Positions 1 to 64,000 of a stretch of 64,000 bases of DNA are shown piece by piece (the stretch's first letter is position 1; every line of letters starts with the position of its first letter). The translations under genes and the position numbers were made by a program. The stretch covers positions 372,001 to 436,000 of the forward strand of contig NZ_VOHK01000004.1 in NCBI RefSeq assembly GCF_007859325.1, written 5' to 3'. Under the pieces are notes generated by a model, which searched no databases, was not told where the DNA came from, and saw nothing but the letters and a program-made list of their open reading frames with translations. Origin of the DNA: Luteimonas marina (lineage in GTDB: Bacteria; Pseudomonadota; Gammaproteobacteria; Xanthomonadales; Xanthomonadaceae).

Positions 1-1245
1 GGAACCGACCACGCGGTCCTTGTGCCCGGTCAGACCGAACCGCGCACCGATGTCACGCGAGAACGATTCGTTGGCGATGACGATGCGCGCCTCGATGATC
101 ACCTGATCGACCGGCTTGTCCAGCGCAGCCACCAAGCGCTTGATCTCGGCCACCCGCTGCGGGATGTCGATCGCCAGCAGGGTGTTGGTGCGGCGGTCGA
201 AGCTGAGGCTGCCGCGCGCGGACAGGAAGCCGCGGCTCTGGCCGGCGCCGCCGGCACTGCCGCCGCCGCCCTGGCCGGTCTTGCTCTCGTCGGTCAGCAG
301 CTTGGCGATGTCCTCGGCGTTGCCGTAGCTGATCGGGATGTACTCCGTGACCATCTCGGCGCGCTCTTCCAGGGCAAGACGGGCGTTCTCCTTGTCCTGC
401 TCGAATTTCGCGATCTCCGACTGCGGCGCGACCCACACCACGTTGCCGCTGCGGCGCTTGTCGAGCGAGCGCGCCTGCAAGACGATGTCCAGCGCCTGGT
501 CCCACGGCACGTTGATCAGCCGCAGGGTGACGTTGCCGGTGACGGTGTCGCTGGCGACGATGTTGAGATTCGACTCTTCGGCGATCAGCTGCAGCACGGT
601 GCGTACCGGCACGTCCTGGAAGTTGAACGTCACCGGCCGCCCGCTGTAGGCGCGCGACGCCGAGGCCTGCGCGGTCGTCGTCGCGGCCGCGGGACTGCTG
701 GCGCCCACGGCACGGTCCGCTGCCGCCGCCGCACGCGGCACGATCTCGACCACGTAGTCGCGACCGCTCTGGTAGGCCATCGACTCGAAGTTGCCCTGCG
801 CGCTGAGCACGACCTGCGCGCCCTCGCCACCCTGGCGCGCATCGATGCGCTGCACCGGCGTGGCGAAGTCGGTGACGTTGAGCGGGCGCTGCAGCGCGGC
901 GGGCAACGAGGCATTGCCGATGTTCACGATCACGCTGGAACCCTGGGTCCGCAGGTCGGGATTCGCACCCTCCCCGTCGAAGCGCAGGATCAGCTTGCCG
1001 GCGCCGCCATCCCCGCGCTTGAAGTCGACGGCAGAGACCGATACGACGCCGGGCACCTGCTTGGCCGGATCGGCGGACGCGACCTGCGCGACGGCAAACA
1101 GGCCGGGCGCGATCGCGCTTGCGGACGTGGGAGCACCCGCCGCGGCAGAGGCCGACAGCAGGCCGGCGACAAGGCCGAGCGCCAGGGCCTTGGCCGGGAA
1201 GGCCGGCCGGGCCGGTTGCGCACTACGCACTTTGTTGACGGTCAT
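1..1245 (-). CDS. pilQ: Type IV pilus secretin PilQ (3' part outside window)
   Basis: PilQ forms the outer-membrane ring through which the type IV pilus leaves the cell. The visible 415 residues begin with a signal peptide (hydrophobic stretch about residues 18-36, ending in an SASAAAGAP-type cleavage region), then an AMIN domain (about 65-165) that binds peptidoglycan. Secretin N-terminal repeats follow, containing VTFNFQDVPVRTVLQLIAEE and DVTVTGNVTLRL-like segments, then a Gly/Ser-rich linker (GQGGGGSAGGAGQS) and the start of the next N domain. The secretin beta-barrel lies beyond the window edge. The ATG at 1245 has a GGGGAAG ribosome site about 8 nt upstream and follows pilP by 15 nt, so it is the last gene of pilMNOPQ. 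The gene is cut by the window, not truncated biologically as far as can be seen. Confidence 0.95.
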   Translation of the reverse strand, partial: MTVNKVRSAQPARPAFPAKALALGLVAGLLSASAAAGAPTSASAIAPGLFAVAQVASADPAKQVPGVVSVSAVDFKRGDGGAGKLILRFDGEGANPDLRTQGSSVIVNIGNASLPAALQRPLNVTDFATPVQRIDARQGGEGAQVVLSAQGNFESMAYQSGRDYVVEIVPRAAAAADRAVGASSPAAATTTAQASASRAYSGRPVTFNFQDVPVRTVLQLIAEESNLNIVASDTVTGNVTLRLINVPWDQALDIVLQARSLDKRRSGNVVWVAPQSEIAKFEQDKENARLALEERAEMVTEYIPISYGNAEDIAKLLTDESKTGQGGGGSAGGAGQSRGFLSARGSLSFDRRTNTLLAIDIPQRVAEIKRLVAALDKPVDQVIIEARIVIANESFSRDIGARFGLTGHKDRVVGS

Positions 1246-1260
1246 CTTGACTTCCCCTGA

Positions 1261-1809
1261 TCAATTGTCTTCGAGCGCAACCGAAGCCGGCCGTTCCAGC
1301 CAGCCGCCAGCGCCATCCGGCACGAGTTCGACGAGATCGATTCTATCTTCACGCACGCCGGTCACCCGGCCATCGTTCTGCCCCAGGTACGAACCCGACG
1401 ACACCCGGTAGGTCACCTTGTCCGGCGCCATCACCAGCGCCACCATGCCCGGACCGGTATGCAGCGTGCCGACCATGTCCAGGCTGTCGAGCGGGAACTG
1501 CTCGAGCGTCTGCTTGCGGCGGTTGGAGTCCGGCCGCGGGCCGCTGCCGCTGCCATCGTCACGGAACGCGGCGCTGAACGGGTCGCGCATGTCCTGCGCC
1601 GCGTACTCGAAGGTCTCGAACTGCTGCATGACCGGCAGCGGGTCCAGCGGCGGCGCCGGCCGTGCCTTGACGTTGGCCACCCACTCCTCGAGGTTCGGCG
1701 CGTCGCCCGGCGTGCTGGTGATGCCGCGCACGCAGCCCGACAGCGCCAGCACGGCCAGCGGCAGCACGACGAATCCGAAAATGCTCTTCGACTTGGTTCG
1801 CATGATCAC
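1261..1809 (-). CDS. pilP: Type IV pilus inner-membrane lipoprotein PilP
   Basis: PilP is the periplasmic lipoprotein that links the PilN/PilO complex in the inner membrane to the PilQ secretin. The 182-residue product has a short signal peptide ending in a lipobox, LALSGC, with the lipidated Cys at about residue 26. An extended linker follows (FETFEYAAQDMRDPFS, the conserved region that contacts PilN/O), then a beta-rich C-terminal domain. The reading frame opens with GTG at 1809, overlapping the pilO stop as GTGA; an ATG two codons further in (1803) is an equally reasonable start. It sits between pilO and pilQ in the usual order. Length and lipobox are typical of Xanthomonas-type PilP. Confidence 0.93.
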   Translation of the reverse strand: MIMRTKSKSIFGFVVLPLAVLALSGCVRGITSTPGDAPNLEEWVANVKARPAPPLDPLPVMQQFETFEYAAQDMRDPFSAAFRDDGSGSGPRPDSNRRKQTLEQFPLDSLDMVGTLHTGPGMVALVMAPDKVTYRVSSGSYLGQNDGRVTGVREDRIDLVELVPDGAGGWLERPASVALEDN

Positions 1810-2474
1810 TTCGCCCCCCCGGCTGCCTGCGCCGCCTGCGCCGCGGCCTCCTCTTCGTCGAGGTAGCGGTAGGTCTTGACCGTGCCCGCCAGCTCGAGGC
1901 TGGAGTTCGGGCTGATCGCGGCCAGCGGATTGCTGCCGCCACCGCGCGGGCGCAGCGAGATGTCGTGCATGGTCATGATCACCACCCGCGGCAGCGAGGC
2001 CACGCCGCTGACGAAGGCGCCGAACTGGTGGTAGGTGCCGACCATCTTCAGCTCGATCGGCTTCTCGGCGTAGAACTCCTTGGGCACTTCGGGGCCGGGC
2101 TTGAACAGCTCGTTGCTGATGCCGGTGGCGAGCGCGGTCTGGGAGATGTCGTTGATCAGCGCCGGCATCTCGGTGCGGCTGGGCAGCTGGCGCAGCATCT
2201 GCTGCAGCTGCTGTTCCATCTGCGCGAGCTGCTGCTTGAGCGGCTCGAGGTTCGCGGCGCGGCCCTGCTTCTCCTCGAAATCGGCGCGGAGGCCGGCTTC
2301 CTGGGATTCGAGCCCCTTGAGTTCATCGCCCTTCTTGCGGGTCACCACGTACCACAGCAGGCCGAAGATCAGCAGGCCGAGCAGCACGCAGAAGCCGATC
2401 TTGAACTCCCGCGGCCAGGCGCCGGTGTTGTTGAAGTCCAGCTCCCGCAGCGACATCTTCTTTTTCTGGCTCAC
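1806..2474 (-). CDS. pilO: Type IV pilus alignment protein PilO
   Basis: PilO is a bitopic inner-membrane protein that pairs with PilN through coiled coils and ferredoxin-like periplasmic domains. The 222-residue product shows a short cytoplasmic N-terminus, one membrane helix (about residues 25-46, FKIGFCVLLGLLIFGLLWYV), a heptad-rich region with many Gln/Leu/Glu (about 55-100), and a C-terminal alpha/beta domain. The first codon is GTG at 2474 and overlaps the pilN stop (GTGA); ATG at 2456 is an alternative. It belongs to the five-gene pil operon transcribed leftwards. Confidence 0.93.
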   Translation of the reverse strand: MSQKKKMSLRELDFNNTGAWPREFKIGFCVLLGLLIFGLLWYVVTRKKGDELKGLESQEAGLRADFEEKQGRAANLEPLKQQLAQMEQQLQQMLRQLPSRTEMPALINDISQTALATGISNELFKPGPEVPKEFYAEKPIELKMVGTYHQFGAFVSGVASLPRVVIMTMHDISLRPRGGGSNPLAAISPNSSLELAGTVKTYRYLDEEEAAAQAAQAAGGAK

Positions 2475-3192
2475 GGGGCGCCTCCTTCAGCGGACTCGGA
2501 CGCGGCCGGCTCGGCAGCCGGCTCCGCGGCGGGTGCCGCGGGCTCCGCCGTCGGCGCTTCCGCCTGCGGGGCTGCGTCGGGAACCTGCGGCTCGGCGCTG
2601 ACGGGCGGCACCGGATCCGGAATGCCGTCGCCGTCCTCGTCCTTCGGCGCGTTCGGGTTGGCCAGCTGCACCGACAGGTTGAACGCGTAAGGCAGTCCGG
2701 CCACGCCGTCGCGGGCCTCGATGATCGACAGGTCGGGCTTGGTCATCCAGCCCGAGCCCTCGAGGTTGCGCATGTAGGTGCTGACCCGCGAGTTGGACTG
2801 CGAGCGGCCTTCCAGCGTGAGCTTCTCGCCCTCCTGCTTGATCGTGGTCAGGATCACGCCGTCGGGGATGGTGCGCACCAGCGAGTCGAACAGGTGGACC
2901 ATCTGCGAGCGGTTCGCCTGCAGCTGCTCGATGACTTCCTTGCGCGCCAGCAGCCGGGATTTCTGCTTGTCCAGCTCGTCGATCTCGACGATCTTCTTGT
3001 CGACCTCGGCGATCTGCTGCGTCAGGTACTGGTTGCGCTCCTTCTGCCCGGAGATCTGGGCGTTGTAGTACATGTTGAACAGGAACCACAGCGCCAGTCC
3101 CGCGAGCGCCGCCAGCCCCAGCATCACGCCGAAGTCCTTCTGGCGCTGCTTGCGGCGCTCCGCGCGCCACGGAAGTAGGTTGATCCGGGCCA

Positions 3193-3193
<1 letters not shown>
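2471..3193 (-). CDS. pilN: Type IV pilus alignment protein PilN
   Basis: PilN spans the inner membrane and recruits cytoplasmic PilM through its N-terminal peptide. That peptide is clearly present as MARINLLPWR, the conserved PilM-binding motif. One membrane helix follows (about 24-43), then a coiled coil rich in Gln/Lys/Glu (about 48-100) and a ferredoxin-like domain. The 240-residue product ends with a low-complexity Pro/Ala/Glu tail of about 55 residues, longer than in many homologues and probably unstructured. The start overlaps the pilM stop by one base (TGATG), which implies translational coupling. Confidence 0.94.
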
Positions 3194-4275
<1,082 letters not shown>

Positions 4276-4300
4276 TTACGTGCGCAACGTGCCCCGACGC

Positions 4301-4331
4301 ATTAAATAACGGACTTTTCATCCGGTGGCAA
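4301..4331 (-). promoter_or_regulatory. Probable sigma-70 promoter of pilMNOPQ
   Basis: On the minus strand TTGCCA (4331-4326) is followed after 17 nt by TATTTA (4308-4303), inside an AT-rich patch (ATTAAATAAC on the plus strand) that stands out in a GC-rich region. It lies about 50 nt upstream of the pilM start. Seen by eye only. Confidence 0.45.
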
Positions 4332-4511
4332 CTGTCGATTCTCCAGAGCGTGCCGGATTGCCCGGGTTGGGGCCAACCCTGCCCCTCCGCGACACCTCCA
4401 CGCAAGGGCCGTGCCGGCCGCGGGCACGGGGGAAGGGGCGCAACCCGAACAAAGGCGATACGCAGGAAGCCGGGCGCTACGGCCAGCCGCGGCCGCGGCG
4501 CCCGGCCCCTC

Positions 4512-4517
4512 TATACT
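4512..4517 (+). promoter_or_regulatory. Candidate -10 box of mrcA (very short leader)
   Basis: TATACT ends 9 nt before the mrcA ATG, so a transcript starting at the usual distance would carry only a few leader bases. No convincing -35 hexamer and no Shine-Dalgarno sequence are seen between it and the ATG. Confidence 0.35.
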
Positions 4518-4526
4518 TGCGCCCCT

Positions 4527-7091
4527 ATGTCGACGCCCGAACACCGGCCAGTCCGGAAGAAATCCCGCCTCCTCCGCTTCCTGGGCTGGGCCCTGCTGGC
4601 CTGCCTGGCGCTGGGGCTGGTCGCTGTCGCCGCCGCCGGATTCCTTTATTACACGGTGTCGTCGAAGCTGCCTGACGTGCAGAGCCTGCGCGACGTCGAG
4701 ATGCAGGAGCCGATGTACGTCTATTCCCGCGACGGCAAGCTGATGGCGCTGTTCGGCGAGATGCGGCGCTACCCGGTGCGGATCGAGGACGTGCCCGACC
4801 GCCTGAAGAAGGCCTTCCTCGCCACCGAGGACGCGCGCTTCTACGAACACGGCGGCGTCGACTACAAGGGCGTGGCGCGCGCGGTCTGGCTGATCGCCAA
4901 GACCGGATCGAAGGAAGGCGTGCCCGGCGGCTCGACCATCACCCAGCAGGTCGCCCGCCAGTTCTACCTGAGCCCCGAGGTCAGCTACACGCGCAAGTTC
5001 GCCGAGATGCTGCTGGCGCGGAAGATGGAGCAGGAGCTGAGCAAGGACGAGATCTTCGAGCTGTATCTCAACAAGAGCTTCTTCGGCAACCGCTCCTACG
5101 GCGTCGCCGCCGCGGCCGAGTTCTACTACGGCAAGCAGCTGGCCGAGCTGGACCTGGACGAGATGGCCTCGCTGGCGGCGATTCCGAAGTTCCCGTCCAG
5201 CGGCAATCCGCTCAGCAATCCCGAGCGCGCGCGCGAGCGTCGCGACGACTACGTGCTGGCACGGATGCAGGAACTGGGCTTCATCACCGCGGCCGAGTCC
5301 GCGCAGGCGCGCGCCGTGCCGATGCACGCCAGGCCACACGAGCGCCCGGTCGAGATCTATGCGCCCTACGTGGCGGAAATGGTGCGCCAGGAGATGGAGG
5401 CGCGCTTCGGCGGCGACGTACTGACCAAGGGCTACCACGTCACCACCACCATCGACCCGGCGCTGCAGGCCGCCGCCGACCAGGCCGTGCGCAGCGGGCT
5501 GTCGGTCTACGACCACCGCCACGGCTGGACCGGCAAGCCCGAGCAGACCTTCGAACTCGCCGCCGACGAGGACGCGGCCACCGCCGGCGCGCGCCTGCGC
5601 GGCACCCCGGCGCAGAGCGGGCTGCTGCCGGCGGTGGTGCTGCGCAGCGGCAACGGCACCGCCGACGTCGCGCTCACCGACGGCACCACGGTGACGCTGG
5701 ACGCGGCCAGCAGCCGCTGGACCGGGAAGAACCCGGCGGCGCTGGTCAAGCGCGGCGACGTGGTGCGCGTCAAGCGCATCGAGACGCCGGCCAAGGGCGG
5801 CACGACGGCCGCTTCCGGCGACGCTCCCGCCGCGCCGCCGACCGTCAGCTGGCAGCTCGATCAGCTGCCGCGCGGCCAGGCCACCCTAGTCTCGCTGGAG
5901 CCCGACACCGGCGCGCTGCGCGCGCTGGTCGGCGGCTTCAGCTTCGCCGGCAACAAGTTCAACCGCGCCACCCAGGCGCGGCGCCAGCCCGGTTCCAGCT
6001 TCAAGCCCTTCATCTACGCCGCCGCGTTCGAGCGCGGATTCAACCCGGCCTCGATCGTGCTCGACGCGCCGGTGGTGTTCCGCATGCGCCGCGGCCAGGA
6101 CTGGCGGCCGCAGAACGACGACGGCCGGTTCGCCGGCCCGATGCGGCTGCGCGAGGCGCTGGTGCGCTCGCGCAACCTGGTCTCGGTGCGCATGCTCGAC
6201 GCGATCGGCGTCGACTACGCGCGCCGCTACATCAGCCATTTCGGCTTCGACGAGGCGGAGCTGCCGCCGAACCTGTCGATCTCGCTGGGCACGCCCTCGC
6301 TGACCCCGCTGTCGGTTGCGCGCGGCTACGCGGTGTTCGCCAACGGCGGCTTCCGCATCGACCCGTGGTTCATCGACGAGGTGCGCGACCGCAGCGGCGA
6401 AGTGGTGTTCAAGGCCAACCCGGCGATCGCCTGCCGCACCTGCTCGGTCGGCAACCGCGCCATCCAGGTGGCGCGCGCCAACGTGGTCGACGGCTTCGAC
6501 CTCGGGCCGGCGCGGCCGGCCCAGCCCGCGCGCCCGGCCGGCGACGCGGCCGAGGGCGAAGGCGAGTCGGAAGCGCCCGCCGAGCTGCCGGAGGACGCGA
6601 TCCTCGCCCAGCGCGCGATCGACGAGCGCGTGGCCTACCAGCTGGTGTCGATGATGCGCGACGTCGTGCAGCGCGGCACCGGCGCCCAGGCCAGGGTGCT
6701 CGGCCGCGAGGACGTGGGCGGCAAGACCGGCTCCACCAACGACCACCGCGACGCCTGGTTCTCCGGCTTCGGTGGCAACCTCGTGACCTCGGTCTGGGTC
6801 GGCCGCGACGACAACCGCTCGCTCGGCTACCGCGAATACGGCGGCAGGGCCGCGCTGCCGATCTGGATCGACTACATGCGCGTCGCCCTGAAGGACGTGC
6901 CGATCGCGCGCAACGATCCGCCCGACGGCATGATCAAGGTCGCGGTCACCGCCGGCGGCCAGCTGCTGCCGACCACCTCCAGCGGCGGCATCGTCGAGTA
7001 CGTCAAGGTCGAGGATCTCGAGCGCATGGAGTCGGCCAACGAATTCGACTTCGACGACATGCCGGCCGAGGAAGCGTTCGACATCTTCTGA
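4527..7091 (+). CDS. mrcA: Penicillin-binding protein 1A (bifunctional transglycosylase/transpeptidase)
   Basis: This class A PBP polymerises glycan strands from lipid II and cross-links the peptides in the periplasm. The 854-residue product has one N-terminal membrane anchor (about residues 13-37). A GT51 domain follows with catalytic Glu101 in [12 protein letters not shown], plus [12 protein letters not shown] and [15 protein letters not shown]. After an inserted OB-like region comes the transpeptidase domain: Ser490 in the SSFK motif, SRN in [10 protein letters not shown], and Lys733-Thr-Gly in GGKTGSTND. The frame extends upstream to 4263, but the ATG at 4527 is chosen because it gives the usual cytoplasmic tail before the anchor and follows a -10-like TATACT. 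The gene is divergent from pilM, the standard arrangement in Pseudomonas and Xanthomonas. Confidence 0.96.
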
Positions 7092-7104
7092 GCGGCGCCC
7101 CTCT

Positions 7105-7180
7105 TGTAGGAGCGCCTTCAGGCGCGACCGCTTTCGCGCGGCTCCTTCGACGCCCGGTCGCGGCTGAAGCCGCTCCTACA
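7105..7180. repeat. Dispersed inverted repeat, family A
   Basis: Two imperfect inverted arms: TGTAGGAGCGCCTTCAGGCG at the left, CGGCTGAAGCCGCTCCTACA at the right. Related copies are at 41542-41626 and 49826-49851. It lies just past mrcA, could fold into a long hairpin, and may end its transcript. Confidence 0.8.
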
Positions 7181-7302
7181 CCGTGGCAGGACGGGCCCGG
7201 ATCGACGTGCGAATGCCGCGGCGATGAACCGCCGCCCCGCTTCACGTTGACGTTTCCGGCGCATGGGGTACAGTCGGCGCGTCGCAGGACCGGGGGATCG
7301 AG

Positions 7303-7956
7303 ATGCACCGCGCCCGCCAGCACGCCGAAACGCGCACCCGCGAACGTCGGCGCCGCCTCGCCCACGAAGCCGCGAAGCTGATGGCCGAAGGCGGCATCCG
7401 CGACTTCCACCAGGCCAAGCTCAAAGCCGCCGACCGCCTCGGCTTCCACGACGACGCCTCGCTGCCGCGCAACCGCGAGATCGAGGACGCCCTGCGCGAA
7501 TACCAGCGCCTGTTCCTCGGCGACAGCCACGCCCACGGCCTGCGCGCGCGCCGCGAGGCCGCGCTGCGCGCGCTGGAGTTCTTCGCCCGCTTCGACGCGC
7601 GCCTGGTCGGGCCGGTGCTCGACGGTACCGCCGACGCGCGCTCGCCCGTCGCCCTGCAGCTCTACAGCGACGACGCCGACGCGGTGGCGCGTTTCCTCGA
7701 GGAGGGCGGCATCCCCGCCGAATCGCGCAGCCGCCGGCTGCGGCTGGACCGGATGCGCGAGGGCGAGTTCCCGGTGTGGATGTTCAGCGCCGAGGAACTG
7801 ACCTTCGACCTGACCGTGCTGCCGGCGATCGCGCTGCGCCAGGCGCCGCTGTCGAGCGTCGACGAGAAGCCGATGCGGCGCGCGTCCGCGGCGCAGCTGC
7901 GGCAGATGCTGGTCGACGAGGACATCGCCGGCTACGACGCCGAGAGTGGGGACTGA
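7303..7956 (+). CDS. Conserved hypothetical protein
   Basis: The product is 217 residues, soluble, rich in Arg and Ala, with no signal peptide or membrane segment. The N-terminal third is helical and basic (RTRERRRRLAHEAAKLMAEGGIRDFHQAK). The middle (ARLVGPVLDGTADARSPVAL) and the C-terminal acidic stretch resemble a small nucleotidyltransferase-like alpha/beta protein, but no catalytic motif can be named, so no function is assigned. ATG at 7303 follows GGGGGATCGAG, an acceptable ribosome site, and a -10-like TACAGT lies at 7268-7273. A longer overlapping frame starting at 7263 is a shadow. The gene stands alone between two dispersed repeats. Confidence 0.75.
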   Translation: MHRARQHAETRTRERRRRLAHEAAKLMAEGGIRDFHQAKLKAADRLGFHDDASLPRNREIEDALREYQRLFLGDSHAHGLRARREAALRALEFFARFDARLVGPVLDGTADARSPVALQLYSDDADAVARFLEEGGIPAESRSRRLRLDRMREGEFPVWMFSAEELTFDLTVLPAIALRQAPLSSVDEKPMRRASAAQLRQMLVDEDIAGYDAESGD

Positions 7957-7991
7957 AACCGCGCGCCTCAGGAGGTCGTCTCCGACCCCAG

Positions 7992-8089
7992 CTTGTCATC
8001 CCGAAAGCAGTGAGGGATCTGCCCTGCGGAAACAAGAATCCCTCACGGAGCCCTGTCCTGAGCGCAGCCGAAGGATTCGGGATGACAAG
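7992..8089. repeat. Dispersed inverted repeat, family B
   Basis: Arms CTTGTCATCCCGA and TCGGGATGACAAG flank a central part containing GAGGGATCTGCC- and AATCCCTCACG-like segments. Same family as 31648-31734 and 49715-49804, with partial copies near 11045 and 47603. Confidence 0.8.
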
Positions 8090-8150
8090 CCGAGGTACTG
8101 GGTGATTCCTGCCAATCACCAATATGCGAATCCCCCTGACGCCCCCAACG

Positions 8151-8178
8151 AAAAACGCCCCGCGATGCGGGGCGTTCT
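8151..8178 (-). terminator. Intrinsic terminator of gltA
   Basis: On the minus strand, AACGCCCCGCATCGCGGGGCGTT forms a strong stem that runs into TTTTT. It begins about 18 nt beyond the gltA stop codon. Confidence 0.85.
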
Positions 8179-8195
8179 GCCTTCGCGCCAGAGCT

Positions 8196-9479
<1,284 letters not shown>

Positions 9480-9563
9480 GGATGCGCTCCTCGGGTTTCG
9501 GACGTGCGGACGGGCCCCGGGGGCCCGGCGACGGCGGCCAGGACAACTGCCGCAACGCAACAA

Positions 9564-9572
9564 TTATCGCAC
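9564..9572 (-). promoter_or_regulatory. Candidate extended -10 promoter of gltA
   Basis: Minus-strand TGCGATAAT (9572-9564) is an extended -10 element about 85 nt upstream of the gltA start. No good -35 hexamer is seen, as is common with extended -10 promoters. Confidence 0.4.
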
Positions 9573-9696
9573 AGCCGGTTCGAGCGCCGACTCGGACTTT
9601 GGTCGCGCAAGACGGAACCCGACGCGGCAATGATGAGGAACGCGCCGCCGCGCGTGGGGACAATGAATTGCCGGGCGATCGAGCTTCACAAATGCC

Positions 9697-9724
9697 GACG
9701 GCCACCTTGCGGCGGCCGTCGATG
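9697..9724 (-). terminator. Hairpin downstream of rpmE2
   Basis: The minus strand has GACGGCCGCC, a short GCAA loop and GGTGGCCGTC about 20 nt beyond the rpmE2 stop, but only a weak T-run follows. It is a probable terminator or an RNA-stabilising stem. Confidence 0.5.
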
Positions 9725-9742
9725 GAACGCATTGTTGCCCGC

Positions 9743-9991
9743 TTACTTCGCGTAGCGACGCTTGAACTTGTCGATGCGACCGCTGGTGTCGATGACCTTG
9801 TTCTGGCCGGTGTAGAACGGATGCGTCGCCGAGGACACTTCGATCTTCACCAGCGGGTATTCGTTGCCGTCCTCCCACTTGATCGTCTCCTTCGAGGAGG
9901 CGGCCAGCGTGGAACGGGTGAGGAACCTGAAATCGGAAGTCACGTCCTGGAAGACGACTTCGCGGTATTCGGGATGGATGTCGGCCTTCAT
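9743..9991 (-). CDS. rpmE2: 50S ribosomal protein L31 type B
   Basis: This is a small protein of the large ribosomal subunit, 82 residues. It has the L31 N-terminus [16 protein letters not shown] and the C-terminal [16 protein letters not shown]. It contains no Cys, so it is the zinc-free paralogue that replaces zinc-binding L31 when zinc is scarce; that role is known for the family. The frame is open to 10030, but the ATG at 9991 matches the family start exactly. No Zur-type palindrome was recognised upstream, so zinc regulation cannot be claimed from the sequence. Confidence 0.95.
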
Positions 9992-10065
9992 GACGATTAC
10001 CGTGACGTTTGCGCAAGGAAAGAGCGGCATTTTAACGCGTGCGAGACGCCCGGCGCAAGCCGGCT

Positions 10066-11004
10066 TCAGGCGGCCGCCAGCGCGGCCCGGACCCGGGCCT
10101 CGAAGGCCGCTTGGTCGTAGCAGAGCAGGATCCGGGCCCGGTCGGGCGCCCCGGTCTGCCGGTTCCAGTCGACCACGGTCGCGCCGCGGGCCGGCCCCTG
10201 CGCCAGCGCGACCTCGATCGGGCGCTCGGCCACCTCCCCCGCCCCCTGCGGCGCCAGCGCCCAGGCCATGGCCAGGGCGTCGGCCGCGAACCAGCGGTCA
10301 CCGCGGCGGTCCGCCGACCACGCCCGGGTCTGGCGCGAGATCGCCTCGTAGAAGCGGGCCCGGTCCGAGTCGGCCGCCAGCCATTGCACCACCGCCTCGT
10401 GCGGCAGGCCGTGCGCGAGGGTCGCCTCCCAGTCCGCGAGGTCGAAGACGGGGAAGGCCTCGAACACGATCTTCGCGGCTTCGGGATCGAAATAGACGTT
10501 GAATTCCGCCGCCGGGGTGATGTTGCCGTGCGCGGTCACCGCGCCGCCCATCACCACGAGGCGGGCGACGCGTTCGGGCAGGGTCGGGTCGAGCTTCAGC
10601 GCCAGCGCGACATTGGTCAGCGGTCCGAGCGCGACCAGCAGCAGCCGGCCGGCGTGCGCGTGCGAGAGGCGCAGGATCGCCAGCGCGGCGTGTTCGCGCG
10701 CGGGTGCGCCGCTGGCCGGTTCATAGCCCACGTCGCCGAAACCGTCCTGCCCGTGCACGTAGGCCGCATCGGGGGCGGCGTGCAGCAGCGGCGCCGCGCA
10801 GCCGGGGAAGACCGGAACATCGCTGCGCCCGGCCACCTCGCACAGCTTCAGCGCGTTGGCGACGGTGTGGCGCAGGCCGACGTTGCCGGCCGCGACCGTC
10901 AGTCCGACGATGTCGTGGCCGGGATCGTTGAACGCCATCAGCAATGCGAGCGCATCGTCGACGCCGGGGTCGGTGTCGATGAGCAGGGGGATCTTGTCGG
11001 TCAT
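10066..11004 (-). CDS. Nucleoside hydrolase family protein with altered active site
   Basis: Inosine-uridine preferring nucleoside hydrolases split ribonucleosides into base and ribose. The 312-residue product has the calcium- and ribose-binding N-terminus [18 protein letters not shown], the [11 protein letters not shown] segment, the VVMGGAV loop, and the [12 protein letters not shown] ribose-binding stretch. In the C-terminal part, where family members usually read HDP/HDA followed by a helix, this protein reads [12 protein letters not shown]. The calcium-binding Asp remains but the usual catalytic His is Ala. It may still be active, as in subgroups that use other acids, or may have another substrate. 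Start ATG at 11004; there are no co-directional neighbours close by. Confidence 0.85.
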
Positions 11005-11044
11005 CAGGAGTCGGACATCAGGGAACCGGAAAAGCCTAGAGGTT

Positions 11045-11180
11045 TGTCATCCCGGGCCCGGAAGCAAGATCCCTCGCTACGCTCGGGACGACACCTTCGG
11101 GAACAATGCTCGCTGCGCTCGGGATGACACCTTCGCGAACAACGCCCGCCGCGCTCGGGATGACGCCTCCGGGAACAGCA
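11045..11180. repeat. Family B repeat fused to a 3 x 36-bp tandem array
   Basis: A family B arm (GTCATCCCGGGC... at 11046) runs into three consecutive 36-bp units at 11073-11108, 11109-11144 and 11145-11180. Each contains CGCTCGGGATGACACCTTCG or a close variant, followed by GGAACA. There are no unique spacers between the units. It lies between the nucleoside hydrolase and recG genes. Confidence 0.8.
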
Positions 11181-11211
11181 CCGCATCGACTGCGCACGGC
11201 GCACCGCGGCG

Positions 11212-13314
11212 TCATGCGGCAGCATACCGCGCCGCGCCGCCGATCCAGCGATCCACCAGGCGGTCGGCGATGTCCGGCGCGTCGCGCATCAGCACGTCGC
11301 CGATGTCGTGCACCTCGGGCAGCAGGTCGGCGTCGCGCGCGAGGTCGGCGATGCGGAAGTCGGCCAGGCCGGTCTGGCGGGTGCCGAGCAGTTCGCCCGG
11401 GCCGCGCAGTTCCAGGTCCTTCTCGGCGATGACGAAGCCGTCGCTGGTCGAGCGCATCGTCTCCAGCCGCTGCTTCGCCATCTGCGACAGCGGCGGCTGG
11501 TACAGCAGCACGCAGCTCGAGGCCTGGCGGCCGCGCCCCACCCGGCCGCGCAGCTGGTGCAGCTGCGACAGGCCGAGGCGCTCGGCGTTCTCGATGATCA
11601 TCAGCGAGGCGTTGGGCACGTCGACGCCGACCTCGATGACGGTGGTGGCGACCAGCAGGTCGACCTCGCCGGCCTTGAACGCCAGCATCGTCGCCTGCTT
11701 GTCGCCTGCCTTCATGCGCCCGTGCACGAAGCCCACGCGCAATTCCGGCAGCGACGCGGTCAGCTGTTCCCAGGTGGTCTGCGCCGCCTGCGCCACGACC
11801 TCGTCGCTCTCGTCGATGATCGTGCACACCCAGTACGCCTGGCGCCCTTCGGCGCAGGCGGCGCGGATGCGCTCGATCAGTTCCGGCCGCCGCCCGGCGC
11901 CGAGCACGACGGTCTGCACCGGGGTGCGGCCCGGCGGCAGTTCATCGATGGCGGAGACATCGAGGTCGGCGTAGGCCGCCATCGCCAGCGTGCGCGGGAT
12001 CGGGGTCGCGGTCATCACCAACTGGTGCGGGACGATGCCGTCGGCCGCCCCCTTGTCGCGCAGCGCGAGCCGCTGGTGCACGCCGAAGCGGTGCTGTTCG
12101 TCGACGATCGCGAGCGCGAGGTCGCGGAACACCACGCCCTCCTGCATCAGCGCGTGGGTGCCGACCACGAGCTGCGCCGCGCCGCTGGCGGCGTCGGCCA
12201 GCACTGCGCTGCGCGCACGCCCCGCCACCTTGCCGGCGAGCCAGGCCACGCGTACGCCCAGCGGCTCCAGCCAGCCGCGCAGGCTGGCCAAGTGCTGTTC
12301 GGCCAGCAGCTCGGTCGGCGCCATCAGCGCCGCCTGCCGGCCGCTGCCGATCGCGAGCAGGGCGGCCATCGCCGCGACCACGGTCTTGCCGCTGCCGACG
12401 TCGCCCTGCACCAGCCGCAGCATCGGCGAAGCTTTCGCCAGGTCCGCGCGGATCTCGTCGAAGACGCGCCGCTGCGCGGCGGTGAGCGCGAACGGCAGGG
12501 CGTCGAGCAGCGCACGCACGCGGCCACCGTCGTCGTCCAGCGCGGGCGCGGCGTGTGCCTGCAGCGCGATCCGCTGGCGACGCAGGCTGAGGTGGTGCGC
12601 CAGCAGTTCCTCCATCGCCAGCCGCCGCTGCGCGGGATGGGTGCCGGCCAGCAGCGCGGCGACATCGGCCTCGCGCGGCGGGCGGTGCAGGGTCAGCAGC
12701 GCCTCGCGCAGCGACGGCAGGCCGCGCAGGTGCAGCAGGTCGTCGGGCAGCAGTTCCAGCGCGTCGCCTTCGGGCAGGCGGTCGAGCGCCTGCGCGACCA
12801 GTCGGCGCAGGGCCACCGGGCCGATCCCCTCCACCGCCGGATAGACCGGATCGAGCGCGTCGCCGAGTTCGCCGTCCTCGCCGTCGCCGAGCACGCGATA
12901 GCTCGGATGCACGATCTCCAGCCCGAGCTGCCCCGGACGCGGCGTGCCGTACGCGCGCACGCGCGCGCCGACGCGGAACTGGTTGACCTGCTGCGAACGG
13001 AAATGGAAGAAGCGCAGCACCAGCGTCGCGCGCGAGTCGTCGCCGATCGCCACGCGCAGCACCGGCCGGTAGCGGAAGCCGCGCTCGACCGCCTCCACGC
13101 GGCCCTCGACCTGCGCGACCACGCCCGGCTGCAGCTGCCGGATCGGCGTGATCCGGGTGCGGTCCTCGTACTGCCGCGGCAGGTGCAGCCACAGGTCCTG
13201 CAGCGTCAGCAGGCCGCGCGCGGCCAGCTTCTCCGCGACCGCCGGGCCGACGCCCGGCAGCGTCGTCAGCGCGACGTCGCCGGTGGCCGCGAGCGCGGGC
13301 GCGGGCTTCGCCAT
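11212..13314 (-). CDS. recG: ATP-dependent DNA helicase RecG
   Basis: RecG remodels stalled replication forks and branch-migrates Holliday junctions. The 700-residue product contains an N-terminal wedge/OB domain (about 1-160; LPGVGPAVAEKLAARG helix-hairpin-helix-like opening and the DRTRITPI strand). The superfamily 2 helicase core follows: Walker A GDVGSGKT, motif II DEQH, motif III TATPIPRTLA, and motifs V-VI TTVIEVGVDVPNA and QLRGRVGRG. The C-terminal TRG region (GPGELLGTRQTGLADFRIA) is intact. Length is normal. It lies 13 nt downstream of ridA on the same strand, so the two are probably cotranscribed. Confidence 0.96.
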   Translation of the reverse strand: MAKPAPALAATGDVALTTLPGVGPAVAEKLAARGLLTLQDLWLHLPRQYEDRTRITPIRQLQPGVVAQVEGRVEAVERGFRYRPVLRVAIGDDSRATLVLRFFHFRSQQVNQFRVGARVRAYGTPRPGQLGLEIVHPSYRVLGDGEDGELGDALDPVYPAVEGIGPVALRRLVAQALDRLPEGDALELLPDDLLHLRGLPSLREALLTLHRPPREADVAALLAGTHPAQRRLAMEELLAHHLSLRRQRIALQAHAAPALDDDGGRVRALLDALPFALTAAQRRVFDEIRADLAKASPMLRLVQGDVGSGKTVVAAMAALLAIGSGRQAALMAPTELLAEQHLASLRGWLEPLGVRVAWLAGKVAGRARSAVLADAASGAAQLVVGTHALMQEGVVFRDLALAIVDEQHRFGVHQRLALRDKGAADGIVPHQLVMTATPIPRTLAMAAYADLDVSAIDELPPGRTPVQTVVLGAGRRPELIERIRAACAEGRQAYWVCTIIDESDEVVAQAAQTTWEQLTASLPELRVGFVHGRMKAGDKQATMLAFKAGEVDLLVATTVIEVGVDVPNASLMIIENAERLGLSQLHQLRGRVGRGRQASSCVLLYQPPLSQMAKQRLETMRSTSDGFVIAEKDLELRGPGELLGTRQTGLADFRIADLARDADLLPEVHDIGDVLMRDAPDIADRLVDRWIGGAARYAAA

Positions 13315-13327
13315 TCCCTGCGGGGAA

Positions 13328-13711
13328 TCAGTCCAGCACCATCACCGCGTCGACCTCGAACAGCACTCCCTTGGGCAGCGCGGACACCTCGATGGTCGAG
13401 CGCGCGGGATACGGCGACTCGAAGTATTCCGCCATCACCGCGTTGACCGCGGCGAACTGCGACAGGTCGGTCAGGTACAGGCCGACGCGGGCGATGTCGG
13501 CCAGCGAACCGCCGGCGGCCTCGGTCACCGCCTTGAGGTTGTCGAACGCGCGCCGCGCCTGCGCCTCGATGCCGCCTTCGACGACATCGCCGGTGGCAGG
13601 ATCGAGCGGGATCTGGCCGGAGAAGAACACGGTGTTGCCGGCGCGCGTGGCCTGCGAATAGGGGCCGATGGCGGCGGGGGCGTCGTCGGTGTGGATCGGG
13701 GTGCGGGGCAT
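13328..13711 (-). CDS. ridA: RidA family reactive-enamine deaminase
   Basis: RidA hydrolyses reactive enamine/imine intermediates, such as 2-aminoacrylate made by PLP enzymes, to 2-keto acids and ammonia, and acts as a cytosolic trimer. The 127-residue product has the family marks IGPYSQA, VFFSGQIPLDPATG, the catalytic Arg in YPARSTIEV and the terminal Glu in LFEVDAVMV. The frame runs on to 13810, but ATG at 13711 is the only start compatible with family length. It precedes recG by 13 nt. In many proteobacteria this gene sits beside spoT, as here. Confidence 0.94.
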   Translation of the reverse strand: MPRTPIHTDDAPAAIGPYSQATRAGNTVFFSGQIPLDPATGDVVEGGIEAQARRAFDNLKAVTEAAGGSLADIARVGLYLTDLSQFAAVNAVMAEYFESPYPARSTIEVSALPKGVLFEVDAVMVLD

Positions 13712-13805
13712 GGGCGCGTCTCGGTTCGGAATGCACCGATTATAGGTCGGGCCTAGGCCCGACACCGCGCGCGCCCCGAGGCGACATGTGCCATTGCCCG
13801 ATGCC

Positions 13806-13918
13806 GTCATCCCGGCGAAAGCCGGGATCCATTTTTGCCGGCAAGCCTGTGCAGGTCGAAGTCCGGGCTCCCTTCCGAAGGCAAAAGCAGAATGGATCCC
13901 GGCTTTCGCCGGGATGAC
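13806..13918. repeat. Dispersed inverted repeat, family C
   Basis: Near-perfect inverted arms, each holding GTCATCCCGGCGAAAGCC / GGCTTTCGCCGGGATGAC with adjacent GGGATCCA / TGGATCCC, around a 60-nt centre. Copies are at 20078-20178 (with an extra half arm at 20052), 25753-25826 and, shortened, 24227-24252. It separates ridA from spoT. Confidence 0.85.
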
Positions 13919-13991
13919 GACTTCGGAAGGGGCGGTGCGACTCGGATACCGAACGGCATCCGGCAGGGCGAAACGTGGCCGAACGCGGGGC

Positions 13992-16166
13992 CTACATCCG
14001 CTGCACGCCGTGCACCACGCCCAGCCGCCGGGTGCGGCGGATCACCTCGGCCAGGTGTTCGCGGTCGCGGACCTCGATCGAGAAGCGGATCACGGCGATG
14101 TTCGCGTCGCGTTCGAGGTATTCGACGCCCTCGATGTTCGATTCGGCCTTGGCGATCGCCGCCGCAACCTCCGCCAGCGATCCCGGGCGGTTCTCGGTTT
14201 CGATGATCAGCGCGACCGGATATTCGCCGGTGACCTCGCGGTCCCAGCCGATCGCCACCCAGCGGTCCGGCGACTTGCGGTATTCGGCCACGTTCGGGCA
14301 GTCCAGCCGGTGCACGACGATGCCCTTGCCGGCGGTGTGGTAGCCCATGATCTCGTCGCCGGGAATCGGCATGCAGCAGTTGGCGAAGCTGATCACGCCG
14401 CGCTCGTGGCCGGTGATCAGGATGCGCTCGCCGCGCTGCGGCATCGTTCCCGCACCGGGCGCGTCGGCCTCCGGGTCCTTCTGCGCCAGCGCCTGCGCCA
14501 CCTGCGACGGCATGCGATTGCCGAGCGCGATGTCGGCCAGCAGTTCCTCCAGCCGCGGATAGCGCAGTTCGGCCAGGTAGGCGTCCAGGCGCGCCTGCGG
14601 CAGGCGGTCGAGCGAGGTGCCCACGTCCTCCAGTGCGCGGTCGATCATGCGGTGACCGAGCTGCACCGCGTCCTCGTGTTCGAGCTGCTTGAGCTGGCCG
14701 CGGATCGCGGTGCGCGCCTTGCCGGTGACCACGAATTCCAGCCACTGCGGCTTGGGCAGCGAGGATTTCGCGGTGACGATCTCCACGCTCTGTCCGCTCG
14801 CCAGCTTGGTGCGCAGCGGCACCAGCTTCCGGTCCACGCGCGCGGCGACCGCGGTGTTGCCGACGTCGGTGTGCACGGCATAGGCGAAATCGAGCGCGGT
14901 GGAATTGCGCGGCAGCGACAGGATGTCGCCCTTGGGCGTGAACAGGTAGACCTCGTCCGGGAACAGGTCGACCTTGACGTTCTCCAGGAACTCCAACGAG
15001 GAACCGGTGGCGCGCTGCGATTCGAGCAGGTTGGCGATCCACGAATGCGCGCGTGCCTGCGCGCCGCTCGGCGCCATGCCGTGCTTGTAGGCCCAGTGCG
15101 CGGCGATGCCGCGTTCGGCGATCAGGTCCATTTCCTCGGTGCGGATCTGCACCTCGATCGGCGAGCCGTAGGGGCCGAACAGCACCGTATGCAGCGACTG
15201 GTAGCCGTTGGCCTTGGGAATCGCGATGAAGTCGCGGAAGCGCCCGTCGAGCGGCTTGAACACCGAATGCGCGACGCCGAGCGCGTGGTAGCAGTCGGCG
15301 ACCGAGCCCACCACGATGCGGAAGCCGAACACGTCCATCACCTGGGCGAAGGTCTTTCCCTCGCTGCGCATCTTGTTGTAGATGCTCCACGGCGACTTCA
15401 CCCGACTCACGAGCCGGTAGTTCAGGCCCTCGTTGGTCAGCCGCTGCGCCAGCTGCGCCTCGATCTTGGCCATCGCCTCGCGGCGCAGCATCGGCTGGCC
15501 GCGGATGTGCTTGTCGAGGATCAGGTGGCGCAGCGGGTGCAGGGCGTGGAAGCCGCGGTCCTGCAGCTCGGCCTTGATCAGGTTCATGCCCAGGCGCTGC
15601 GCGATCGGCGCGTAGATCTCCAGCGTCTCGCGCGCGATGCGCTCGCGCGCCGGTCCCGGCTGCGCGCCGAGCGTGCGCATGTTGTGCAGGCGGTCGCCGA
15701 GCTTGATCAGGATCACGCGCAGGTCGCGCGCCATCGCCAGCATCATCTTGCGGAAGCTCTCGGCCGCGGCCTCCTGGCGGTTGCCGAAGCGCAGCTTGTC
15801 GAGCTTGGTGACGCCGTCGACCAATTCGGCCACGGTCTCGCCGAACTCCTCGGCCAGCTGCTCGCGGGTGAGCGGCGTGTCCTCGATGGTGTCGTGCAGG
15901 ATCGCCGCCACCAGGGTCTCGACGTCGACCTTCTGCTCGGCCAGCACCTGCGCCACCGCCACCGGATGGGTGATGTAGGGCTCGCCGGACTTGCGCGTCT
16001 GCCCGGCGTGCGCCGCCGCCCCCACTGCCCAGGCCCGGCGCAGCAGCGCGCGCTGGTCGGCCGGCAGGTACGCGGCCGCGCGCTCGAGGTCGCGCACGTA
16101 GTCGGGCAGCGCCTCCTCCTCGGGGGGCGGCACGGGCAGGATCAGGGCGGGGTCGCCGGGGGTCAT
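13992..16166 (-). CDS. spoT: Bifunctional (p)ppGpp synthetase/hydrolase SpoT
   Basis: SpoT makes and degrades the alarmone (p)ppGpp. The 724-residue product has all expected parts in order. The HD hydrolase domain retains YITHPVAVAQVL, HDTIEDT and KLGDRLHNMRTL, so hydrolysis should be intact. The synthetase domain carries FRDFIAIPKANGYQSLHT and EVQIRT with a conserved VFGFRIVV. A TGS domain (VYLFTPKGDILSLPRNST), a helical and Cys-containing region (FANCCMPIPGD) and a C-terminal ACT domain (ENRPGSLAEVAAAIA) follow. The ATG at 16166 is clear. Unlike the common rpoZ-spoT operon, an intrinsic terminator lies between rpoZ and this gene. Confidence 0.96.
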   Translation of the reverse strand: MTPGDPALILPVPPPEEEALPDYVRDLERAAAYLPADQRALLRRAWAVGAAAHAGQTRKSGEPYITHPVAVAQVLAEQKVDVETLVAAILHDTIEDTPLTREQLAEEFGETVAELVDGVTKLDKLRFGNRQEAAAESFRKMMLAMARDLRVILIKLGDRLHNMRTLGAQPGPARERIARETLEIYAPIAQRLGMNLIKAELQDRGFHALHPLRHLILDKHIRGQPMLRREAMAKIEAQLAQRLTNEGLNYRLVSRVKSPWSIYNKMRSEGKTFAQVMDVFGFRIVVGSVADCYHALGVAHSVFKPLDGRFRDFIAIPKANGYQSLHTVLFGPYGSPIEVQIRTEEMDLIAERGIAAHWAYKHGMAPSGAQARAHSWIANLLESQRATGSSLEFLENVKVDLFPDEVYLFTPKGDILSLPRNSTALDFAYAVHTDVGNTAVAARVDRKLVPLRTKLASGQSVEIVTAKSSLPKPQWLEFVVTGKARTAIRGQLKQLEHEDAVQLGHRMIDRALEDVGTSLDRLPQARLDAYLAELRYPRLEELLADIALGNRMPSQVAQALAQKDPEADAPGAGTMPQRGERILITGHERGVISFANCCMPIPGDEIMGYHTAGKGIVVHRLDCPNVAEYRKSPDRWVAIGWDREVTGEYPVALIIETENRPGSLAEVAAAIAKAESNIEGVEYLERDANIAVIRFSIEVRDREHLAEVIRRTRRLGVVHGVQRM

Positions 16167-16188
16167 GTCCTGAGCCTAAGGCGAAAGG

Positions 16189-16386
16189 CCGGGAATGGGG
16201 AATAGGGCGTCGGGAATCGGAAGAGCCGTTCTTCGGGCCGTTCAGGCTGCCGCCAACCCCGCTGCCGCAGGCGCGACGCCCAAAAAGCGAAGGCCCCGTC
16301 GAAGCGGGGCCCTGCAGGAGCATTGACCGGAGATCCCGGAAAACCGGCTTTACCGATTCCCGACTCCCCATTCCCGACTCCCGGCC
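16189..16386. repeat. Family F repeat pair between rpoZ and spoT
   Basis: GGGAATGGGG...CGGGAATCGG (16191-16220) and its inverted counterpart CCGATTCCCGACTCCCC...TTCCCGACTCCCGG (16353-16384) bracket the rpoZ terminator. The same short unit forms the end of mreC at 45274-45417. Confidence 0.65.
16282..16316 (-). terminator. Intrinsic terminator of rpoZ
   Basis: The minus strand shows GGGCCCCGC, a TTCGA loop and CGGGGCC, then TTCGCTTTTT, about 70 nt beyond the rpoZ stop. Confidence 0.8.
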
Positions 16387-16689
16387 TTACAGATCGTCGC
16401 CCTTCATGTCGTCGTCGCCGGCGACCACTTCGGCGGCGGCCCATTCCAGTGCCTCGCGCTCCTTGCGCTCGCGCTCGGCCTTGTCGACGGCGTCGATGTA
16501 GGGCTGGTCGATGCGGCGGGCGGCGATCTCGCGCAGCGCCAGCACGGTCGGCTTGTCCTGCGCCTCGTTGTTGTCGATCTGCGGCTCGACGCCGTTGGCG
16601 AGCTGGCGCGCGCGCTTGGCGGCCATCATGACGAGCTCGAAGCGGTTGTCGACCACTTCCAGGCAATCTTCCACGGTGATGCGGGCCAT
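16387..16689 (-). CDS. rpoZ: RNA polymerase omega subunit
   Basis: Omega helps assemble RNA polymerase by clamping the beta-prime subunit and forms part of one ppGpp site. The 100-residue product shows the family N-terminus [20 protein letters not shown] and the helix [12 protein letters not shown], then LREIAARRI, followed by an acidic C-terminal tail. The ATG at 16689 is chosen over the open frame start at 16770 because it matches all homologues. It is downstream of gmk on the same strand across a 315-bp gap, and spoT follows after a terminator. Confidence 0.95.
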
Positions 16690-17004
16690 AGGTCTCCCGG
16701 CGGCCGGCGGGCCGTCGATCAATAATCGGAAAGGGTCGGGGATTCTAGGCGCGCGGCCGTCGAAAATCAAGCGTTCGCTTGTAAAATCAGCAAGTTATCG
16801 CCAAAAAAGCCGCGATTTCCGGTAATTCGCCCGCTCGCGTGACGAACGCCTGCCCCGGCAGCCCGACCCCGGGTGCACCGCCCTCCCGCCGTCCGACCCG
16901 CTGTCATTTCGACCGCAGGGAGAAATCTTCTGCCCCGGCGCGAGGCGCCAGAAAGAGCCCGCTTCTCCTGCGCCCGGAACGACAGGATCTTTCCGGTTCA
17001 GCCG
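16690..17004. other. Intergenic region gmk-rpoZ with family D repeat
   Basis: No gene is seen. The part near rpoZ is AT-rich (CAAGCGTTCGCTTGTAAAATCAGCAAG at 16769-16795) and probably holds the rpoZ promoter. Positions 16902-16985 hold a family D dispersed repeat (CTGTCATTTCGACCGCAGGG and a decayed inverted partner ending GGAACGACAG). Intact family D is at 56245-56318 and a half copy at 48840-48864. Confidence 0.6.
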
Positions 17005-17622
17005 TCAATCCGAAGCCAACAGCGCCGCGATCAATCCGGCGTGCCGCTGCGCCTGCAGGTCCCGGCGCAGGCGGCTGGCGGTGAAGATGGCGCACATCTC
17101 GTCGACCGCGGTCTCGAACACCTCGTTGACGATGACGTAGTCGAACTCGTCGTGGTGCGACATTTCCTCGCGTGCGTTCGCCAGCCGCCGCGCGATCGTT
17201 TCCTCGCTGTCCTGCCCGCGCTTGCGCATGCGCTCCTCGAGCGCGGCGCGCGAGGGCGGCAGGATGAACACGCCGACCGCATCGGGCACCTGCGCCTTGA
17301 CCTGCTGCGCGCCCTGCCAGTCGATCTCCAGCAGCACGTCCTTGCCCGCAGCCAGCTGCGGCTCGACCGACTGCCTGGCCGTCCCCTTCCAGTCGCCGTG
17401 CACCTGCGCGTACTCGAAGAAATCGCCGGCGCGGATCATCGCCTTGAATTCCTCGGCGGCGATGAAGTGGTAGTGCTCGGCATGGCGCTCGCCCGGCCGC
17501 GGCGCGCGCGAGGTGAACGAGATCGACAGGCAGATGTTGCGGTCGCGCGCCAGGCAGGCGTTGACGATGCTGGATTTCCCGGCGCCGGAAGGAGCCGCAA
17601 CGATGAAAAGGGTGCCGCGCAT
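17005..17622 (-). CDS. gmk: Guanylate kinase
   Basis: Gmk phosphorylates GMP to GDP, feeding GTP and ppGpp pools. The 205-residue product begins MRGTLFIVAAPSGAGKSS, with the P-loop GAGKSS, and carries the GMP-binding segments FTSRAPRPGE and EHYHFIAAEEF, plus the LLEIDWQGAQQV Walker B-like strand and the lid RMRKRGQDSEETIARRL. The frame stays open to 17697 only through a dispersed repeat (its translation reads [11 protein letters not shown]), so the ATG at 17622 is taken. It lies between yicC and rpoZ on the same strand. Confidence 0.95.
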   Translation of the reverse strand: MRGTLFIVAAPSGAGKSSIVNACLARDRNICLSISFTSRAPRPGERHAEHYHFIAAEEFKAMIRAGDFFEYAQVHGDWKGTARQSVEPQLAAGKDVLLEIDWQGAQQVKAQVPDAVGVFILPPSRAALEERMRKRGQDSEETIARRLANAREEMSHHDEFDYVIVNEVFETAVDEMCAIFTASRLRRDLQAQRHAGLIAALLASD

Positions 17623-17627
17623 GGGGC

Positions 17628-17742
17628 CGTGATTGGTGATGGGTGATTGGTGATTGGTCACGGCAAACGCCCGCCACGCCGCCATTGCGGCAGCCATCGT
17701 ACCTGCTCTTCCGAATCACGAATCACGAATCACCAATCCCGG
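17628..17742. repeat. Dispersed inverted repeat, family E (copy 1)
   Basis: The left arm is built of GTGATTGGTGAT units (17630-17660), the right arm of their inverse, CGAATCACGAATCACCAAT (17712-17736), with about 50 nt of unrelated sequence between. A second copy with the same layout lies between mreB and mreC (46258-46402). Confidence 0.75.
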
Positions 17743-18609
17743 CTATTCAATGTTCTGCACCTGCTCGCGGATCTGGTCGATCAGCACCTTCAGCTCGACC
17801 GCGGCGTTGCTGGTGCGCGCGTCGACCGACTTGCTGCCCAGCGTGTTGGCCTCGCGGTTGAACTCCTGCAGCAGGAAGTCCAGCCGCCGGCCCACCGGCG
17901 CCTTCTGCCGGAACACGCGGCGGATCTCGTCGACGTGGCTGGACAGGCGGTCGAGTTCCTCGTCCACGTCCAGCTTCTGCAGCGACAGCACCAGTTCCTG
18001 CTCGACGCGCGCCGGATCGGCAGCCTGCGCGAGGTCGGCCAGCCGCGCCTCCAGCTTGGCGCGCTGGCCCTCGCGGATCACCGGCACCAGGATGCGCACC
18101 TCGCCGGCGATGCGCTCGATGCCGTCGACGCGCTCGAGGATCGCCGCCACCAGCTTGCCGCCCTCGCGCTCGCGCGCGGCGAGGAAGTCGGCGAGCACCG
18201 CGTCGAGCAGCGACAGCGCCTGCGCGTGCAGTTCCGCCTGGTCGAGCGCCTGCGCCTGCAGTACGCCCGGGTACTGCAGCAGGTCGGTGAAGCTCACGCG
18301 CAGGTCCAGGAAGTGGCTGCGCAGGCGCCCGGCCAGTTCGCCCAGCCGTCCGACCAGCGCCTCGTCCACCTGCAGCCCGGCCGCCGCGCCTTCCGGTGGT
18401 CGCAGCCGCAGCACCACGTCGACCTTGCCTCGCGAGACCCGCGCGGCGATCCGCTCGCGCAGCGCCGGCTCCAGCGCGCGCAGGTCCTCGGGCAGGCGCG
18501 CGCCGAGTTCGAGGAAACGGTGGTTGACCGCGCGCAGTTCGCAGCCGAGCGTGCCCCAGGGCGTGCTGCGCTCGCCCGAGGCGTAGGCGGTCATGCTGCG
18601 GATCGACAT
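17743..18609 (-). CDS. yicC: YicC/YloC family endoribonuclease
   Basis: YicC-type proteins are stress-linked endoribonucleases conserved next to gmk or rph. The 288-residue product begins [14 protein letters not shown], the family signature, and has the YicC N-terminal domain ([33 protein letters not shown]) and the C-terminal DUF1732 domain ([39 protein letters not shown]). The frame continues to 19308 antisense to rph; ATG at 18609 is chosen by homology. It diverges from rph with about 70 bp between starts. Confidence 0.93.
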
Positions 18610-18678
18610 CGTGCATCCCGTGGTCGCTGGAGCGCCAATGGTAATCTGGCGCCCCTCGATTTTCCGGAAAACCCCCGC

Positions 18679-19404
18679 ATGAGCATCGCCCGCCCCAGCG
18701 GCCGCGCGCCCGACCAGCTGCGCGAGGTCCGCATCGAGCGCGGCTTCACCCGCCATGCGGAAGGCTCGGTCCTGGTGTCGTTCGGCGAGACCCGCGTGCT
18801 GTGCACGGCCAGCATCGACAACCGGGTGCCGGCGTTCCTGCGCGGCAAGGGCGAGGGCTGGGTCACGGCCGAGTACGGCATGCTGCCGCGCGCCACCCAC
18901 ACCCGCAGCGACCGCGAGGCCGCACGCGGCAAGCAGGGCGGGCGCACGCTGGAGATCCAGCGCCTGATCGGCCGCAGCCTGCGCGCCTGCGTCGACCGCA
19001 GCGCGCTGGGCGAACGCACCATCACCCTCGACTGCGACGTGCTGCAGGCCGACGGCGGCACCCGCACCGCGGCGATCACCGGCGCCTACGTCGCCCTGGT
19101 CGACGCCGTGCGCTGGCTGCAGGCCAGGCGCGAGATCGCGCGCGACCCGGTGTTCGGCGCGGTGGCCGCGGTGTCGGTGGGCGTGTACCGCGGCGTGCCG
19201 GTGCTCGACCTCGACTACGCCGAGGACAGCGACTGCGACACCGACATGAACGTGGTGATGAACGACGGCGGCGGCTTCATCGAGCTGCAGGGCACCGCGG
19301 AAGGCCACGCGTTCCGCCGCGACGAACTCGACGCCCTGCTCGCCCTGGCCGAATCCGGCGTCGCCACGCTGCTGGAAAGACAGCGCGAAGCGCTCGGGCG
19401 ATGA
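18679..19404 (+). CDS. rph: Ribonuclease PH
   Basis: RNase PH trims tRNA 3' ends phosphorolytically. The 241-residue product has the family start [23 protein letters not shown] (positions 5-27, shown here only in part: [13 protein letters not shown]). It also carries the phosphate-binding and catalytic segments [31 protein letters not shown] and [18 protein letters not shown], and the C-terminal [18 protein letters not shown]. The start ATG at 18679 follows TTTTCCGGAAAACC. Its stop overlaps the rdgB start (ATGA), so the two are translationally coupled. Confidence 0.96.
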
Positions 19405-20009
19405 CCACTGCGCCGCGCCCGCTGGTGCTGGCGTCGAACAATGCAGGCAAGCTGGAGGAGTTCCGCGACCTGCTCGCGACCTCCGGCTTCGACGTACGCG
19501 CGCAGGCCGGGTTCGGCGTCGTGGACGCCGAGGAAACCGGCCTGAGCTTCATCGAGAACGCGCTGCTCAAGGCGCGCCACGCCTGCCGCGCGACCGGGCT
19601 GCCGGCGCTCGCCGACGACTCCGGGATCTGCGTCGATGCGCTCGACGGCGCGCCCGGGCTGTACTCGGCGCGCTACGCGGGCGGGCACGGCGACGCCGAC
19701 CGCAACATCGACAAACTGCTGCGCGAACTGGCGCGGGTGCCCGACGACCGCCGCGGCGCGCACTTCGTCTGCGTGCTGGCGCTGATGCGCCACGCCGAGG
19801 ACCCGCAGCCGATCGTCGTCGAGGGCCGCTGGCACGGCACGATCCTGCGCGAACGCCGCGGCAGCGGCGGGCACGGCTACGACCCGGTGTTCCTCGACCC
19901 CGCGCAGGGCCGGACCGCGGCGGAGATGCCGCTTGCGCTCAAGAACCGGCTCAGCCATCGCGGGCAGGCGCTGGCGCTGCTGCGGGCGCGGCTGACCGGC
20001 GGCGCGTAG
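19401..20009 (+). CDS. rdgB: RdgB/HAM1 non-canonical purine NTP pyrophosphatase
   Basis: RdgB removes ITP, dITP and XTP from nucleotide pools, preventing their use in DNA and RNA. The 202-residue product has the substrate-binding N-terminus [18 protein letters not shown], the [17 protein letters not shown] metal-binding helix, the [16 protein letters not shown] motif with the catalytic Asp, and the C-terminal [11 protein letters not shown] and SHRGQAL motifs. The start overlaps the rph stop by 4 nt. The order rph-rdgB-hemW is standard in gammaproteobacteria. Confidence 0.96.
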
Positions 20010-20051
20010 GCAACACCGGGAGCGTCCGGAAGGAAACGAAACCATCCGCTC

Positions 20052-20178
20052 GTCATCCCGGCGAAAGCCCTCGCATCGTCATCCCGGCGAAAGCCGGGAT
20101 CCATCTTGATCTGGCTGTTTCCCGGCTGGTGAAGTAGGGAGGCAACGGCAAATGGATCCCGGCTTTCGCCGGGATGAC
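20052..20178. repeat. Dispersed inverted repeat, family C, with an extra half arm
   Basis: A half arm (CGTCATCCCGGCGAAAGCC, 20051-20069) is followed by a complete inverted repeat at 20078-20178. It lies between rdgB and hemW. Confidence 0.8.
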
Positions 20179-20222
20179 AGGCAGGCCATGACGGACAGAC
20201 TAAGGTCCATGATCCAGGTTCC

Positions 20223-21377
20223 ATGCTGATTCCCCCGCCCCTCTCGCTGTACGTCCACCTCCCCTGGTGCGTGCGCAAATGCCCCTACTGCGACTTCAAC
20301 TCGCACGAGGCGCGCGGGCCGCTGCCGTTCGACGCCTACGTCGACGCGCTGCTGGCCGACCTCGACCAGGACCTGCCGCTGGCCTGGGGCCGCACGGTCC
20401 ACAGCGTGTTCTTCGGCGGCGGCACGCCGAGCCTGTTCCCGGCCGACGCGATCGACCGCTTCCTGCAGGGCGCCAGCGCGCGCCTGCGCTTCGCACCGGG
20501 GCTGGAGATCACCCTGGAGACCAACCCCGGCACCGCCGAGCACGGCCGCTTCGGGGACTACCGCCGGGCCGGTGTGAACCGCATCAGCTTCGGCATCCAG
20601 AGCTTCGACGACGGCTGCCTGCAGCGGCTCGGACGCATCCACGACAGCGCGCAGGCCGAGGCCGCTGTGAAGCTCGCGCAGGACGCCGGCCTGGACAACC
20701 TCAACCTCGACCTGATGTACGCCCTGCCCGGCCAGACCCTGGCCATGGCCGAGGCCGACGTCGAACGCGCGCTGGCGCTGGCGCCGGCGCACGTCTCGCA
20801 CTACCAGCTCACGCTCGAACCCAATACCGTCTTCGCCGCGCGCCCGCCCCGGGACATCCCCGACGACGACCTGGCCTGGGACATGCAGGAACGCTGCCAG
20901 GCCCTGCTCGCCGACGCCGGCCATGTCCAGTACGAAGTCTCGGCCTATGCCCGCCCGGACCGGCGCTGCGCGCACAACCTCAACTACTGGCGCTTCGGCG
21001 ACTACCTCGGGATCGGCGCGGGCGCGCACGGCAAGCTCACCCTGGGCGGCGAGCAGGCGATCCTGCGCCGCTGGAAGGTGAAGCATCCTGCGGCCTGGCT
21101 CGCCGCCGCCGGCACGCCCGCGGCGATCGGCGGCGACGAGCGCATCGCGCCGGAACAGCGGCCGTTCGAGTTCATGCTCAACGCGCTGCGGCTGGTGGAC
21201 GGTTTCGCCCTGGCCGACTTCGAAGCGCGCTGCGGGCTGCCGGCCTCGACGATCGCGGCGCCGCTGGCGCAGGCGCAGGCGCGCGGATGGCTGCGCCAGG
21301 ACAACGGCAGCATCGTGCCCACCCCGCTCGGCCGCCGCTTCGGCAACGACGTGATCGGGCTGTTCCTGGCCGGCTGA
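20223..21377 (+). CDS. hemW: Radical SAM heme chaperone HemW
   Basis: HemW (formerly HemN-like) binds heme and a 4Fe-4S cluster and passes heme to target proteins; it is not a coproporphyrinogen oxidase. The 384-residue product has the radical-SAM cluster motif CVRKCPYC (CxxxCxxC) close to the N-terminus. It also has the GGGTPS segment, the SAM-binding LETNPGT, and NRISFGIQSFDD. The C-terminal HemN-C domain is present. The CPYC motif lacks the additional Cys found in true HemN (CxxxCxxCxC), supporting the HemW call. It begins 213 bp after rdgB, separated by repeats. Confidence 0.92.
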   Translation: MLIPPPLSLYVHLPWCVRKCPYCDFNSHEARGPLPFDAYVDALLADLDQDLPLAWGRTVHSVFFGGGTPSLFPADAIDRFLQGASARLRFAPGLEITLETNPGTAEHGRFGDYRRAGVNRISFGIQSFDDGCLQRLGRIHDSAQAEAAVKLAQDAGLDNLNLDLMYALPGQTLAMAEADVERALALAPAHVSHYQLTLEPNTVFAARPPRDIPDDDLAWDMQERCQALLADAGHVQYEVSAYARPDRRCAHNLNYWRFGDYLGIGAGAHGKLTLGGEQAILRRWKVKHPAAWLAAAGTPAAIGGDERIAPEQRPFEFMLNALRLVDGFALADFEARCGLPASTIAAPLAQAQARGWLRQDNGSIVPTPLGRRFGNDVIGLFLAG

Positions 21378-21454
21378 CGCCGCTGGCCGCGGAATTGGCC
21401 GATCCGCGCCTGACGTGTAAGTATTGGCCCCGACCTTCTGCCGCAGCCCGCTTG

Positions 21455-23869
21455 ATGCCCGCATCGCCTCCGCCCGTCGAACCCGCGGCACCGAGGTCGC
21501 TCGCCGCCGCCGGCCTGCCGCAGCGCGTGCGCAAGGCGCTGGAAGCGGCGCTGACGCTGGTGACCGAGGACATCGAGCCGCACCTGGGCTCGATGCTCAC
21601 CGAGTTCGAGGAAGAGCTGTTCCGCCTCGCCGACCAGGCCCGCAACCCGGGGGCCGAGTCGGGCTACATGCAGACGCTGCGGATCTTCCGCCTCAACCGC
21701 TCGGACCTGATCCCGCGCTTCATCCTCGAGCTCGAGGCCTCGGTCGCGGGGGTCCGTTCGGCGGCGCGGTCGGCGGCGCCGGTCGCCGACGCCGGCAAGA
21801 TGCAGCCGGCGCAGGGCGGCTTCGGCAAGCTCAGCCTCGTCGACGAGGCGGTGATGGACGAGGGCACCGTGCTGCGCGAGATCGCCAGCCGCCAGGAGGG
21901 CCGGGCCAACCTGGCGCTGCACCTGCTGGGCCAGCGCTTCGGCGTGCTGGCGGCCGCGCCCGCCTTCGATACCGAGCGTCTGCCGCTCGGCCCGCAGGCG
22001 CTGTGCCGCGCGATGCGGGCCGCGGCGCAGGCGCTCGACATCGAGCACGACTCGCGGCTGCTGCTGTACCGCATCTTCGACCGCCACGTGATGGCGAACT
22101 ACTGGCGTGTGCTCGACCGCCTCGACGAGATGCTCGACCGCGAGGGCATCCTGTCCGGGCTGACCTACGTGCCGATGCGGATCCGCCCGTCGGTGCAGCC
22201 ACGGGCGGACGATGCCGGCGGCGAGCAGAGGCGCGGCGGACAGCCCTCCCGGGAAACCGGCGACCCGAATGGCGCCGGCCAATCCGCGGGAGAGCCGTCG
22301 GGGCACGGCGGCCACGGCGGTGGCGCGGGCGGCGGCGGGACGACCGACGCTGGCGCTCCCTCCGGGCGCGCGGTCTTCCAGAGCACGGACCCGCAGCGGC
22401 CGCACACCGGCTGGATGGGCGAACCGGTCGAGGAACTCGACGAGGACGAGGAGGGCGCCACCCAGCAGCTGCAGCACCTGCTCAGCAGCCGCCGCGAACT
22501 GCTCGGCAAGCTGCGTCCCGGGAAGAAGGCCGGGCCGGGCGCACAGATCAGCACCGGGGACGTATTCTCCGCGCTCGGGCACATGCAGATGCAGCCGCTG
22601 TCGACGCCCGGCGCGCCGCAGACGCTGGCCGACGTGAAGCAGACCCTGCTGGCGCAGGCACGCCAGCGCCGCGGCATCCATGCCGAACTCTCGCCGCGCG
22701 ACAACGACACCTTCGAACTGCTGGGCATGCTGTTCGGCAACCTCGAGGAGGAAATCCGCGCAGATGCGCCTGCGGCGGCGCTGGTCAAGCGCCTGCAGGT
22801 GCCCCTGCTGCGCGTGGCCCTGAGCGACAGCGCCTTCTTCGTGCGCAGCCGCCACCCGGCGCGGCAACTGCTGAACACGGTGGCCGAGAGCGCGGCGAAG
22901 TGGCTCGAGGATTCCGACTTCGACCCGCAGTTCCTGGCGCCGCTGCAGAACGCAGTCACCCACGTCATCGAGAAGTACGACGGCGACCTCGAGGTCTTCT
23001 CCGCCTCGAACGAGCAGCTGCAGACCCACCTGCAGGCGCAGGTCCGCAAGTCCGAACTGCTGGAGAAGCGGCACACCGAGGCCGCGCGCGGCAAGGAGAA
23101 GCTGGAAGTCGCCAAGCTGCGCGCCGCGGAGGTGATGGCCGACGTGATCGGCGACCGCCGCCTGCCGCGCTTCTCGCGCGCGCTGCTCAACCAGGCCTGG
23201 GCCGACGTGCTGACCCTGGCCCTGCTGCGCCAGGGCGAGGATTCCGAGGCCTGGCGGAAGCAGCTGGACGCCACCCGCCGCATCGTCGAGGCCTGTACCC
23301 GCGACGACGCGCCGCGCGACCCGGAGCTGATCGCGCACATCGAGGGCTCGCTGGCCCAGGTCGGCTACCACGGCGAGGAAGCCAGCGTCATCGCCCAGCG
23401 GCTCACCAGCAGCCGCCCGGACGAGGAGGAAGGCGACTCCGCCTCGCGCACCGAACTGGCGATGAAGCTCAAGGCGCGCACGCGGCTGGGCGAGGACGCC
23501 GACAAGCACAAGCCCAAGCTGCCGCCGCGCACGCCCGAGGAACAGGCGCGCTACGAACAGCTCAAGGTGCTGCCGTTCGGCACCTGGATCGAGTTCATCA
23601 CCAACCAGCAGGGCGACGTGGTCCGCCGCCGCCTGTCGTGGTTCAGCCCGATCACCGACAACGCGCTGTTCGTCAACCAGCGCGGCCAGCGCGTGGGCGA
23701 ACAGTCGCTCGACAGCGTCGCGCGGATGCTCGCGTCCGGGCAGGCGCGCATCGTCACCGCGGACCGCGCGCGCCTGGTCGACCGCGCCTGGCAGGCCGCG
23801 GTGCACGCGCTGCGCAGCTTCGCCGGCCTCGGCGACAAGGAAGCGGCGGACTCGGAGGCGCCGGCATGA
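21455..23869 (+). CDS. DUF1631 family protein
   Basis: This 804-residue soluble, largely helical protein is of a family named only as DUF1631, found in gammaproteobacteria such as Pseudomonas and Xanthomonas. Visible parts are an N-terminal acidic helical segment (VTEDIEPHLGSMLTEFEEELF), a Gly/Ser/Pro-rich low-complexity stretch about residues 255-305, the EDEEGATQQLQHLLSSRREL segment, long helices and a basic C-terminal region (LPFGTWIEFITNQQGDVVRR) that looks like a PilZ-like beta strand set. The frame extends back to 20267 antisense to nothing useful; ATG at 21455 begins the recognisable protein. Its stop overlaps the start of a PilZ gene, suggesting a joint role in c-di-GMP signalling; this is inference. 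Confidence 0.8.
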   Translation: MPASPPPVEPAAPRSLAAAGLPQRVRKALEAALTLVTEDIEPHLGSMLTEFEEELFRLADQARNPGAESGYMQTLRIFRLNRSDLIPRFILELEASVAGVRSAARSAAPVADAGKMQPAQGGFGKLSLVDEAVMDEGTVLREIASRQEGRANLALHLLGQRFGVLAAAPAFDTERLPLGPQALCRAMRAAAQALDIEHDSRLLLYRIFDRHVMANYWRVLDRLDEMLDREGILSGLTYVPMRIRPSVQPRADDAGGEQRRGGQPSRETGDPNGAGQSAGEPSGHGGHGGGAGGGGTTDAGAPSGRAVFQSTDPQRPHTGWMGEPVEELDEDEEGATQQLQHLLSSRRELLGKLRPGKKAGPGAQISTGDVFSALGHMQMQPLSTPGAPQTLADVKQTLLAQARQRRGIHAELSPRDNDTFELLGMLFGNLEEEIRADAPAAALVKRLQVPLLRVALSDSAFFVRSRHPARQLLNTVAESAAKWLEDSDFDPQFLAPLQNAVTHVIEKYDGDLEVFSASNEQLQTHLQAQVRKSELLEKRHTEAARGKEKLEVAKLRAAEVMADVIGDRRLPRFSRALLNQAWADVLTLALLRQGEDSEAWRKQLDATRRIVEACTRDDAPRDPELIAHIEGSLAQVGYHGEEASVIAQRLTSSRPDEEEGDSASRTELAMKLKARTRLGEDADKHKPKLPPRTPEEQARYEQLKVLPFGTWIEFITNQQGDVVRRRLSWFSPITDNALFVNQRGQRVGEQSLDSVARMLASGQARIVTADRARLVDRAWQAAVHALRSFAGLGDKEAADSEAPA

Positions 23870-24213
23870 TGCACGAGTTCCGGCGCGCCAAGCGGCGCAA
23901 GGCCTCCGACACCATCCTCGTGAACGACGCGATGACCGAGCACGTCATCGGCCGCATCGGCAACCTGTCCGAGACCGGCCTGCTGCTGATCGCGAGCGAG
24001 CCGCTGACCGACGACGCGCTCTACCAGCTGCGCTTCGTCCTGCCCGACGGCGGCGGCATGCAGACGATCGACGTCGGCGCACACCTGCTGTGGATGGACC
24101 GCGCCAGCGCGCCGGCGCAGGTGTGGGCCGGGTTCCGCTTCATCGCGGTGGCCGAGGCGCAGTCGAAGCGGTTGCGTTCATGGGTGGAAGCGCCGGGCAG
24201 CCATTACGAGTGA
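23866..24213 (+). CDS. PilZ domain protein (c-di-GMP receptor candidate)
   Basis: The 115-residue product is a single PilZ domain. It has the two binding signatures: an N-terminal RxxxR (RRAKRR, residues about 6-11) and the NLSETG form of the (D/N)xSxxG motif, so c-di-GMP binding is plausible. The C-terminal strand (QVWAGFRFIAV) matches the family. Two adjacent ATG codons (23866 and 23869) can serve as start; the first overlaps the DUF1631 stop as ATGA. Translational coupling to a DUF1631 protein suggests the two act together, but the target is unknown. Confidence 0.85.
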   Translation: MMHEFRRAKRRKASDTILVNDAMTEHVIGRIGNLSETGLLLIASEPLTDDALYQLRFVLPDGGGMQTIDVGAHLLWMDRASAPAQVWAGFRFIAVAEAQSKRLRSWVEAPGSHYE

Positions 24214-24226
24214 GGCGCCCCGGCCC

Positions 24227-24252
24227 GTCATCCCTGCAAAAGCGGGGATGAC
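24227..24252. repeat. Shortened family C palindrome
   Basis: GTCATCCCTGC and GCGGGGATGAC are joined by AAAA, just past the PilZ gene. It could act as a hairpin terminator for the DUF1631-PilZ pair, though there is no T-run. Confidence 0.6.
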
Positions 24253-24373
24253 GGCTCTTCCCGGAATCTCGCAAGGGGACGAAGCCCACGGGCTGCCCCA
24301 TGCACGCGACCCGTCTGCATCCCCCGCCCCCTTGCGGCAGAATGACGGCACGTTTTCCCGCGGAATCCGCACC

Positions 24374-25705
24374 ATGTCCACCGCTGCCGCCCCCCTCTAC
24401 GCCGACCACCTCGCCACCCTGCAGGCCCGCACCGCGACCGCGCTCGAGCGCGTGGGCTTCGACCATCTCGTCGTCCCCAGCGGCACCGCGCACTACCAGG
24501 TCTTCGACGATCGCGACTATCCCTACGCGGTCAACCCGCAGTTCAAGCACTGGGCGCCGCTGACCCGCAATCCCGGCAGCTGGCTGGTCGTCACCCCCGG
24601 CGCGAAGCCGAAGCTGGTCTACCTGCAGCCGCGCGACTACTGGCACGTGGTGCCGCAGGCGCCAGAAGGTTATTGGGTCGAGCACTTCGACATCGTCGTG
24701 ATCCGCAAGCCGGAAGAGGCGATGCAGCACCTGCCGAAGAACGCCTCGCGCTGCGCGATCCTCGGCGAGCCGGAGAGCGCGCTCGGCAAGTACGCGGCGT
24801 TCAAGCCCAACAACCCGCAGCCGGTGCTCGACCATCTTGACTACCACCGCGCGTACAAGACCCCGTACGAGGTCGAGATGCTGCGCGAGGCCACCCGCCG
24901 CGGCGTGCGCGCGCACAGGGCCGCCGAGCGCGCCTTCCGCGCCGGCGCCAGCGAGTTCGGCATCCACCTCGCCTACTGCCAGGCCGCGGGACAGGACGCG
25001 AACGACCTGCCCTACGCCAACATCGTCGCCCTGAACGAGCACGGCGCGGTACTGCACTACACCGACTTCGACCGCCTGCCGCCGAAACCGGCGCGCAGCT
25101 TCCTGCTCGACGCCGGCGCCAGCCACGGCGGCTACGCCTGCGATATCACCCGCACCCACGCCCTGGACACCGCCGGCGAGTTCCAGGCGCTGGTGGACGC
25201 GGTCGACGCCGCGCAGCAGAAGATGTGCGCGCAGGTCCGCGACGGCTTCGATTACAAGCAGTTGCACCTGGACGCGCACCTCGCGCTGGCGGGCATCCTG
25301 AAGGATTTCGGCATCGTCACGGTATCGCCGGAGGAAGCGCTGGCGACCGGCGTGAGCAGCGCCTTCTTCCCGCACGGCATCGGCCACGGCCTCGGCCTGC
25401 AGGTGCACGACGTCGCCGGCTTCGCCGCCTCCGAGCGCGGCGGCACGATCGACAAACCCGACGGCCACCCCTACCTGCGCTTGACCCGCGTGCTGGAGCC
25501 GGGCTTCGTGGTCACGATCGAGCCGGGCCTGTACTTCATCGACATGCTGCTCGAAGACCTCAGGGCCGCGGGGCGCGGCGGCAGCGTGGACTGGGACCGC
25601 GTGGAGGCCTTCCGCCCCTACGGCGGCATCCGCATCGAGGACAACGTGGTCTGCACCGGGGGCGAGCCGGTCAACCTGACTCGCGAGGCGTTCGCAGCCG
25701 GCTGA
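24374..25705 (+). CDS. pepQ: Xaa-Pro dipeptidase PepQ
   Basis: PepQ (M24B family, a 'pita-bread' metalloenzyme) splits dipeptides with C-terminal proline. The 443-residue product has the same length as the E. coli enzyme. The metal ligands are visible: Asp residues in LLDAGASHGGYACDITRTHA, His in GIGHGLGLQVHD, Glu in TIEPGLYF and Glu in GGIRIEDNVV. The N-terminal creatinase-like domain carries FKHWAPLTRNPGSWLVV. ATG at 24374 is selected by homology over the open frame start at 24248. It is monocistronic. Confidence 0.95.
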   Translation: MSTAAAPLYADHLATLQARTATALERVGFDHLVVPSGTAHYQVFDDRDYPYAVNPQFKHWAPLTRNPGSWLVVTPGAKPKLVYLQPRDYWHVVPQAPEGYWVEHFDIVVIRKPEEAMQHLPKNASRCAILGEPESALGKYAAFKPNNPQPVLDHLDYHRAYKTPYEVEMLREATRRGVRAHRAAERAFRAGASEFGIHLAYCQAAGQDANDLPYANIVALNEHGAVLHYTDFDRLPPKPARSFLLDAGASHGGYACDITRTHALDTAGEFQALVDAVDAAQQKMCAQVRDGFDYKQLHLDAHLALAGILKDFGIVTVSPEEALATGVSSAFFPHGIGHGLGLQVHDVAGFAASERGGTIDKPDGHPYLRLTRVLEPGFVVTIEPGLYFIDMLLEDLRAAGRGGSVDWDRVEAFRPYGGIRIEDNVVCTGGEPVNLTREAFAAG

Positions 25706-25752
25706 CGCGCGGTTTCCGCGACGTGGCCCGGCGCCACGGGCCGCCCGGCGCC

Positions 25753-25826
25753 GTCATCCCCGCGAACGCGGGGATCCCGCGTCTTCACGCAAAAGCCGAA
25801 TGGATCCCCGCGTTCGCGGGGACGAC
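25753..25826. repeat. Dispersed inverted repeat, family C variant
   Basis: Arms GTCATCCCCGCGAACGCGGG and CCCGCGTTCGCGGGGACGAC, with compensating changes from the main family C sequence (AACG for AAAG) that keep the stem paired. Confidence 0.8.
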
Positions 25827-25996
25827 GGCTTGTCCTTCCATGCCGCAGCGGCCTGTCGATCCGCGCAGTTTCCGTACTGCAACATCGCCGTTCGCGAAAA
25901 TCGGTGAGAATCGGGCTACCGGCCGGGCCGGCCGTCACGCCGCGCCATCGTCCGGATCCTGTTCCATTTCAGGCTCCACTTCTTCGGGGAGGCTTC

Positions 25997-28405
<2,409 letters not shown>

Positions 28406-28429
28406 CGCGCATTGCGGCTGCTTCGCAAG

Positions 28430-28458
28430 AAAAAGGCGGCCGCTTGGCCGCCTTTTTC
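28430..28458. terminator. Bidirectional intrinsic terminator
   Basis: AAAAAGGCGGCC-GCTT-GGCCGCCTTTTT is a perfect stem with A- and T-runs on both sides. It can end hppA transcription (+) and that of the exported-protein gene at 28480-29142 (-). Confidence 0.9.
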
Positions 28459-28479
28459 GTGGAGGTCGGCGGCGCGCCC

Positions 28480-29142
28480 TCAGTCCCGCCCGAACCGCCC
28501 CGCCGCCATCCCGAACCACGGCGTGCACAGCACCCGCTGGCGCGCAATCGCGCCAGCGCCGGCCTGCCAGACTTCGCCTGCGTCCGTCGCCTCGGGCGAG
28601 AAGAAGTCCACGTCGTCGAACGCCGCCACGCCCAGGCACCAGCGCACGCGCCTGGGCGGCGCCGAGGCCGGGATCGAAAACCCGAACTCGCCCTCGATCG
28701 ACGCGCCCGGTTCCAGCTTCAGCGCCAGCGGCGTCGGCGGCAGCGTCGGCCCGGTCGGCGCATCCGCCTGCGGTGGCGCGACATGCCGCAGCACCACGTC
28801 GCCACCGCCCGTCTCCTCGAACGTCGGCACGCCGATCGCGCCCGGCGCCTGCCGTTTCGTCAGCACCGCATGGCGGTTGCCGCGGTCGAACACCGCCAAC
28901 GGCGCAGCACCATCGTTGCGCAGGCGGTAGCGCACCTGCACGGTGTCGCCCGACGGCGCCGAGAAGTCGACGTCTAGGCGCAGACCTTCGCCCTCGACAT
29001 GCGTGGACGCGGGGTTGGATTCGCTCATGGATTCGACCTGTGCTGCGGATTGATCGTACGGCATTCCATCATGGGCGCCGGCCTGCACGGCTGCCAGCGC
29101 AAGCAACAGGGCACCGTAGCGGCAAACCGGAATCATCGTCAT
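28480..29142 (-). CDS. Predicted exported hypothetical protein
   Basis: No family is recognised. The 220-residue product has a clear signal peptide (ALLLALAAVQAGAHD, cleavage near residue 23), then a beta-rich domain with segments such as DTVQVRYRLRNDGAAPLAVF and LEPGASIEGEFGFSIP that look like an immunoglobulin-like fold. It has two Cys (about residues 168 and 205) that could pair in the periplasm. Start codon ATG at 29142; an ATG two codons in is an alternative. It is convergent with hppA across a shared terminator and is preceded by the terminator of the RTX gene, so it is its own transcription unit. Confidence 0.75.
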   Translation of the reverse strand: MTMIPVCRYGALLLALAAVQAGAHDGMPYDQSAAQVESMSESNPASTHVEGEGLRLDVDFSAPSGDTVQVRYRLRNDGAAPLAVFDRGNRHAVLTKRQAPGAIGVPTFEETGGGDVVLRHVAPPQADAPTGPTLPPTPLALKLEPGASIEGEFGFSIPASAPPRRVRWCLGVAAFDDVDFFSPEATDAGEVWQAGAGAIARQRVLCTPWFGMAAGRFGRD

Positions 29143-29171
29143 CGCCGCCTCATCGCGCGTTCGCCGGGTGG

Positions 29172-29211
29172 AAAAAAGACGGGCAGCCCGCGTTGCGCGC
29201 GGACTGCCCGC
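29172..29211 (-). terminator. Intrinsic terminator of the RTX/M91 gene
   Basis: The minus strand reads CGGGCAGTCCGCG...CGCGGGCTGCCCG followed by TCTTTTTTCC, 40-80 nt beyond the stop codon at 29254. Confidence 0.85.
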
Positions 29212-29253
29212 CCCTCCTTCCGTGGAGGACGTGATCGCGGCTCCCTGCCGCGA

Positions 29254-30840
29254 TCACAACCTGTAGCTGGGACGATCCGGCAGGCCCAGTTCGCCGCGCA
29301 GGCCGTTCTCGGTCAGGTGGTCGGGATTGGCCGTGGTGGGCGGCGTGGAGGGATCGCCGTCGAAATCGTAGGCGGGCGCCGTGGTCTCCAGCCCCACCGC
29401 CTGGCGCTCGGAGTTGGAGATGCCGCGATCGGCCACGTCCGGGCCGCTGTAGTTGCCCGGCTGCAGCGTGCCGTTGCTGAAGTTGTAGGCGTGCGACATC
29501 TCGTGGTACAGCACCACGACCGGCGCCGGGAAGGCGTCCATGTGGAACGACGGGTTGTAGCGGATGTCGGTCTCCACGCCGCGACCGGCGACGCCGTTGG
29601 TGATCTGCACGTCGGCCCAGGTGGCGCCGTCCTCGGCCGGCATGGCGAAGCCGTTCTGCTCGTTCGACAGTTCCTTGATCGTCACGCGATTGCCCTTGGT
29701 CGCGGCGGTGTTGTCGAACTCGGCCAGCATCTGCTGCCCGTTCGGCGAGCTGCGCAGGAACTCGATGTCGGCCTGCACGCGCTGCACGAAGGCGTCCGAG
29801 CCCTCCACGGTCACCGTGCTGCCGACGGCGCTGTCGATCTCGACGTTGACCACGGTCGGGCGCGCGCCGGTGGCGGCGTTGATCAGGTCGGTCGCCTCGG
29901 CGTAGACGGTGGTCTGGTCGCCGGCACCCTCGATGGTGTCGTTGCCGGCGCCGGCGTAGAGGCTGCTGGCGCCGCTGGCGGCGTGGAGGATGTCGTCGCC
30001 GAGGCCGCCGGAGACCATGTCGCCGGTGCCGCGGCTGCGGATCGTGTCGTTGCCGGCGCCACCCTCGAGGTAGTTGCGGCCGGCGCCGCCGTCGATGCTG
30101 TCGTTGCCGTCGCCGCCGTAGATCACATCGACGCCGCTGCCGCCCTGGATGATGTCGTCGCCGCTGCCGCCGAAGACGTCGTTGCGCCCGGTGGCGGCGG
30201 ACAGGTCGACGCTGTCGTTGCCGTCGCCGGCGTCGATGCGGTTGTCGCCGCTGCCGGCGATGTCGAGCTTGTCGTCGCCCTCGCCGGTGTCGGCGACGAT
30301 GTTGACGGTGACGTTGGACGCGACTTCGATCACGTCGTCGCCGGCGCCGGTGCGGATGGTGAGTTCCTGGCCGTCGGCCACGCGCACGGCGTAGGACTGG
30401 CCGTTGACGGTGACGTCGAGGGTGCCGTCGTCGCGCTGGCTGACGCCGACCCGGTCGTTGTCCCCGCCCGTGGTGAGCACGAGCTGGTCGGAGCTGACGT
30501 AGGTCTGGCCGAAACCGGCTTCGGCGATCGTGCGTTCGCGGGCGATCGTGACCGTGCCGTCGCCGTGCAGCGGGTCGACCTGGATGTCCTTGCCGTCCGG
30601 GGTCTGCCCCGTGGTGCGGCCGGCAGGGTTGCTCTGGTTGCCGTCGATCTCGGTCGCGCCCAGCCGGGGCAGGAGCGAGAGCAGCGGCGACTCCTCGACC
30701 GAGGCCGGGTCGACCGGGTTGCGGTCGAGCTCGGAGGACGAGGACAGGCGGTTGGCGTCGACGGCGGGATCTTCCCAGTAGCCGTCGGTCCGCGGCAGCG
30801 TGGCATCGGCAATCGAGCTGGTATCGGTCTGGATCGACAT
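29254..30840 (-). CDS. RTX-repeat protein with C-terminal M91-type zinc metallopeptidase domain
   Basis: The 528-residue product has no signal peptide. Residues about 165-310 contain many acidic glycine nonapeptides of the GGxGxDxxx kind (GGSGDDIIQ, GGDGNDSID, GGAGNDTIR, GAGNDTIEG), which bind calcium. Residues 446-450 are HEMSH, and 478-483 read ERQAVG, the HExxH plus downstream Glu pattern of peptidase family M91 (NleD/effector-type metalloproteases). The N-terminal 120 residues match nothing recognised. The usual order (enzyme first, RTX last) is reversed. No type I secretion genes lie nearby, so the export route is unknown. Start ATG at 30840; the gene is monocistronic with its own terminator. 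It is probably a secreted protease or effector-like toxin. Confidence 0.8.
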   Translation of the reverse strand: MSIQTDTSSIADATLPRTDGYWEDPAVDANRLSSSSELDRNPVDPASVEESPLLSLLPRLGATEIDGNQSNPAGRTTGQTPDGKDIQVDPLHGDGTVTIARERTIAEAGFGQTYVSSDQLVLTTGGDNDRVGVSQRDDGTLDVTVNGQSYAVRVADGQELTIRTGAGDDVIEVASNVTVNIVADTGEGDDKLDIAGSGDNRIDAGDGNDSVDLSAATGRNDVFGGSGDDIIQGGSGVDVIYGGDGNDSIDGGAGRNYLEGGAGNDTIRSRGTGDMVSGGLGDDILHAASGASSLYAGAGNDTIEGAGDQTTVYAEATDLINAATGARPTVVNVEIDSAVGSTVTVEGSDAFVQRVQADIEFLRSSPNGQQMLAEFDNTAATKGNRVTIKELSNEQNGFAMPAEDGATWADVQITNGVAGRGVETDIRYNPSFHMDAFPAPVVVLYHEMSHAYNFSNGTLQPGNYSGPDVADRGISNSERQAVGLETTAPAYDFDGDPSTPPTTANPDHLTENGLRGELGLPDRPSYRL

Positions 30841-31052
30841 CGTGGGCGTCTCGGTGGAAAGGATGACGGGAACCTGTATACGCCTGCGTATGGATACCCG
30901 CCCAGCTGGGGCGTACCCTGCCTCGGGGGAACCCTAGGTCGCTCCCGAGGTAGCCGGGACCGGAATTTCCGCACTGCAGCAAGCGGTCGCGTAAAATGCG
31001 GCCCATTCGACAACGAGCGGGTCCGCACCCGCGCCAACGGAGCAGCCGCCAC

Positions 31053-31601
31053 ATGGGTCTCGACCACGTCCCGACCGGGAAGAATCCCCCCGACGAAATC
31101 AACGTCATCATCGAGATCCCGAAGGACGCCGAGCCGGTCAAGTACGAGGTCGACAAGGAGAGCGGCGCGATCTTCGTCGATCGCGTACTGTCCACGCCGA
31201 TGCGCTACCCCTGCAACTACGGCTACGTGCCCAATACCCTGTGCGGCGACGGCGACCCGGCCGACGTGCTGGTGGTGCTGCCGCTGCCGCTGGTGCCCGG
31301 CTCGGTGATCCGCTGCCGCCCGGTGGGCGTGCTGAAGATGACCGACGAGGCCGGCAGCGACGAGAAGCTGCTCGCCGTGCCGGTGAGCAAGGTGTTCCAG
31401 GGCTATGCCCACGTCGAGAACATCGACCAGGTGAGCTCGCACTGGCTCGAGCGCATCGGCCACTTCTTCGAGCACTACAAGGACCTGGAGAAGGGCAAGT
31501 GGGTCAAGCTCGACGGCTGGGGCGGCGTCGAGGAGGCGAAGAAGATCCTGGTCTACGCGATGCAGCGCCACAGCGCGCAGAAGGGCAAGGCGAAGCCCTG
31601 A
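31053..31601 (+). CDS. ppa: Inorganic pyrophosphatase (soluble, family I)
   Basis: Ppa hydrolyses pyrophosphate in the cytosol and drives biosynthetic reactions forward. The 182-residue product has the family start with [17 protein letters not shown], the [11 protein letters not shown] segment and the magnesium-binding signature DGDPADVLV, plus the C-terminal [22 protein letters not shown] at 31053 has GGAG about 10 nt upstream; the frame is open from 30996. A TAAAAT at 30992-30997 is a plausible -10 box. The genome thus has both a soluble and a membrane pyrophosphatase (hppA) within 6 kb. Confidence 0.96.
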
Positions 31602-31647
31602 GCGACGGCGTCAGCCGTCGCCGCGAGGGTCGCCAACAAAAAAAGCA

Positions 31648-31734
31648 ATGTCATTCCGAGCGCAGCGAGGAATCTGCTTCCGGCCAGCATCAGTGGCGGC
31701 AAAAGCAGATTCCTCGCTGCGCTCGGAATGACAT
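31648..31734. repeat. Dispersed inverted repeat, family B
   Basis: Nearly perfect arms of about 30 nt, each with ATGTCATTCCGAGCGCAGCG or its inverse, between the converging ppa and prc genes. Confidence 0.85.
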
Positions 31735-31815
31735 TTTGCTGGGCGTCCTGCCGCCCTTGGCACAGCCCGGCACGTTTCCCGCAGCCGGCCCCGACCGGGG
31801 CCGGTCACCACCGCG

Positions 31816-34002
31816 TTACTGCGTCCAGCGCCCCGGCGCCTTCGACTCCGGCAGCACCTGCGCCGACAGCTGGCGATCGTGGTTGAGCAGGCGCACCGCG
31901 TCGGCGAGGATCGCCGCCGATTCGCGCAGCTGCGGGTCGGGACGCTTTTCCGCCGCCTTCTCGCGCGCCGCGTCCTCGGCGATGTTGCGTTCGCTGGCCT
32001 GCAGGCCGTCGTCGGCACGGTCGGCCAGCGGGTCGAGCGCCAGTCCCAGCGTCTTGCGCTCTTCCTGGCGCTGCTTGCGCTTGGCGTCGTCGCGGTCGCG
32101 TTCGGCGCGGCGCTCGGCCTCGTTGAGCGAGACGTACTTCTTCTCGCGCTCGGCGCGGAACTCGGCGACGTCGGCCGACCACCACACGAACTCCTTGTCC
32201 GTGGCCACGCGCGCGGCGTGCAGCGCTTCCAGCTTGGGCAGCAGCGGCGCGAAATCGCCGTAGCGCTGGTGCGGCACGGCCGCGATCTGGCGCCACTCCA
32301 GCGCGTTGTCGTAGGTGCTCTCGCCGAACTCGCTGGCGTCCACCGTCACCGGGAAGGCGATGTCGGGCACCACGCCCTTGTTCTGGGTGCTGCTGCCGCC
32401 GGGCAGGAAGAACTGCGCGATCGTCAGCTTGACGTGGCCGTAGCGGTCGCCCTCGTTGGCCGGCCAGCGGTCGAGCGGCACGATGTTCTGCACCGTGCCC
32501 TTGCCGAAGGTGGTCTCGCCGATGACCAGGCCGCGGCCGTAGTCCTGGATCGCGCCGGCGAAGATCTCCGAGGCCGAGGCCGAACCGCGGTTGATCAGCA
32601 CCGCCAGCGGCCCGTCCCAGCTCACGCCGGCGGTGCGGTCGCCCTCGACGCTGACCCGGCCGCCGGACTCGCGCACCTGCACCACCGGGCCCTTGTCGAT
32701 GAACAGGCCGGTGAGCTCGATCGCCTCGTTGAGCGAACCGCCGCCGTTGTTGCGCAGGTCGAGCACCACGCCGTCGAGCTTGTCGGCGCGGAACTGCTGC
32801 AGCTGCCTGGCGACGTCGCGCGAGGCCGAGGTGTACTCGCCGTTGCGGGTGCGCCGCCCTTCGAAATCCTGGTAGAAGGCCGGCAGCTTGATCACGCCGA
32901 TGCGCTTGTCCACGCCACCCTCGGCCGGCGCCGGAATCGTGATGACCTCGGACTTCGCCGCCTGCTCCTCGAGCTTGATGCGCGCGCGCGTGAGCACGAT
33001 GCGCACCGGCTTGCTGTCGAGGGTGGCCTCGCCCGGCACCACGTCGAGCCGCACCTGGGTGTCCTTCGGCCCCTTGATCTTCTCGACCACGTCGTCCAGG
33101 CGCCAGCCGACGACGTCTTCCATCGCCCCGCTCGCGCCCTGGCCCACGCCGACGATGCGGTCGCCGGGCTTGAACTTGCCGCTGAGCGCGGCCGGGCCGC
33201 CGGCGATCAGCTCGCGGATCACGACCACGTCGTCCTGCTTCTGCAGCTGCGCGCCGATGCCTTCGAGCGACAGCGACATGCTCTGGTTGAACAGCTTCGC
33301 CGCGCGCGGGTTGAGGTAGTCGGTATGCGGGTCGACCGTCGCAGTGTAGGCGTTGAGGAAGGTCTGGAACGCATCCTCCTGCTTGAGCGCGGCAACGCTG
33401 TTGGCGAGGTTGAGGTAGCGCCGGTCGAGCGTCTTGCGGATCTCGTCGGGCTTCTTGCCGGCGAGCTTGAGGCGCAGCCAGTCGTTGCGCACCGACTGCC
33501 GCCACAGCGCATCGAGCGCGGCCGCGTCGGCGGCCCAGGGCGCGTCCTCGCGATCGTATTCCCAGCGGTCGCTGCCGGTGAAGTCGAAGATGTCCTGCTT
33601 GAGCAGTCCGCGCGCCGAGGCGATGCGGTCTGCCACGCGCTGCTGGTACAGCGCGAAGATGGTGTAGGCGGGGTCGAGGTTGCCGTTGCGCACGGCATCG
33701 CCCATGCCGGCCTTGTAGGGCTGGAACTTCGCGATGTCCTGCGCGGTGAAGAACAGCTTGGCGCCGTCCAATGACTCGAGGTACTTGTCGAAGATCTCCG
33801 TCGACATCGTCGCGTCGAGCGGCCGCGGGCGGTAGGCGTAGCGGCTGTCCGACAGCAGGCCGTAGACCAGCTTCGAGGTGGTGACCTGCTCGGCGGTCGG
33901 CGTGCCCGGCAGCGCGATGCCGTCGGCGCGCGCCATCAGCCCCAGGGGCACGGCCAGCACCAGCGCGATCAGGGACACGGAAGCGATGCGGTTCAGATTC
34001 AT
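31816..34002 (-). CDS. prc: Carboxy-terminal (tail-specific) protease Prc
   Basis: Prc (family S41) degrades periplasmic proteins and trims cell-wall hydrolases and other targets. The 728-residue product has a signal peptide (about residues 1-26, ending LGLMARADG), an N-terminal helical domain, and a PDZ domain (GIGAQLQ...VIRELIAGGPA...LKPGDRIVGV-type sequence). The S41 core has the catalytic Ser in GSASASEIFAG and Lys in FGKGTVQN. The C-terminal region is highly charged (KKYVSLNEAERRAERDRDDA), as in E. coli Prc. ATG at 34002 is chosen over the open frame at 34080 because it gives a normal signal peptide, with AGGA about 13 nt upstream. Confidence 0.95.
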   Translation of the reverse strand: MNLNRIASVSLIALVLAVPLGLMARADGIALPGTPTAEQVTTSKLVYGLLSDSRYAYRPRPLDATMSTEIFDKYLESLDGAKLFFTAQDIAKFQPYKAGMGDAVRNGNLDPAYTIFALYQQRVADRIASARGLLKQDIFDFTGSDRWEYDREDAPWAADAAALDALWRQSVRNDWLRLKLAGKKPDEIRKTLDRRYLNLANSVAALKQEDAFQTFLNAYTATVDPHTDYLNPRAAKLFNQSMSLSLEGIGAQLQKQDDVVVIRELIAGGPAALSGKFKPGDRIVGVGQGASGAMEDVVGWRLDDVVEKIKGPKDTQVRLDVVPGEATLDSKPVRIVLTRARIKLEEQAAKSEVITIPAPAEGGVDKRIGVIKLPAFYQDFEGRRTRNGEYTSASRDVARQLQQFRADKLDGVVLDLRNNGGGSLNEAIELTGLFIDKGPVVQVRESGGRVSVEGDRTAGVSWDGPLAVLINRGSASASEIFAGAIQDYGRGLVIGETTFGKGTVQNIVPLDRWPANEGDRYGHVKLTIAQFFLPGGSSTQNKGVVPDIAFPVTVDASEFGESTYDNALEWRQIAAVPHQRYGDFAPLLPKLEALHAARVATDKEFVWWSADVAEFRAEREKKYVSLNEAERRAERDRDDAKRKQRQEERKTLGLALDPLADRADDGLQASERNIAEDAAREKAAEKRPDPQLRESAAILADAVRLLNHDRQLSAQVLPESKAPGRWTQ

Positions 34003-34223
34003 CTGGAACGATCCTGGAGAACGACCTTGGGCGACGGCCCATCCACTATGCCGCCGGGCTGCGACCGCGCAACAGTGCACAAAGTTGCACGGCAGCAGGG
34101 ATTCACTCTAGCGAGCCGGGCTGGAGGCCATGTGAATGCCCGTTTCCGGCCCGGGAACACCTGCGAACGGGCCTCGCGGCGCGAATCGGCCTTCCAGGCC
34201 GTTCCGGGCCGGTGCGGGCCGGT

Positions 34224-35231
34224 TCAGGCGGCGACGCCGGCCTCCATCGCCTGGCGGTCGGCGTGGTAGGACGAGCGCACCAGCGGCCCGGAGGCGACGT
34301 GGCTGAAGCCCAGCGCCATGCCGTAGGTCTCCAGCGCCTTGAACTCGTCCGGCGTCCAGTAGCGCAGCACCGGGTGGTGGTGCGCCGAGGGCTGCAGGTA
34401 CTGGCCGATGGTGACCATGTCCACGTCGTGCGCGCGCAGGTCGCGCAGGGTGCCCTGCACCTGCTCCATGCTCTCGCCGAGGCCGAGCATGATCCCGGAC
34501 TTCGTCGGCACGTCCGGGTGCTGGGCCTTGAACCTCGAAAGCAGGGTGAGCGACCACTGGTAGTCGGCGCCCGGGCGCACGTTGCGGTAGAGCTCGGGCA
34601 CGGTCTCGACGTTATGGTTGAACACGTCCGGCGGGCTCTCGGCGAGGATCTCCAGCGCGCGCTCCATGCGGCCCTTGCCGCGGAAGTCGGGCGTCAGGAT
34701 CTCGATGCGGATGCTGGGCGACTTGGCGCGCACCTCGCGGATGCAGTCGACGAAGTGCCGGGCGCCGCCGTCGCGCAGGTCGTCGCGGTCGACCGAGGTG
34801 ATGACCACGTACTTCAGGCCCATGTCGGCGATGGTGTTGGCCAGGTTCAGCGGCTCGGACGCGTCCGGCGGCTTCGGCCGGCCGTGGGCGACGTCGCAGA
34901 AGCTGCAGCGGCGGGTGCAGACCTCGCCCAGGATCATGAAGGTCGCGGTGCCGTGGCCGAAGCATTCGTGGATGTTCGGGCAGCTGGCTTCCTCGCACAC
35001 GGTGACCAGACGGTTCTCGCGCAACTTCGACTTGAGCGCGGCGACCGCGCCGTTCGAGGGAATGCGCACCCGGATCCACGAAGGTTTGCGCAGCACCGGC
35101 GCATCGGCGAACTGCACCGGCGAGCGCGCGATCTTGTCGCCCGCCACCTGCCTGGCGCCGGGCTCCAGCGATACGGGAACGCCGCTGCCGACGACGGCGA
35201 GCGGGATGGACTTGGCGCTGGGTTCGGTCAT
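34224..35231 (-). CDS. lipA: Lipoyl synthase
   Basis: LipA inserts two sulfurs into octanoyl chains on the lipoyl domains of pyruvate and 2-oxoglutarate dehydrogenases and the glycine cleavage system. The 335-residue product has the auxiliary cluster motif [12 protein letters not shown] and the radical-SAM motif CTRRCSFC, followed by [15 protein letters not shown]. The C-terminus carries RSSYHA, whose second Ser ligates the auxiliary cluster. ATG at 35231 overlaps the lipB stop (ATGA). The upstream frame extension is only a shadow of lipB. Confidence 0.97.
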
Positions 35232-36052
35232 GGCGTCGGGTTGCTGTGCGTGGCCCCTGCTCCCGCCAGCGGCAGCAGGAAGGGATCGCCGGAGGCAGGC
35301 GCGTCCTGCAGCCGCAGGCCGAACTGGCGGGCCAGTTCGCCCAGCAGCACCGGTTTGACGGCGTCCATGCCGGACGGACCACCCAAGTCTAGCATCGAGG
35401 TCACTTCCAGCCCGGCGTAGCCGCAGGGATTGATGCGCCGGAACGGCTCCAGGTCCATCGCGATGTTGAAGGCGAGCCCGTGGAAGGTCCGGCCGCGGCG
35501 CACCCGGATGCCGAGCGCGGCGACCTTGGCGCCGGCCACGTAGACGCCGGGCGCGCCCTCGCGGCGGGTGGCGATGATGTTCCACTCCAGCAGGGTGTCG
35601 ATGATCGCCTGCTCGATGCGGCAGACGTAGTCGCGCACGCCGACCCGGAGCCGCTTGATGTCGAGCAGCGGGTACACGACGATCTGGCCGGGCCCGTGGT
35701 AGGTCACCTGGCCGCCGCGGTCGACGTGGACGACGGGGATGTCGCCCGGCGCCAGCACGTGCTCGGGCTTGCCGGCCTGGCCGAGGGTGAAGACCGGGTC
35801 GTGTTCGACCACCCACAGCTCGTCGGGGGTGTCGTCGTCGCGGGCGTCGGTGAAGGCCTGCATGGCGCGCCAGACCGGTTCGTAGGGCTGGCGGCCTAGA
35901 TCACGGACAACACAATCAGCCCCCTCCTCCGCCTGCGGGGGGTGAGGATGGCCCGCTTGCGCGGCACTGCCGCGCGGGTCATCCGAACGCCCGGCGCGCT
36001 GCGCCGGACCGGACGGGTTGGGGTGGGGGCGACCGGCGGCAATTTCCCTCAC
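35228..36052 (-). CDS. lipB: Octanoyltransferase LipB (start uncertain)
   Basis: LipB moves octanoate from acyl-carrier protein to lipoyl domains, the step before LipA. Conserved parts are [30 protein letters not shown], the catalytic Lys in [10 protein letters not shown] and Cys in [10 protein letters not shown]. Family proteins begin just before the [10 protein letters not shown] segment, but no ATG, GTG or TTG is in frame there. The next start upstream is the GTG at 36052, inside a dispersed repeat and giving about 48 unrelated residues. The next downstream is ATG 35863, which would remove that conserved segment. The native start seems to have been displaced by the repeat. The core is intact and overlaps lipA by 4 nt. 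Confidence 0.85.
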
Positions 36053-36097
36053 CGCAGGCCCCCATCCCAGCCTTCCCCCGCAAGCGGGGGAAGGGGC
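35918..36097. repeat. Dispersed element, family G (CCCCTC...CCGC...GGGG palindromes)
   Basis: One end has CCCCCTCCTCCGCCTGCGGG (35919-35938) and the other GCCTTCCCCCGCAAGCGGGG (36070-36089), each itself nearly palindromic. Between them lie GCGGGTCATCC and CCCAACCCG-type segments in both directions. It occupies the space between ybeD and lipB and overlaps the start of lipB. Confidence 0.6.
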
Positions 36098-36104
36098 ACA
36101 AGCG

Positions 36105-36383
36105 CTACAGCGTCCACTTCACTTCCGGATGCTCGCGCAGCGCCGTATGCGCGGCCTCGTACTGGGCGCGATCCTCGGCGCGGAAGCGCAGCTTCACCGA
36201 GACGAAGCGGCCGCCGCTGGACTCGCGCCAGGAGATGCTCTCGTCGAGCACCGTGAGGCCGGCCGCCGTCAGCAGGCGCGGGATTTCGCTTTCCAGGCCG
36301 ATGTTGGCCGACCCCATCGCGGTGATCTCGAAGGTGCCGGGGAACTGGAAGCCGTGGTCGGGATTGTCTGACTTGATCTCCAT
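36105..36383 (-). CDS. ybeD: YbeD/DUF493 family protein
   Basis: The 92-residue product is a small ACT-like alpha/beta protein of the DUF493 family, typically encoded between dacA and lipB in gammaproteobacteria, as here. Key parts are [13 protein letters not shown] near the N-terminus and [13 protein letters not shown] in the middle, matching E. coli YbeD. ATG at 36383 fits the family start ([16 protein letters not shown]). The role is unknown; a regulatory link to lipoate metabolism is only suggested by context. Confidence 0.9.
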
Positions 36384-36436
36384 GCCCGGATTATGGGGTC
36401 GGCCCGGCGCGAACCCAAACGCCCCCCGCGGAACGC

Positions 36437-36461
36437 AGAAGGCCGCCTTGCGGCGGCCTTC
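36437..36461 (-). terminator. Hairpin downstream of the CsgG-like gene
   Basis: GAAGGCCGCC-TTG-CGGCGGCCTTC is a perfect 10-bp stem about 25 nt beyond the stop codon at 36488. The T-run that follows is weak (TTCTGCGTT). Confidence 0.6.
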
Positions 36462-36487
36462 GCGTGTCGAAGCGTGGATCGCAGCGG

Positions 36488-37450
36488 TCAGCGCGACAGC
36501 TCCAGCAGGGTCGACGAGACCCAGCCCTTGTTGCCCAGCTCGTCCTCGACTTCCCACATCATCCCCTCCTTGGCGCCGGTCGGGTACAGCATCATCCCCA
36601 CGTCCAGCGAGCGCACCACGCCCTTGCCGTCCGGGCCAGTGAACAGGCGCGCCGGCTTGGTCACGGTCACCGCCTGCTGCGCGTTCGCGGCCGAAGCGTT
36701 GTCGGGCAGGCCGCCAAGCTGGGCGACCAGGTCGGTGTAGGCCTGCAGGTAGGCCAGGGTGATGACCTGGCCGAGCTCGGTGTTGGCATAGCCGCCGACG
36801 CCCGCGGCGCCCAGGCCGCTGCCGCCGAACAGGCCGCCGCCCGCGCCCCAGCCGATGTCGGTCTTCTTGGCGCTGCCCTCGCTCATCGCCACCTGCTCCG
36901 AAGAGCGCACGTCGGTCACGGTCAGCACCACGTCGGCGGTCTTGCTCTTGAAGTTCAGGCCGCCGACCAGGGCGCCGGCGCGGCCGCCGATCAGGCCGCC
37001 CAGCAGGCCGCCCACGGCGTTGCCGCCGGCATTGCTGTTGGCGCCGACCAGGTCGGGCACCATCACGTAGTCGGCCGCCTTGATCTGGCCCTTGCCGACG
37101 TTCGAACGCACGCGCAGCTCGCCGCTGGCGCCGAGGTCGCGCTCGCGCATCGCCGCGTCGAGGCCGGCGCCGCGGTCGACCAGGGTGAAGCAGCGCGACT
37201 TGTTGACGAACACCTTGATCAGGCGCGACGGCGCCGGCAGCTGCTGGCCGGTCCACCAGTGCACGCCGTCCTCCGGCTCGAGCACCGAAATCGAGCCCAG
37301 CGGCGTGGCGCAGGTCGGGATCTGCGCGGTCTGTTCCTTGCGCCGGTCCTGCGCGCTCTGCCGCTGCGCGAACGCAGGCGCGGCCACGGCCGCCATCACC
37401 ACCGCCGAGAGCGCGACCGCGGCCGCGCGCTTGCCAGAAAATACGGACAT
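36488..37450 (-). CDS. CsgG/HfaB-like exported protein with SH3-like C-terminus
   Basis: The 320-residue product has a Sec signal peptide (about 1-28, ending APAFAQ). Segments such as FTLVDRGAGLDAAMRERDL, KAADYVMVPDLVG and DVVLTVTDVRSSEQVAMSEG match the CsgG/HfaB fold (outer-membrane export pores and curli/holdfast assembly). There is no lipobox Cys after the signal peptide, unlike CsgG, so it is probably soluble or periplasmic. The last 60 residues (AVTVTKPARLFTGPDGKGVV, then WEVEDELGNKGWVSS) look like a small SH3-type domain. No curli subunit or CsgE/F genes are nearby. It is transcribed with the flow of the dacC-lipA region but separated by terminator-like hairpins. Function unassigned. 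Confidence 0.7.
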   Translation of the reverse strand: MSVFSGKRAAAVALSAVVMAAVAAPAFAQRQSAQDRRKEQTAQIPTCATPLGSISVLEPEDGVHWWTGQQLPAPSRLIKVFVNKSRCFTLVDRGAGLDAAMRERDLGASGELRVRSNVGKGQIKAADYVMVPDLVGANSNAGGNAVGGLLGGLIGGRAGALVGGLNFKSKTADVVLTVTDVRSSEQVAMSEGSAKKTDIGWGAGGGLFGGSGLGAAGVGGYANTELGQVITLAYLQAYTDLVAQLGGLPDNASAANAQQAVTVTKPARLFTGPDGKGVVRSLDVGMMLYPTGAKEGMMWEVEDELGNKGWVSSTLLELSR

Positions 37451-37655
37451 CGTTTGTTACCCCTTGGCTTTCATCCTGAAGTGTCGTTCCCGGACGCGCC
37501 CTGCGCGCCCACCCCCTCGCGGCCCTCGTCGCATTCCGGCGACGCATCCGCGAAGGGCGCATCCTAGCAAAAGACGGATTCGGAACCGGGGTCAGGCCAG
37601 CCCGGGCGTCGGGGGCGTAGCCCCGACCTACATCGTCATTGAACGCAAGTGGGTA

Positions 37656-38879
37656 TCAGTCGGCGTTCCACCACATCAGGAATTCGTGCCAGAGGCGCTT
37701 GAAGAAGCCCGCCTCCTCGACCGCCTGCAGCGCCACCAGCGGGCGCTCGGCAACCACCTTGCCGTCCAGCGTCACCCGCACCTTGCCGATCGCCTGCCCC
37801 TTGGCGATCGGCGCCACCAGCGTCGCCGGCACGTCCATCGACGGCTTGAGCTGGTCGTACTTGCCGCGCGGCAGGGACACCAGCAGCGGCGCGGCCACGC
37901 CCAGCTGCACCTCGTTCTCCTGGCCCTTCCATACCTTCTGCGTGGAGATCGCCTTGCCGGCGTCGTACAGGCGATGGGTCTCGTGGAAACGGAAGCCCCA
38001 GTTGAGCAGCGCCAGCGAATCGGTCGCACGCTGCGCCTCGCTGGTGGAGCCCATCACCACCGAGACCAGGCGCTGATCGCCGCGGACGGCCGAGGCCATC
38101 AGGCAGTAGCCGGCGCCGGAGTGGTGGCCGGTCTTGATGCCGTCCACGCTCGAGTCACGCCACAGCAGCAGGTTGCGGTTGCGCTGGGTGATCGGGCCGA
38201 CGGTGAATTCCCTGATCTTGTTGTAGGCGTACTCCTCGGGGAAGTCGCGCACCATCGCGCGGCCCAGCAGGGCGAGGTCGCGCGGCGTGGAGTAGTGCTC
38301 GGGATCGGACAGGCCGTGCGAGTTGACGAAGTTCGAGTTCTTCATGCCGATGCGCTGCGCATAGGCGTTCATCAGCGCGGCGAAGGCCTCCTCGCTGCCG
38401 GCGACGTGCTCGGCCAGCGCGATCGCGGCATCGTTGCCCGACTGCACCACCATGCCCTTTTCCATCTCGATCAGCGGCGCGGTCTGGTTGACCGGGAAGC
38501 CGCTGTAGCTGCCGTCGGTGCCGGCGCCGCCGCTGCGCCAGGCGTTCTCGCTCATCATCACCTGGTCGTCGGGCTTGACCTTGCCGGCCTTCATCTCGGC
38601 CGCGATCACGTAGCTGGTCAGCACCTTGGTGATGCTGGCCGGCTCCACGCGCTGATCGACGTTCTCGCCGGCGAGGACCTGGCCGCTGGCGTAGTCCATC
38701 AGCAGCCATGCGGTGCCGGTCACCGACGGCGGCGGCGGCGTGGGCAGCGCGTCGCTGAGCGCGGCGGCCGGCTGCGCGGCGGGCGCCGGCTGCGGCGCGT
38801 CCTGCGCGAGCGCGAGCCCGACGGCGGCGGTGGCCAGCGCGGCCACGGCGATGCGATGGAAGAAGACAGCGGGTTTCAT
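37656..38879 (-). CDS. dacC: D-alanyl-D-alanine carboxypeptidase (PBP5/6 type)
   Basis: This low-molecular-mass PBP trims the terminal D-Ala from peptidoglycan pentapeptides in the periplasm. The 407-residue product has a signal peptide (about 1-25), a Pro/Ala-rich linker, and the three active-site motifs: SITK (in PASITKVLTSYV), SGN (in VQSGNDAAIAL) and KTG (in DGIKTGHHSGAGYC). The PBP5-type C-terminal beta domain is followed by an amphipathic membrane-binding helix (FFKRLWHEFLMWW). It is downstream of rlpA and upstream of ybeD-lipB-lipA, the same order as E. coli dacA. Confidence 0.95.
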   Translation of the reverse strand: MKPAVFFHRIAVAALATAAVGLALAQDAPQPAPAAQPAAALSDALPTPPPPSVTGTAWLLMDYASGQVLAGENVDQRVEPASITKVLTSYVIAAEMKAGKVKPDDQVMMSENAWRSGGAGTDGSYSGFPVNQTAPLIEMEKGMVVQSGNDAAIALAEHVAGSEEAFAALMNAYAQRIGMKNSNFVNSHGLSDPEHYSTPRDLALLGRAMVRDFPEEYAYNKIREFTVGPITQRNRNLLLWRDSSVDGIKTGHHSGAGYCLMASAVRGDQRLVSVVMGSTSEAQRATDSLALLNWGFRFHETHRLYDAGKAISTQKVWKGQENEVQLGVAAPLLVSLPRGKYDQLKPSMDVPATLVAPIAKGQAIGKVRVTLDGKVVAERPLVALQAVEEAGFFKRLWHEFLMWWNAD

Positions 38880-38969
38880 CGGGAACGGTACTCCGGTGGT
38901 CCGGGCATCCCTGGCCGGGCGAATGGGGAAACGCTGCGCGCAACCGCCGCGCGGCGAAAGTCGGAAAGT

Positions 38970-40307
38970 CTACTCGCGAACGACCTGCGGCATGCCGAAG
39001 CCGAGACCGGACACGCGCGAGGAGAGTTCCGCGATCGCCGCCGCCGCGACCGGCCCGACCCGGACCCGCCACAGCGTGCGGTCGGCGGTGACGACGTCCT
39101 GCATCCTCGCCGTGTCGATCCCCGCGCCCAGCAGGGCCGCGAGCGCGCGCTCGGCATTGCTGCGCACGGAGAACACGCCGACCTGCAGGGTGACGCCGCT
39201 GCCCGGGGCCGGCGCACCCGTGACCGCAGACGACGCGGGCGCGATGGCGGATGCCGCTGCGGGCGTCGTGGCCGCGACCGGAGCCGGCGCGAGCGTTGGC
39301 GCCGTCGCCGGCACCGCCGCACTGGAGGCCGTGGCCGCGACCGCAGTGTTCGCCGCCCCGCTCGCCTGGATGCGCGCCTGACGCTCGCGCATCCAGGCGT
39401 CGAATTCGTCCGCCGAACGCACGCGCCCGTCCTCGCCGACCAGGCGGAACCGGTCCTCCTCGCGGCCGTAGCCGGGATGGTTGGCCAGGCCACCGGACGC
39501 GGCAGGTGCGACCGCAGGACCCGACGCGGCCGCCGGGAGGGTGGCCGCGGGCGTGGCGGCAGGCACCGCGGGCAGACCACCGACCAGCGTGTCCATGGCG
39601 CTGGGCGCGGCCGGCGGCGGCGCTGGCGCGGCGGCCAGGGTCGCGCCGGCCTCGCCGGGGCGCAGCGCGCGCACTTCCACCCGCCCGGTGCCGCGGCGGT
39701 GGATGTCGAGCTTCACCGCGGCGGCGTAGCTGAGGTCGATCACCCGGCCCTCGTGGAACGGACCGCGGTCGTTGACGCGCACGACGACCGAGCGGCCGTT
39801 GTCGAGGCTGGTCACGCGCGCGAAGCTCGGCAGCGGCAGCGACTTGTGCGCGGCGGTGAACGCGTACATGTCGTAGACCTCGTGGTTGGAGGTGCGACGG
39901 CCGTGGAACTTGTTGCCGTAGTACGAGGCCAGGCCGGTCTCGACGAAGCCGTCGGTCGAGTCGAGCACGCGGTAGGACTTGCCCAGCACCGTGTACGGCG
40001 AGCGGTTGCCGTAGGCCGAGCGCGGTTCGAACGCGACCACCGGCTCGGGGATGCAGGCGACGTTGGGCAGGTAGTCGGGCGTGCTGTCGCTCACGCCGGG
40101 CTTGTACAGGCCGCCGGCCACGTAGTCGCCGCGCGTGGACAGGTCTTCCTGCGCCTTCGGATACGGCTTGAAGTTGCTGCAGTCGGGCGGCGGCCCCGCG
40201 TCGGCGGCCGCCGGCACCTGGCTGCCGCCGACCGGGGCCGGCTTCTTCGGCGCGCCGGCGCACGCGGCCAGCAGCAGGACCACCAGCAGCGGCAGCAGCC
40301 GCTTCAT
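38970..40307 (-). CDS. rlpA: RlpA family septal-ring lytic transglycosylase (lipoprotein)
   Basis: RlpA-type lipoproteins bind denuded glycan strands and in some species cleave them during division. The 445-residue product begins with a lipoprotein signal peptide (lipobox LLAACAG). The double-psi beta-barrel domain follows (ETGLASYYGNKFHGRRTSN, VRVNDRGPFHEGRVIDLSYA), then long Ala/Pro-rich linkers, and a C-terminal SPOR domain (VTLQVGVFSVRSNAERALAA onwards) that targets septal glycan. The Asp in the NDRGPF segment and Glu/His of the active-site region are present. ATG at 40307 overlaps the mltB stop (ATGA). Confidence 0.93.
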   Translation of the reverse strand: MKRLLPLLVVLLLAACAGAPKKPAPVGGSQVPAAADAGPPPDCSNFKPYPKAQEDLSTRGDYVAGGLYKPGVSDSTPDYLPNVACIPEPVVAFEPRSAYGNRSPYTVLGKSYRVLDSTDGFVETGLASYYGNKFHGRRTSNHEVYDMYAFTAAHKSLPLPSFARVTSLDNGRSVVVRVNDRGPFHEGRVIDLSYAAAVKLDIHRRGTGRVEVRALRPGEAGATLAAAPAPPPAAPSAMDTLVGGLPAVPAATPAATLPAAASGPAVAPAASGGLANHPGYGREEDRFRLVGEDGRVRSADEFDAWMRERQARIQASGAANTAVAATASSAAVPATAPTLAPAPVAATTPAAASAIAPASSAVTGAPAPGSGVTLQVGVFSVRSNAERALAALLGAGIDTARMQDVVTADRTLWRVRVGPVAAAAIAELSSRVSGLGFGMPQVVRE

Positions 40308-41437
40308 TGCGCGGGCCCGGCTCCGGCACGGATCGCCTGCGCCAGCTGGTGCACCGACAGCGAATACATCGGCGAGCGGTTGTAGCGGGTGATCACGTAG
40401 AAGTTGCGATAGGCCAGCCAGTACTCCTTGCCGGCGTCGCCGTCGAGCGACAGTAGGGTCGCGCCGTCGGCCGTGGGCTGGCCGGGCTGCGGGCGGTAGC
40501 CGCGCGCGGCGAGGTCGGCCAGCGGATGCACCGGGTCCCAGCCCTCGGGCGTGAAGTCCTGCGCGCCGGCGTCGCGCGTGGCGCGCGCGACCACCGGGCC
40601 GCCGCGCTCCCAGCCGTGCACGACGAAATAGTTGGCGATCGAGGCGAACACGTCCGGCAGGTGGGTGAGCAGGTCGCGGCGGCCGTCGCCGTCGCCGTCC
40701 TTCGCCCACAGCCGGTAGCTCGAGGGCATGAACTGGCCCAGGCCCATCGCGCCGGCGTAGCTGCCCTTGAGCGCCATCAGGTCGAGCTGCGGCTCGGCGT
40801 GCTTGAGCGCGAACAGTTGCGCCAGCTCGCCGGCGAAGAACGGCGCGCGCTTGGGGAAATCGAAGGCCAGCGTGTACAGCGCATCAACCACGCGGTAGTT
40901 GCCGGTGACGCGGCCGTAGCTGGTTTCCACGCCGATGATCGCGACGATGTACTCGGCCGGCACGCCGGTCTGCGCGGCCACGCGATCGAGCGCGGCGCGG
41001 TTGGCGTTGTAGAAGGCGACGCCGCCGTTGATGCGGGCGTCGTTGATGAAGATCGGGCGGTACTCGTGCCACTGCTTCACCGCCTCGGCCGGGCGGTTCA
41101 TCGCGTCGATGATGGCCTGCTTCTTCTCCGCCTGCGCCAGCACGCCGCGGATCTGCGCGCGGTCGACACCGTAGGTGGCGGCGGTGTACTCGACGAAGGC
41201 GTCGATGCGCTGCGCGCGCGGGATCGCCGGGTCGGTCACCGATGGCGGCGCCACCGGGCGCTCGGGCGGCTGCGGCACCTTCGGCAGCAAGGCCGGTGCG
41301 ACCGGCGCGTCGGGCGCCGGCGCCTGCGGCGCGGCGACGACGGCATCGTCGATGGGAGAGGCGGCCGGCGTCGCGCAGGAAGACAGCGCGAGCGACAGCA
41401 GGGAGACGGCGAGAACGGCTGCTGGGCGTCGGATCAT
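40304..41437 (-). CDS. mltB: Membrane-bound lytic murein transglycosylase B
   Basis: MltB cleaves glycan strands to 1,6-anhydro products at the outer membrane. The 377-residue product has a lipoprotein signal with lipobox LALSSC, an Ala/Pro-rich linker, and a SLT/MltB core with the catalytic Glu in GVETSYGRVTGNY, plus GAMGLGQFMPSSYR and the GDGDGRRDLL calcium-like loop. ATG at 41437 is chosen over the open frame at 41515 since it starts the lipoprotein signal. It lies between rodA (across a dispersed repeat) and rlpA. Confidence 0.94.
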   Translation of the reverse strand: MIRRPAAVLAVSLLSLALSSCATPAASPIDDAVVAAPQAPAPDAPVAPALLPKVPQPPERPVAPPSVTDPAIPRAQRIDAFVEYTAATYGVDRAQIRGVLAQAEKKQAIIDAMNRPAEAVKQWHEYRPIFINDARINGGVAFYNANRAALDRVAAQTGVPAEYIVAIIGVETSYGRVTGNYRVVDALYTLAFDFPKRAPFFAGELAQLFALKHAEPQLDLMALKGSYAGAMGLGQFMPSSYRLWAKDGDGDGRRDLLTHLPDVFASIANYFVVHGWERGGPVVARATRDAGAQDFTPEGWDPVHPLADLAARGYRPQPGQPTADGATLLSLDGDAGKEYWLAYRNFYVITRYNRSPMYSLSVHQLAQAIRAGAGPAQ

Positions 41438-41541
41438 CGGGCGCGAGGTTAGCACGCGCCCGCGCCGCGAAGGCCTTGCGCGACATGAATGGGCGCCGCC
41501 GCGCAAGACCGCCACGACCTTCGCACGAACCAGGACCTTCC

Positions 41542-41626
41542 TGTAGGAGCGCCTTCAGGCGCGATGCTTTTCGCCACGCTGCGGGAACACGCGAAAAAGC
41601 ATCGCGCCTGAAGGCGCTCCCACAGG
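41542..41626. repeat. Dispersed inverted repeat, family A
   Basis: CTGTAGGAGCGCCTTCAGGC and the inverse GCCTGAAGGCGCTCCCACAG, extended by GCGATGCTTTTCGC / GCGAAAAAGCATCGC, form a long stem between rodA and mltB. Confidence 0.85.
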
Positions 41627-41671
41627 GAATCTCTGAAAACTGTCCGTGGTTTTCAGGGGTTCCCTACGGCG

Positions 41672-42802
41672 CTAGCGCTTCTTGCCCTGCCCGTGCGCGC
41701 CCACCGACATCACCACGCCCAGCCCCGCCAGCAGCGACACCGCCGCCGTGCCGCCGTAGCTCAGCAGCGGCATCGGCACGCCGACCACCGGCAGCAGGCC
41801 GGAGATCATGCCGCCGTTGACCACCACGTAGACGAACAGCGCCAGCCCGAGGCTGCCCGCCAGGATGCGCGCATAGGCATCGCGCGCCTCCGCGGCGATC
41901 CACAGGCAGCGGCCGATGACGAAGGCGTACAGCGCCAGCACCGTCGCCACGCCGAGCCAGCCGAACTCCTCGGCCAGCACCGCGAAGATGAAGTCGGTGG
42001 TGTGCTCGGGCACGTAGTTCAGGTGCGACTGCGTGCCCTCGCCCCAGCCCTGCCCGGCCATGCCGCCGGAGCCGATCGCGATCTTCGACTGGATGATGTT
42101 CCAGCCGGCGCCGAGCGGATCGTTGCCGGGGTCGCGGAAGGTCAGGATGCGGTCCTGCTGGTACGGGCGCAGGAAGGAGAACCACGAGATCGGCGCGAAC
42201 AGCGCCAGCCCCGCCGCGAACGCCGCGCCCGCGGACGCGGCGATGAACCACCACCACGACAGGCCGGCCAGGTACAGCGCGAACACGCCGCTGGCCACGA
42301 CCAGCATCGCCGTGCCGAAGTCGGGCTGCAGCAGGATCAGCCCGGTGGGCGCGGCGATGATCGCCGCGGTGGCCAGCACCACGCCCGGGCGCGGCGGCAG
42401 CGGCGCCTGGCTGAGCGCCCACGCCGCCATCATCGGCAGGCTCAACTTCATCAGCTCGGCCGGCTGGAAATAGAACACGCCCAGGTTGATCCAGTGCGCG
42501 CCGCTGCGGCCGGTGCCGATGAACAGCACCGCCAGCAGCGGCAGCAGCGACAGCGCGTAGACCGCCGGCGTGGCCCGCCGCAGCGGCGGCGGCGGAACCC
42601 GCGACAGCAGCCACATCACGCCCAGCCCGACCACGTAGCGCGCGCCCTGCGACTGCACCAGCGCCATGTTCTGGCCGCCGGCGCTGTGCAGCACCGCCAG
42701 CCCGATGCCCATCAGCGCCAGCAGCGCGGCGAGCAGCGGCCAGTCGAGCGTGCGCGTGAAGCGCAGGAACAGGTCGAGCAGCCAGCGCAGGATCACGTTC
42801 AT
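41672..42802 (-). CDS. rodA: Rod shape-determining SEDS glycosyltransferase RodA
   Basis: RodA polymerises glycan from lipid II within the elongasome together with PBP2. The 376-residue product is a polytopic membrane protein with about ten hydrophobic segments and SEDS marks such as GRSGAHWINLGVFYFQPAELMKL (residues about 96-118, key residues G, W, P, E), LLQPDFGTAMLV with the catalytic-type Asp, and the C-terminal GVPMPLLSYGGT. ATG at 42802 overlaps the mrdA stop. The order mreB-C-D-mrdA-rodA is conserved. Confidence 0.96.
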   Translation of the reverse strand: MNVILRWLLDLFLRFTRTLDWPLLAALLALMGIGLAVLHSAGGQNMALVQSQGARYVVGLGVMWLLSRVPPPPLRRATPAVYALSLLPLLAVLFIGTGRSGAHWINLGVFYFQPAELMKLSLPMMAAWALSQAPLPPRPGVVLATAAIIAAPTGLILLQPDFGTAMLVVASGVFALYLAGLSWWWFIAASAGAAFAAGLALFAPISWFSFLRPYQQDRILTFRDPGNDPLGAGWNIIQSKIAIGSGGMAGQGWGEGTQSHLNYVPEHTTDFIFAVLAEEFGWLGVATVLALYAFVIGRCLWIAAEARDAYARILAGSLGLALFVYVVVNGGMISGLLPVVGVPMPLLSYGGTAAVSLLAGLGVVMSVGAHGQGKKR

Positions 42803-44751
42803 CGCGGCGCCTCCTGCCTCGAACCGGTCCCGGTGGCGTCGGCGGACGCGCCCGTGGCGACGTTGCCGAAGTCCGGCAGGGCCGAGGCGACCCCCTCCCC
42901 GCTTTCGACCTCGGGCATCACCCCGAGCAGCCACGCATCGAAGATCTTGCGCGCGATCGGCGCCGCCGCGCTGCCGCCGTAGCCGCCGCCCTCGACCGCG
43001 ATCGCGAGCGCGATGGTCGGTTCCTCGGCGGGCGCGAAGCCGATGAACAGCGCGCGGTGGCGCAGGTGCATCGGCAGGCTGCGCGGGTCCACCGCCGCGG
43101 TGCCGCGCCGGCTGACGACCTGCGCGGTGCCGGTCTTGCCCGCCATCAGGTAGCCGGCGCCGCTGGCGACGCGCCAGCCGGTGCCGCCGGGCTGCATGGT
43201 GTCCATCATGCCCAGCCGCACCATCTGCACGTTGTCCGGACGCTGGCTGATCGGCACCGGCGCCGGTTGCGACACAGGCGCCCACGACGCCTCGAAGCCT
43301 GCGCGCATCGACGCCACCAGGTGCGGCCGCCGCAGCATGCCGTCGGCGATGCCGGCGGTCGCGCGCACCAGCTGCAGCGGCGTCACCTTCCAGTCGCCCT
43401 GGCCGATGGCGGCGTTGACGGTATCGCCCGGATACCAGCGCTCCTTGCGCGCGGCCAGCTTCGACGCCGGCGACGGCAGGATGCCGTCGATCTCGCCGCT
43501 GAGGTCGATGCCGGTCGGCGCGCCGAAGCCGTAGTGCGCCATGTACTGGTCGAAGCGCTCGATGCCGAGGTCGAGCGCAAGCTTGTAGTAGTACGTATTC
43601 ACCGACTTCGAGATCGACTTGCGCAGGTCGGTCCAGCCGTGGCCGCCGCGGCTGGCGTCGCCCCAGCCGCGGCTGGTGCCGGGCAGGTAGAACATGCCGG
43701 TCGACAGCACCTGGTCCTCGGGCTTGCGCAGGCCGCTGTCGAGGCCGGCGAGCGCGATCATCGGCTTGATCGTCGACCCCGGCGCGACACCGCCGAGCAC
43801 CAGCCGGTTGAACAGCGGCCGCGACGGGTCGTCCATCAGCCGCCGGTAGTCGGTACTGGAGATGCCGTTGACGAACAGGTTCGGATCGAAGCTCGGCAGG
43901 CTGACCATCGCCAGCACCTCGCCGGTCTTCGGGTCGAGCGCGATCGCCGAGCCGGTCTGTTCGCCGAACGCCAGCACCATCGCCCGCTGCAGCTCGATGT
44001 CGATGCCCAGGCGCAGGTCCGCGCCGGCCTGCGCCGGCACCATGCCGATGCGGCGCAGCGCGCGGCCCTCGACGTTGGTTTCCACCTGCTCGTAGCCGAT
44101 GCGGCCGCGCAGCTGTTCGTCGTAGTAGCGTTCGATGCCGGTGCGCCCGGTGTGCGGGAACAGCACCTGGTTCGCACCGTAGCGCGCGACGTCGCCCTCG
44201 TCGGTGCGGCCGACGTAGCCGACGATGTGCGCGAGCAGGTCGCCGTGCGGGTAGCGCCGGTTGAGGTACGGCACCACCTCGACCCCGGGGAAGCGCCAGC
44301 GGTCGACCGCGAAGCGCGCCACCTCCTCGTCGCTGACGCGCTGCTTGAGCGTGATCGAGCGGAAGCTGCGCGTGGCCTTGCGCGCCGCCTCGAAGCGCGC
44401 GAGCTCCTCCGGCGACAGCGCCACCACCTTCGACAGCTCGGCGAGCATGCGCGGGATGTCGCCGGCGTCCTCGGGCGTCACGTCGATGCGGTAGGCGGGG
44501 ATGTTGTCGGCCAGCAACTGGCCGTTGCGGTCGTAGATCAGCCCGCGCGCGGGCACCACCGGGTGCGGCTTGATGCGGTTGGCCTCGGACTGGCGCGCGT
44601 AGTCGTCGTGGTCGACCACCTGCAGCTTGAAGTACCACGCGCCCAGCCCGAGCAGCGCGAGCAGCACCAGGCCGAAGCCGACGAACGCGCGCAGGCGGAA
44701 CTGCGCGGCCTCGGCCGACGGATTGCGGATCTGCTGGCGGCGCGCGCGCAT
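42799..44751 (-). CDS. mrdA: Penicillin-binding protein 2 (elongasome transpeptidase)
   Basis: PBP2 cross-links the glycan made by RodA during cell elongation. The 650-residue product has a short cytoplasmic end, one anchor helix (about 22-42), the pedestal domain (PARGLIYDRNGQLLADN), and a transpeptidase domain with STIK (APGSTIKPMIAL), SVN (KSVNTYYY) and KTG (AGKTGTAQVV). The Asp/Ser/Gly-rich C-terminal tail (about 25 residues) is extra. Start ATG at 44751, 15 nt after mreD; the end overlaps rodA. Confidence 0.96.
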   Translation of the reverse strand: MRARRQQIRNPSAEAAQFRLRAFVGFGLVLLALLGLGAWYFKLQVVDHDDYARQSEANRIKPHPVVPARGLIYDRNGQLLADNIPAYRIDVTPEDAGDIPRMLAELSKVVALSPEELARFEAARKATRSFRSITLKQRVSDEEVARFAVDRWRFPGVEVVPYLNRRYPHGDLLAHIVGYVGRTDEGDVARYGANQVLFPHTGRTGIERYYDEQLRGRIGYEQVETNVEGRALRRIGMVPAQAGADLRLGIDIELQRAMVLAFGEQTGSAIALDPKTGEVLAMVSLPSFDPNLFVNGISSTDYRRLMDDPSRPLFNRLVLGGVAPGSTIKPMIALAGLDSGLRKPEDQVLSTGMFYLPGTSRGWGDASRGGHGWTDLRKSISKSVNTYYYKLALDLGIERFDQYMAHYGFGAPTGIDLSGEIDGILPSPASKLAARKERWYPGDTVNAAIGQGDWKVTPLQLVRATAGIADGMLRRPHLVASMRAGFEASWAPVSQPAPVPISQRPDNVQMVRLGMMDTMQPGGTGWRVASGAGYLMAGKTGTAQVVSRRGTAAVDPRSLPMHLRHRALFIGFAPAEEPTIALAIAVEGGGYGGSAAAPIARKIFDAWLLGVMPEVESGEGVASALPDFGNVATGASADATGTGSRQEAPR

Positions 44752-44766
44752 CCCCGTCCCCGGCCG

Positions 44767-45252
44767 TCAGCGCAGCCGGCGCGCCTGGCGCAGGGCCTCG
44801 AACACCAGGAACAGCGGCACCCACAGCAGCATGCCGACCAGCGGCGCCAGCCAGTAGGTCCACGGCAGCTGCGGCTGGCCCAGCAGCAGGTGCAGGGCGG
44901 CACTGACCACGCGGTCGTTGAGCAGCAGGCCGCCGATCGCGAGCGCCTGCTGCGACAGCGGGAAGAAGCGCAGCTGCGCGCGGAAGCGCTGCAGGATGAA
45001 GGCCATGATCACCAGCCGCAGCGCCTGCTCGCCCAGGAGCGCACCGAACACGAGGTCGGCGACCAGGCCGACGATGAAGGCGAAGCCGAGGCCGGCGCGG
45101 TCGGGTTCCTCGATCACCCAGTACGCCACCACCAGCGCCAGCCAGTACGGCCGCAGCCCCTGCACCTGCGCCGGCAGCGGCAGCAGGCCCAGCAGCAGCG
45201 CGGCCAGCACGCTGACCGGCAGGATCCACAGGCGGGGGCTGCGGCGGTTCAT
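44767..45252 (-). CDS. mreD: Rod shape-determining protein MreD
   Basis: MreD is a small integral membrane protein of the elongasome that binds MreC. The 161-residue product has about five membrane helices, the conserved LRPYWLALVVAYWV region and GFAFIVGLVADLVFGALLG. ATG at 45252 overlaps the mreC stop (ATGA). Size and topology are typical. Confidence 0.93.
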   Translation of the reverse strand: MNRRSPRLWILPVSVLAALLLGLLPLPAQVQGLRPYWLALVVAYWVIEEPDRAGLGFAFIVGLVADLVFGALLGEQALRLVIMAFILQRFRAQLRFFPLSQQALAIGGLLLNDRVVSAALHLLLGQPQLPWTYWLAPLVGMLLWVPLFLVFEALRQARRLR

Positions 45253-46247
45253 GGCTGGCGCTCCTGCGCAGCGCGGGAGTCGGGAGTCGGGAGTCGGGAG
45301 TCGGAAGGCGCGGAACCGTGCGGCAGGGTTTCGCCCCCCTGCGTCCCTTCCTCACCTTCCGGCTCCTCCGTCGCCCGCTCCTGCGATTCCCGATTCCCGA
45401 TTCCCGATTCCCGGTTCTCCCGCAGCAGCAGCACGTCCCGCCCGCGATCGAGCTGCGCCGCCGGCACCAGCTCGGCGACCAGGAAGGCATGGCTGTCGTC
45501 GGGCCGCAGTTCGATGATCGTGCCGACCGGGAACCCCGGCGAGAAACGTCCGCCCAGGCCCGAAGTCACCAGTACGTCGCCGACCTTGACGTCGCTCGAC
45601 ACCGGGATGTTGCGCACCTCCAGCCGGTCGCTGCGGCCGATGCCGTAGGCCACCAGGCGCACGCCGGTGCGCGAGATCGACACCGGCACCGCGTGGTCGA
45701 GGTCGGTCAGCAGCAGCACCGTCGCCGTGCCGGGCGTGACCGCGATGATCTGGCCGACCAGGCCGCCGGCGTCGATCACGCTCTGGCCCTGGCGCACGCC
45801 GTCGTTGCCGCCGGCATCGAGCATCAGGCGCTGACGCGTGGGATCGAGGTCAATGTCGAGGATCGGCGCCAGCTGCACGTCCAGCCGCCCGCGCCCGGCC
45901 GCGCCCAGCAGGCCGCGCAGGCGCGCGTTCTCGTCGGCCTCGACCTGCAGCCGCGCCTGGCGCGCGCCCATCACCAGCAGTTCGTTGCGCAGGCGCCGGT
46001 TGTCCCCGGCCAGCATCGAGCGGGTGGCGGCGTCCTCGCGCATCGTCTGCCCCAGCCGCGACGGCAGTCCCGCGACCTGCCACAGCGGCTGCACCGCGAC
46101 GTTCGCGGTCGCGCGCGCGCGCCCGAGCCAGTCGCCGCGATGGTCGAGCACGATCAGCACCACCGACAGCGCCAGATACGCCAGCAGGCGCAGCGTCCCG
46201 GCGACGTCGCCGGGACGGGGAGCGGCCGTGTTGGCGAAGGAGGACAC
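45249..46247 (-). CDS. mreC: Rod shape-determining protein MreC with repeat-derived tail
   Basis: MreC spans the inner membrane and activates PBP2 in the periplasm. The 332-residue product shows a membrane helix (about 20-36, LLAYLALSVVLIVLD), a coiled coil (about 75-115) and two beta-barrel domains (PILDIDLDPTRQRLMLDAG; TSGLGGRFSPGFPVG). The normal protein ends near LVPAAQLDRGRDVLLL. The last 55 residues (starting ENRESGIGNRES) are translated from two inverted family F repeats and are not part of the fold. The start appears to be GTG at 46247, without a strong ribosome site; no nearby ATG fits. It overlaps mreD by 4 nt. Confidence 0.92.
   Translation of the reverse strand: MSSFANTAAPRPGDVAGTLRLLAYLALSVVLIVLDHRGDWLGRARATANVAVQPLWQVAGLPSRLGQTMREDAATRSMLAGDNRRLRNELLVMGARQARLQVEADENARLRGLLGAAGRGRLDVQLAPILDIDLDPTRQRLMLDAGGNDGVRQGQSVIDAGGLVGQIIAVTPGTATVLLLTDLDHAVPVSISRTGVRLVAYGIGRSDRLEVRNIPVSSDVKVGDVLVTSGLGGRFSPGFPVGTIIELRPDDSHAFLVAELVPAAQLDRGRDVLLLRENRESGIGNRESQERATEEPEGEEGTQGGETLPHGSAPSDSRLPTPDSRAAQERQP
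45274..45417. repeat. Family F repeat pair inside the 3' end of mreC
   Basis: CGGGAGTCGGGAGTCGGGAG (45274-45293) and the inverse-type CGATTCCCGATTCCCGATTC (45384-45403) bracket about 75 nt. Both arms are in the mreC reading frame. The same motifs border the rpoZ-spoT gap. Confidence 0.8.
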
Positions 46248-46257
46248 TCTGGAGGGC

Positions 46258-46402
46258 CGTGATTGGTGATTCGTGATTGGTGATTGGAAACGGCGGGGCG
46301 CGACGGCCTGGATGCCTTAGCCGCCGCGGGCCACTGGACAATGGAAACAGGACGGGTGAAGCGCTGTTCTCGGATCACCCATCACGAATCACCAATCACC
46401 CC
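46258..46402. repeat. Dispersed inverted repeat, family E (copy 2)
   Basis: GTGATTGGTGATTCGTGATT (46259-46278) and the inverse ATCACGAATCACCAATCACC (46381-46400) enclose about 95 nt between mreB and mreC. It is the same element as at 17628-17742. Confidence 0.8.
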
Positions 46403-46407
46403 CATCA

Positions 46408-47765
<1,358 letters not shown>

Positions 47766-48698
47766 ATGGCAGCACTGATCTGCGGTTCCCTGGCCTACGA
47801 CACCATCATGGTGTTCCCCGACCAGTTCAAGAACCACATCCTCCCGGACAAGGTGCACATCCTCAACGTCTCGTTCCTGGTGCCGCGGATGCGCCGCGAG
47901 TTCGGCGGCTGCGCCGGCAACATCGCCTACAACCTCAAGCTGCTCGGCGGCGACCCGGTCCCGATGGCCACCGTCGGCCAGGACTTCGGCCCCTACCGCG
48001 AATGGTTCGAGGAAATGGAGATCACCCTCGAGCGGGTGAAGGTGATCGACGAACTGTTCACCCCACAGGCCTTCATCACCACCGACCACGACAACAACCA
48101 GATCACCGCCTTCCATCCCGGCGCGATGATGCGCAGCTACGAGAACCACGTACGCGACGTGCCGGGCGTCACCATCGGCATCGTCAGCCCCGACGGCTAC
48201 GAAGGCATGCTGCAGAACGCGAAGGAGTTCGCCGAGGGCGGCATCCCCTTCATCTTCGACCCCGGCCAGGCCATGCCGCTGTTCAACGGCGAGGAACTGC
48301 GCGCCTTCATCGAACAGGCCGACTACGTGACGGTCAACGACTACGAATCGAACCTGCTGCAGGAACGCACCGGCTGGAACGAGAAGGACATCGTGCAGCG
48401 GGTGAAGGCCTACATCACCACCCAGGGCCCGAAGGGCGCGCTGATCCACACGCCCGACAAGACCCACCACGTGCCGCCCGCGCACGAGCGCCGCATCACC
48501 GACCCCACCGGCTGCGGCGACGCCTTCCGCGCCGGCCTGATCTTCGGCATCGAGAAGGGCTATGACTGGATGACCATCGGCCGCATCGGCAACCTGATGG
48601 GCGCGCTGAAGGTCGAGCATCCGGGCACGCAGAACCAGCGCTTCGACTACGACGAGTTCAGCGAGCAGTTCCGGCAGCAGTTCGGGTACGCGCTCTGA
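47766..48698 (+). CDS. PfkB family carbohydrate/nucleoside kinase (adenosine kinase-like)
   Basis: The 310-residue product belongs to the ribokinase/PfkB superfamily. It has the N-terminal substrate region AALICGSLAYDTIMVFPDQF, the GGCAGNIAYNLKLLGGD motif that corresponds to PfkB signature 1, and the C-terminal DPTGCGDAFRAGL with the anion hole and catalytic Asp. Segments such as QITAFHPGAM resemble bacterial adenosine kinase-type proteins of this lineage; the substrate cannot be fixed from sequence alone. Start ATG at 47766. It is monocistronic and divergent from mreB. Confidence 0.85.
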   Translation: MAALICGSLAYDTIMVFPDQFKNHILPDKVHILNVSFLVPRMRREFGGCAGNIAYNLKLLGGDPVPMATVGQDFGPYREWFEEMEITLERVKVIDELFTPQAFITTDHDNNQITAFHPGAMMRSYENHVRDVPGVTIGIVSPDGYEGMLQNAKEFAEGGIPFIFDPGQAMPLFNGEELRAFIEQADYVTVNDYESNLLQERTGWNEKDIVQRVKAYITTQGPKGALIHTPDKTHHVPPAHERRITDPTGCGDAFRAGLIFGIEKGYDWMTIGRIGNLMGALKVEHPGTQNQRFDYDEFSEQFRQQFGYAL

Positions 48699-49041
48699 GG
48701 GGCGCGAGCACGCCGGGGATCGCCTGCGTTTTCACCGAAATCCTCGATCTCCGCACGTCTTCGGGCTGCACCGGCTCCCCCTCCGGCGGGTTCATCTCCT
48801 GAGTGGGGTGACTCAACGTTCCGGGCGCGACGCGGACGGGATTTCTCCCTGCGGCCGAAATGACAATGGACCGAGGTCGAAAAGACGGCGGACCGCGTCC
48901 GGAAAGACCACGGGCCGCGGATGTGGAGTGACCGTCGGCGCAGTCGGCTCCGCATGGAAAAAGGAGGACAGCCTTTGCAACCCACGCCCCGAGCCGCCCT
49001 GTTGCGCAAGCGTCATCGAATCGGGGTATGCTCGACGCCCG
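48699..49041. other. Intergenic region upstream of the HNH gene
   Basis: No convincing gene in 343 bp, although the HNH frame stays open back to 48808. It holds a half copy of family D (GATTTCTCCCTGCGGCCGAA, 48840-48859). The TATGCT at 49027-49032 is a -10 candidate only 9 nt before the HNH start codon. Confidence 0.5.
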
Positions 49042-49713
49042 ATGGAGCCTGACAGAGCGCAGCTTCGCGTGATCCATACCGGAGTCCCACGGATTCCGGA
49101 CGGCTCCGTCTCCGCCGAATCCCCGATCCCGCTTGCGCTGCCGCACCGGCTCGACTCGGTGCGGCTGCTCTCGCTGGACGCCCATGGCCGCGCGCTCAAC
49201 TGGATCAGCTGGCAGGACGCGGCCTGCCTGTACGCGCGCGAGGCGGTGGCCTGGACGCTCGGCGATCCCTGCCTGAGCATCCACGGCGGCATGAGCCGCG
49301 AGACCGGCGAACGCAGCACCCTCGACCTGCACCCGATCATCGCCGCGCGCGGCCACGTGCGCCCGCAGGCGCTCGACCCGACGCCGGCGCTGAGCAACGC
49401 CGCGCTGTTCGCGCGCGACCAGCACCTGTGCATGTACTGCGGCAAGAGCTACAGCCGGCAGCTGCTCACGCGCGACCACGTGGTGCCGCTCTCGCGCGGC
49501 GGCCGCGACATCTGGGAGAACGTGGTCTGCGCCTGCTTCCACTGCAATTCGCGCAAGGGCGGGCGCACGCCGCAGCAGGCGTCGATGCCGCTGCTGGCGG
49601 TGCCGTACCGGCCGAGCTGGATCGAGCACCTGATCCTGAGCAACCGCAACATCCTCGCCGACCAGATGGCGTTCCTGAAGTCGCACCTGCCCAAGCGCCG
49701 GCCGCGTTCCTGA
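49042..49713 (+). CDS. HNH endonuclease
   Basis: The 223-residue product carries a C-terminal HNH nuclease motif: CMYCG, then TRDHVVPLSRGG (the H...N core is DHVVPLSRGGRDIWENVV) and CFHCNSRKGGR. The two CxxC-type pairs would hold a structural zinc. The N-terminal 130 residues have no recognised domain but include the WQDAACLYAREAVAW segment seen in stand-alone chromosomal HNH proteins of Xanthomonas type. The ATG at 49042 is chosen because it follows a -10-like TATGCT and excludes a repeat-derived stretch in the open frame. It is not linked to a methylase or an intron, and its cellular role is unknown. Confidence 0.85.
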   Translation: MEPDRAQLRVIHTGVPRIPDGSVSAESPIPLALPHRLDSVRLLSLDAHGRALNWISWQDAACLYAREAVAWTLGDPCLSIHGGMSRETGERSTLDLHPIIAARGHVRPQALDPTPALSNAALFARDQHLCMYCGKSYSRQLLTRDHVVPLSRGGRDIWENVVCACFHCNSRKGGRTPQQASMPLLAVPYRPSWIEHLILSNRNILADQMAFLKSHLPKRRPRS

Positions 49714-49714
49714 C

Positions 49715-49804
49715 GGATGTCATCCCGAGCGTAGCGAGGGATCTGCTTCCGCACCTGATGCTCACGCAACAAGCAGATCCCTCGCTACGCTCGGGATGAC
49801 ATCC
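49715..49804. repeat. Dispersed inverted repeat, family B
   Basis: GGATGTCATCCCGAGCGTAG and its inverse, ending GGGATGACATCC, each with GGATCTGCTT-type inner arms, immediately after the HNH gene. Confidence 0.85.
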
Positions 49805-49825
49805 TGTTGGACGCTCCTGAGGAGG

Positions 49826-49851
49826 GGTCGCGCCTGAAGGCGCTCCTACAG
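49826..49851. repeat. Single arm of family A repeat
   Basis: GGTCGCGCCTGAAGGCGCTC followed by CTACAG, one half of the element seen complete at 41542-41626. Confidence 0.7.
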
Positions 49852-49931
49852 GCAGGAGTTGCGGGGGTCGGCACGCGCGGGATGGCGGCACTGGTTTACA
49901 CTCCGTCGGTGTCCCCGACCGAATCCGCGCA

Positions 49932-51023
49932 ATGTCCCTGACCATCGGCCTGGCCGGGATGGATCCTGCTACCGAAGCCGCGCTCAAGGCGGCCTTCCTC
50001 GAAGCCAACGAACGCCTGTCCGGGCGCTGGCAGTTGCTGCCCGAAACGCAGGCGGACCACATCGTGGTCGACATGGACAGCATGTACGGGCCGATGAGCT
50101 GGCTGCGGCTGCACGCCTCGGGCAAGCGCGTGGTCGGGCTGACCTCGGCCGCGCGCACGCAGACCGATTTCCGGCTCGGGCGGCCGTTCAACGTGGACAT
50201 GCTGGTCGCGCTGCTGCAGGACATCGACGGCGGCGCCGCGCCCGCGCAGCCGGCCGAGCCGCAGCCCGAAGCCGTCGCCGAAACCGCGCCCGTCGCGCCC
50301 GCGCCGGTCGCCGACACGGCCGCGGCTTCCGGAACCGTCGAAGCTTCGCCCGAAGCGGCCGCGCCCGAACCACCGGCCGCCGTCGAACCGGAGCCCGTGG
50401 CCCCGCCCGAACCCGTGGCCGAACCGGAACCCGAACCGCCCGTGGTCGTGGCCGCCACCGCGCGCACCCTGTTCGACTGGATCTCCGGCACCGACCTGCG
50501 CGGACGCCTGCGCTACAGCCGCCCCAGCGGACCGACGCTGCTGATCGACACCGACGCACGCAGCTACCACGGCCCGGCGGCGCTCAAGCCGCTGGCGCAG
50601 TATTTCGAGGGCGAGGTCGCGCGCGAGGATTTCGAAGCGCTCGATGAAGCCGCCTGGGCCCGCGAGAGCGACGCGGCCGGCGCCGCGCAGCCGCTGTCGC
50701 GGCTGGTGTGGCTGGGCGGCCTGATCACCGGCAAGGGCCGCCTGCTGCCGGGCCTGGATCCCGACGCGAAATACCAGCTCAACCGCTGGCCGCAGACCGA
50801 GCGCGAGTATCCGCGCCACTTCCGCATCGCCACGGCGATGATGAAGGGGCCGGCGACCCTGGCCGAGATCGCCGGGGCCAGCGGCATCGCGCTGGAGGAG
50901 ATCACCGATTTCGTGAACGCCAGCCTCGCCGCCGGGGTCGCCGAGCCGGTGCGCGAACCGCCGCCGGAGCCGGCGCAGCCGGCCAGGTCCGGCGGACTGC
51001 TGGGCCGCCTGCGCGGGCGCTGA
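49932..51023 (+). CDS. Modular protein of unknown function (proline-rich linker, C-terminal helical DNA-binding-like domain)
   Basis: No family is recognised with certainty. The 363-residue soluble product has three parts. Residues about 1-98 form an alpha/beta domain (LTIGLAGMDPATEAALKAAF, IVVDMDSMYGP, KRVVGLTSAAR) resembling a pseudo-receiver or ATPase-like fold without phosphorylation residues. Residues about 99-178 are almost only Pro, Ala, Glu and Val. Residues about 180-345 form a second domain (LFDWISGTDLRGRLRY) ending in helices (TLAEIAGASGIALEEITDFV) that look like a winged helix-turn-helix. A short Gly/Arg tail closes it. Start ATG at 49932; a TACACT lies about 30 nt upstream. It precedes dxs by 52 bp on the same strand. 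Confidence 0.75.
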   Translation: MSLTIGLAGMDPATEAALKAAFLEANERLSGRWQLLPETQADHIVVDMDSMYGPMSWLRLHASGKRVVGLTSAARTQTDFRLGRPFNVDMLVALLQDIDGGAAPAQPAEPQPEAVAETAPVAPAPVADTAAASGTVEASPEAAAPEPPAAVEPEPVAPPEPVAEPEPEPPVVVAATARTLFDWISGTDLRGRLRYSRPSGPTLLIDTDARSYHGPAALKPLAQYFEGEVAREDFEALDEAAWARESDAAGAAQPLSRLVWLGGLITGKGRLLPGLDPDAKYQLNRWPQTEREYPRHFRIATAMMKGPATLAEIAGASGIALEEITDFVNASLAAGVAEPVREPPPEPAQPARSGGLLGRLRGR

Positions 51024-51063
51024 ACCCGGTCGGGCGTGAACGTCGCGCCGCCGGCACAGGATT

Positions 51064-51069
51064 TACAAT
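51064..51069 (+). promoter_or_regulatory. Candidate -10 box of dxs (leaderless transcript)
   Basis: TACAAT ends 6 nt before the dxs ATG at 51076. A start point at normal spacing would fall on or next to the ATG, and there is no Shine-Dalgarno sequence. Confidence 0.35.
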
Positions 51070-51075
51070 GCGCGG

Positions 51076-52986
51076 ATGATCGATTCCTCGCGCTACCCGC
51101 GCCTCTCGCGCATCGGCAGCCCGGCCGAGCTGCGCCAGTTCGACGAAGCCGAACTGCCCGCCGTCGCCGATGAGCTGCGCGCCTACCTGATCGAGTCCGT
51201 CGGCAGGTCCGGCGGCCATTTCGGCGCCGGCTTGGGCGTGGTCGAACTGACCACCGCGCTGCACTGGAGCTACGACACGCCGGACGACCGCATCGTCTGG
51301 GACGTCGGCCACCAGACCTATCCGCACAAGATCCTCACCGGCCGCCGCGACGCGATCCATACCGTCAAGCAGAAGGACGGCGTGGCCCCGTTCCCCAAGC
51401 GCGAGGAATCCGAGTACGACACCTTCGGCGTCGGCCATTCCTCGACTTCCATCTCGGCCGCGCTCGGCATGGCGATCGCCAACGCCCGCGTCGACAACGG
51501 CCGCAAGGTGGTCGCGGTGATCGGCGACGGCGCGATGACCGCGGGCATGGCCTACGAGGCGCTCAACCACGCCGGCGGCATGGACCCCGAACCCGACATC
51601 CTGGTGATCCTCAACGACAACCGCATGTCGATCAGCGAGAACGTCGGCGGCCTGACCAAGATGCTCGGCAAGCTCTCGGGCAGCCGCACGCTCAATGCGC
51701 TGCGCGAGGGCGGCAAGAAGATCCTCGGCGACAAGCGCAGCAGCGGTACCGCGCGCTTCGTGCGCCGCTGGGAGGAACACTGGAAGGGCATGTTCGTGCC
51801 GTCTACGCTGTTCGAGGAAATGGGCTTCCACTACACCGGCCCGATCGACGGCCACGACGTCAAGGCGCTGGTCGGCGCGCTGAAGACGCTCAAGACCATG
51901 AAGGGCCCGCAGCTGCTGCACGTCATCACCACCAAGGGCAAGGGCTACGAACTCGCCGAGGGCGACCAGATCGGCTACCACGCGGTGTCGCCGTTCGATC
52001 CGAGCAAGGGCGTGGTCGCCAAGGGCGGCGTGAAGAAGCCGACCTATACCGACGTGTTCGGCGACTGGCTGTGCGACATGGCGGCGAGCGACCCGGCGCT
52101 GCTGGGCATCACTCCGGCGATGCGCGAAGGCTCGGGCCTGGTGCGCTTCAGCAAGGAATACCCGGAGCGCTACTTCGACGTCGCCATCGCCGAGCAGCAC
52201 GCAGTCACGCTCGCCGCCGGCATGGCCTGCGAGGGCGCGAAGCCGGTGGTCGCGATCTACTCGACCTTCCTGCAGCGCGGCTACGACCAGCTGGTGCACG
52301 ACGTCGCGATCCAGAAGCTCGACGTGCTGTTCGCGATCGACCGCGGCGGCGTGGTCGGCCCGGACGGCGCAACGCACGCCGGCAACCTCGACCTGAGCTA
52401 CCTGCGCTGCGTGCCGAACATGGTGGTGATGGCGCCGGCGGACGAACGCGAATGCCGGCAGATGCTCTCGACCGGTTTCAGGTACGAGGGCCCGGCCGCA
52501 GTGCGCTATCCGCGCGGCAGCGGCCCCGGCGTGGCCGCGGGCGAGGCGCTCGACACCCTGCCGATCGGCAAGGCCGAAGTGCGCAGGCATGGCGCGCGCA
52601 TCGCCCTGCTCGCCTTCGGCGCGCTGGTGCCGGCGGCGGAACAGGTCGGCGCGGACCTCGGCCTGAGCGTGGTCAACATGCGCTTCGTCAAGCCGCTCGA
52701 CCGTGCACTGCTACTGGAACTGGCGAAGACCCATGACGGCTTCGTCACCCTCGAGGACAACGTGGTCGCCGGCGGCGCCGGTTCCGGCGTGCTCGAACTG
52801 CTGCAGGCCGAAGGCCTCGCCCTGCCGGTGCTGCAGCTCGGCCTGCCCGACGCGTTCCAGCACCACGCCAGCCGCGAGGACCTGCTGGCCGAGGCAGGAT
52901 TGGATGCTGCAGGCATCCGCGGCGCGGTACTCGCGCGCTGGCCGGATGCAGCGTCGCCGGCGATCCGCAACGTCGCGGCGTCCTGA
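51076..52986 (+). CDS. dxs: 1-deoxy-D-xylulose-5-phosphate synthase
   Basis: Dxs joins pyruvate and glyceraldehyde 3-phosphate with thiamine diphosphate, the first step of the MEP isoprenoid pathway. The 636-residue product has [19 protein letters not shown] with the conserved His, [15 protein letters not shown], the ThDP/Mg motif [26 protein letters not shown], and the transketolase-type central ([15 protein letters not shown]) and C-terminal domains. Length is standard. ATG at 51076; no other MEP gene is adjacent. Confidence 0.97.
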
Positions 52987-53037
52987 TCGATCCGACGAGC
53001 GCGCAGGTGGCGCGTGCCGGCTCGCAGGAACGCCGAA

Positions 53038-54129
53038 TCAACGCGGCGCTTCGACCTCGTAGCCCTTCGCCTGCAGCCGCGCCAGGTAGCCGTCCGGCGC
53101 AGTCACCAGCGACAGCGGCAGCATCGCGAAACTCGACGCATTGGTTGCCAGCGTGTCCTCGGCCGCGGCGATCCACAGGTCGGCGATGCGTGGCCTCAGG
53201 TCGTCCATGCCGAGCCTGCGCGCCAGCCCGGTTTCGGTCACCGCGCGGATGCAGGCGCTGTACTGGCTCTCGTAGGGCAGCGCGCGCAGGGACGCGATGT
53301 CGCCGGTCGCCCAGGCGTTGGCGCGCCGCCGCATCGATTCGAGGTCGGTCTCGATCCGCGACAGGGTCTTCGCGAAGCAGTCGGTGTCGGCGAGCGTCGT
53401 CGCCTGGAACTCGCGGATCGCGGCCTTCGGATCCGCGACCTCCAGCTTGAAGTTCACCGCGCGTAGGTCCACGCCGTGGCGCCTGGCCATGCGCCGGACC
53501 TCCTTGTCGACCACGTCGTCGAGGCCCAGTCCCGACTTGCGCATCGCTGCTTCGTACAGCTCCTGCGCGGCGAAGATCGGCCGCCATTGCTCGACGCCGC
53601 GGTCGTTGCCGAGATAGCGCTGCTTGAGCGGCGTCCAGCGCGCGTACAGCCCGGGCGATACCGACTGCTGCAGCGTCGCGCCGTCCGGGTTCCTTCGTGC
53701 CTTGAGCAGCGACGGCAGCAGCAGCATGCCGCGGAACATGCCGACGCCGGCGTCGAGCGTGAACGACGGCGACAGCAGCACGCGCTGCGAGCGCGCGACC
53801 ACCGACTCGACCCCGGCCGACTCCCACTGCATCCGCCTGGGCAGCGGCGACACCGTCGCCAGCACGTACAGCGTGTGCCCGTCCTTGCGCACCTTCCACA
53901 GTCCCGGTCCCGGCAGCGCGCCGGACACGACGACCGTTTCGACGTCGACGATGCCGGCGTCGGGCAGCGGCGCTTGCGGCATCTCCGGCGCTGTCTCCGG
54001 CAAGGCGTCCTGCAGCGTTCCTGCCGACTGCTGCGCCAGGGCTGCGAACGACAGCCACATCAGCATCGCGCACCACCACGTCCGGCGCATCGCTTGTTTC
54101 CTGGTCGAGGGCAGCAGCGCCCGGATCAT
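53038..54129 (-). CDS. Degenerate TraB/GumN family protein
   Basis: The 363-residue product begins with a signal peptide (MRRTWWCAMLMWLSFAALAQ, from residue 14 of this start). It follows the layout of TraB/GumN proteins: GPGLWKVRKDGHTLYVLATV near residue 76, a helical middle, and a C-terminal LVTAPDGYLARLQAKGYEVE. But the GTxH motif that should follow the LW segment reads ATVS, and the later conserved GxxH region reads ASSFAMLPL. The putative metal-binding His residues are therefore missing and the protein is probably not catalytic. ATG at 54129 overlaps the cupin stop (ATGA); ATG 54090 starts directly at the signal peptide and is an alternative. Confidence 0.75.
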   Translation of the reverse strand: MIRALLPSTRKQAMRRTWWCAMLMWLSFAALAQQSAGTLQDALPETAPEMPQAPLPDAGIVDVETVVVSGALPGPGLWKVRKDGHTLYVLATVSPLPRRMQWESAGVESVVARSQRVLLSPSFTLDAGVGMFRGMLLLPSLLKARRNPDGATLQQSVSPGLYARWTPLKQRYLGNDRGVEQWRPIFAAQELYEAAMRKSGLGLDDVVDKEVRRMARRHGVDLRAVNFKLEVADPKAAIREFQATTLADTDCFAKTLSRIETDLESMRRRANAWATGDIASLRALPYESQYSACIRAVTETGLARRLGMDDLRPRIADLWIAAAEDTLATNASSFAMLPLSLVTAPDGYLARLQAKGYEVEAPR

Positions 54130-54596
54130 CGATGGAGCGCGCCGAGACGCCGAAGTTCCCGCGCCGCGTCGCCGTCGTCGGGCAACAGCTCGAAGCCTTC
54201 CCAGACGAAGCCCGGCGCGACCGTGCACGCCACCAGCACCGCCTCATCGCCCGCCTGCGCACACTGCCACCTGCCCGCGGGCACGATGCACGACGCGCCG
54301 TCGCCCTGCGGCGATGGACCGAGCCGCGTCCGCGCGAGCACGCGGCGGTCCTCGTCGAACTGCCGGAGTTCCAGCACGCCACCCTGCTGCCAGTGCCAGG
54401 CCTCGTCGGCATCGACCCGGTGCCACCGGCTGCATTCGCCAGCGGCCAACAGGTAACGGATCGCCGTCATCGCCGGGCGGCGATGGCCATTGGCCTCCAC
54501 TTCGATCGCGGACGCATGGATGCGCCGGTAGTGGCCGCCTTCCGGATGCGGTTCGAGTTCCAGCGTTTCGATCAGGGTCTTCGCCAGATCATCCAT
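54126..54596 (-). CDS. Cupin DUF985 family protein
   Basis: The 156-residue product is a small single-domain cupin of the DUF985 group. It shows the family entry motif PHPEGGHYRR, TAIRYLLAAGECSRWHRV and EAWHWQQGGVLEL, with several His residues positioned to bind a metal, and the final GFVWEGFELL. Some relatives act on sugars or are annotated as epimerase-like; the substrate here is unknown. Its stop overlaps the start of the TraB/GumN-like gene, so both are in one transcript. Confidence 0.88.
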   Translation of the reverse strand: MDDLAKTLIETLELEPHPEGGHYRRIHASAIEVEANGHRRPAMTAIRYLLAAGECSRWHRVDADEAWHWQQGGVLELRQFDEDRRVLARTRLGPSPQGDGASCIVPAGRWQCAQAGDEAVLVACTVAPGFVWEGFELLPDDGDAARELRRLGALHR

Positions 54597-54693
54597 GCCG
54601 GAACTTTACCGGCTGCGGCCCGTCCTGGAGACGCAGGGGCCGAACCATTCGCCCTCCACGACGGAACCGGAGCACGCGCTCCACTCCAATTCT

Positions 54694-54963
54694 TCAGGGA
54701 GGCAGCACACTCAACGACGCATTCAAGTGCGTCGCCTCCAGCAGCCTGCGCAACCGCATCTCCACGCCGCGCAGGTCGGCGAGGCCCTGCGCTGCGTACA
54801 GCGTGTAGACCGGCCTGTCCCGGTTGCCGTGCAGCAGCTTGCGGCCCACGCTGACGTTGTTCGACCCGCTCGCGCGCTTCCAGATCTCGCGCAGCGCATC
54901 GGGCCCGATGCTGCCGCCGCCGCTCAAGGTGAAGGTGAACAGGGCGATCTGGTGCCTGGACAT
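54694..54963 (-). CDS. Small hypothetical protein
   Basis: The product has 89 residues (MSRHQIALFTFTLSGGGSIG at the start), alpha/beta by appearance, with no signal peptide or Cys. The ATG at 54963 has GGAG about 9 nt upstream (CGGAGTGTTTCC), which decides it over the longer open frame. The stop is about 100 bp upstream of the cupin gene in the direction of transcription. No family is recognised; Gly-rich turns (SGGGSIGPDALREIWKRA) might bind a nucleotide or nucleic acid, but that is speculation. Confidence 0.6.
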   Translation of the reverse strand: MSRHQIALFTFTLSGGGSIGPDALREIWKRASGSNNVSVGRKLLHGNRDRPVYTLYAAQGLADLRGVEMRLRRLLEATHLNASLSVLPP

Positions 54964-55185
54964 GGAAACACTCCGTTCGGCCTCCGAGTATGCGCCCGAA
55001 GTGGCGTCCGCAGCGCGCGTTGTCGTCGATCGTAACGCCGCCTTACGTCCGCTTCGCGTAGGATGACGACTGCAACAGGCAAGTTGTCGTCTGCGTCCCG
55101 TCCGACCGCCTCCTGCGTCGCTCGCTGCGCTTTCCTCCACGCGTCACTGCCCCGCCAGCGGGGCGGCGCCTCTTCGGGAGCGTTC

Positions 55186-55323
55186 ATGCCGGGCGATCGG
55201 GTTCGCAAAATCAGGCACGCCATCGGTGGTCACAGCTGTCGCCTGCGCGTCCTCGGCAATACCCGGCAGTCCGCCGATCCCGACGGCAACGGCGCGCACC
55301 TCAACCGCAGGCCCGACGCATGA
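55186..55323 (+). CDS. Possible 45-residue protein upstream of the YkgJ gene
   Basis: The frame starts with ATG at 55186, 5 nt after GGGAG, and its stop overlaps the next gene's start as ATGA. These two translational features are the only evidence. The peptide (MPGDRVRKIRHAIGGHSCRL at the start) is basic with one Cys and matches nothing recognised. It may be a real small protein or only a leader that couples translation of the YkgJ gene. Confidence 0.35.
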   Translation: MPGDRVRKIRHAIGGHSCRLRVLGNTRQSADPDGNGAHLNRRPDA

Positions 55324-55637
55324 GCGCGGTCGCCGCGGAGAACGTCCCGCTGTGCGCGCGCTGCGATGCGGTGTGCTGCCGGCTGACCGTCGTGCTGCAG
55401 CCGGAAGACCGCATTCCCGCGCATCTCACCACCCACACGCCGGCAGGCCTTGAAGTGATGGCGCGCGACGAGGAGGGCTGGTGCGTGGCCGTGGACGCCG
55501 CGCACATGCGCTGCTCCATCTACGACACCCGTCCCCGGGTGTGCCGGCGATTCGCGATGGCCGGCCCCTATTGCCGCGAGATCCGCTCCGACTATCGCGA
55601 CCGCAACGCCCGCGGCATCCCGCTGCAGTTCTACTGA
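55320..55637 (+). CDS. YkgJ family cysteine-cluster protein
   Basis: The 105-residue product has the cysteine pattern of the YkgJ/UPF0153 family: CARCDAVCC near residue 12, then C55, CSIYDTRPRVC at about 65-75, and a final C85. These Cys residues are thought to bind a metal, zinc or an Fe-S cluster; the function is unknown. It is the start of a group of three small genes (55320-56151) on the plus strand, each with a good ribosome site. Confidence 0.88.
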   Translation: MSAVAAENVPLCARCDAVCCRLTVVLQPEDRIPAHLTTHTPAGLEVMARDEEGWCVAVDAAHMRCSIYDTRPRVCRRFAMAGPYCREIRSDYRDRNARGIPLQFY

Positions 55638-55648
55638 CCGGAGGCCCC

Positions 55649-55918
55649 ATGCCACGCCCGAAGAAGACCACGCCCGAGAGCCCGCCCGCCGAAGCCCGGC
55701 CATCCGGCACCAGCAGGCTGTTCTCGCCGCGCAAGGACAAGGACAAGTCCTCGCTCACCCACGAGCGCATTGCCGAAGACCTGGAAACCTTCCGCAAGTC
55801 CGGCGGCACGATCGAGGTCCTCGGCACCACCCGCACCCTGAGCAGGATCGACCCAGACGACGACTCGTCGCCACCGCCGCGCCCGGCGAACGCCGCGCGC
55901 TCGAACCCTCACCGCTGA
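55649..55918 (+). CDS. Small charged hypothetical protein
   Basis: The 89-residue product is hydrophilic, with a disordered basic N-terminus (MPRPKKTTPESPPAEARPSG), a short helix with a strand (LTHERIAEDLETFRKSGGTI, then EVLGTTRTLSRI) and an acidic/Pro tail. The ED-x-F-x-x-GG-x-I pattern faintly recalls small RNA-polymerase-binding proteins such as SutA, but this is only a visual likeness. GGAGG lies 6 nt before the ATG at 55649, 11 bp after the YkgJ stop. Confidence 0.65.
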   Translation: MPRPKKTTPESPPAEARPSGTSRLFSPRKDKDKSSLTHERIAEDLETFRKSGGTIEVLGTTRTLSRIDPDDDSSPPPRPANAARSNPHR

Positions 55919-55935
55919 TCCCTACGGAGACCGAC

Positions 55936-56151
55936 TTGGCCAAGCCCAACTACGCATTCGAAAAGCGCCAGCGCGAGCTGGCGAAGAAGAAAAAGCAGGA
56001 CGAAAAGGACGCCCGCAAGCGCGAGGCCCGCAATTCGGCGCCGGTGCAGCCGCAGCCGCCCAAAGCATCCCCGACTGTCGAGGCACCCGCGACGACACCT
56101 GACGCGCCTGCCGCGCCCGTGCCCCGGATCCACCGCAGGGCCGCGTCCTAG
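55936..56151 (+). CDS. Small Lys-rich hypothetical protein with TTG start
   Basis: The 71-residue product begins MAKPNYAFEKRQRELAKKKK and is basic for 35 residues, then Pro/Ala-rich. Short proteins with this N-terminus are common in gammaproteobacteria and have no assigned role. The start is TTG at 55936 with GGAG 6 nt upstream; no ATG or GTG in frame would give the family N-terminus. It is the last gene of the small operon. Confidence 0.75.
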   Translation: MAKPNYAFEKRQRELAKKKKQDEKDARKREARNSAPVQPQPPKASPTVEAPATTPDAPAAPVPRIHRRAAS

Positions 56152-56244
56152 CGCAGCAGCGCAACCCTCTCCCGCACGGGCGCCCCCAGGCGCGACGGGA
56201 TCCGACGGGAAACCCGCATCGCGGGCAAATCCGGAAAGGCAGCC

Positions 56245-56318
56245 TGTCATTTCGACCGCAGGGAGAAATCTCCTGTCCGGCGCGAGGAAAGCAGATTTCT
56301 CCCTGCGGTCGAAATGAC
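56245..56318. repeat. Dispersed inverted repeat, family D
   Basis: TGTCATTTCGACCGCAGGGA and inverse TCCCTGCGGTCGAAATGACA, with GAAATCT/AGATTTC inner arms. Confidence 0.85.
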
Positions 56319-56362
56319 ACGGACAGGGACACGGACAGGGACACGGACAGGGACACGGACAG
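56315..56362. repeat. Four perfect copies of a 12-bp tandem repeat
   Basis: The unit GACACGGACAGG is repeated at 56315, 56327, 56339 and 56351 and then decays (GGGATGCGGCTACGGAC). It starts inside the end of the family D repeat. Confidence 0.9.
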
Positions 56363-56511
56363 GGATGCGGCTACGGACAAGGGATACGGCTGCGGACTCA
56401 GGCGACAGGAATGCGCTGAACGCTTGGGCTATCTGGTTCGCGACGACGATCCATCCCCGATCCGATCAACTGCCGCAGGGCATTCGCCGCTCGAGCCGGC
56501 AAGGAACCCAC

Positions 56512-56540
56512 AAAAAACCCCGGGCTTGCCGGGGCTTTCT
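56512..56540. terminator. Bidirectional terminator-like hairpin
   Basis: AAAAAACCCCGGGCTTGCCGGGGCTTTCT: stem CCCCGG/CCGGGG around GCTTG, with an A-run on the left that becomes a T-run on the minus strand. It would stop the rightmost minus-strand transcript of the element. Confidence 0.7.
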
Positions 56541-56809
56541 GGACCGCGAATTGGGGTAGCCTCTCTCGAAAAGTATCTGCAACTTGTTGTTTTTTCGGCA
56601 ATTATAATATTCAGGTTCTGTTTAGATACCGCAGCAACTACCGCTGGATCTCGTCGCTTGAAAACTGGATTTGAACCAAAAACCAAGCCGTCTTTTACAT
56701 GACGGTCAATCGCCACTTCGGCAAGCCAATCGACAGCATCTCGCGCATGGCTTCTCTGCCAGAGCGCGCACTACCCGGCCACTTCGAATCTGTTCGTAAG
56801 AATCAAGGC

Positions 56810-57349
56810 TCATGCCTGACGGGTTCCTCGCGAACTTGGCTTCGATTTGCTCCAGACAGCCCCGGCAAAACCATTTCTGGCAAACACTTTCAGAGGCATC
56901 CGGCCCTTATACCTCCGACCGTCGAGATCCTCGTAAGTCACCAAGATCGGAATCTGAACGCCGTAGTTCAACTGACGACTGGATTTTTCAACACCGAACG
57001 AGCCGAACGCGGTAGACAGATCCTCCCCATTCCGCAACAGGGCGACCATGCTTTCTTCCTCGAAGCACCGCGTTATTCCCTCCATCATCTGCTCCGTCGC
57101 GCCTTCTCCGTGAAGAGATGAAACCCTATCAGCGTCCGCGTGCAACCGAATGTTAACCGCAGGCCGGTTTCCAGAATTCGAGATGATCAAATTGAACGTA
57201 CTCGCCGTTCTTAGCTCTGAGTGCTCGTCGACGAACGCCGTCACAATGGGTCTGTTGCTCTGCAGCCAGAACCTGCGTGTGAAGTACAGAGATACCAGGG
57301 ACACAAACAAAGCCCCTATAGATATCGCAACCGGCAGATCAATCTGCAT
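56810..57349 (-). CDS. Membrane-anchored hypothetical protein (ICE cargo)
   Basis: The 179-residue product has one N-terminal membrane helix (about 6-26, PVAISIGALFVSLVSLYFT), then a beta-rich soluble domain with NLIISNSGNRPAVNIRLHAD and VTYEDLDGRRYKGRMPL, and a basic tail. No family is recognised. Such 'N-terminal helix plus Ig-like domain' proteins often sit in the inner membrane. GC is clearly lower than in the flanking chromosome. It is 25 bp downstream of the PD-(D/E)xK-like gene on the same strand, the last gene of the three-gene cassette. Confidence 0.7.
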   Translation of the reverse strand: MQIDLPVAISIGALFVSLVSLYFTRRFWLQSNRPIVTAFVDEHSELRTASTFNLIISNSGNRPAVNIRLHADADRVSSLHGEGATEQMMEGITRCFEEESMVALLRNGEDLSTAFGSFGVEKSSRQLNYGVQIPILVTYEDLDGRRYKGRMPLKVFARNGFAGAVWSKSKPSSRGTRQA

Positions 57350-57374
57350 ATCGACCTCTCTCGTCTAAACGTAC

Positions 57375-58280
57375 TCACCAGTCCGGGCCCATGACCGGAT
57401 ACCACGACTCAGAAACGCCGCTTTCGAACATTGAACTTCTAAGATCCTCGAACAATTTCAATTGTTCCAGATCACACTCCGGCGTTGTCCACATTGTCAT
57501 CTGGGTGCTTGAGGCGATCTCTCCAGTCAACGGGGGATGACGGATTGGCGCCGAAGACGACACAAGCACTCCGGATATCCGTCTCGATGCAATGTACTTA
57601 GCCAACCGAACATGATGGATATTAAGGAAGTCAATATTGTGGTTGTCCAAAAATGCAGCGGCGTTGGCAGGATCTTGGGCATCTACGATGCAGTACGGAG
57701 GCAACACATCGTCTATGCACACCGCCAACAGCCCTGGGGTTGCAGATTTCTCTATTTGCTTTACACCAGTAGAGAGCTGTGATTCCGCATTCTTGGCGGA
57801 GTAGATGCGTTTGCACGCCAAGGCAAGACACCCTGATTCCAAGGTTACAACTAGGTCTGGCTCGCATATTTCCGCAGGAATGCCCCTACCCCCTAGAAGA
57901 CAGAGCAATTCCAACTCCCAAAGCTTGTCTTTGGCCCTCGACGGAGATCTATCTCCCGGATCTAAAGCATCTTTCTTAAGCGTCCAAAGATGATCTTTAG
58001 CATCATCACGACCCAGTAGAACGCTGGCCGCCCTAGCGATCCTATCGAGATACTGTCCACGCAACATCGCCCGTTCAACATCCTTCTCGCTACTGACTTC
58101 GGCTAGTGGATTCTGTGCGAATCGGATCGAATCGTCGATCAATCGTGCAAGGCCAGATGTCGGATTGACTGTCACTCCCGCGTCGGAAAACTGTTCTCGC
58201 AACCTGCTCGCTGCCGCGACCGCAGCCCCGAACATGGTCGAAGACCTGAGGAGAACACTGCTTTCCTCCATGCCTGCCAT
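57375..58280 (-). CDS. PD-(D/E)xK nuclease-like protein (ICE cargo)
   Basis: The 301-residue product (305 if the GTG at 58292 is used) is soluble and unfamiliar. Its middle resembles a restriction-endonuclease fold: a helix with KLWELELLC, then EPDLVV, 12 residues, and ALACKR (numbering from the GTG: Glu126/128, Asp146, Ala159, Lys161), followed by a helix with KQIEKS. This fits E...PD...(D/E)xK except that the acidic residue before xK is Ala. The protein may use another acid or be catalytically weakened. The first 120 residues are helical; the last 100 are an alpha/beta region without motif. ATG 58280 has GAGGG 6 nt upstream; GTG 58292 overlaps the preceding stop (GTGA). Confidence 0.7.
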   Translation of the reverse strand: MAGMEESSVLLRSSTMFGAAVAAASRLREQFSDAGVTVNPTSGLARLIDDSIRFAQNPLAEVSSEKDVERAMLRGQYLDRIARAASVLLGRDDAKDHLWTLKKDALDPGDRSPSRAKDKLWELELLCLLGGRGIPAEICEPDLVVTLESGCLALACKRIYSAKNAESQLSTGVKQIEKSATPGLLAVCIDDVLPPYCIVDAQDPANAAAFLDNHNIDFLNIHHVRLAKYIASRRISGVLVSSSAPIRHPPLTGEIASSTQMTMWTTPECDLEQLKLFEDLRSSMFESGVSESWYPVMGPDW

Positions 58281-58288
58281 CGCTACCC

Positions 58289-58636
58289 TCACTCGTGCTC
58301 CGGTGTGGCGCGTCCACAGTTATAGCAGCGTCGGAAGTCGGGCAGCTGCCGTCCGTACATCCTCCGGCCCATCCTCGGGCCTCCAAGCGGGCCTTCACAG
58401 AAGCGGCACGGCTGAACACTCCCTTTTTCCCAGCGCACTAGACGCCAGAAAAAGTACGCAGCCCAGACAAGGGCGACTAGTGATCCGGCCTGAAAGATCC
58501 GCGTTCCAAACTGCGCAAAACCCTCAGTCAGCGGGGAATTCCCGGCGCGCAACAACAGCAGCGCAACTGCAAAGCTGACCAACAAGACTCCGGCTGGACG
58601 CCACAGCCCCCTGAGCAACACCATGTTCCAGTTCAT
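58289..58636 (-). CDS. Two-helix membrane protein with C-terminal zinc ribbon (ICE cargo)
   Basis: The 115-residue product has two membrane helices (about 14-31 and 48-67) and a short C-terminal domain with two Cys pairs, CRFC (77-80) and CYNC (104-107), spaced like a zinc ribbon. The order suggests a membrane sensor or a protein that presents a metal-binding head in the cytoplasm. No family is recognised. Its stop overlaps the alternative start of the nuclease-like gene, so the two are likely translated together. It begins 54 bp after the AlpA-like gene. Confidence 0.7.
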   Translation of the reverse strand: MNWNMVLLRGLWRPAGVLLVSFAVALLLLRAGNSPLTEGFAQFGTRIFQAGSLVALVWAAYFFWRLVRWEKGSVQPCRFCEGPLGGPRMGRRMYGRQLPDFRRCYNCGRATPEHE

Positions 58637-58690
58637 TCCCCTGCTCCGATACCATTTCGATCCCCAAGGAACACCCTACTCCGTCCAATC

Positions 58691-59020
58691 TCACGGATCG
58701 AGACTGCGATGCCTGATCGGCTGCCGCCCTGCTTCACCGGCTTCATCCAGAAGCCTCAGGATGTCTTCCACCCGCCAAGCGGTGATGCGTTGTCCCAACG
58801 AACGTACCGGCTGAGGATAGCGTCCGGATTTGACGCCGGCCCACCAAGTCGAACGCGACACCGGAATGATTGCCGGGATCGCCGGCTTTCCGTTTCGCGC
58901 GGGACAGCCGATGATCTGATGCAACCGCAGGAAGCCCGTCTCGGGGATTCGGCGCAGCACAATCACGCGGAGCCCACCTTCAGTCGGCAACATCTGACTA
59001 TGCTCCGTGTCGCGAGCCAT
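58691..59020 (-). CDS. AlpA family transcriptional regulator
   Basis: The 109-residue product contains an AlpA/excisionase-type winged-helix region: FLRLHQIIG, IPAIIPVSRSTWWAGVKSGR and the following YPQPVRSLGQR, ITAWRVEDI. Such proteins act as activators of integrase genes or as excision factors in phages and ICEs. The start ATG at 59020 overlaps the end of the DUF2274 gene by 23 nt; ATG 58993 would avoid the overlap and lose 9 non-conserved residues. It lies between the transfer genes and the cargo genes. Confidence 0.88.
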   Translation of the reverse strand: MARDTEHSQMLPTEGGLRVIVLRRIPETGFLRLHQIIGCPARNGKPAIPAIIPVSRSTWWAGVKSGRYPQPVRSLGQRITAWRVEDILRLLDEAGEAGRQPIRHRSLDP

Positions 59021-59237
59021 GCGCCGATCTCCGCTTCCGGAACTCCCGATCGCGCGCCATGAACGCTTCGAGCATGTGCGGCACCAGCGTCGGCGCATCG
59101 ACCGGCTCGCCATAGGTCTGCGCGTGCAGCGTGGCGTATTGCTCAAGATCCGCCTGCAGCGCCTTGCTGCAGTTGAAGCTGAAACGCACCGTCTCGGTCT
59201 TCGGCAGCGGGCCGAGCCGTAGCTTGTTCGCACTCAC
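58998..59237 (-). CDS. DUF2274 family protein
   Basis: The 79-residue product (KLRLGPLPKTETVRFSFNCS near the start) belongs to a small family almost always encoded directly after trbI in conjugative elements. It has a beta strand followed by helices (ALQADLEQYATLHAQTYGEP), reminiscent of a ribbon-helix-helix DNA-binding protein. GTG start at 59237 overlaps the trbI stop (GTGA). Function unknown; a role in regulating transfer genes is plausible. Confidence 0.88.
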   Translation of the reverse strand: MSANKLRLGPLPKTETVRFSFNCSKALQADLEQYATLHAQTYGEPVDAPTLVPHMLEAFMARDREFRKRRSAHGSRHGA

Positions 59238-60469
59238 GGCTCCGCTCCCACCCGCAACGCCGCGGGGCGATACGGCCGCAGCACCAGGTCGCGGCCGACG
59301 AGGACGCGCACCGGCATCCCGGCGCGAATGGTCAGCGTGGGCTGCACGTCTAGGTTGCGCCGCGTGACCTCCTGGCCGACCTGATTGATGACTTCCTGCG
59401 CGCTGTCGCGGCCGGCATACACGATGCGGTTGCCGTCACGGTTCTCCGGCGCGGCCAGCTCGGCGCCGACGCCCAGCAGCGTGGTCAGCGCGGCGCCGGC
59501 GAACAGGCGGCGCCAGTGCATGTTCACGCCGTCCTCAAGCCCGGCGTAGCCTGCGGGATCGGCGCCAACGAAGCCGTCCAGCGTCAGCGAGGACGTGTCC
59601 GGCAGGATCACGCGCTGCCAGACCACCTGCACGCGACGCTGGCCGTAGCCGACGTCGCTGTCGTAGCGCCCGAGCAGCCGCGAACCCTGCGGGATCAGGA
59701 GATGCCGCCCGGTCGCGGTGTCATACACGGGTTCGGTCACGGTCGCGATGACCTCGCCCGGCAGGTCGGAGCGGATGCCCGTCACCAGCGCCGCGGCGAT
59801 CACCGTCCCGGCCATGACCTGATAGGGCGACGCCGGCGGCTGCAACTCGCCGCGGTTGCGGGTTTCAGTGGCGGTCGTCGGCGACTGTTCGCCCTGCGGG
59901 GGCGACAAGCCAGCGAGCAACGAATCGAACTGCGACGGAGCCGAAAGCGATCCCGTCGCCGCGCCATCGACGCCGCGCGACGCACGCGCGCCACCGCCGA
60001 AGAACACCGGCGAGCGCATGGCCTCCTCCGCTTCCTTCACCTGCGCCAGTCGTTCGGCTTCGGCGGGATCTTCGCCGTAGGCGTAGCCCTGCGCCTCGCG
60101 CTCGGCGCGCAGGATCGGTGCGCCCAGGTCGCCGGGCAGCGGTTCGCCGAGTTCCGGCACGTCGGGCGGCAACGCCTCGTCCTCCTCCGGCATGGCCAGG
60201 AGCGGCGGCGGCAACTTGGTGTAGTCCTCCGGCAGCCGATCCAGCGCCTCGGTACGGGCGATCCGCTCGACGTTGTGCAGCTCGCCCGGCCCCTCCATCG
60301 CCCGCCGCTGCGACGAGTGCAGCGACCACCAGGTCGCGCCGAGTATCGCCAGCACCAGCGCGCCCGACAGCGCGACCAGCATCCGGCGGTTCAGGCGCGT
60401 GACCGGCCGCGGCGGCGCGCGCAGCGCGACGGACTCGGGCGGCAGCTTCGGGGCGGCTTGCGTTTCCAT
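59234..60469 (-). CDS. trbI: Conjugal transfer protein TrbI (VirB10-like)
   Basis: TrbI spans from the inner membrane to the outer-membrane core of the mating channel. The 411-residue product has a short cytoplasmic end, one membrane helix (about 30-48), a Pro-rich linker (PPPLLAMPEEDEALPPDVPE), and a VirB10 C-terminal domain: YQVMAGTVIAAALVTGIRSD, LLIPQGSRLLGRYDS, and IRAGMPVRVLVGRDLVL at the end. ATG at 60469, one base after the trbG stop. The end overlaps DUF2274. Confidence 0.95.
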   Translation of the reverse strand: METQAAPKLPPESVALRAPPRPVTRLNRRMLVALSGALVLAILGATWWSLHSSQRRAMEGPGELHNVERIARTEALDRLPEDYTKLPPPLLAMPEEDEALPPDVPELGEPLPGDLGAPILRAEREAQGYAYGEDPAEAERLAQVKEAEEAMRSPVFFGGGARASRGVDGAATGSLSAPSQFDSLLAGLSPPQGEQSPTTATETRNRGELQPPASPYQVMAGTVIAAALVTGIRSDLPGEVIATVTEPVYDTATGRHLLIPQGSRLLGRYDSDVGYGQRRVQVVWQRVILPDTSSLTLDGFVGADPAGYAGLEDGVNMHWRRLFAGAALTTLLGVGAELAAPENRDGNRIVYAGRDSAQEVINQVGQEVTRRNLDVQPTLTIRAGMPVRVLVGRDLVLRPYRPAALRVGAEP

Positions 60470-60470
60470 C

Positions 60471-61451
60471 TCAGCGCCTGTCCGCGCGGTCGGTGCGCTC
60501 GATGCGCACCACCTCGGCCCGATCGCCGCCCAGGCGCAGTTCCGCGGCGCCGAACAGCCGATCGACGACGTAGTACGGCGCGAGGTAGCGGTAATTCACC
60601 AACTGGCCTTCGCCGCGTGGCCCGACCACGAACAGCGGCGGCAGTTCGCCCTGCGCGATCCCGGCCGGGAACTGGATGTAGACCGCGCGACCGTCGTCGA
60701 ACGCCTGCCGCGGGCGCCACGGCGCATTCGCGCCGGTGATCGCGTAGCGGAAGCGCAAGTCCTGCAGCGGCAATCCGACCTGCGTTGGCGGCTGCGCTTC
60801 CTGCGCGCGCCGTTGCAGCGCCCGCATCCGATCCTGCGGATAGTCCCACGACACCGACGCCATCCACGTCTGTTCGGTCGAGGTCAGTTCGATCAGGTAC
60901 GTGCGCCGGTCGGTGGTAATGACTAGGTTCGTCTGCAGGTCGGGGCGCGTCGGCTTCACCAGCACGCTCACGCGCTGTTCCCCGCCGCTGCCGCTGACGG
61001 TATCGCCGACGACCCAGCGCACGGTGTCGCCAGCGGCCATCGTGACCAACTGCTCGCCCGGCTGCAGCGCGATCAGCGTCACCCGGCCGGGACTGGCGTA
61101 GACCTGGTACAGCGCCCCCTCGACGTAAGGCCAGACCTGGGTCGCGTTGACGAAGCCCCCGCGCACCGGCGCCACCCGCGCCTCGTTCAGCGCCTGCGTC
61201 ACGCCTGTCTGCACGTCGGCAGGTTCGACCTTCGGCGTCGGCTTCACCGGCAACGGCTTCCACTGTCCGGGCCACCGCAGCGCCTCCGGTATCGCGAACG
61301 CCTCGGCAACCGCCGCGTCCGGTTCGACCTCGGCAATCGCCTCCACCGCCGGCTCGTCCAGCGTGATCGCCGGCGGCTTCTTCGCCGACGTCGCGCAGCC
61401 GGCCAGCGCGAGTCCCAGCGGCAACACAGCAACACGCATCCACACGTTCAT
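60471..61451 (-). CDS. trbG: Conjugal transfer protein TrbG (VirB9-like lipoprotein)
   Basis: TrbG is the outer-membrane-core partner of TrbI. The 326-residue product has a signal peptide with lipobox LALAGC (Cys at about residue 19), an acidic linker, then the VirB9/CagX domain with GRVTLIALQPGEQLVTMAAG, TTDRRTYLIELTST and FRYAITGANAPWRPRQAFDD, and the C-terminal LRLGGDRAEVVRIER. The longer open frame from 63632 is a shadow. ATG at 61451 overlaps the trbF stop (ATGA). Confidence 0.95.
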   Translation of the reverse strand: MNVWMRVAVLPLGLALAGCATSAKKPPAITLDEPAVEAIAEVEPDAAVAEAFAIPEALRWPGQWKPLPVKPTPKVEPADVQTGVTQALNEARVAPVRGGFVNATQVWPYVEGALYQVYASPGRVTLIALQPGEQLVTMAAGDTVRWVVGDTVSGSGGEQRVSVLVKPTRPDLQTNLVITTDRRTYLIELTSTEQTWMASVSWDYPQDRMRALQRRAQEAQPPTQVGLPLQDLRFRYAITGANAPWRPRQAFDDGRAVYIQFPAGIAQGELPPLFVVGPRGEGQLVNYRYLAPYYVVDRLFGAAELRLGGDRAEVVRIERTDRADRR

Positions 61452-62149
61452 GGCGTCACTCCTTCGGTATCGAGTTCGCGGCTCCACGAGAGCCCGTTGA
61501 CGTAGATCCCCAGCGGATTGCGGCGCAGTGCTTCGGCGGTGCGCGGCGGTTGCAGCACGAACGAGATGACCGCCGTCCACCGCTCCAGCCCCGCGCCGGC
61601 ACCATCGACGTAGCGCCGCTCCGTCCAGCGCACCTGGAATGAGCTGTCGCTGAGCCGCACGACGCTGGTGATCTGCACCACCACCGTCTCGCGGCCGATG
61701 CGCGCGAAGGGATCGTTGCTGCGCGCATGGTCGTTCAACGCCGCCGCGCCCCGGTCGGTGGCGTAGCCGTAGGCGTCGAGCCAGTTCTGCCGCACCACCA
61801 CCGGGTCGATCGACAGCGAACGCACAAGCGTCACGAAGCGCGCGAGGTGGTGCGCCATCTGTGCTTCGGTCGGCCGGTATGGCGTCACTGCTTCGCCCAC
61901 CGCGCGCACCTGCCCGCCGCTGTCCACTTCCACCACGTAGGGCGTGACGATGGACTGCGCCGAGCGCCAGACCAGCCCGGCGGCCATGCCGATGGCGAGC
62001 AGCAGGCAGCCGAAGGCCATCAGCCGCCAGTTCGCCGCCTGCGCGGTCGTCGTGCCCAACCGCTTGTCCCAGACCTGCCCGGCCGCTTGGTATGGCGTTG
62101 CCGGTTCCGGTGTCTCCGCATAGCGCACGCGCGGTCGTCTGAAGCGCAT
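61448..62149 (-). CDS. trbF: Conjugal transfer protein TrbF (VirB8-like)
   Basis: TrbF is an inner-membrane assembly factor of the type IV secretion channel. The 233-residue product has a cytoplasmic N-terminus (RRPRVRYAETPEPATPYQAA), one membrane helix (about 43-62), and the VirB8 NTF2-like periplasmic domain (QNWLDAYGYATDRGAAALND, VVVQITSVVRLSDSSFQVRW, NPLGIYVNGLSWSREL). Start ATG at 62149, 12 nt after trbL; end overlaps trbG. Confidence 0.95.
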   Translation of the reverse strand: MRFRRPRVRYAETPEPATPYQAAGQVWDKRLGTTTAQAANWRLMAFGCLLLAIGMAAGLVWRSAQSIVTPYVVEVDSGGQVRAVGEAVTPYRPTEAQMAHHLARFVTLVRSLSIDPVVVRQNWLDAYGYATDRGAAALNDHARSNDPFARIGRETVVVQITSVVRLSDSSFQVRWTERRYVDGAGAGLERWTAVISFVLQPPRTAEALRRNPLGIYVNGLSWSRELDTEGVTP

Positions 62150-62161
62150 CGTCTCTCTCCT

Positions 62162-63280
62162 TTACCGATTCGAGGGATCGCGCAGGCTCGGCGACGCACC
62201 GCCACCACCCGCATCGCCGCTGCGCAGTGCGTGCGCAGCCATCGCCGCGCCGTGCATCGCGCTCCTGCCGCGCTCGCGCAGCCGCTGCGCCCAGGCAGGT
62301 GTCTCGCCTGTACCCTGGGGTCTTGTCGTCGCAGGCGTGCCACCGCCACCGCGCGGTGCGGAGGCAGCAGAGGCAGAGGCCGTCTTCGCCGCCATCGCGG
62401 CGCGGCCCACACCAACGGCGGCACCGACTGCGGTGACGCTGCCGGCCACGCCCAGAGCGGTGCCCGCCGCGGCGCCGGCACTGAGCTGCGGTCCGCCCGA
62501 TACCAAGCCGGTCGCGATGCCAGGTCCGAAGATCCCGAGCCCAAGCAACGTCAGAGATCCGAGCATCACCGCCAGCGCGTAGTCGAGCGACGGCTCGTCC
62601 GGCACCATGCGGAACTCGTCGAACAGCCCCGTGCCGATGCCGACGATCACCGCCAACACCAGCACCTTGATCCCGGACGACACCACGTTGCCCAGCACCT
62701 TCTCGGCCAGGAACGCGGTCTTGTTCCACAGCGCGAACGGCACCAGCACAAAACCCGCCAACGTGGTCAACTTGAACTCGATCAACGTGACGAACAGCTG
62801 CACCGACAGCACGAAGAAACTGACGATGACGACCAGCCAGGCCAGGAACAGCACGACGATGGGATCGAGGTTGGCGAACACCTGCGGGAAGCCCGCCAAA
62901 TCGCCGATCTGGTCGAGGATCGGCTGGCCGGCATCCACGCCGACCTTTGCAAGCCGCCCCGGCTGCAGAAACTCGGCCTCGCTGATCATCGAACCCGATG
63001 CGGTCAGTCCGAGTCCCGCGAACGAGCGGAACAGGATGCCGGCCAGCGCATTGAAGTTGCCGAGGATGAAGGCGAAGGCACCGACGTAGAGCACCTTGCG
63101 GATCAGCCGGCCCATCACGTCCTGCCCGCCCATCGCCCAGAACAGGCCGGCGAGCGTCATGTCGATGACGACCAGCGTGGCGGTCAGGAACGCGACCTCG
63201 CCCCCGAGCAGGCCGAAGCCCGAGTCGATGTAGCGGGAATACACATCGAGGAAGCGGTCGATGACCGTGATGTCGTCCAC
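62162..63280 (-). CDS. trbL: P-type conjugative transfer protein TrbL (VirB6-like)
   Basis: TrbL is a polytopic inner-membrane channel component. The 372-residue product has about six hydrophobic segments (for example LDPIVVLFLAWLVVIVSFFV and LAVMLGSLTLLGLGIFGPGI), the FIEFKL-type region (LFVTLIEFKLTTLAGFVLVP) and a low-complexity Ala/Gly/Thr/Arg cytoplasmic tail of about 90 residues. The start is GTG at 63280 with GGAG 8 nt upstream; no ATG is nearby. It is 12 nt downstream of trbJ. Confidence 0.94.
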   Translation of the reverse strand: MDDITVIDRFLDVYSRYIDSGFGLLGGEVAFLTATLVVIDMTLAGLFWAMGGQDVMGRLIRKVLYVGAFAFILGNFNALAGILFRSFAGLGLTASGSMISEAEFLQPGRLAKVGVDAGQPILDQIGDLAGFPQVFANLDPIVVLFLAWLVVIVSFFVLSVQLFVTLIEFKLTTLAGFVLVPFALWNKTAFLAEKVLGNVVSSGIKVLVLAVIVGIGTGLFDEFRMVPDEPSLDYALAVMLGSLTLLGLGIFGPGIATGLVSGGPQLSAGAAAGTALGVAGSVTAVGAAVGVGRAAMAAKTASASAASAPRGGGGTPATTRPQGTGETPAWAQRLRERGRSAMHGAAMAAHALRSGDAGGGGASPSLRDPSNR

Positions 63281-63292
63281 GTCCGCGCTCCG

Positions 63293-64000
63293 TCAATCGC
63301 CGTAGAACCGCACCGGCGTCGGCGTGTACGGCACGCCCTCGCCGCGGAACCGCCGGCGCACCTCGCGCGCCTGCTCGTGCACGGCCAGCGTGCGCGCGTG
63401 CTCCAGCGCCACCGCGCGATCCTGCGCAAGCTGGAGCTGTTGGCCCTGGATCGCCTGTCGTGCCTGCAGCGCCAGCAACTGGTTCGTCGCCTGCACCGCC
63501 TGCAACTGCCCGGCCGCCGACTGGCTGCGCGCCACCAGGTCGCCCAGCGCCCGTTCGTCGATGGCGAAGTTCTCCACCGCCTGCGCCTGCAGTCGGGTCG
63601 CGGTGTGCAGCGCCTCCAACGAATTGCGCCAACGCTCGCGCGCGTCACTCGCCATTTCGCCACCGCTGACCGCGGCCGTGTAGCGTTCCGGGTACAGACG
63701 TCGGAACTGCTCGTCCATGCGCGAGACCTCGAACGCCAGCCCGCGGGCCTCGTCGATCAGTCGCTGGCTGTCGGCCAGTGCAGACCGCAGCTCCTGCAAG
63801 GCGCTGAAGTCGAGGCCGGTCAGGTTGCGGGCGTCGTTCGCCAGCATCTGCGCTTCGTTCTGTAGCTGGCGCACCTGGTTGTTGATCTGTTCCAGCGTGC
63901 GCGCGGCGGTGAGCAGGTTCTGCTGGAAGTTGGCCGGGTCGAACACGACCGCCTGCGCGTGCGCATGACCCGCAAACAGCGCACCGGCCACCAACAGGGA
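63293..64000 (-). CDS. trbJ: P-type conjugative transfer protein TrbJ (5' end outside window)
   Basis: TrbJ is an exported VirB5-like component associated with mating contact and entry exclusion in this type of system. The visible 235 codons begin within the signal peptide (SLLVAGALFAGHAHAQ, cleavage after AHA) and continue as a long helical protein rich in Gln and Ala (LEQINNQVRQLQNEAQMLAN, AVQATNQLLALQARQAIQGQ), ending FRGEGVPYTPTPVRFYGD. The true start codon is just beyond the right edge. It leads trbL-F-G-I. Confidence 0.92.
   Translation of the reverse strand, partial: SLLVAGALFAGHAHAQAVVFDPANFQQNLLTAARTLEQINNQVRQLQNEAQMLANDARNLTGLDFSALQELRSALADSQRLIDEARGLAFEVSRMDEQFRRLYPERYTAAVSGGEMASDARERWRNSLEALHTATRLQAQAVENFAIDERALGDLVARSQSAAGQLQAVQATNQLLALQARQAIQGQQLQLAQDRAVALEHARTLAVHEQAREVRRRFRGEGVPYTPTPVRFYGD

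Follow-up and report, generated by a model that had tools for sequence, protein, structure and literature searches.

What are three tightly packed genes, poorer in GC than their surroundings, doing at the end of a conjugative element in Luteimonas marina? The window that we analysed is a stretch of 64,000 nucleotides (contig NZ_VOHK01000004.1, positions 372,001 to 436,000), and the initial annotation of it read the three genes as a candidate defence or exclusion system. The features at the core of the locus, in window coordinates, are:

58289 to 58636, minus strand: gene A, 115 aa, a small membrane protein whose C-terminal tail is zinc-ribbon-like (CxxC...CxxC)
58289 to 58292, minus strand: GTGA overlap between the stop of A and the start of B, suggestive of translational coupling
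57375 to 58292, minus strand: gene B, 305 aa with a GTG start, a PD-(D/E)xK-like protein
56810 to 57349, minus strand: gene C, 179 aa, an N-terminal membrane anchor followed by a soluble domain
56688 to 56705, minus strand: weak terminator-like hairpin, about 105 nt past C

All three open reading frames are present on the one strand, and the tight coupling ascribed to them is seen both in the GTGA overlap and in the gap of 25 nt between B and C. Since homologues of each were found elsewhere, these are real genes and not chance open reading frames. The trio is also, as described, poorer in GC than the chromosome and the trb genes, with 60.6% for A, 52.5% for B and 53.5% for C against 72.5% for trbI and 65-76% in nearly all other 1-kb bins of the window; A is more GC-rich than its two neighbours. 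Terminator-like hairpins numbered four in the region, against 2.6 expected.

The position of the trio at the end of a conjugative element is likewise consistent with what surrounds it:

59234 to 60469, minus strand: trbI (TrbI, 3.5e-60)
58998 to 59237, minus strand: DUF2274 gene of the trb region (1e-21)
58691 to 59020, minus strand: AlpA-like gene just upstream of A, encoding a small DNA-binding protein (Pfam 0.03, below the cut-off)
56031 to 56810, no strand: presumed interval of the chromosome/element junction, from the end of congeneric similarity

The trio is placed behind these three genes in the orientation of trbI, and the same contig encodes, within roughly 27 kb of it, TraG (T4SS-DNA_transf, 1.6e-96), CagE/TrbE (3.9e-10) and a DUF3363 relaxase (1.3e-131). 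Trb genes, TraG and a relaxase are thus found in one region, the combination that marks a trb-type (Tn4371-like) integrative conjugative element (ICE). On the other side, chromosomal similarity to four congeneric stretches stops at window position 56031 (contig position 428031), so the junction should fall between that point and C. A search with 14-mers and 11-mers for a pair of attachment-site repeats returned chance-level matches only; one of these, an 11-mer in the T arm of a tRNA-Pro, was considered as the attachment site and set aside on that ground. A dispersed repeat with short tandem units occupies positions 56245-56322, where the presumed junction faces the chromosome, and matches several other sites in the same genome on both strands. 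About 36 kb from the trio and outside the window lies a complete type IX retron set (L032:6552-8940; contig G000:C16 466552-468940), composed of reverse transcriptase (RT, 2.1e-127), HTH (1.9e-70) and HEPN (5e-54) parts and followed by a 1341-aa NACHT-like protein; it is possibly carried by the same element.

The initial annotation had proposed a conserved trio with the layout of a sensor-effector pair and a membrane anchor, and had named independent scattering of the homologues as the outcome that would speak against it. Scattering is what the neighbourhoods display. Neither A nor C was found near any of 26 other B loci, a set made up of 24 records (L002-L029 minus duplicates and self copies) and the short loci L036 and L037, with flanks of at most 5 kb on plasmids and 10 kb elsewhere that are often clipped by contig ends, with some near-identical records, and with 7 of the 19 B-bearing plasmid records drawn upon. 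B and C were equally absent from the surroundings of 20 A loci (about 7 kb on each side, 1e-3; in two of the 20, A itself was not re-detected), and B and A from those of six further C loci. Two weak tblastn rows, A in L011 (E 0.64) and C in L012 (E 0.095), do not rise above chance and are left out of these counts. By the counts, the A-B-C trio was seen at this locus only, and on their strength we reject a fixed three-gene system.

The likeliest alternative is unrelated cargo. Three accessory genes could lie side by side at a cargo site of the ICE and not cooperate at all, B and C each perhaps serving defence elsewhere and A something different. That no two of the genes were met together at any of the loci just described is what such a history would leave, as is the higher GC content of A. 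Coupling argues the other way, for one system: besides the A/B overlap and the short B-C gap in the window, B genes are coupled in a similarly tight manner to other same-strand partners, namely a 192-aa gene in L002 (1-nt coordinate overlap), a 229-aa gene in L015 (9 nt), a DUF2971 gene in L025 (21 nt) and a 239-aa gene in L012 that overlaps the stop of the B relative as GTGA. We regard unrelated cargo as a serious, if somewhat unlikely, explanation.

The structural model of B (pLDDT 85) has the helix and strand order of the PD-(D/E)xK superfamily, which includes restriction enzymes, archaeal Holliday-junction resolvases and Can1/Can2. An N-terminal helical part (about residues 21-107) precedes a nuclease-type core (about 119-192) with the alpha-beta-beta-beta-alpha-beta arrangement, modelled at pLDDT above 89 in blocks 111-190, and no hydrophobic membrane segment is present. 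With the superfamily B shares a glutamate in the first helix, a PD pair ahead of the second strand, a lysine ending the third and a glutamine in the following helix. E126, E128, D146, A159 and K161 are located where the annotation had put them, and its proposal of a PD-(D/E)xK-like nuclease fold holds up: B has a model and a motif of that type, and a different fold for the middle protein, which the annotation had also named as speaking against its reading, did not emerge. A Foldseek search of the PDB with the model had no hit at E <= 0.001. The top row in both fold searches was the central domain of acetyl-CoA carboxylase; we judge this resemblance to be accidental, given that nucleases are what the motif residues, and the majority of the other small-domain rows, indicate. 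A sequence search for solved-structure relatives gave one match, to a coiled lectin neck (E 0.0011), neither piece of which is significant alone.

That none of the three matches a known family also stands: A, B and C all stay below the curated Pfam and NCBIfam cut-offs, and PADLOC was empty at 0.001. An alignment of 18 B members had no Pfam match at 0.01 and one chance-level match at 0.042. We recognised no paper on the B family in the literature, where nameless sequence families are unsearchable by words, so that one may be in print.

Among B relatives, Glu126, Asp146, Lys161 and Gln179 are constant and E128 varies; constancy around residues 119-126 and 157-165 is partly a product of selection, as L014-L029 were found with patterns on those conserved stretches. 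The rows of alignment A1 other than the query, which come from tblastn or whole-genome searches, keep the same residues. The position of the second acid is occupied by alanine (Ala159) in 17 of 17 close relatives, a count that omits the broken L026 (202 aa), and takes L017, which is split into two separate ORFs, by its second part only; L024 and L028 are cut by contig ends. A distant relative (G338) has glutamate there and thus a canonical ExK. Taken together, these alignments suggest that the B subfamily has lost the second acid, and B may accordingly be catalytically weak or inactive, to go by its sequence. It would be a further step to regard B as a dead PD-(D/E)xK protein that serves as a DNA- or protein-binding adaptor. 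The alanine in all close relatives fits that idea; the strict retention of E126, D146, K161 and Q179 would be unexpected if the fold alone mattered, and the distant relative retains the full ExK. We consider a dead adaptor improbable.

Counting the genome of the window each time, B occurs in two samples of the family (3 of 149 and 3 of 385 genomes) and in 3 of 369 genomes of the class. Of the 72,556 plasmid records, 19 carry it, and 15 of those are predicted to be conjugative; none of 50,697 INPHARED phage records does. Thirteen loci in genome contigs and three in viral contigs were obtained with alignments, single-sequence scans of such contigs with B or C having given nothing.

The scanned neighbours of B and C are hand-picked, with no baseline for how often a defence gene would lie close by chance, and it is with this in mind that the following associations should be read. 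In L012 (G060), a B relative of 39% identity is the next gene after the Hachiman pair HamA-HamB, 198 nt on, and precedes the 239-aa gene. In L036 (G338; L036:717-3343), four genes run in the same direction, encoding a TIR protein with a hydrophobic C-terminal end (TIR_2, 7.2e-22), a 152-aa protein, the B relative and a 199-aa protein, perhaps a defence operon of their own. A DUF262-type restriction gene (mREase_IV, 1.5e-81) lies 232 nt upstream of the B relative in L014, and two TIR proteins are encoded on the strand opposite to it in L005. Weaker or candidate-only defence matches accompany B in L022, L024, L025, L027 and L011; among the few neighbours scanned on the Pseudomonas megaplasmids and in L003, L004, L008, L019, L021 and L023, no defence gene came to light. 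The closest B relative (61% identical) is preceded upstream by a 360-aa gene (L011:10617-11696) that has no Pfam or PADLOC match and contains a D...FDCKTK stretch that resembles a second PD-(D/E)xK motif.

C, which has a single N-terminal hydrophobic segment (residues 1-25), was found in 2 of 149 family, 2 of 299 order and 1 of 398 phylum genomes (its own included), two plasmid records (one weak) and three viral contigs, one of which is the same phage as the single phage record. It matches phrog_9607, of unknown function, at 7.4e-7, and a sequence search for solved-structure relatives returned nothing. Its relatives, too, keep company with defence genes. In phage L071, bSEFIR (5.5e-123) lies 40 nt upstream; in the filamentous phage PfAC08 (L072), the C relative is convergent with IetAS (4.7e-79 and 6e-32; the name is the depositors' own), a system which one study of Pf phages ties to resistance by a correlation (PMC11878078). 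L093 (G115) has SMEK (3.1e-24) 71 nt upstream of the C relative and, before SMEK, a TRADD-N-associated membrane protein (5.9e-14). The literature describes SMEK as a nuclease domain of short-Argonaute partners (PMC10810196). On a Cupriavidus plasmid (L069/L089), the C relative is split by a Tn3-family insertion into halves about 23 kb apart, the second being followed by candidate-defence ATPases (PDC-S06, 6.9e-68; PDC-S20, 2e-78). In L092 (G1175), the C domain follows a membrane protein in one fused product, with an integrase and a MobA gene nearby, and the fused protein has no PADLOC match. A second Pf-type contig with a C relative (L073) ends too soon to tell its neighbours.

A has two CxxC pairs and one clear hydrophobic segment (residues 10-36), with a possible second at about 51-69 that falls short of the threshold; with the segment in C and none in B, the assignment of A and C as the membrane proteins of the trio is confirmed. 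Homologues occur in 18 of 198 family genomes (17 besides its own), and the plasmid records contain none at 0.1. These relatives mostly occupy ordinary chromosomal surroundings, 2 of 20 being beside CBASS genes: a cyclase (4.7e-110) and a 2TM effector (3.8e-54) at one, TRIP13 (8.6e-144) and a cyclase (1.3e-144) at the other (loci L050 and L056).

The defence reading of the annotation thus survives in part: it gains from the B and C relatives in or by known defence operons, and its conserved trio has to be given up. Known systems help to place what is left. Hachiman is defined by HamA (DUF1837) together with the helicase HamB; no HamB is found among A, B and C, and B as HamA is ruled out by the lack of a DUF1837 match. 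Another parallel is with the HamM-type accessory nucleases, which unrelated defence systems have acquired time and again; what they have in common with the reading of B is the idea of one nuclease gene that moves between different defence operons. Those nucleases are proenzymes of the metallo-beta-lactamase fold that work with a trypsin-like partner (PMC12799240). B itself was rejected as a nuclease of that type, as its fold differs and no protease partner was seen. C adjoins bSEFIR and IetAS through its relatives; neither system lists it as a component, and it has no PADLOC match.

A last alternative, that membrane proteins A and C block entry of a second copy of the element while B cuts or binds the incoming DNA (surface exclusion or fertility control), draws on the two membrane proteins directly behind trbI in its orientation and on the predicted conjugative plasmids among the B records, and is very improbable given B and C relatives outside conjugation regions, in phages and chromosomal islands, and the absence of trb genes at 1e-3 near all 20 A and 2 C loci tested.

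We propose instead that the trb-type ICE carries A, B and C as defence-type cargo, in which B is a nuclease-fold effector and C a membrane-anchored partner, both re-paired between loci as modules and not as one fixed system; we see this as about evenly balanced between right and wrong. B would be a soluble protein acting on nucleic acid, most likely as a metal-dependent nuclease, with DNA a likelier target than RNA. Upon some trigger, a partner might release or recruit B via its N-terminal helical part. The first 25 residues of C would anchor it in the inner membrane. Its soluble domain would lie in the cytoplasm, to judge from the positive-inside rule (an Arg pair comes right after the segment), and C could hold or sense for whatever effector shares its locus. 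A, oriented by the same rule, may cross the membrane as a hairpin and carry a zinc ribbon; in this copy it is coupled to B. The expected outcome of such a partnership would be protection against phage or rival elements.

More tentatively, and here our doubts exceed our confidence, B may found an unnamed family of PD-(D/E)xK-like effectors, its close members without the second acid, that plugs into Hachiman, TIR and type-IV-like restriction operons and here into a membrane pair, and C a family of membrane-anchored partners common to bSEFIR, IetAS, SMEK and B loci, both drawn from a pool of interchangeable parts on ICEs, phages and plasmids. If this is true, the parts list of bacterial immunity would gain two uncatalogued families, one of nuclease fold and one of membrane partners. 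The close and distant branches of B, with alanine and glutamate at one position, would then present a natural active-site experiment, and the loci described here would offer a convenient way to ask if accessory modules retain their function upon transfer between systems.
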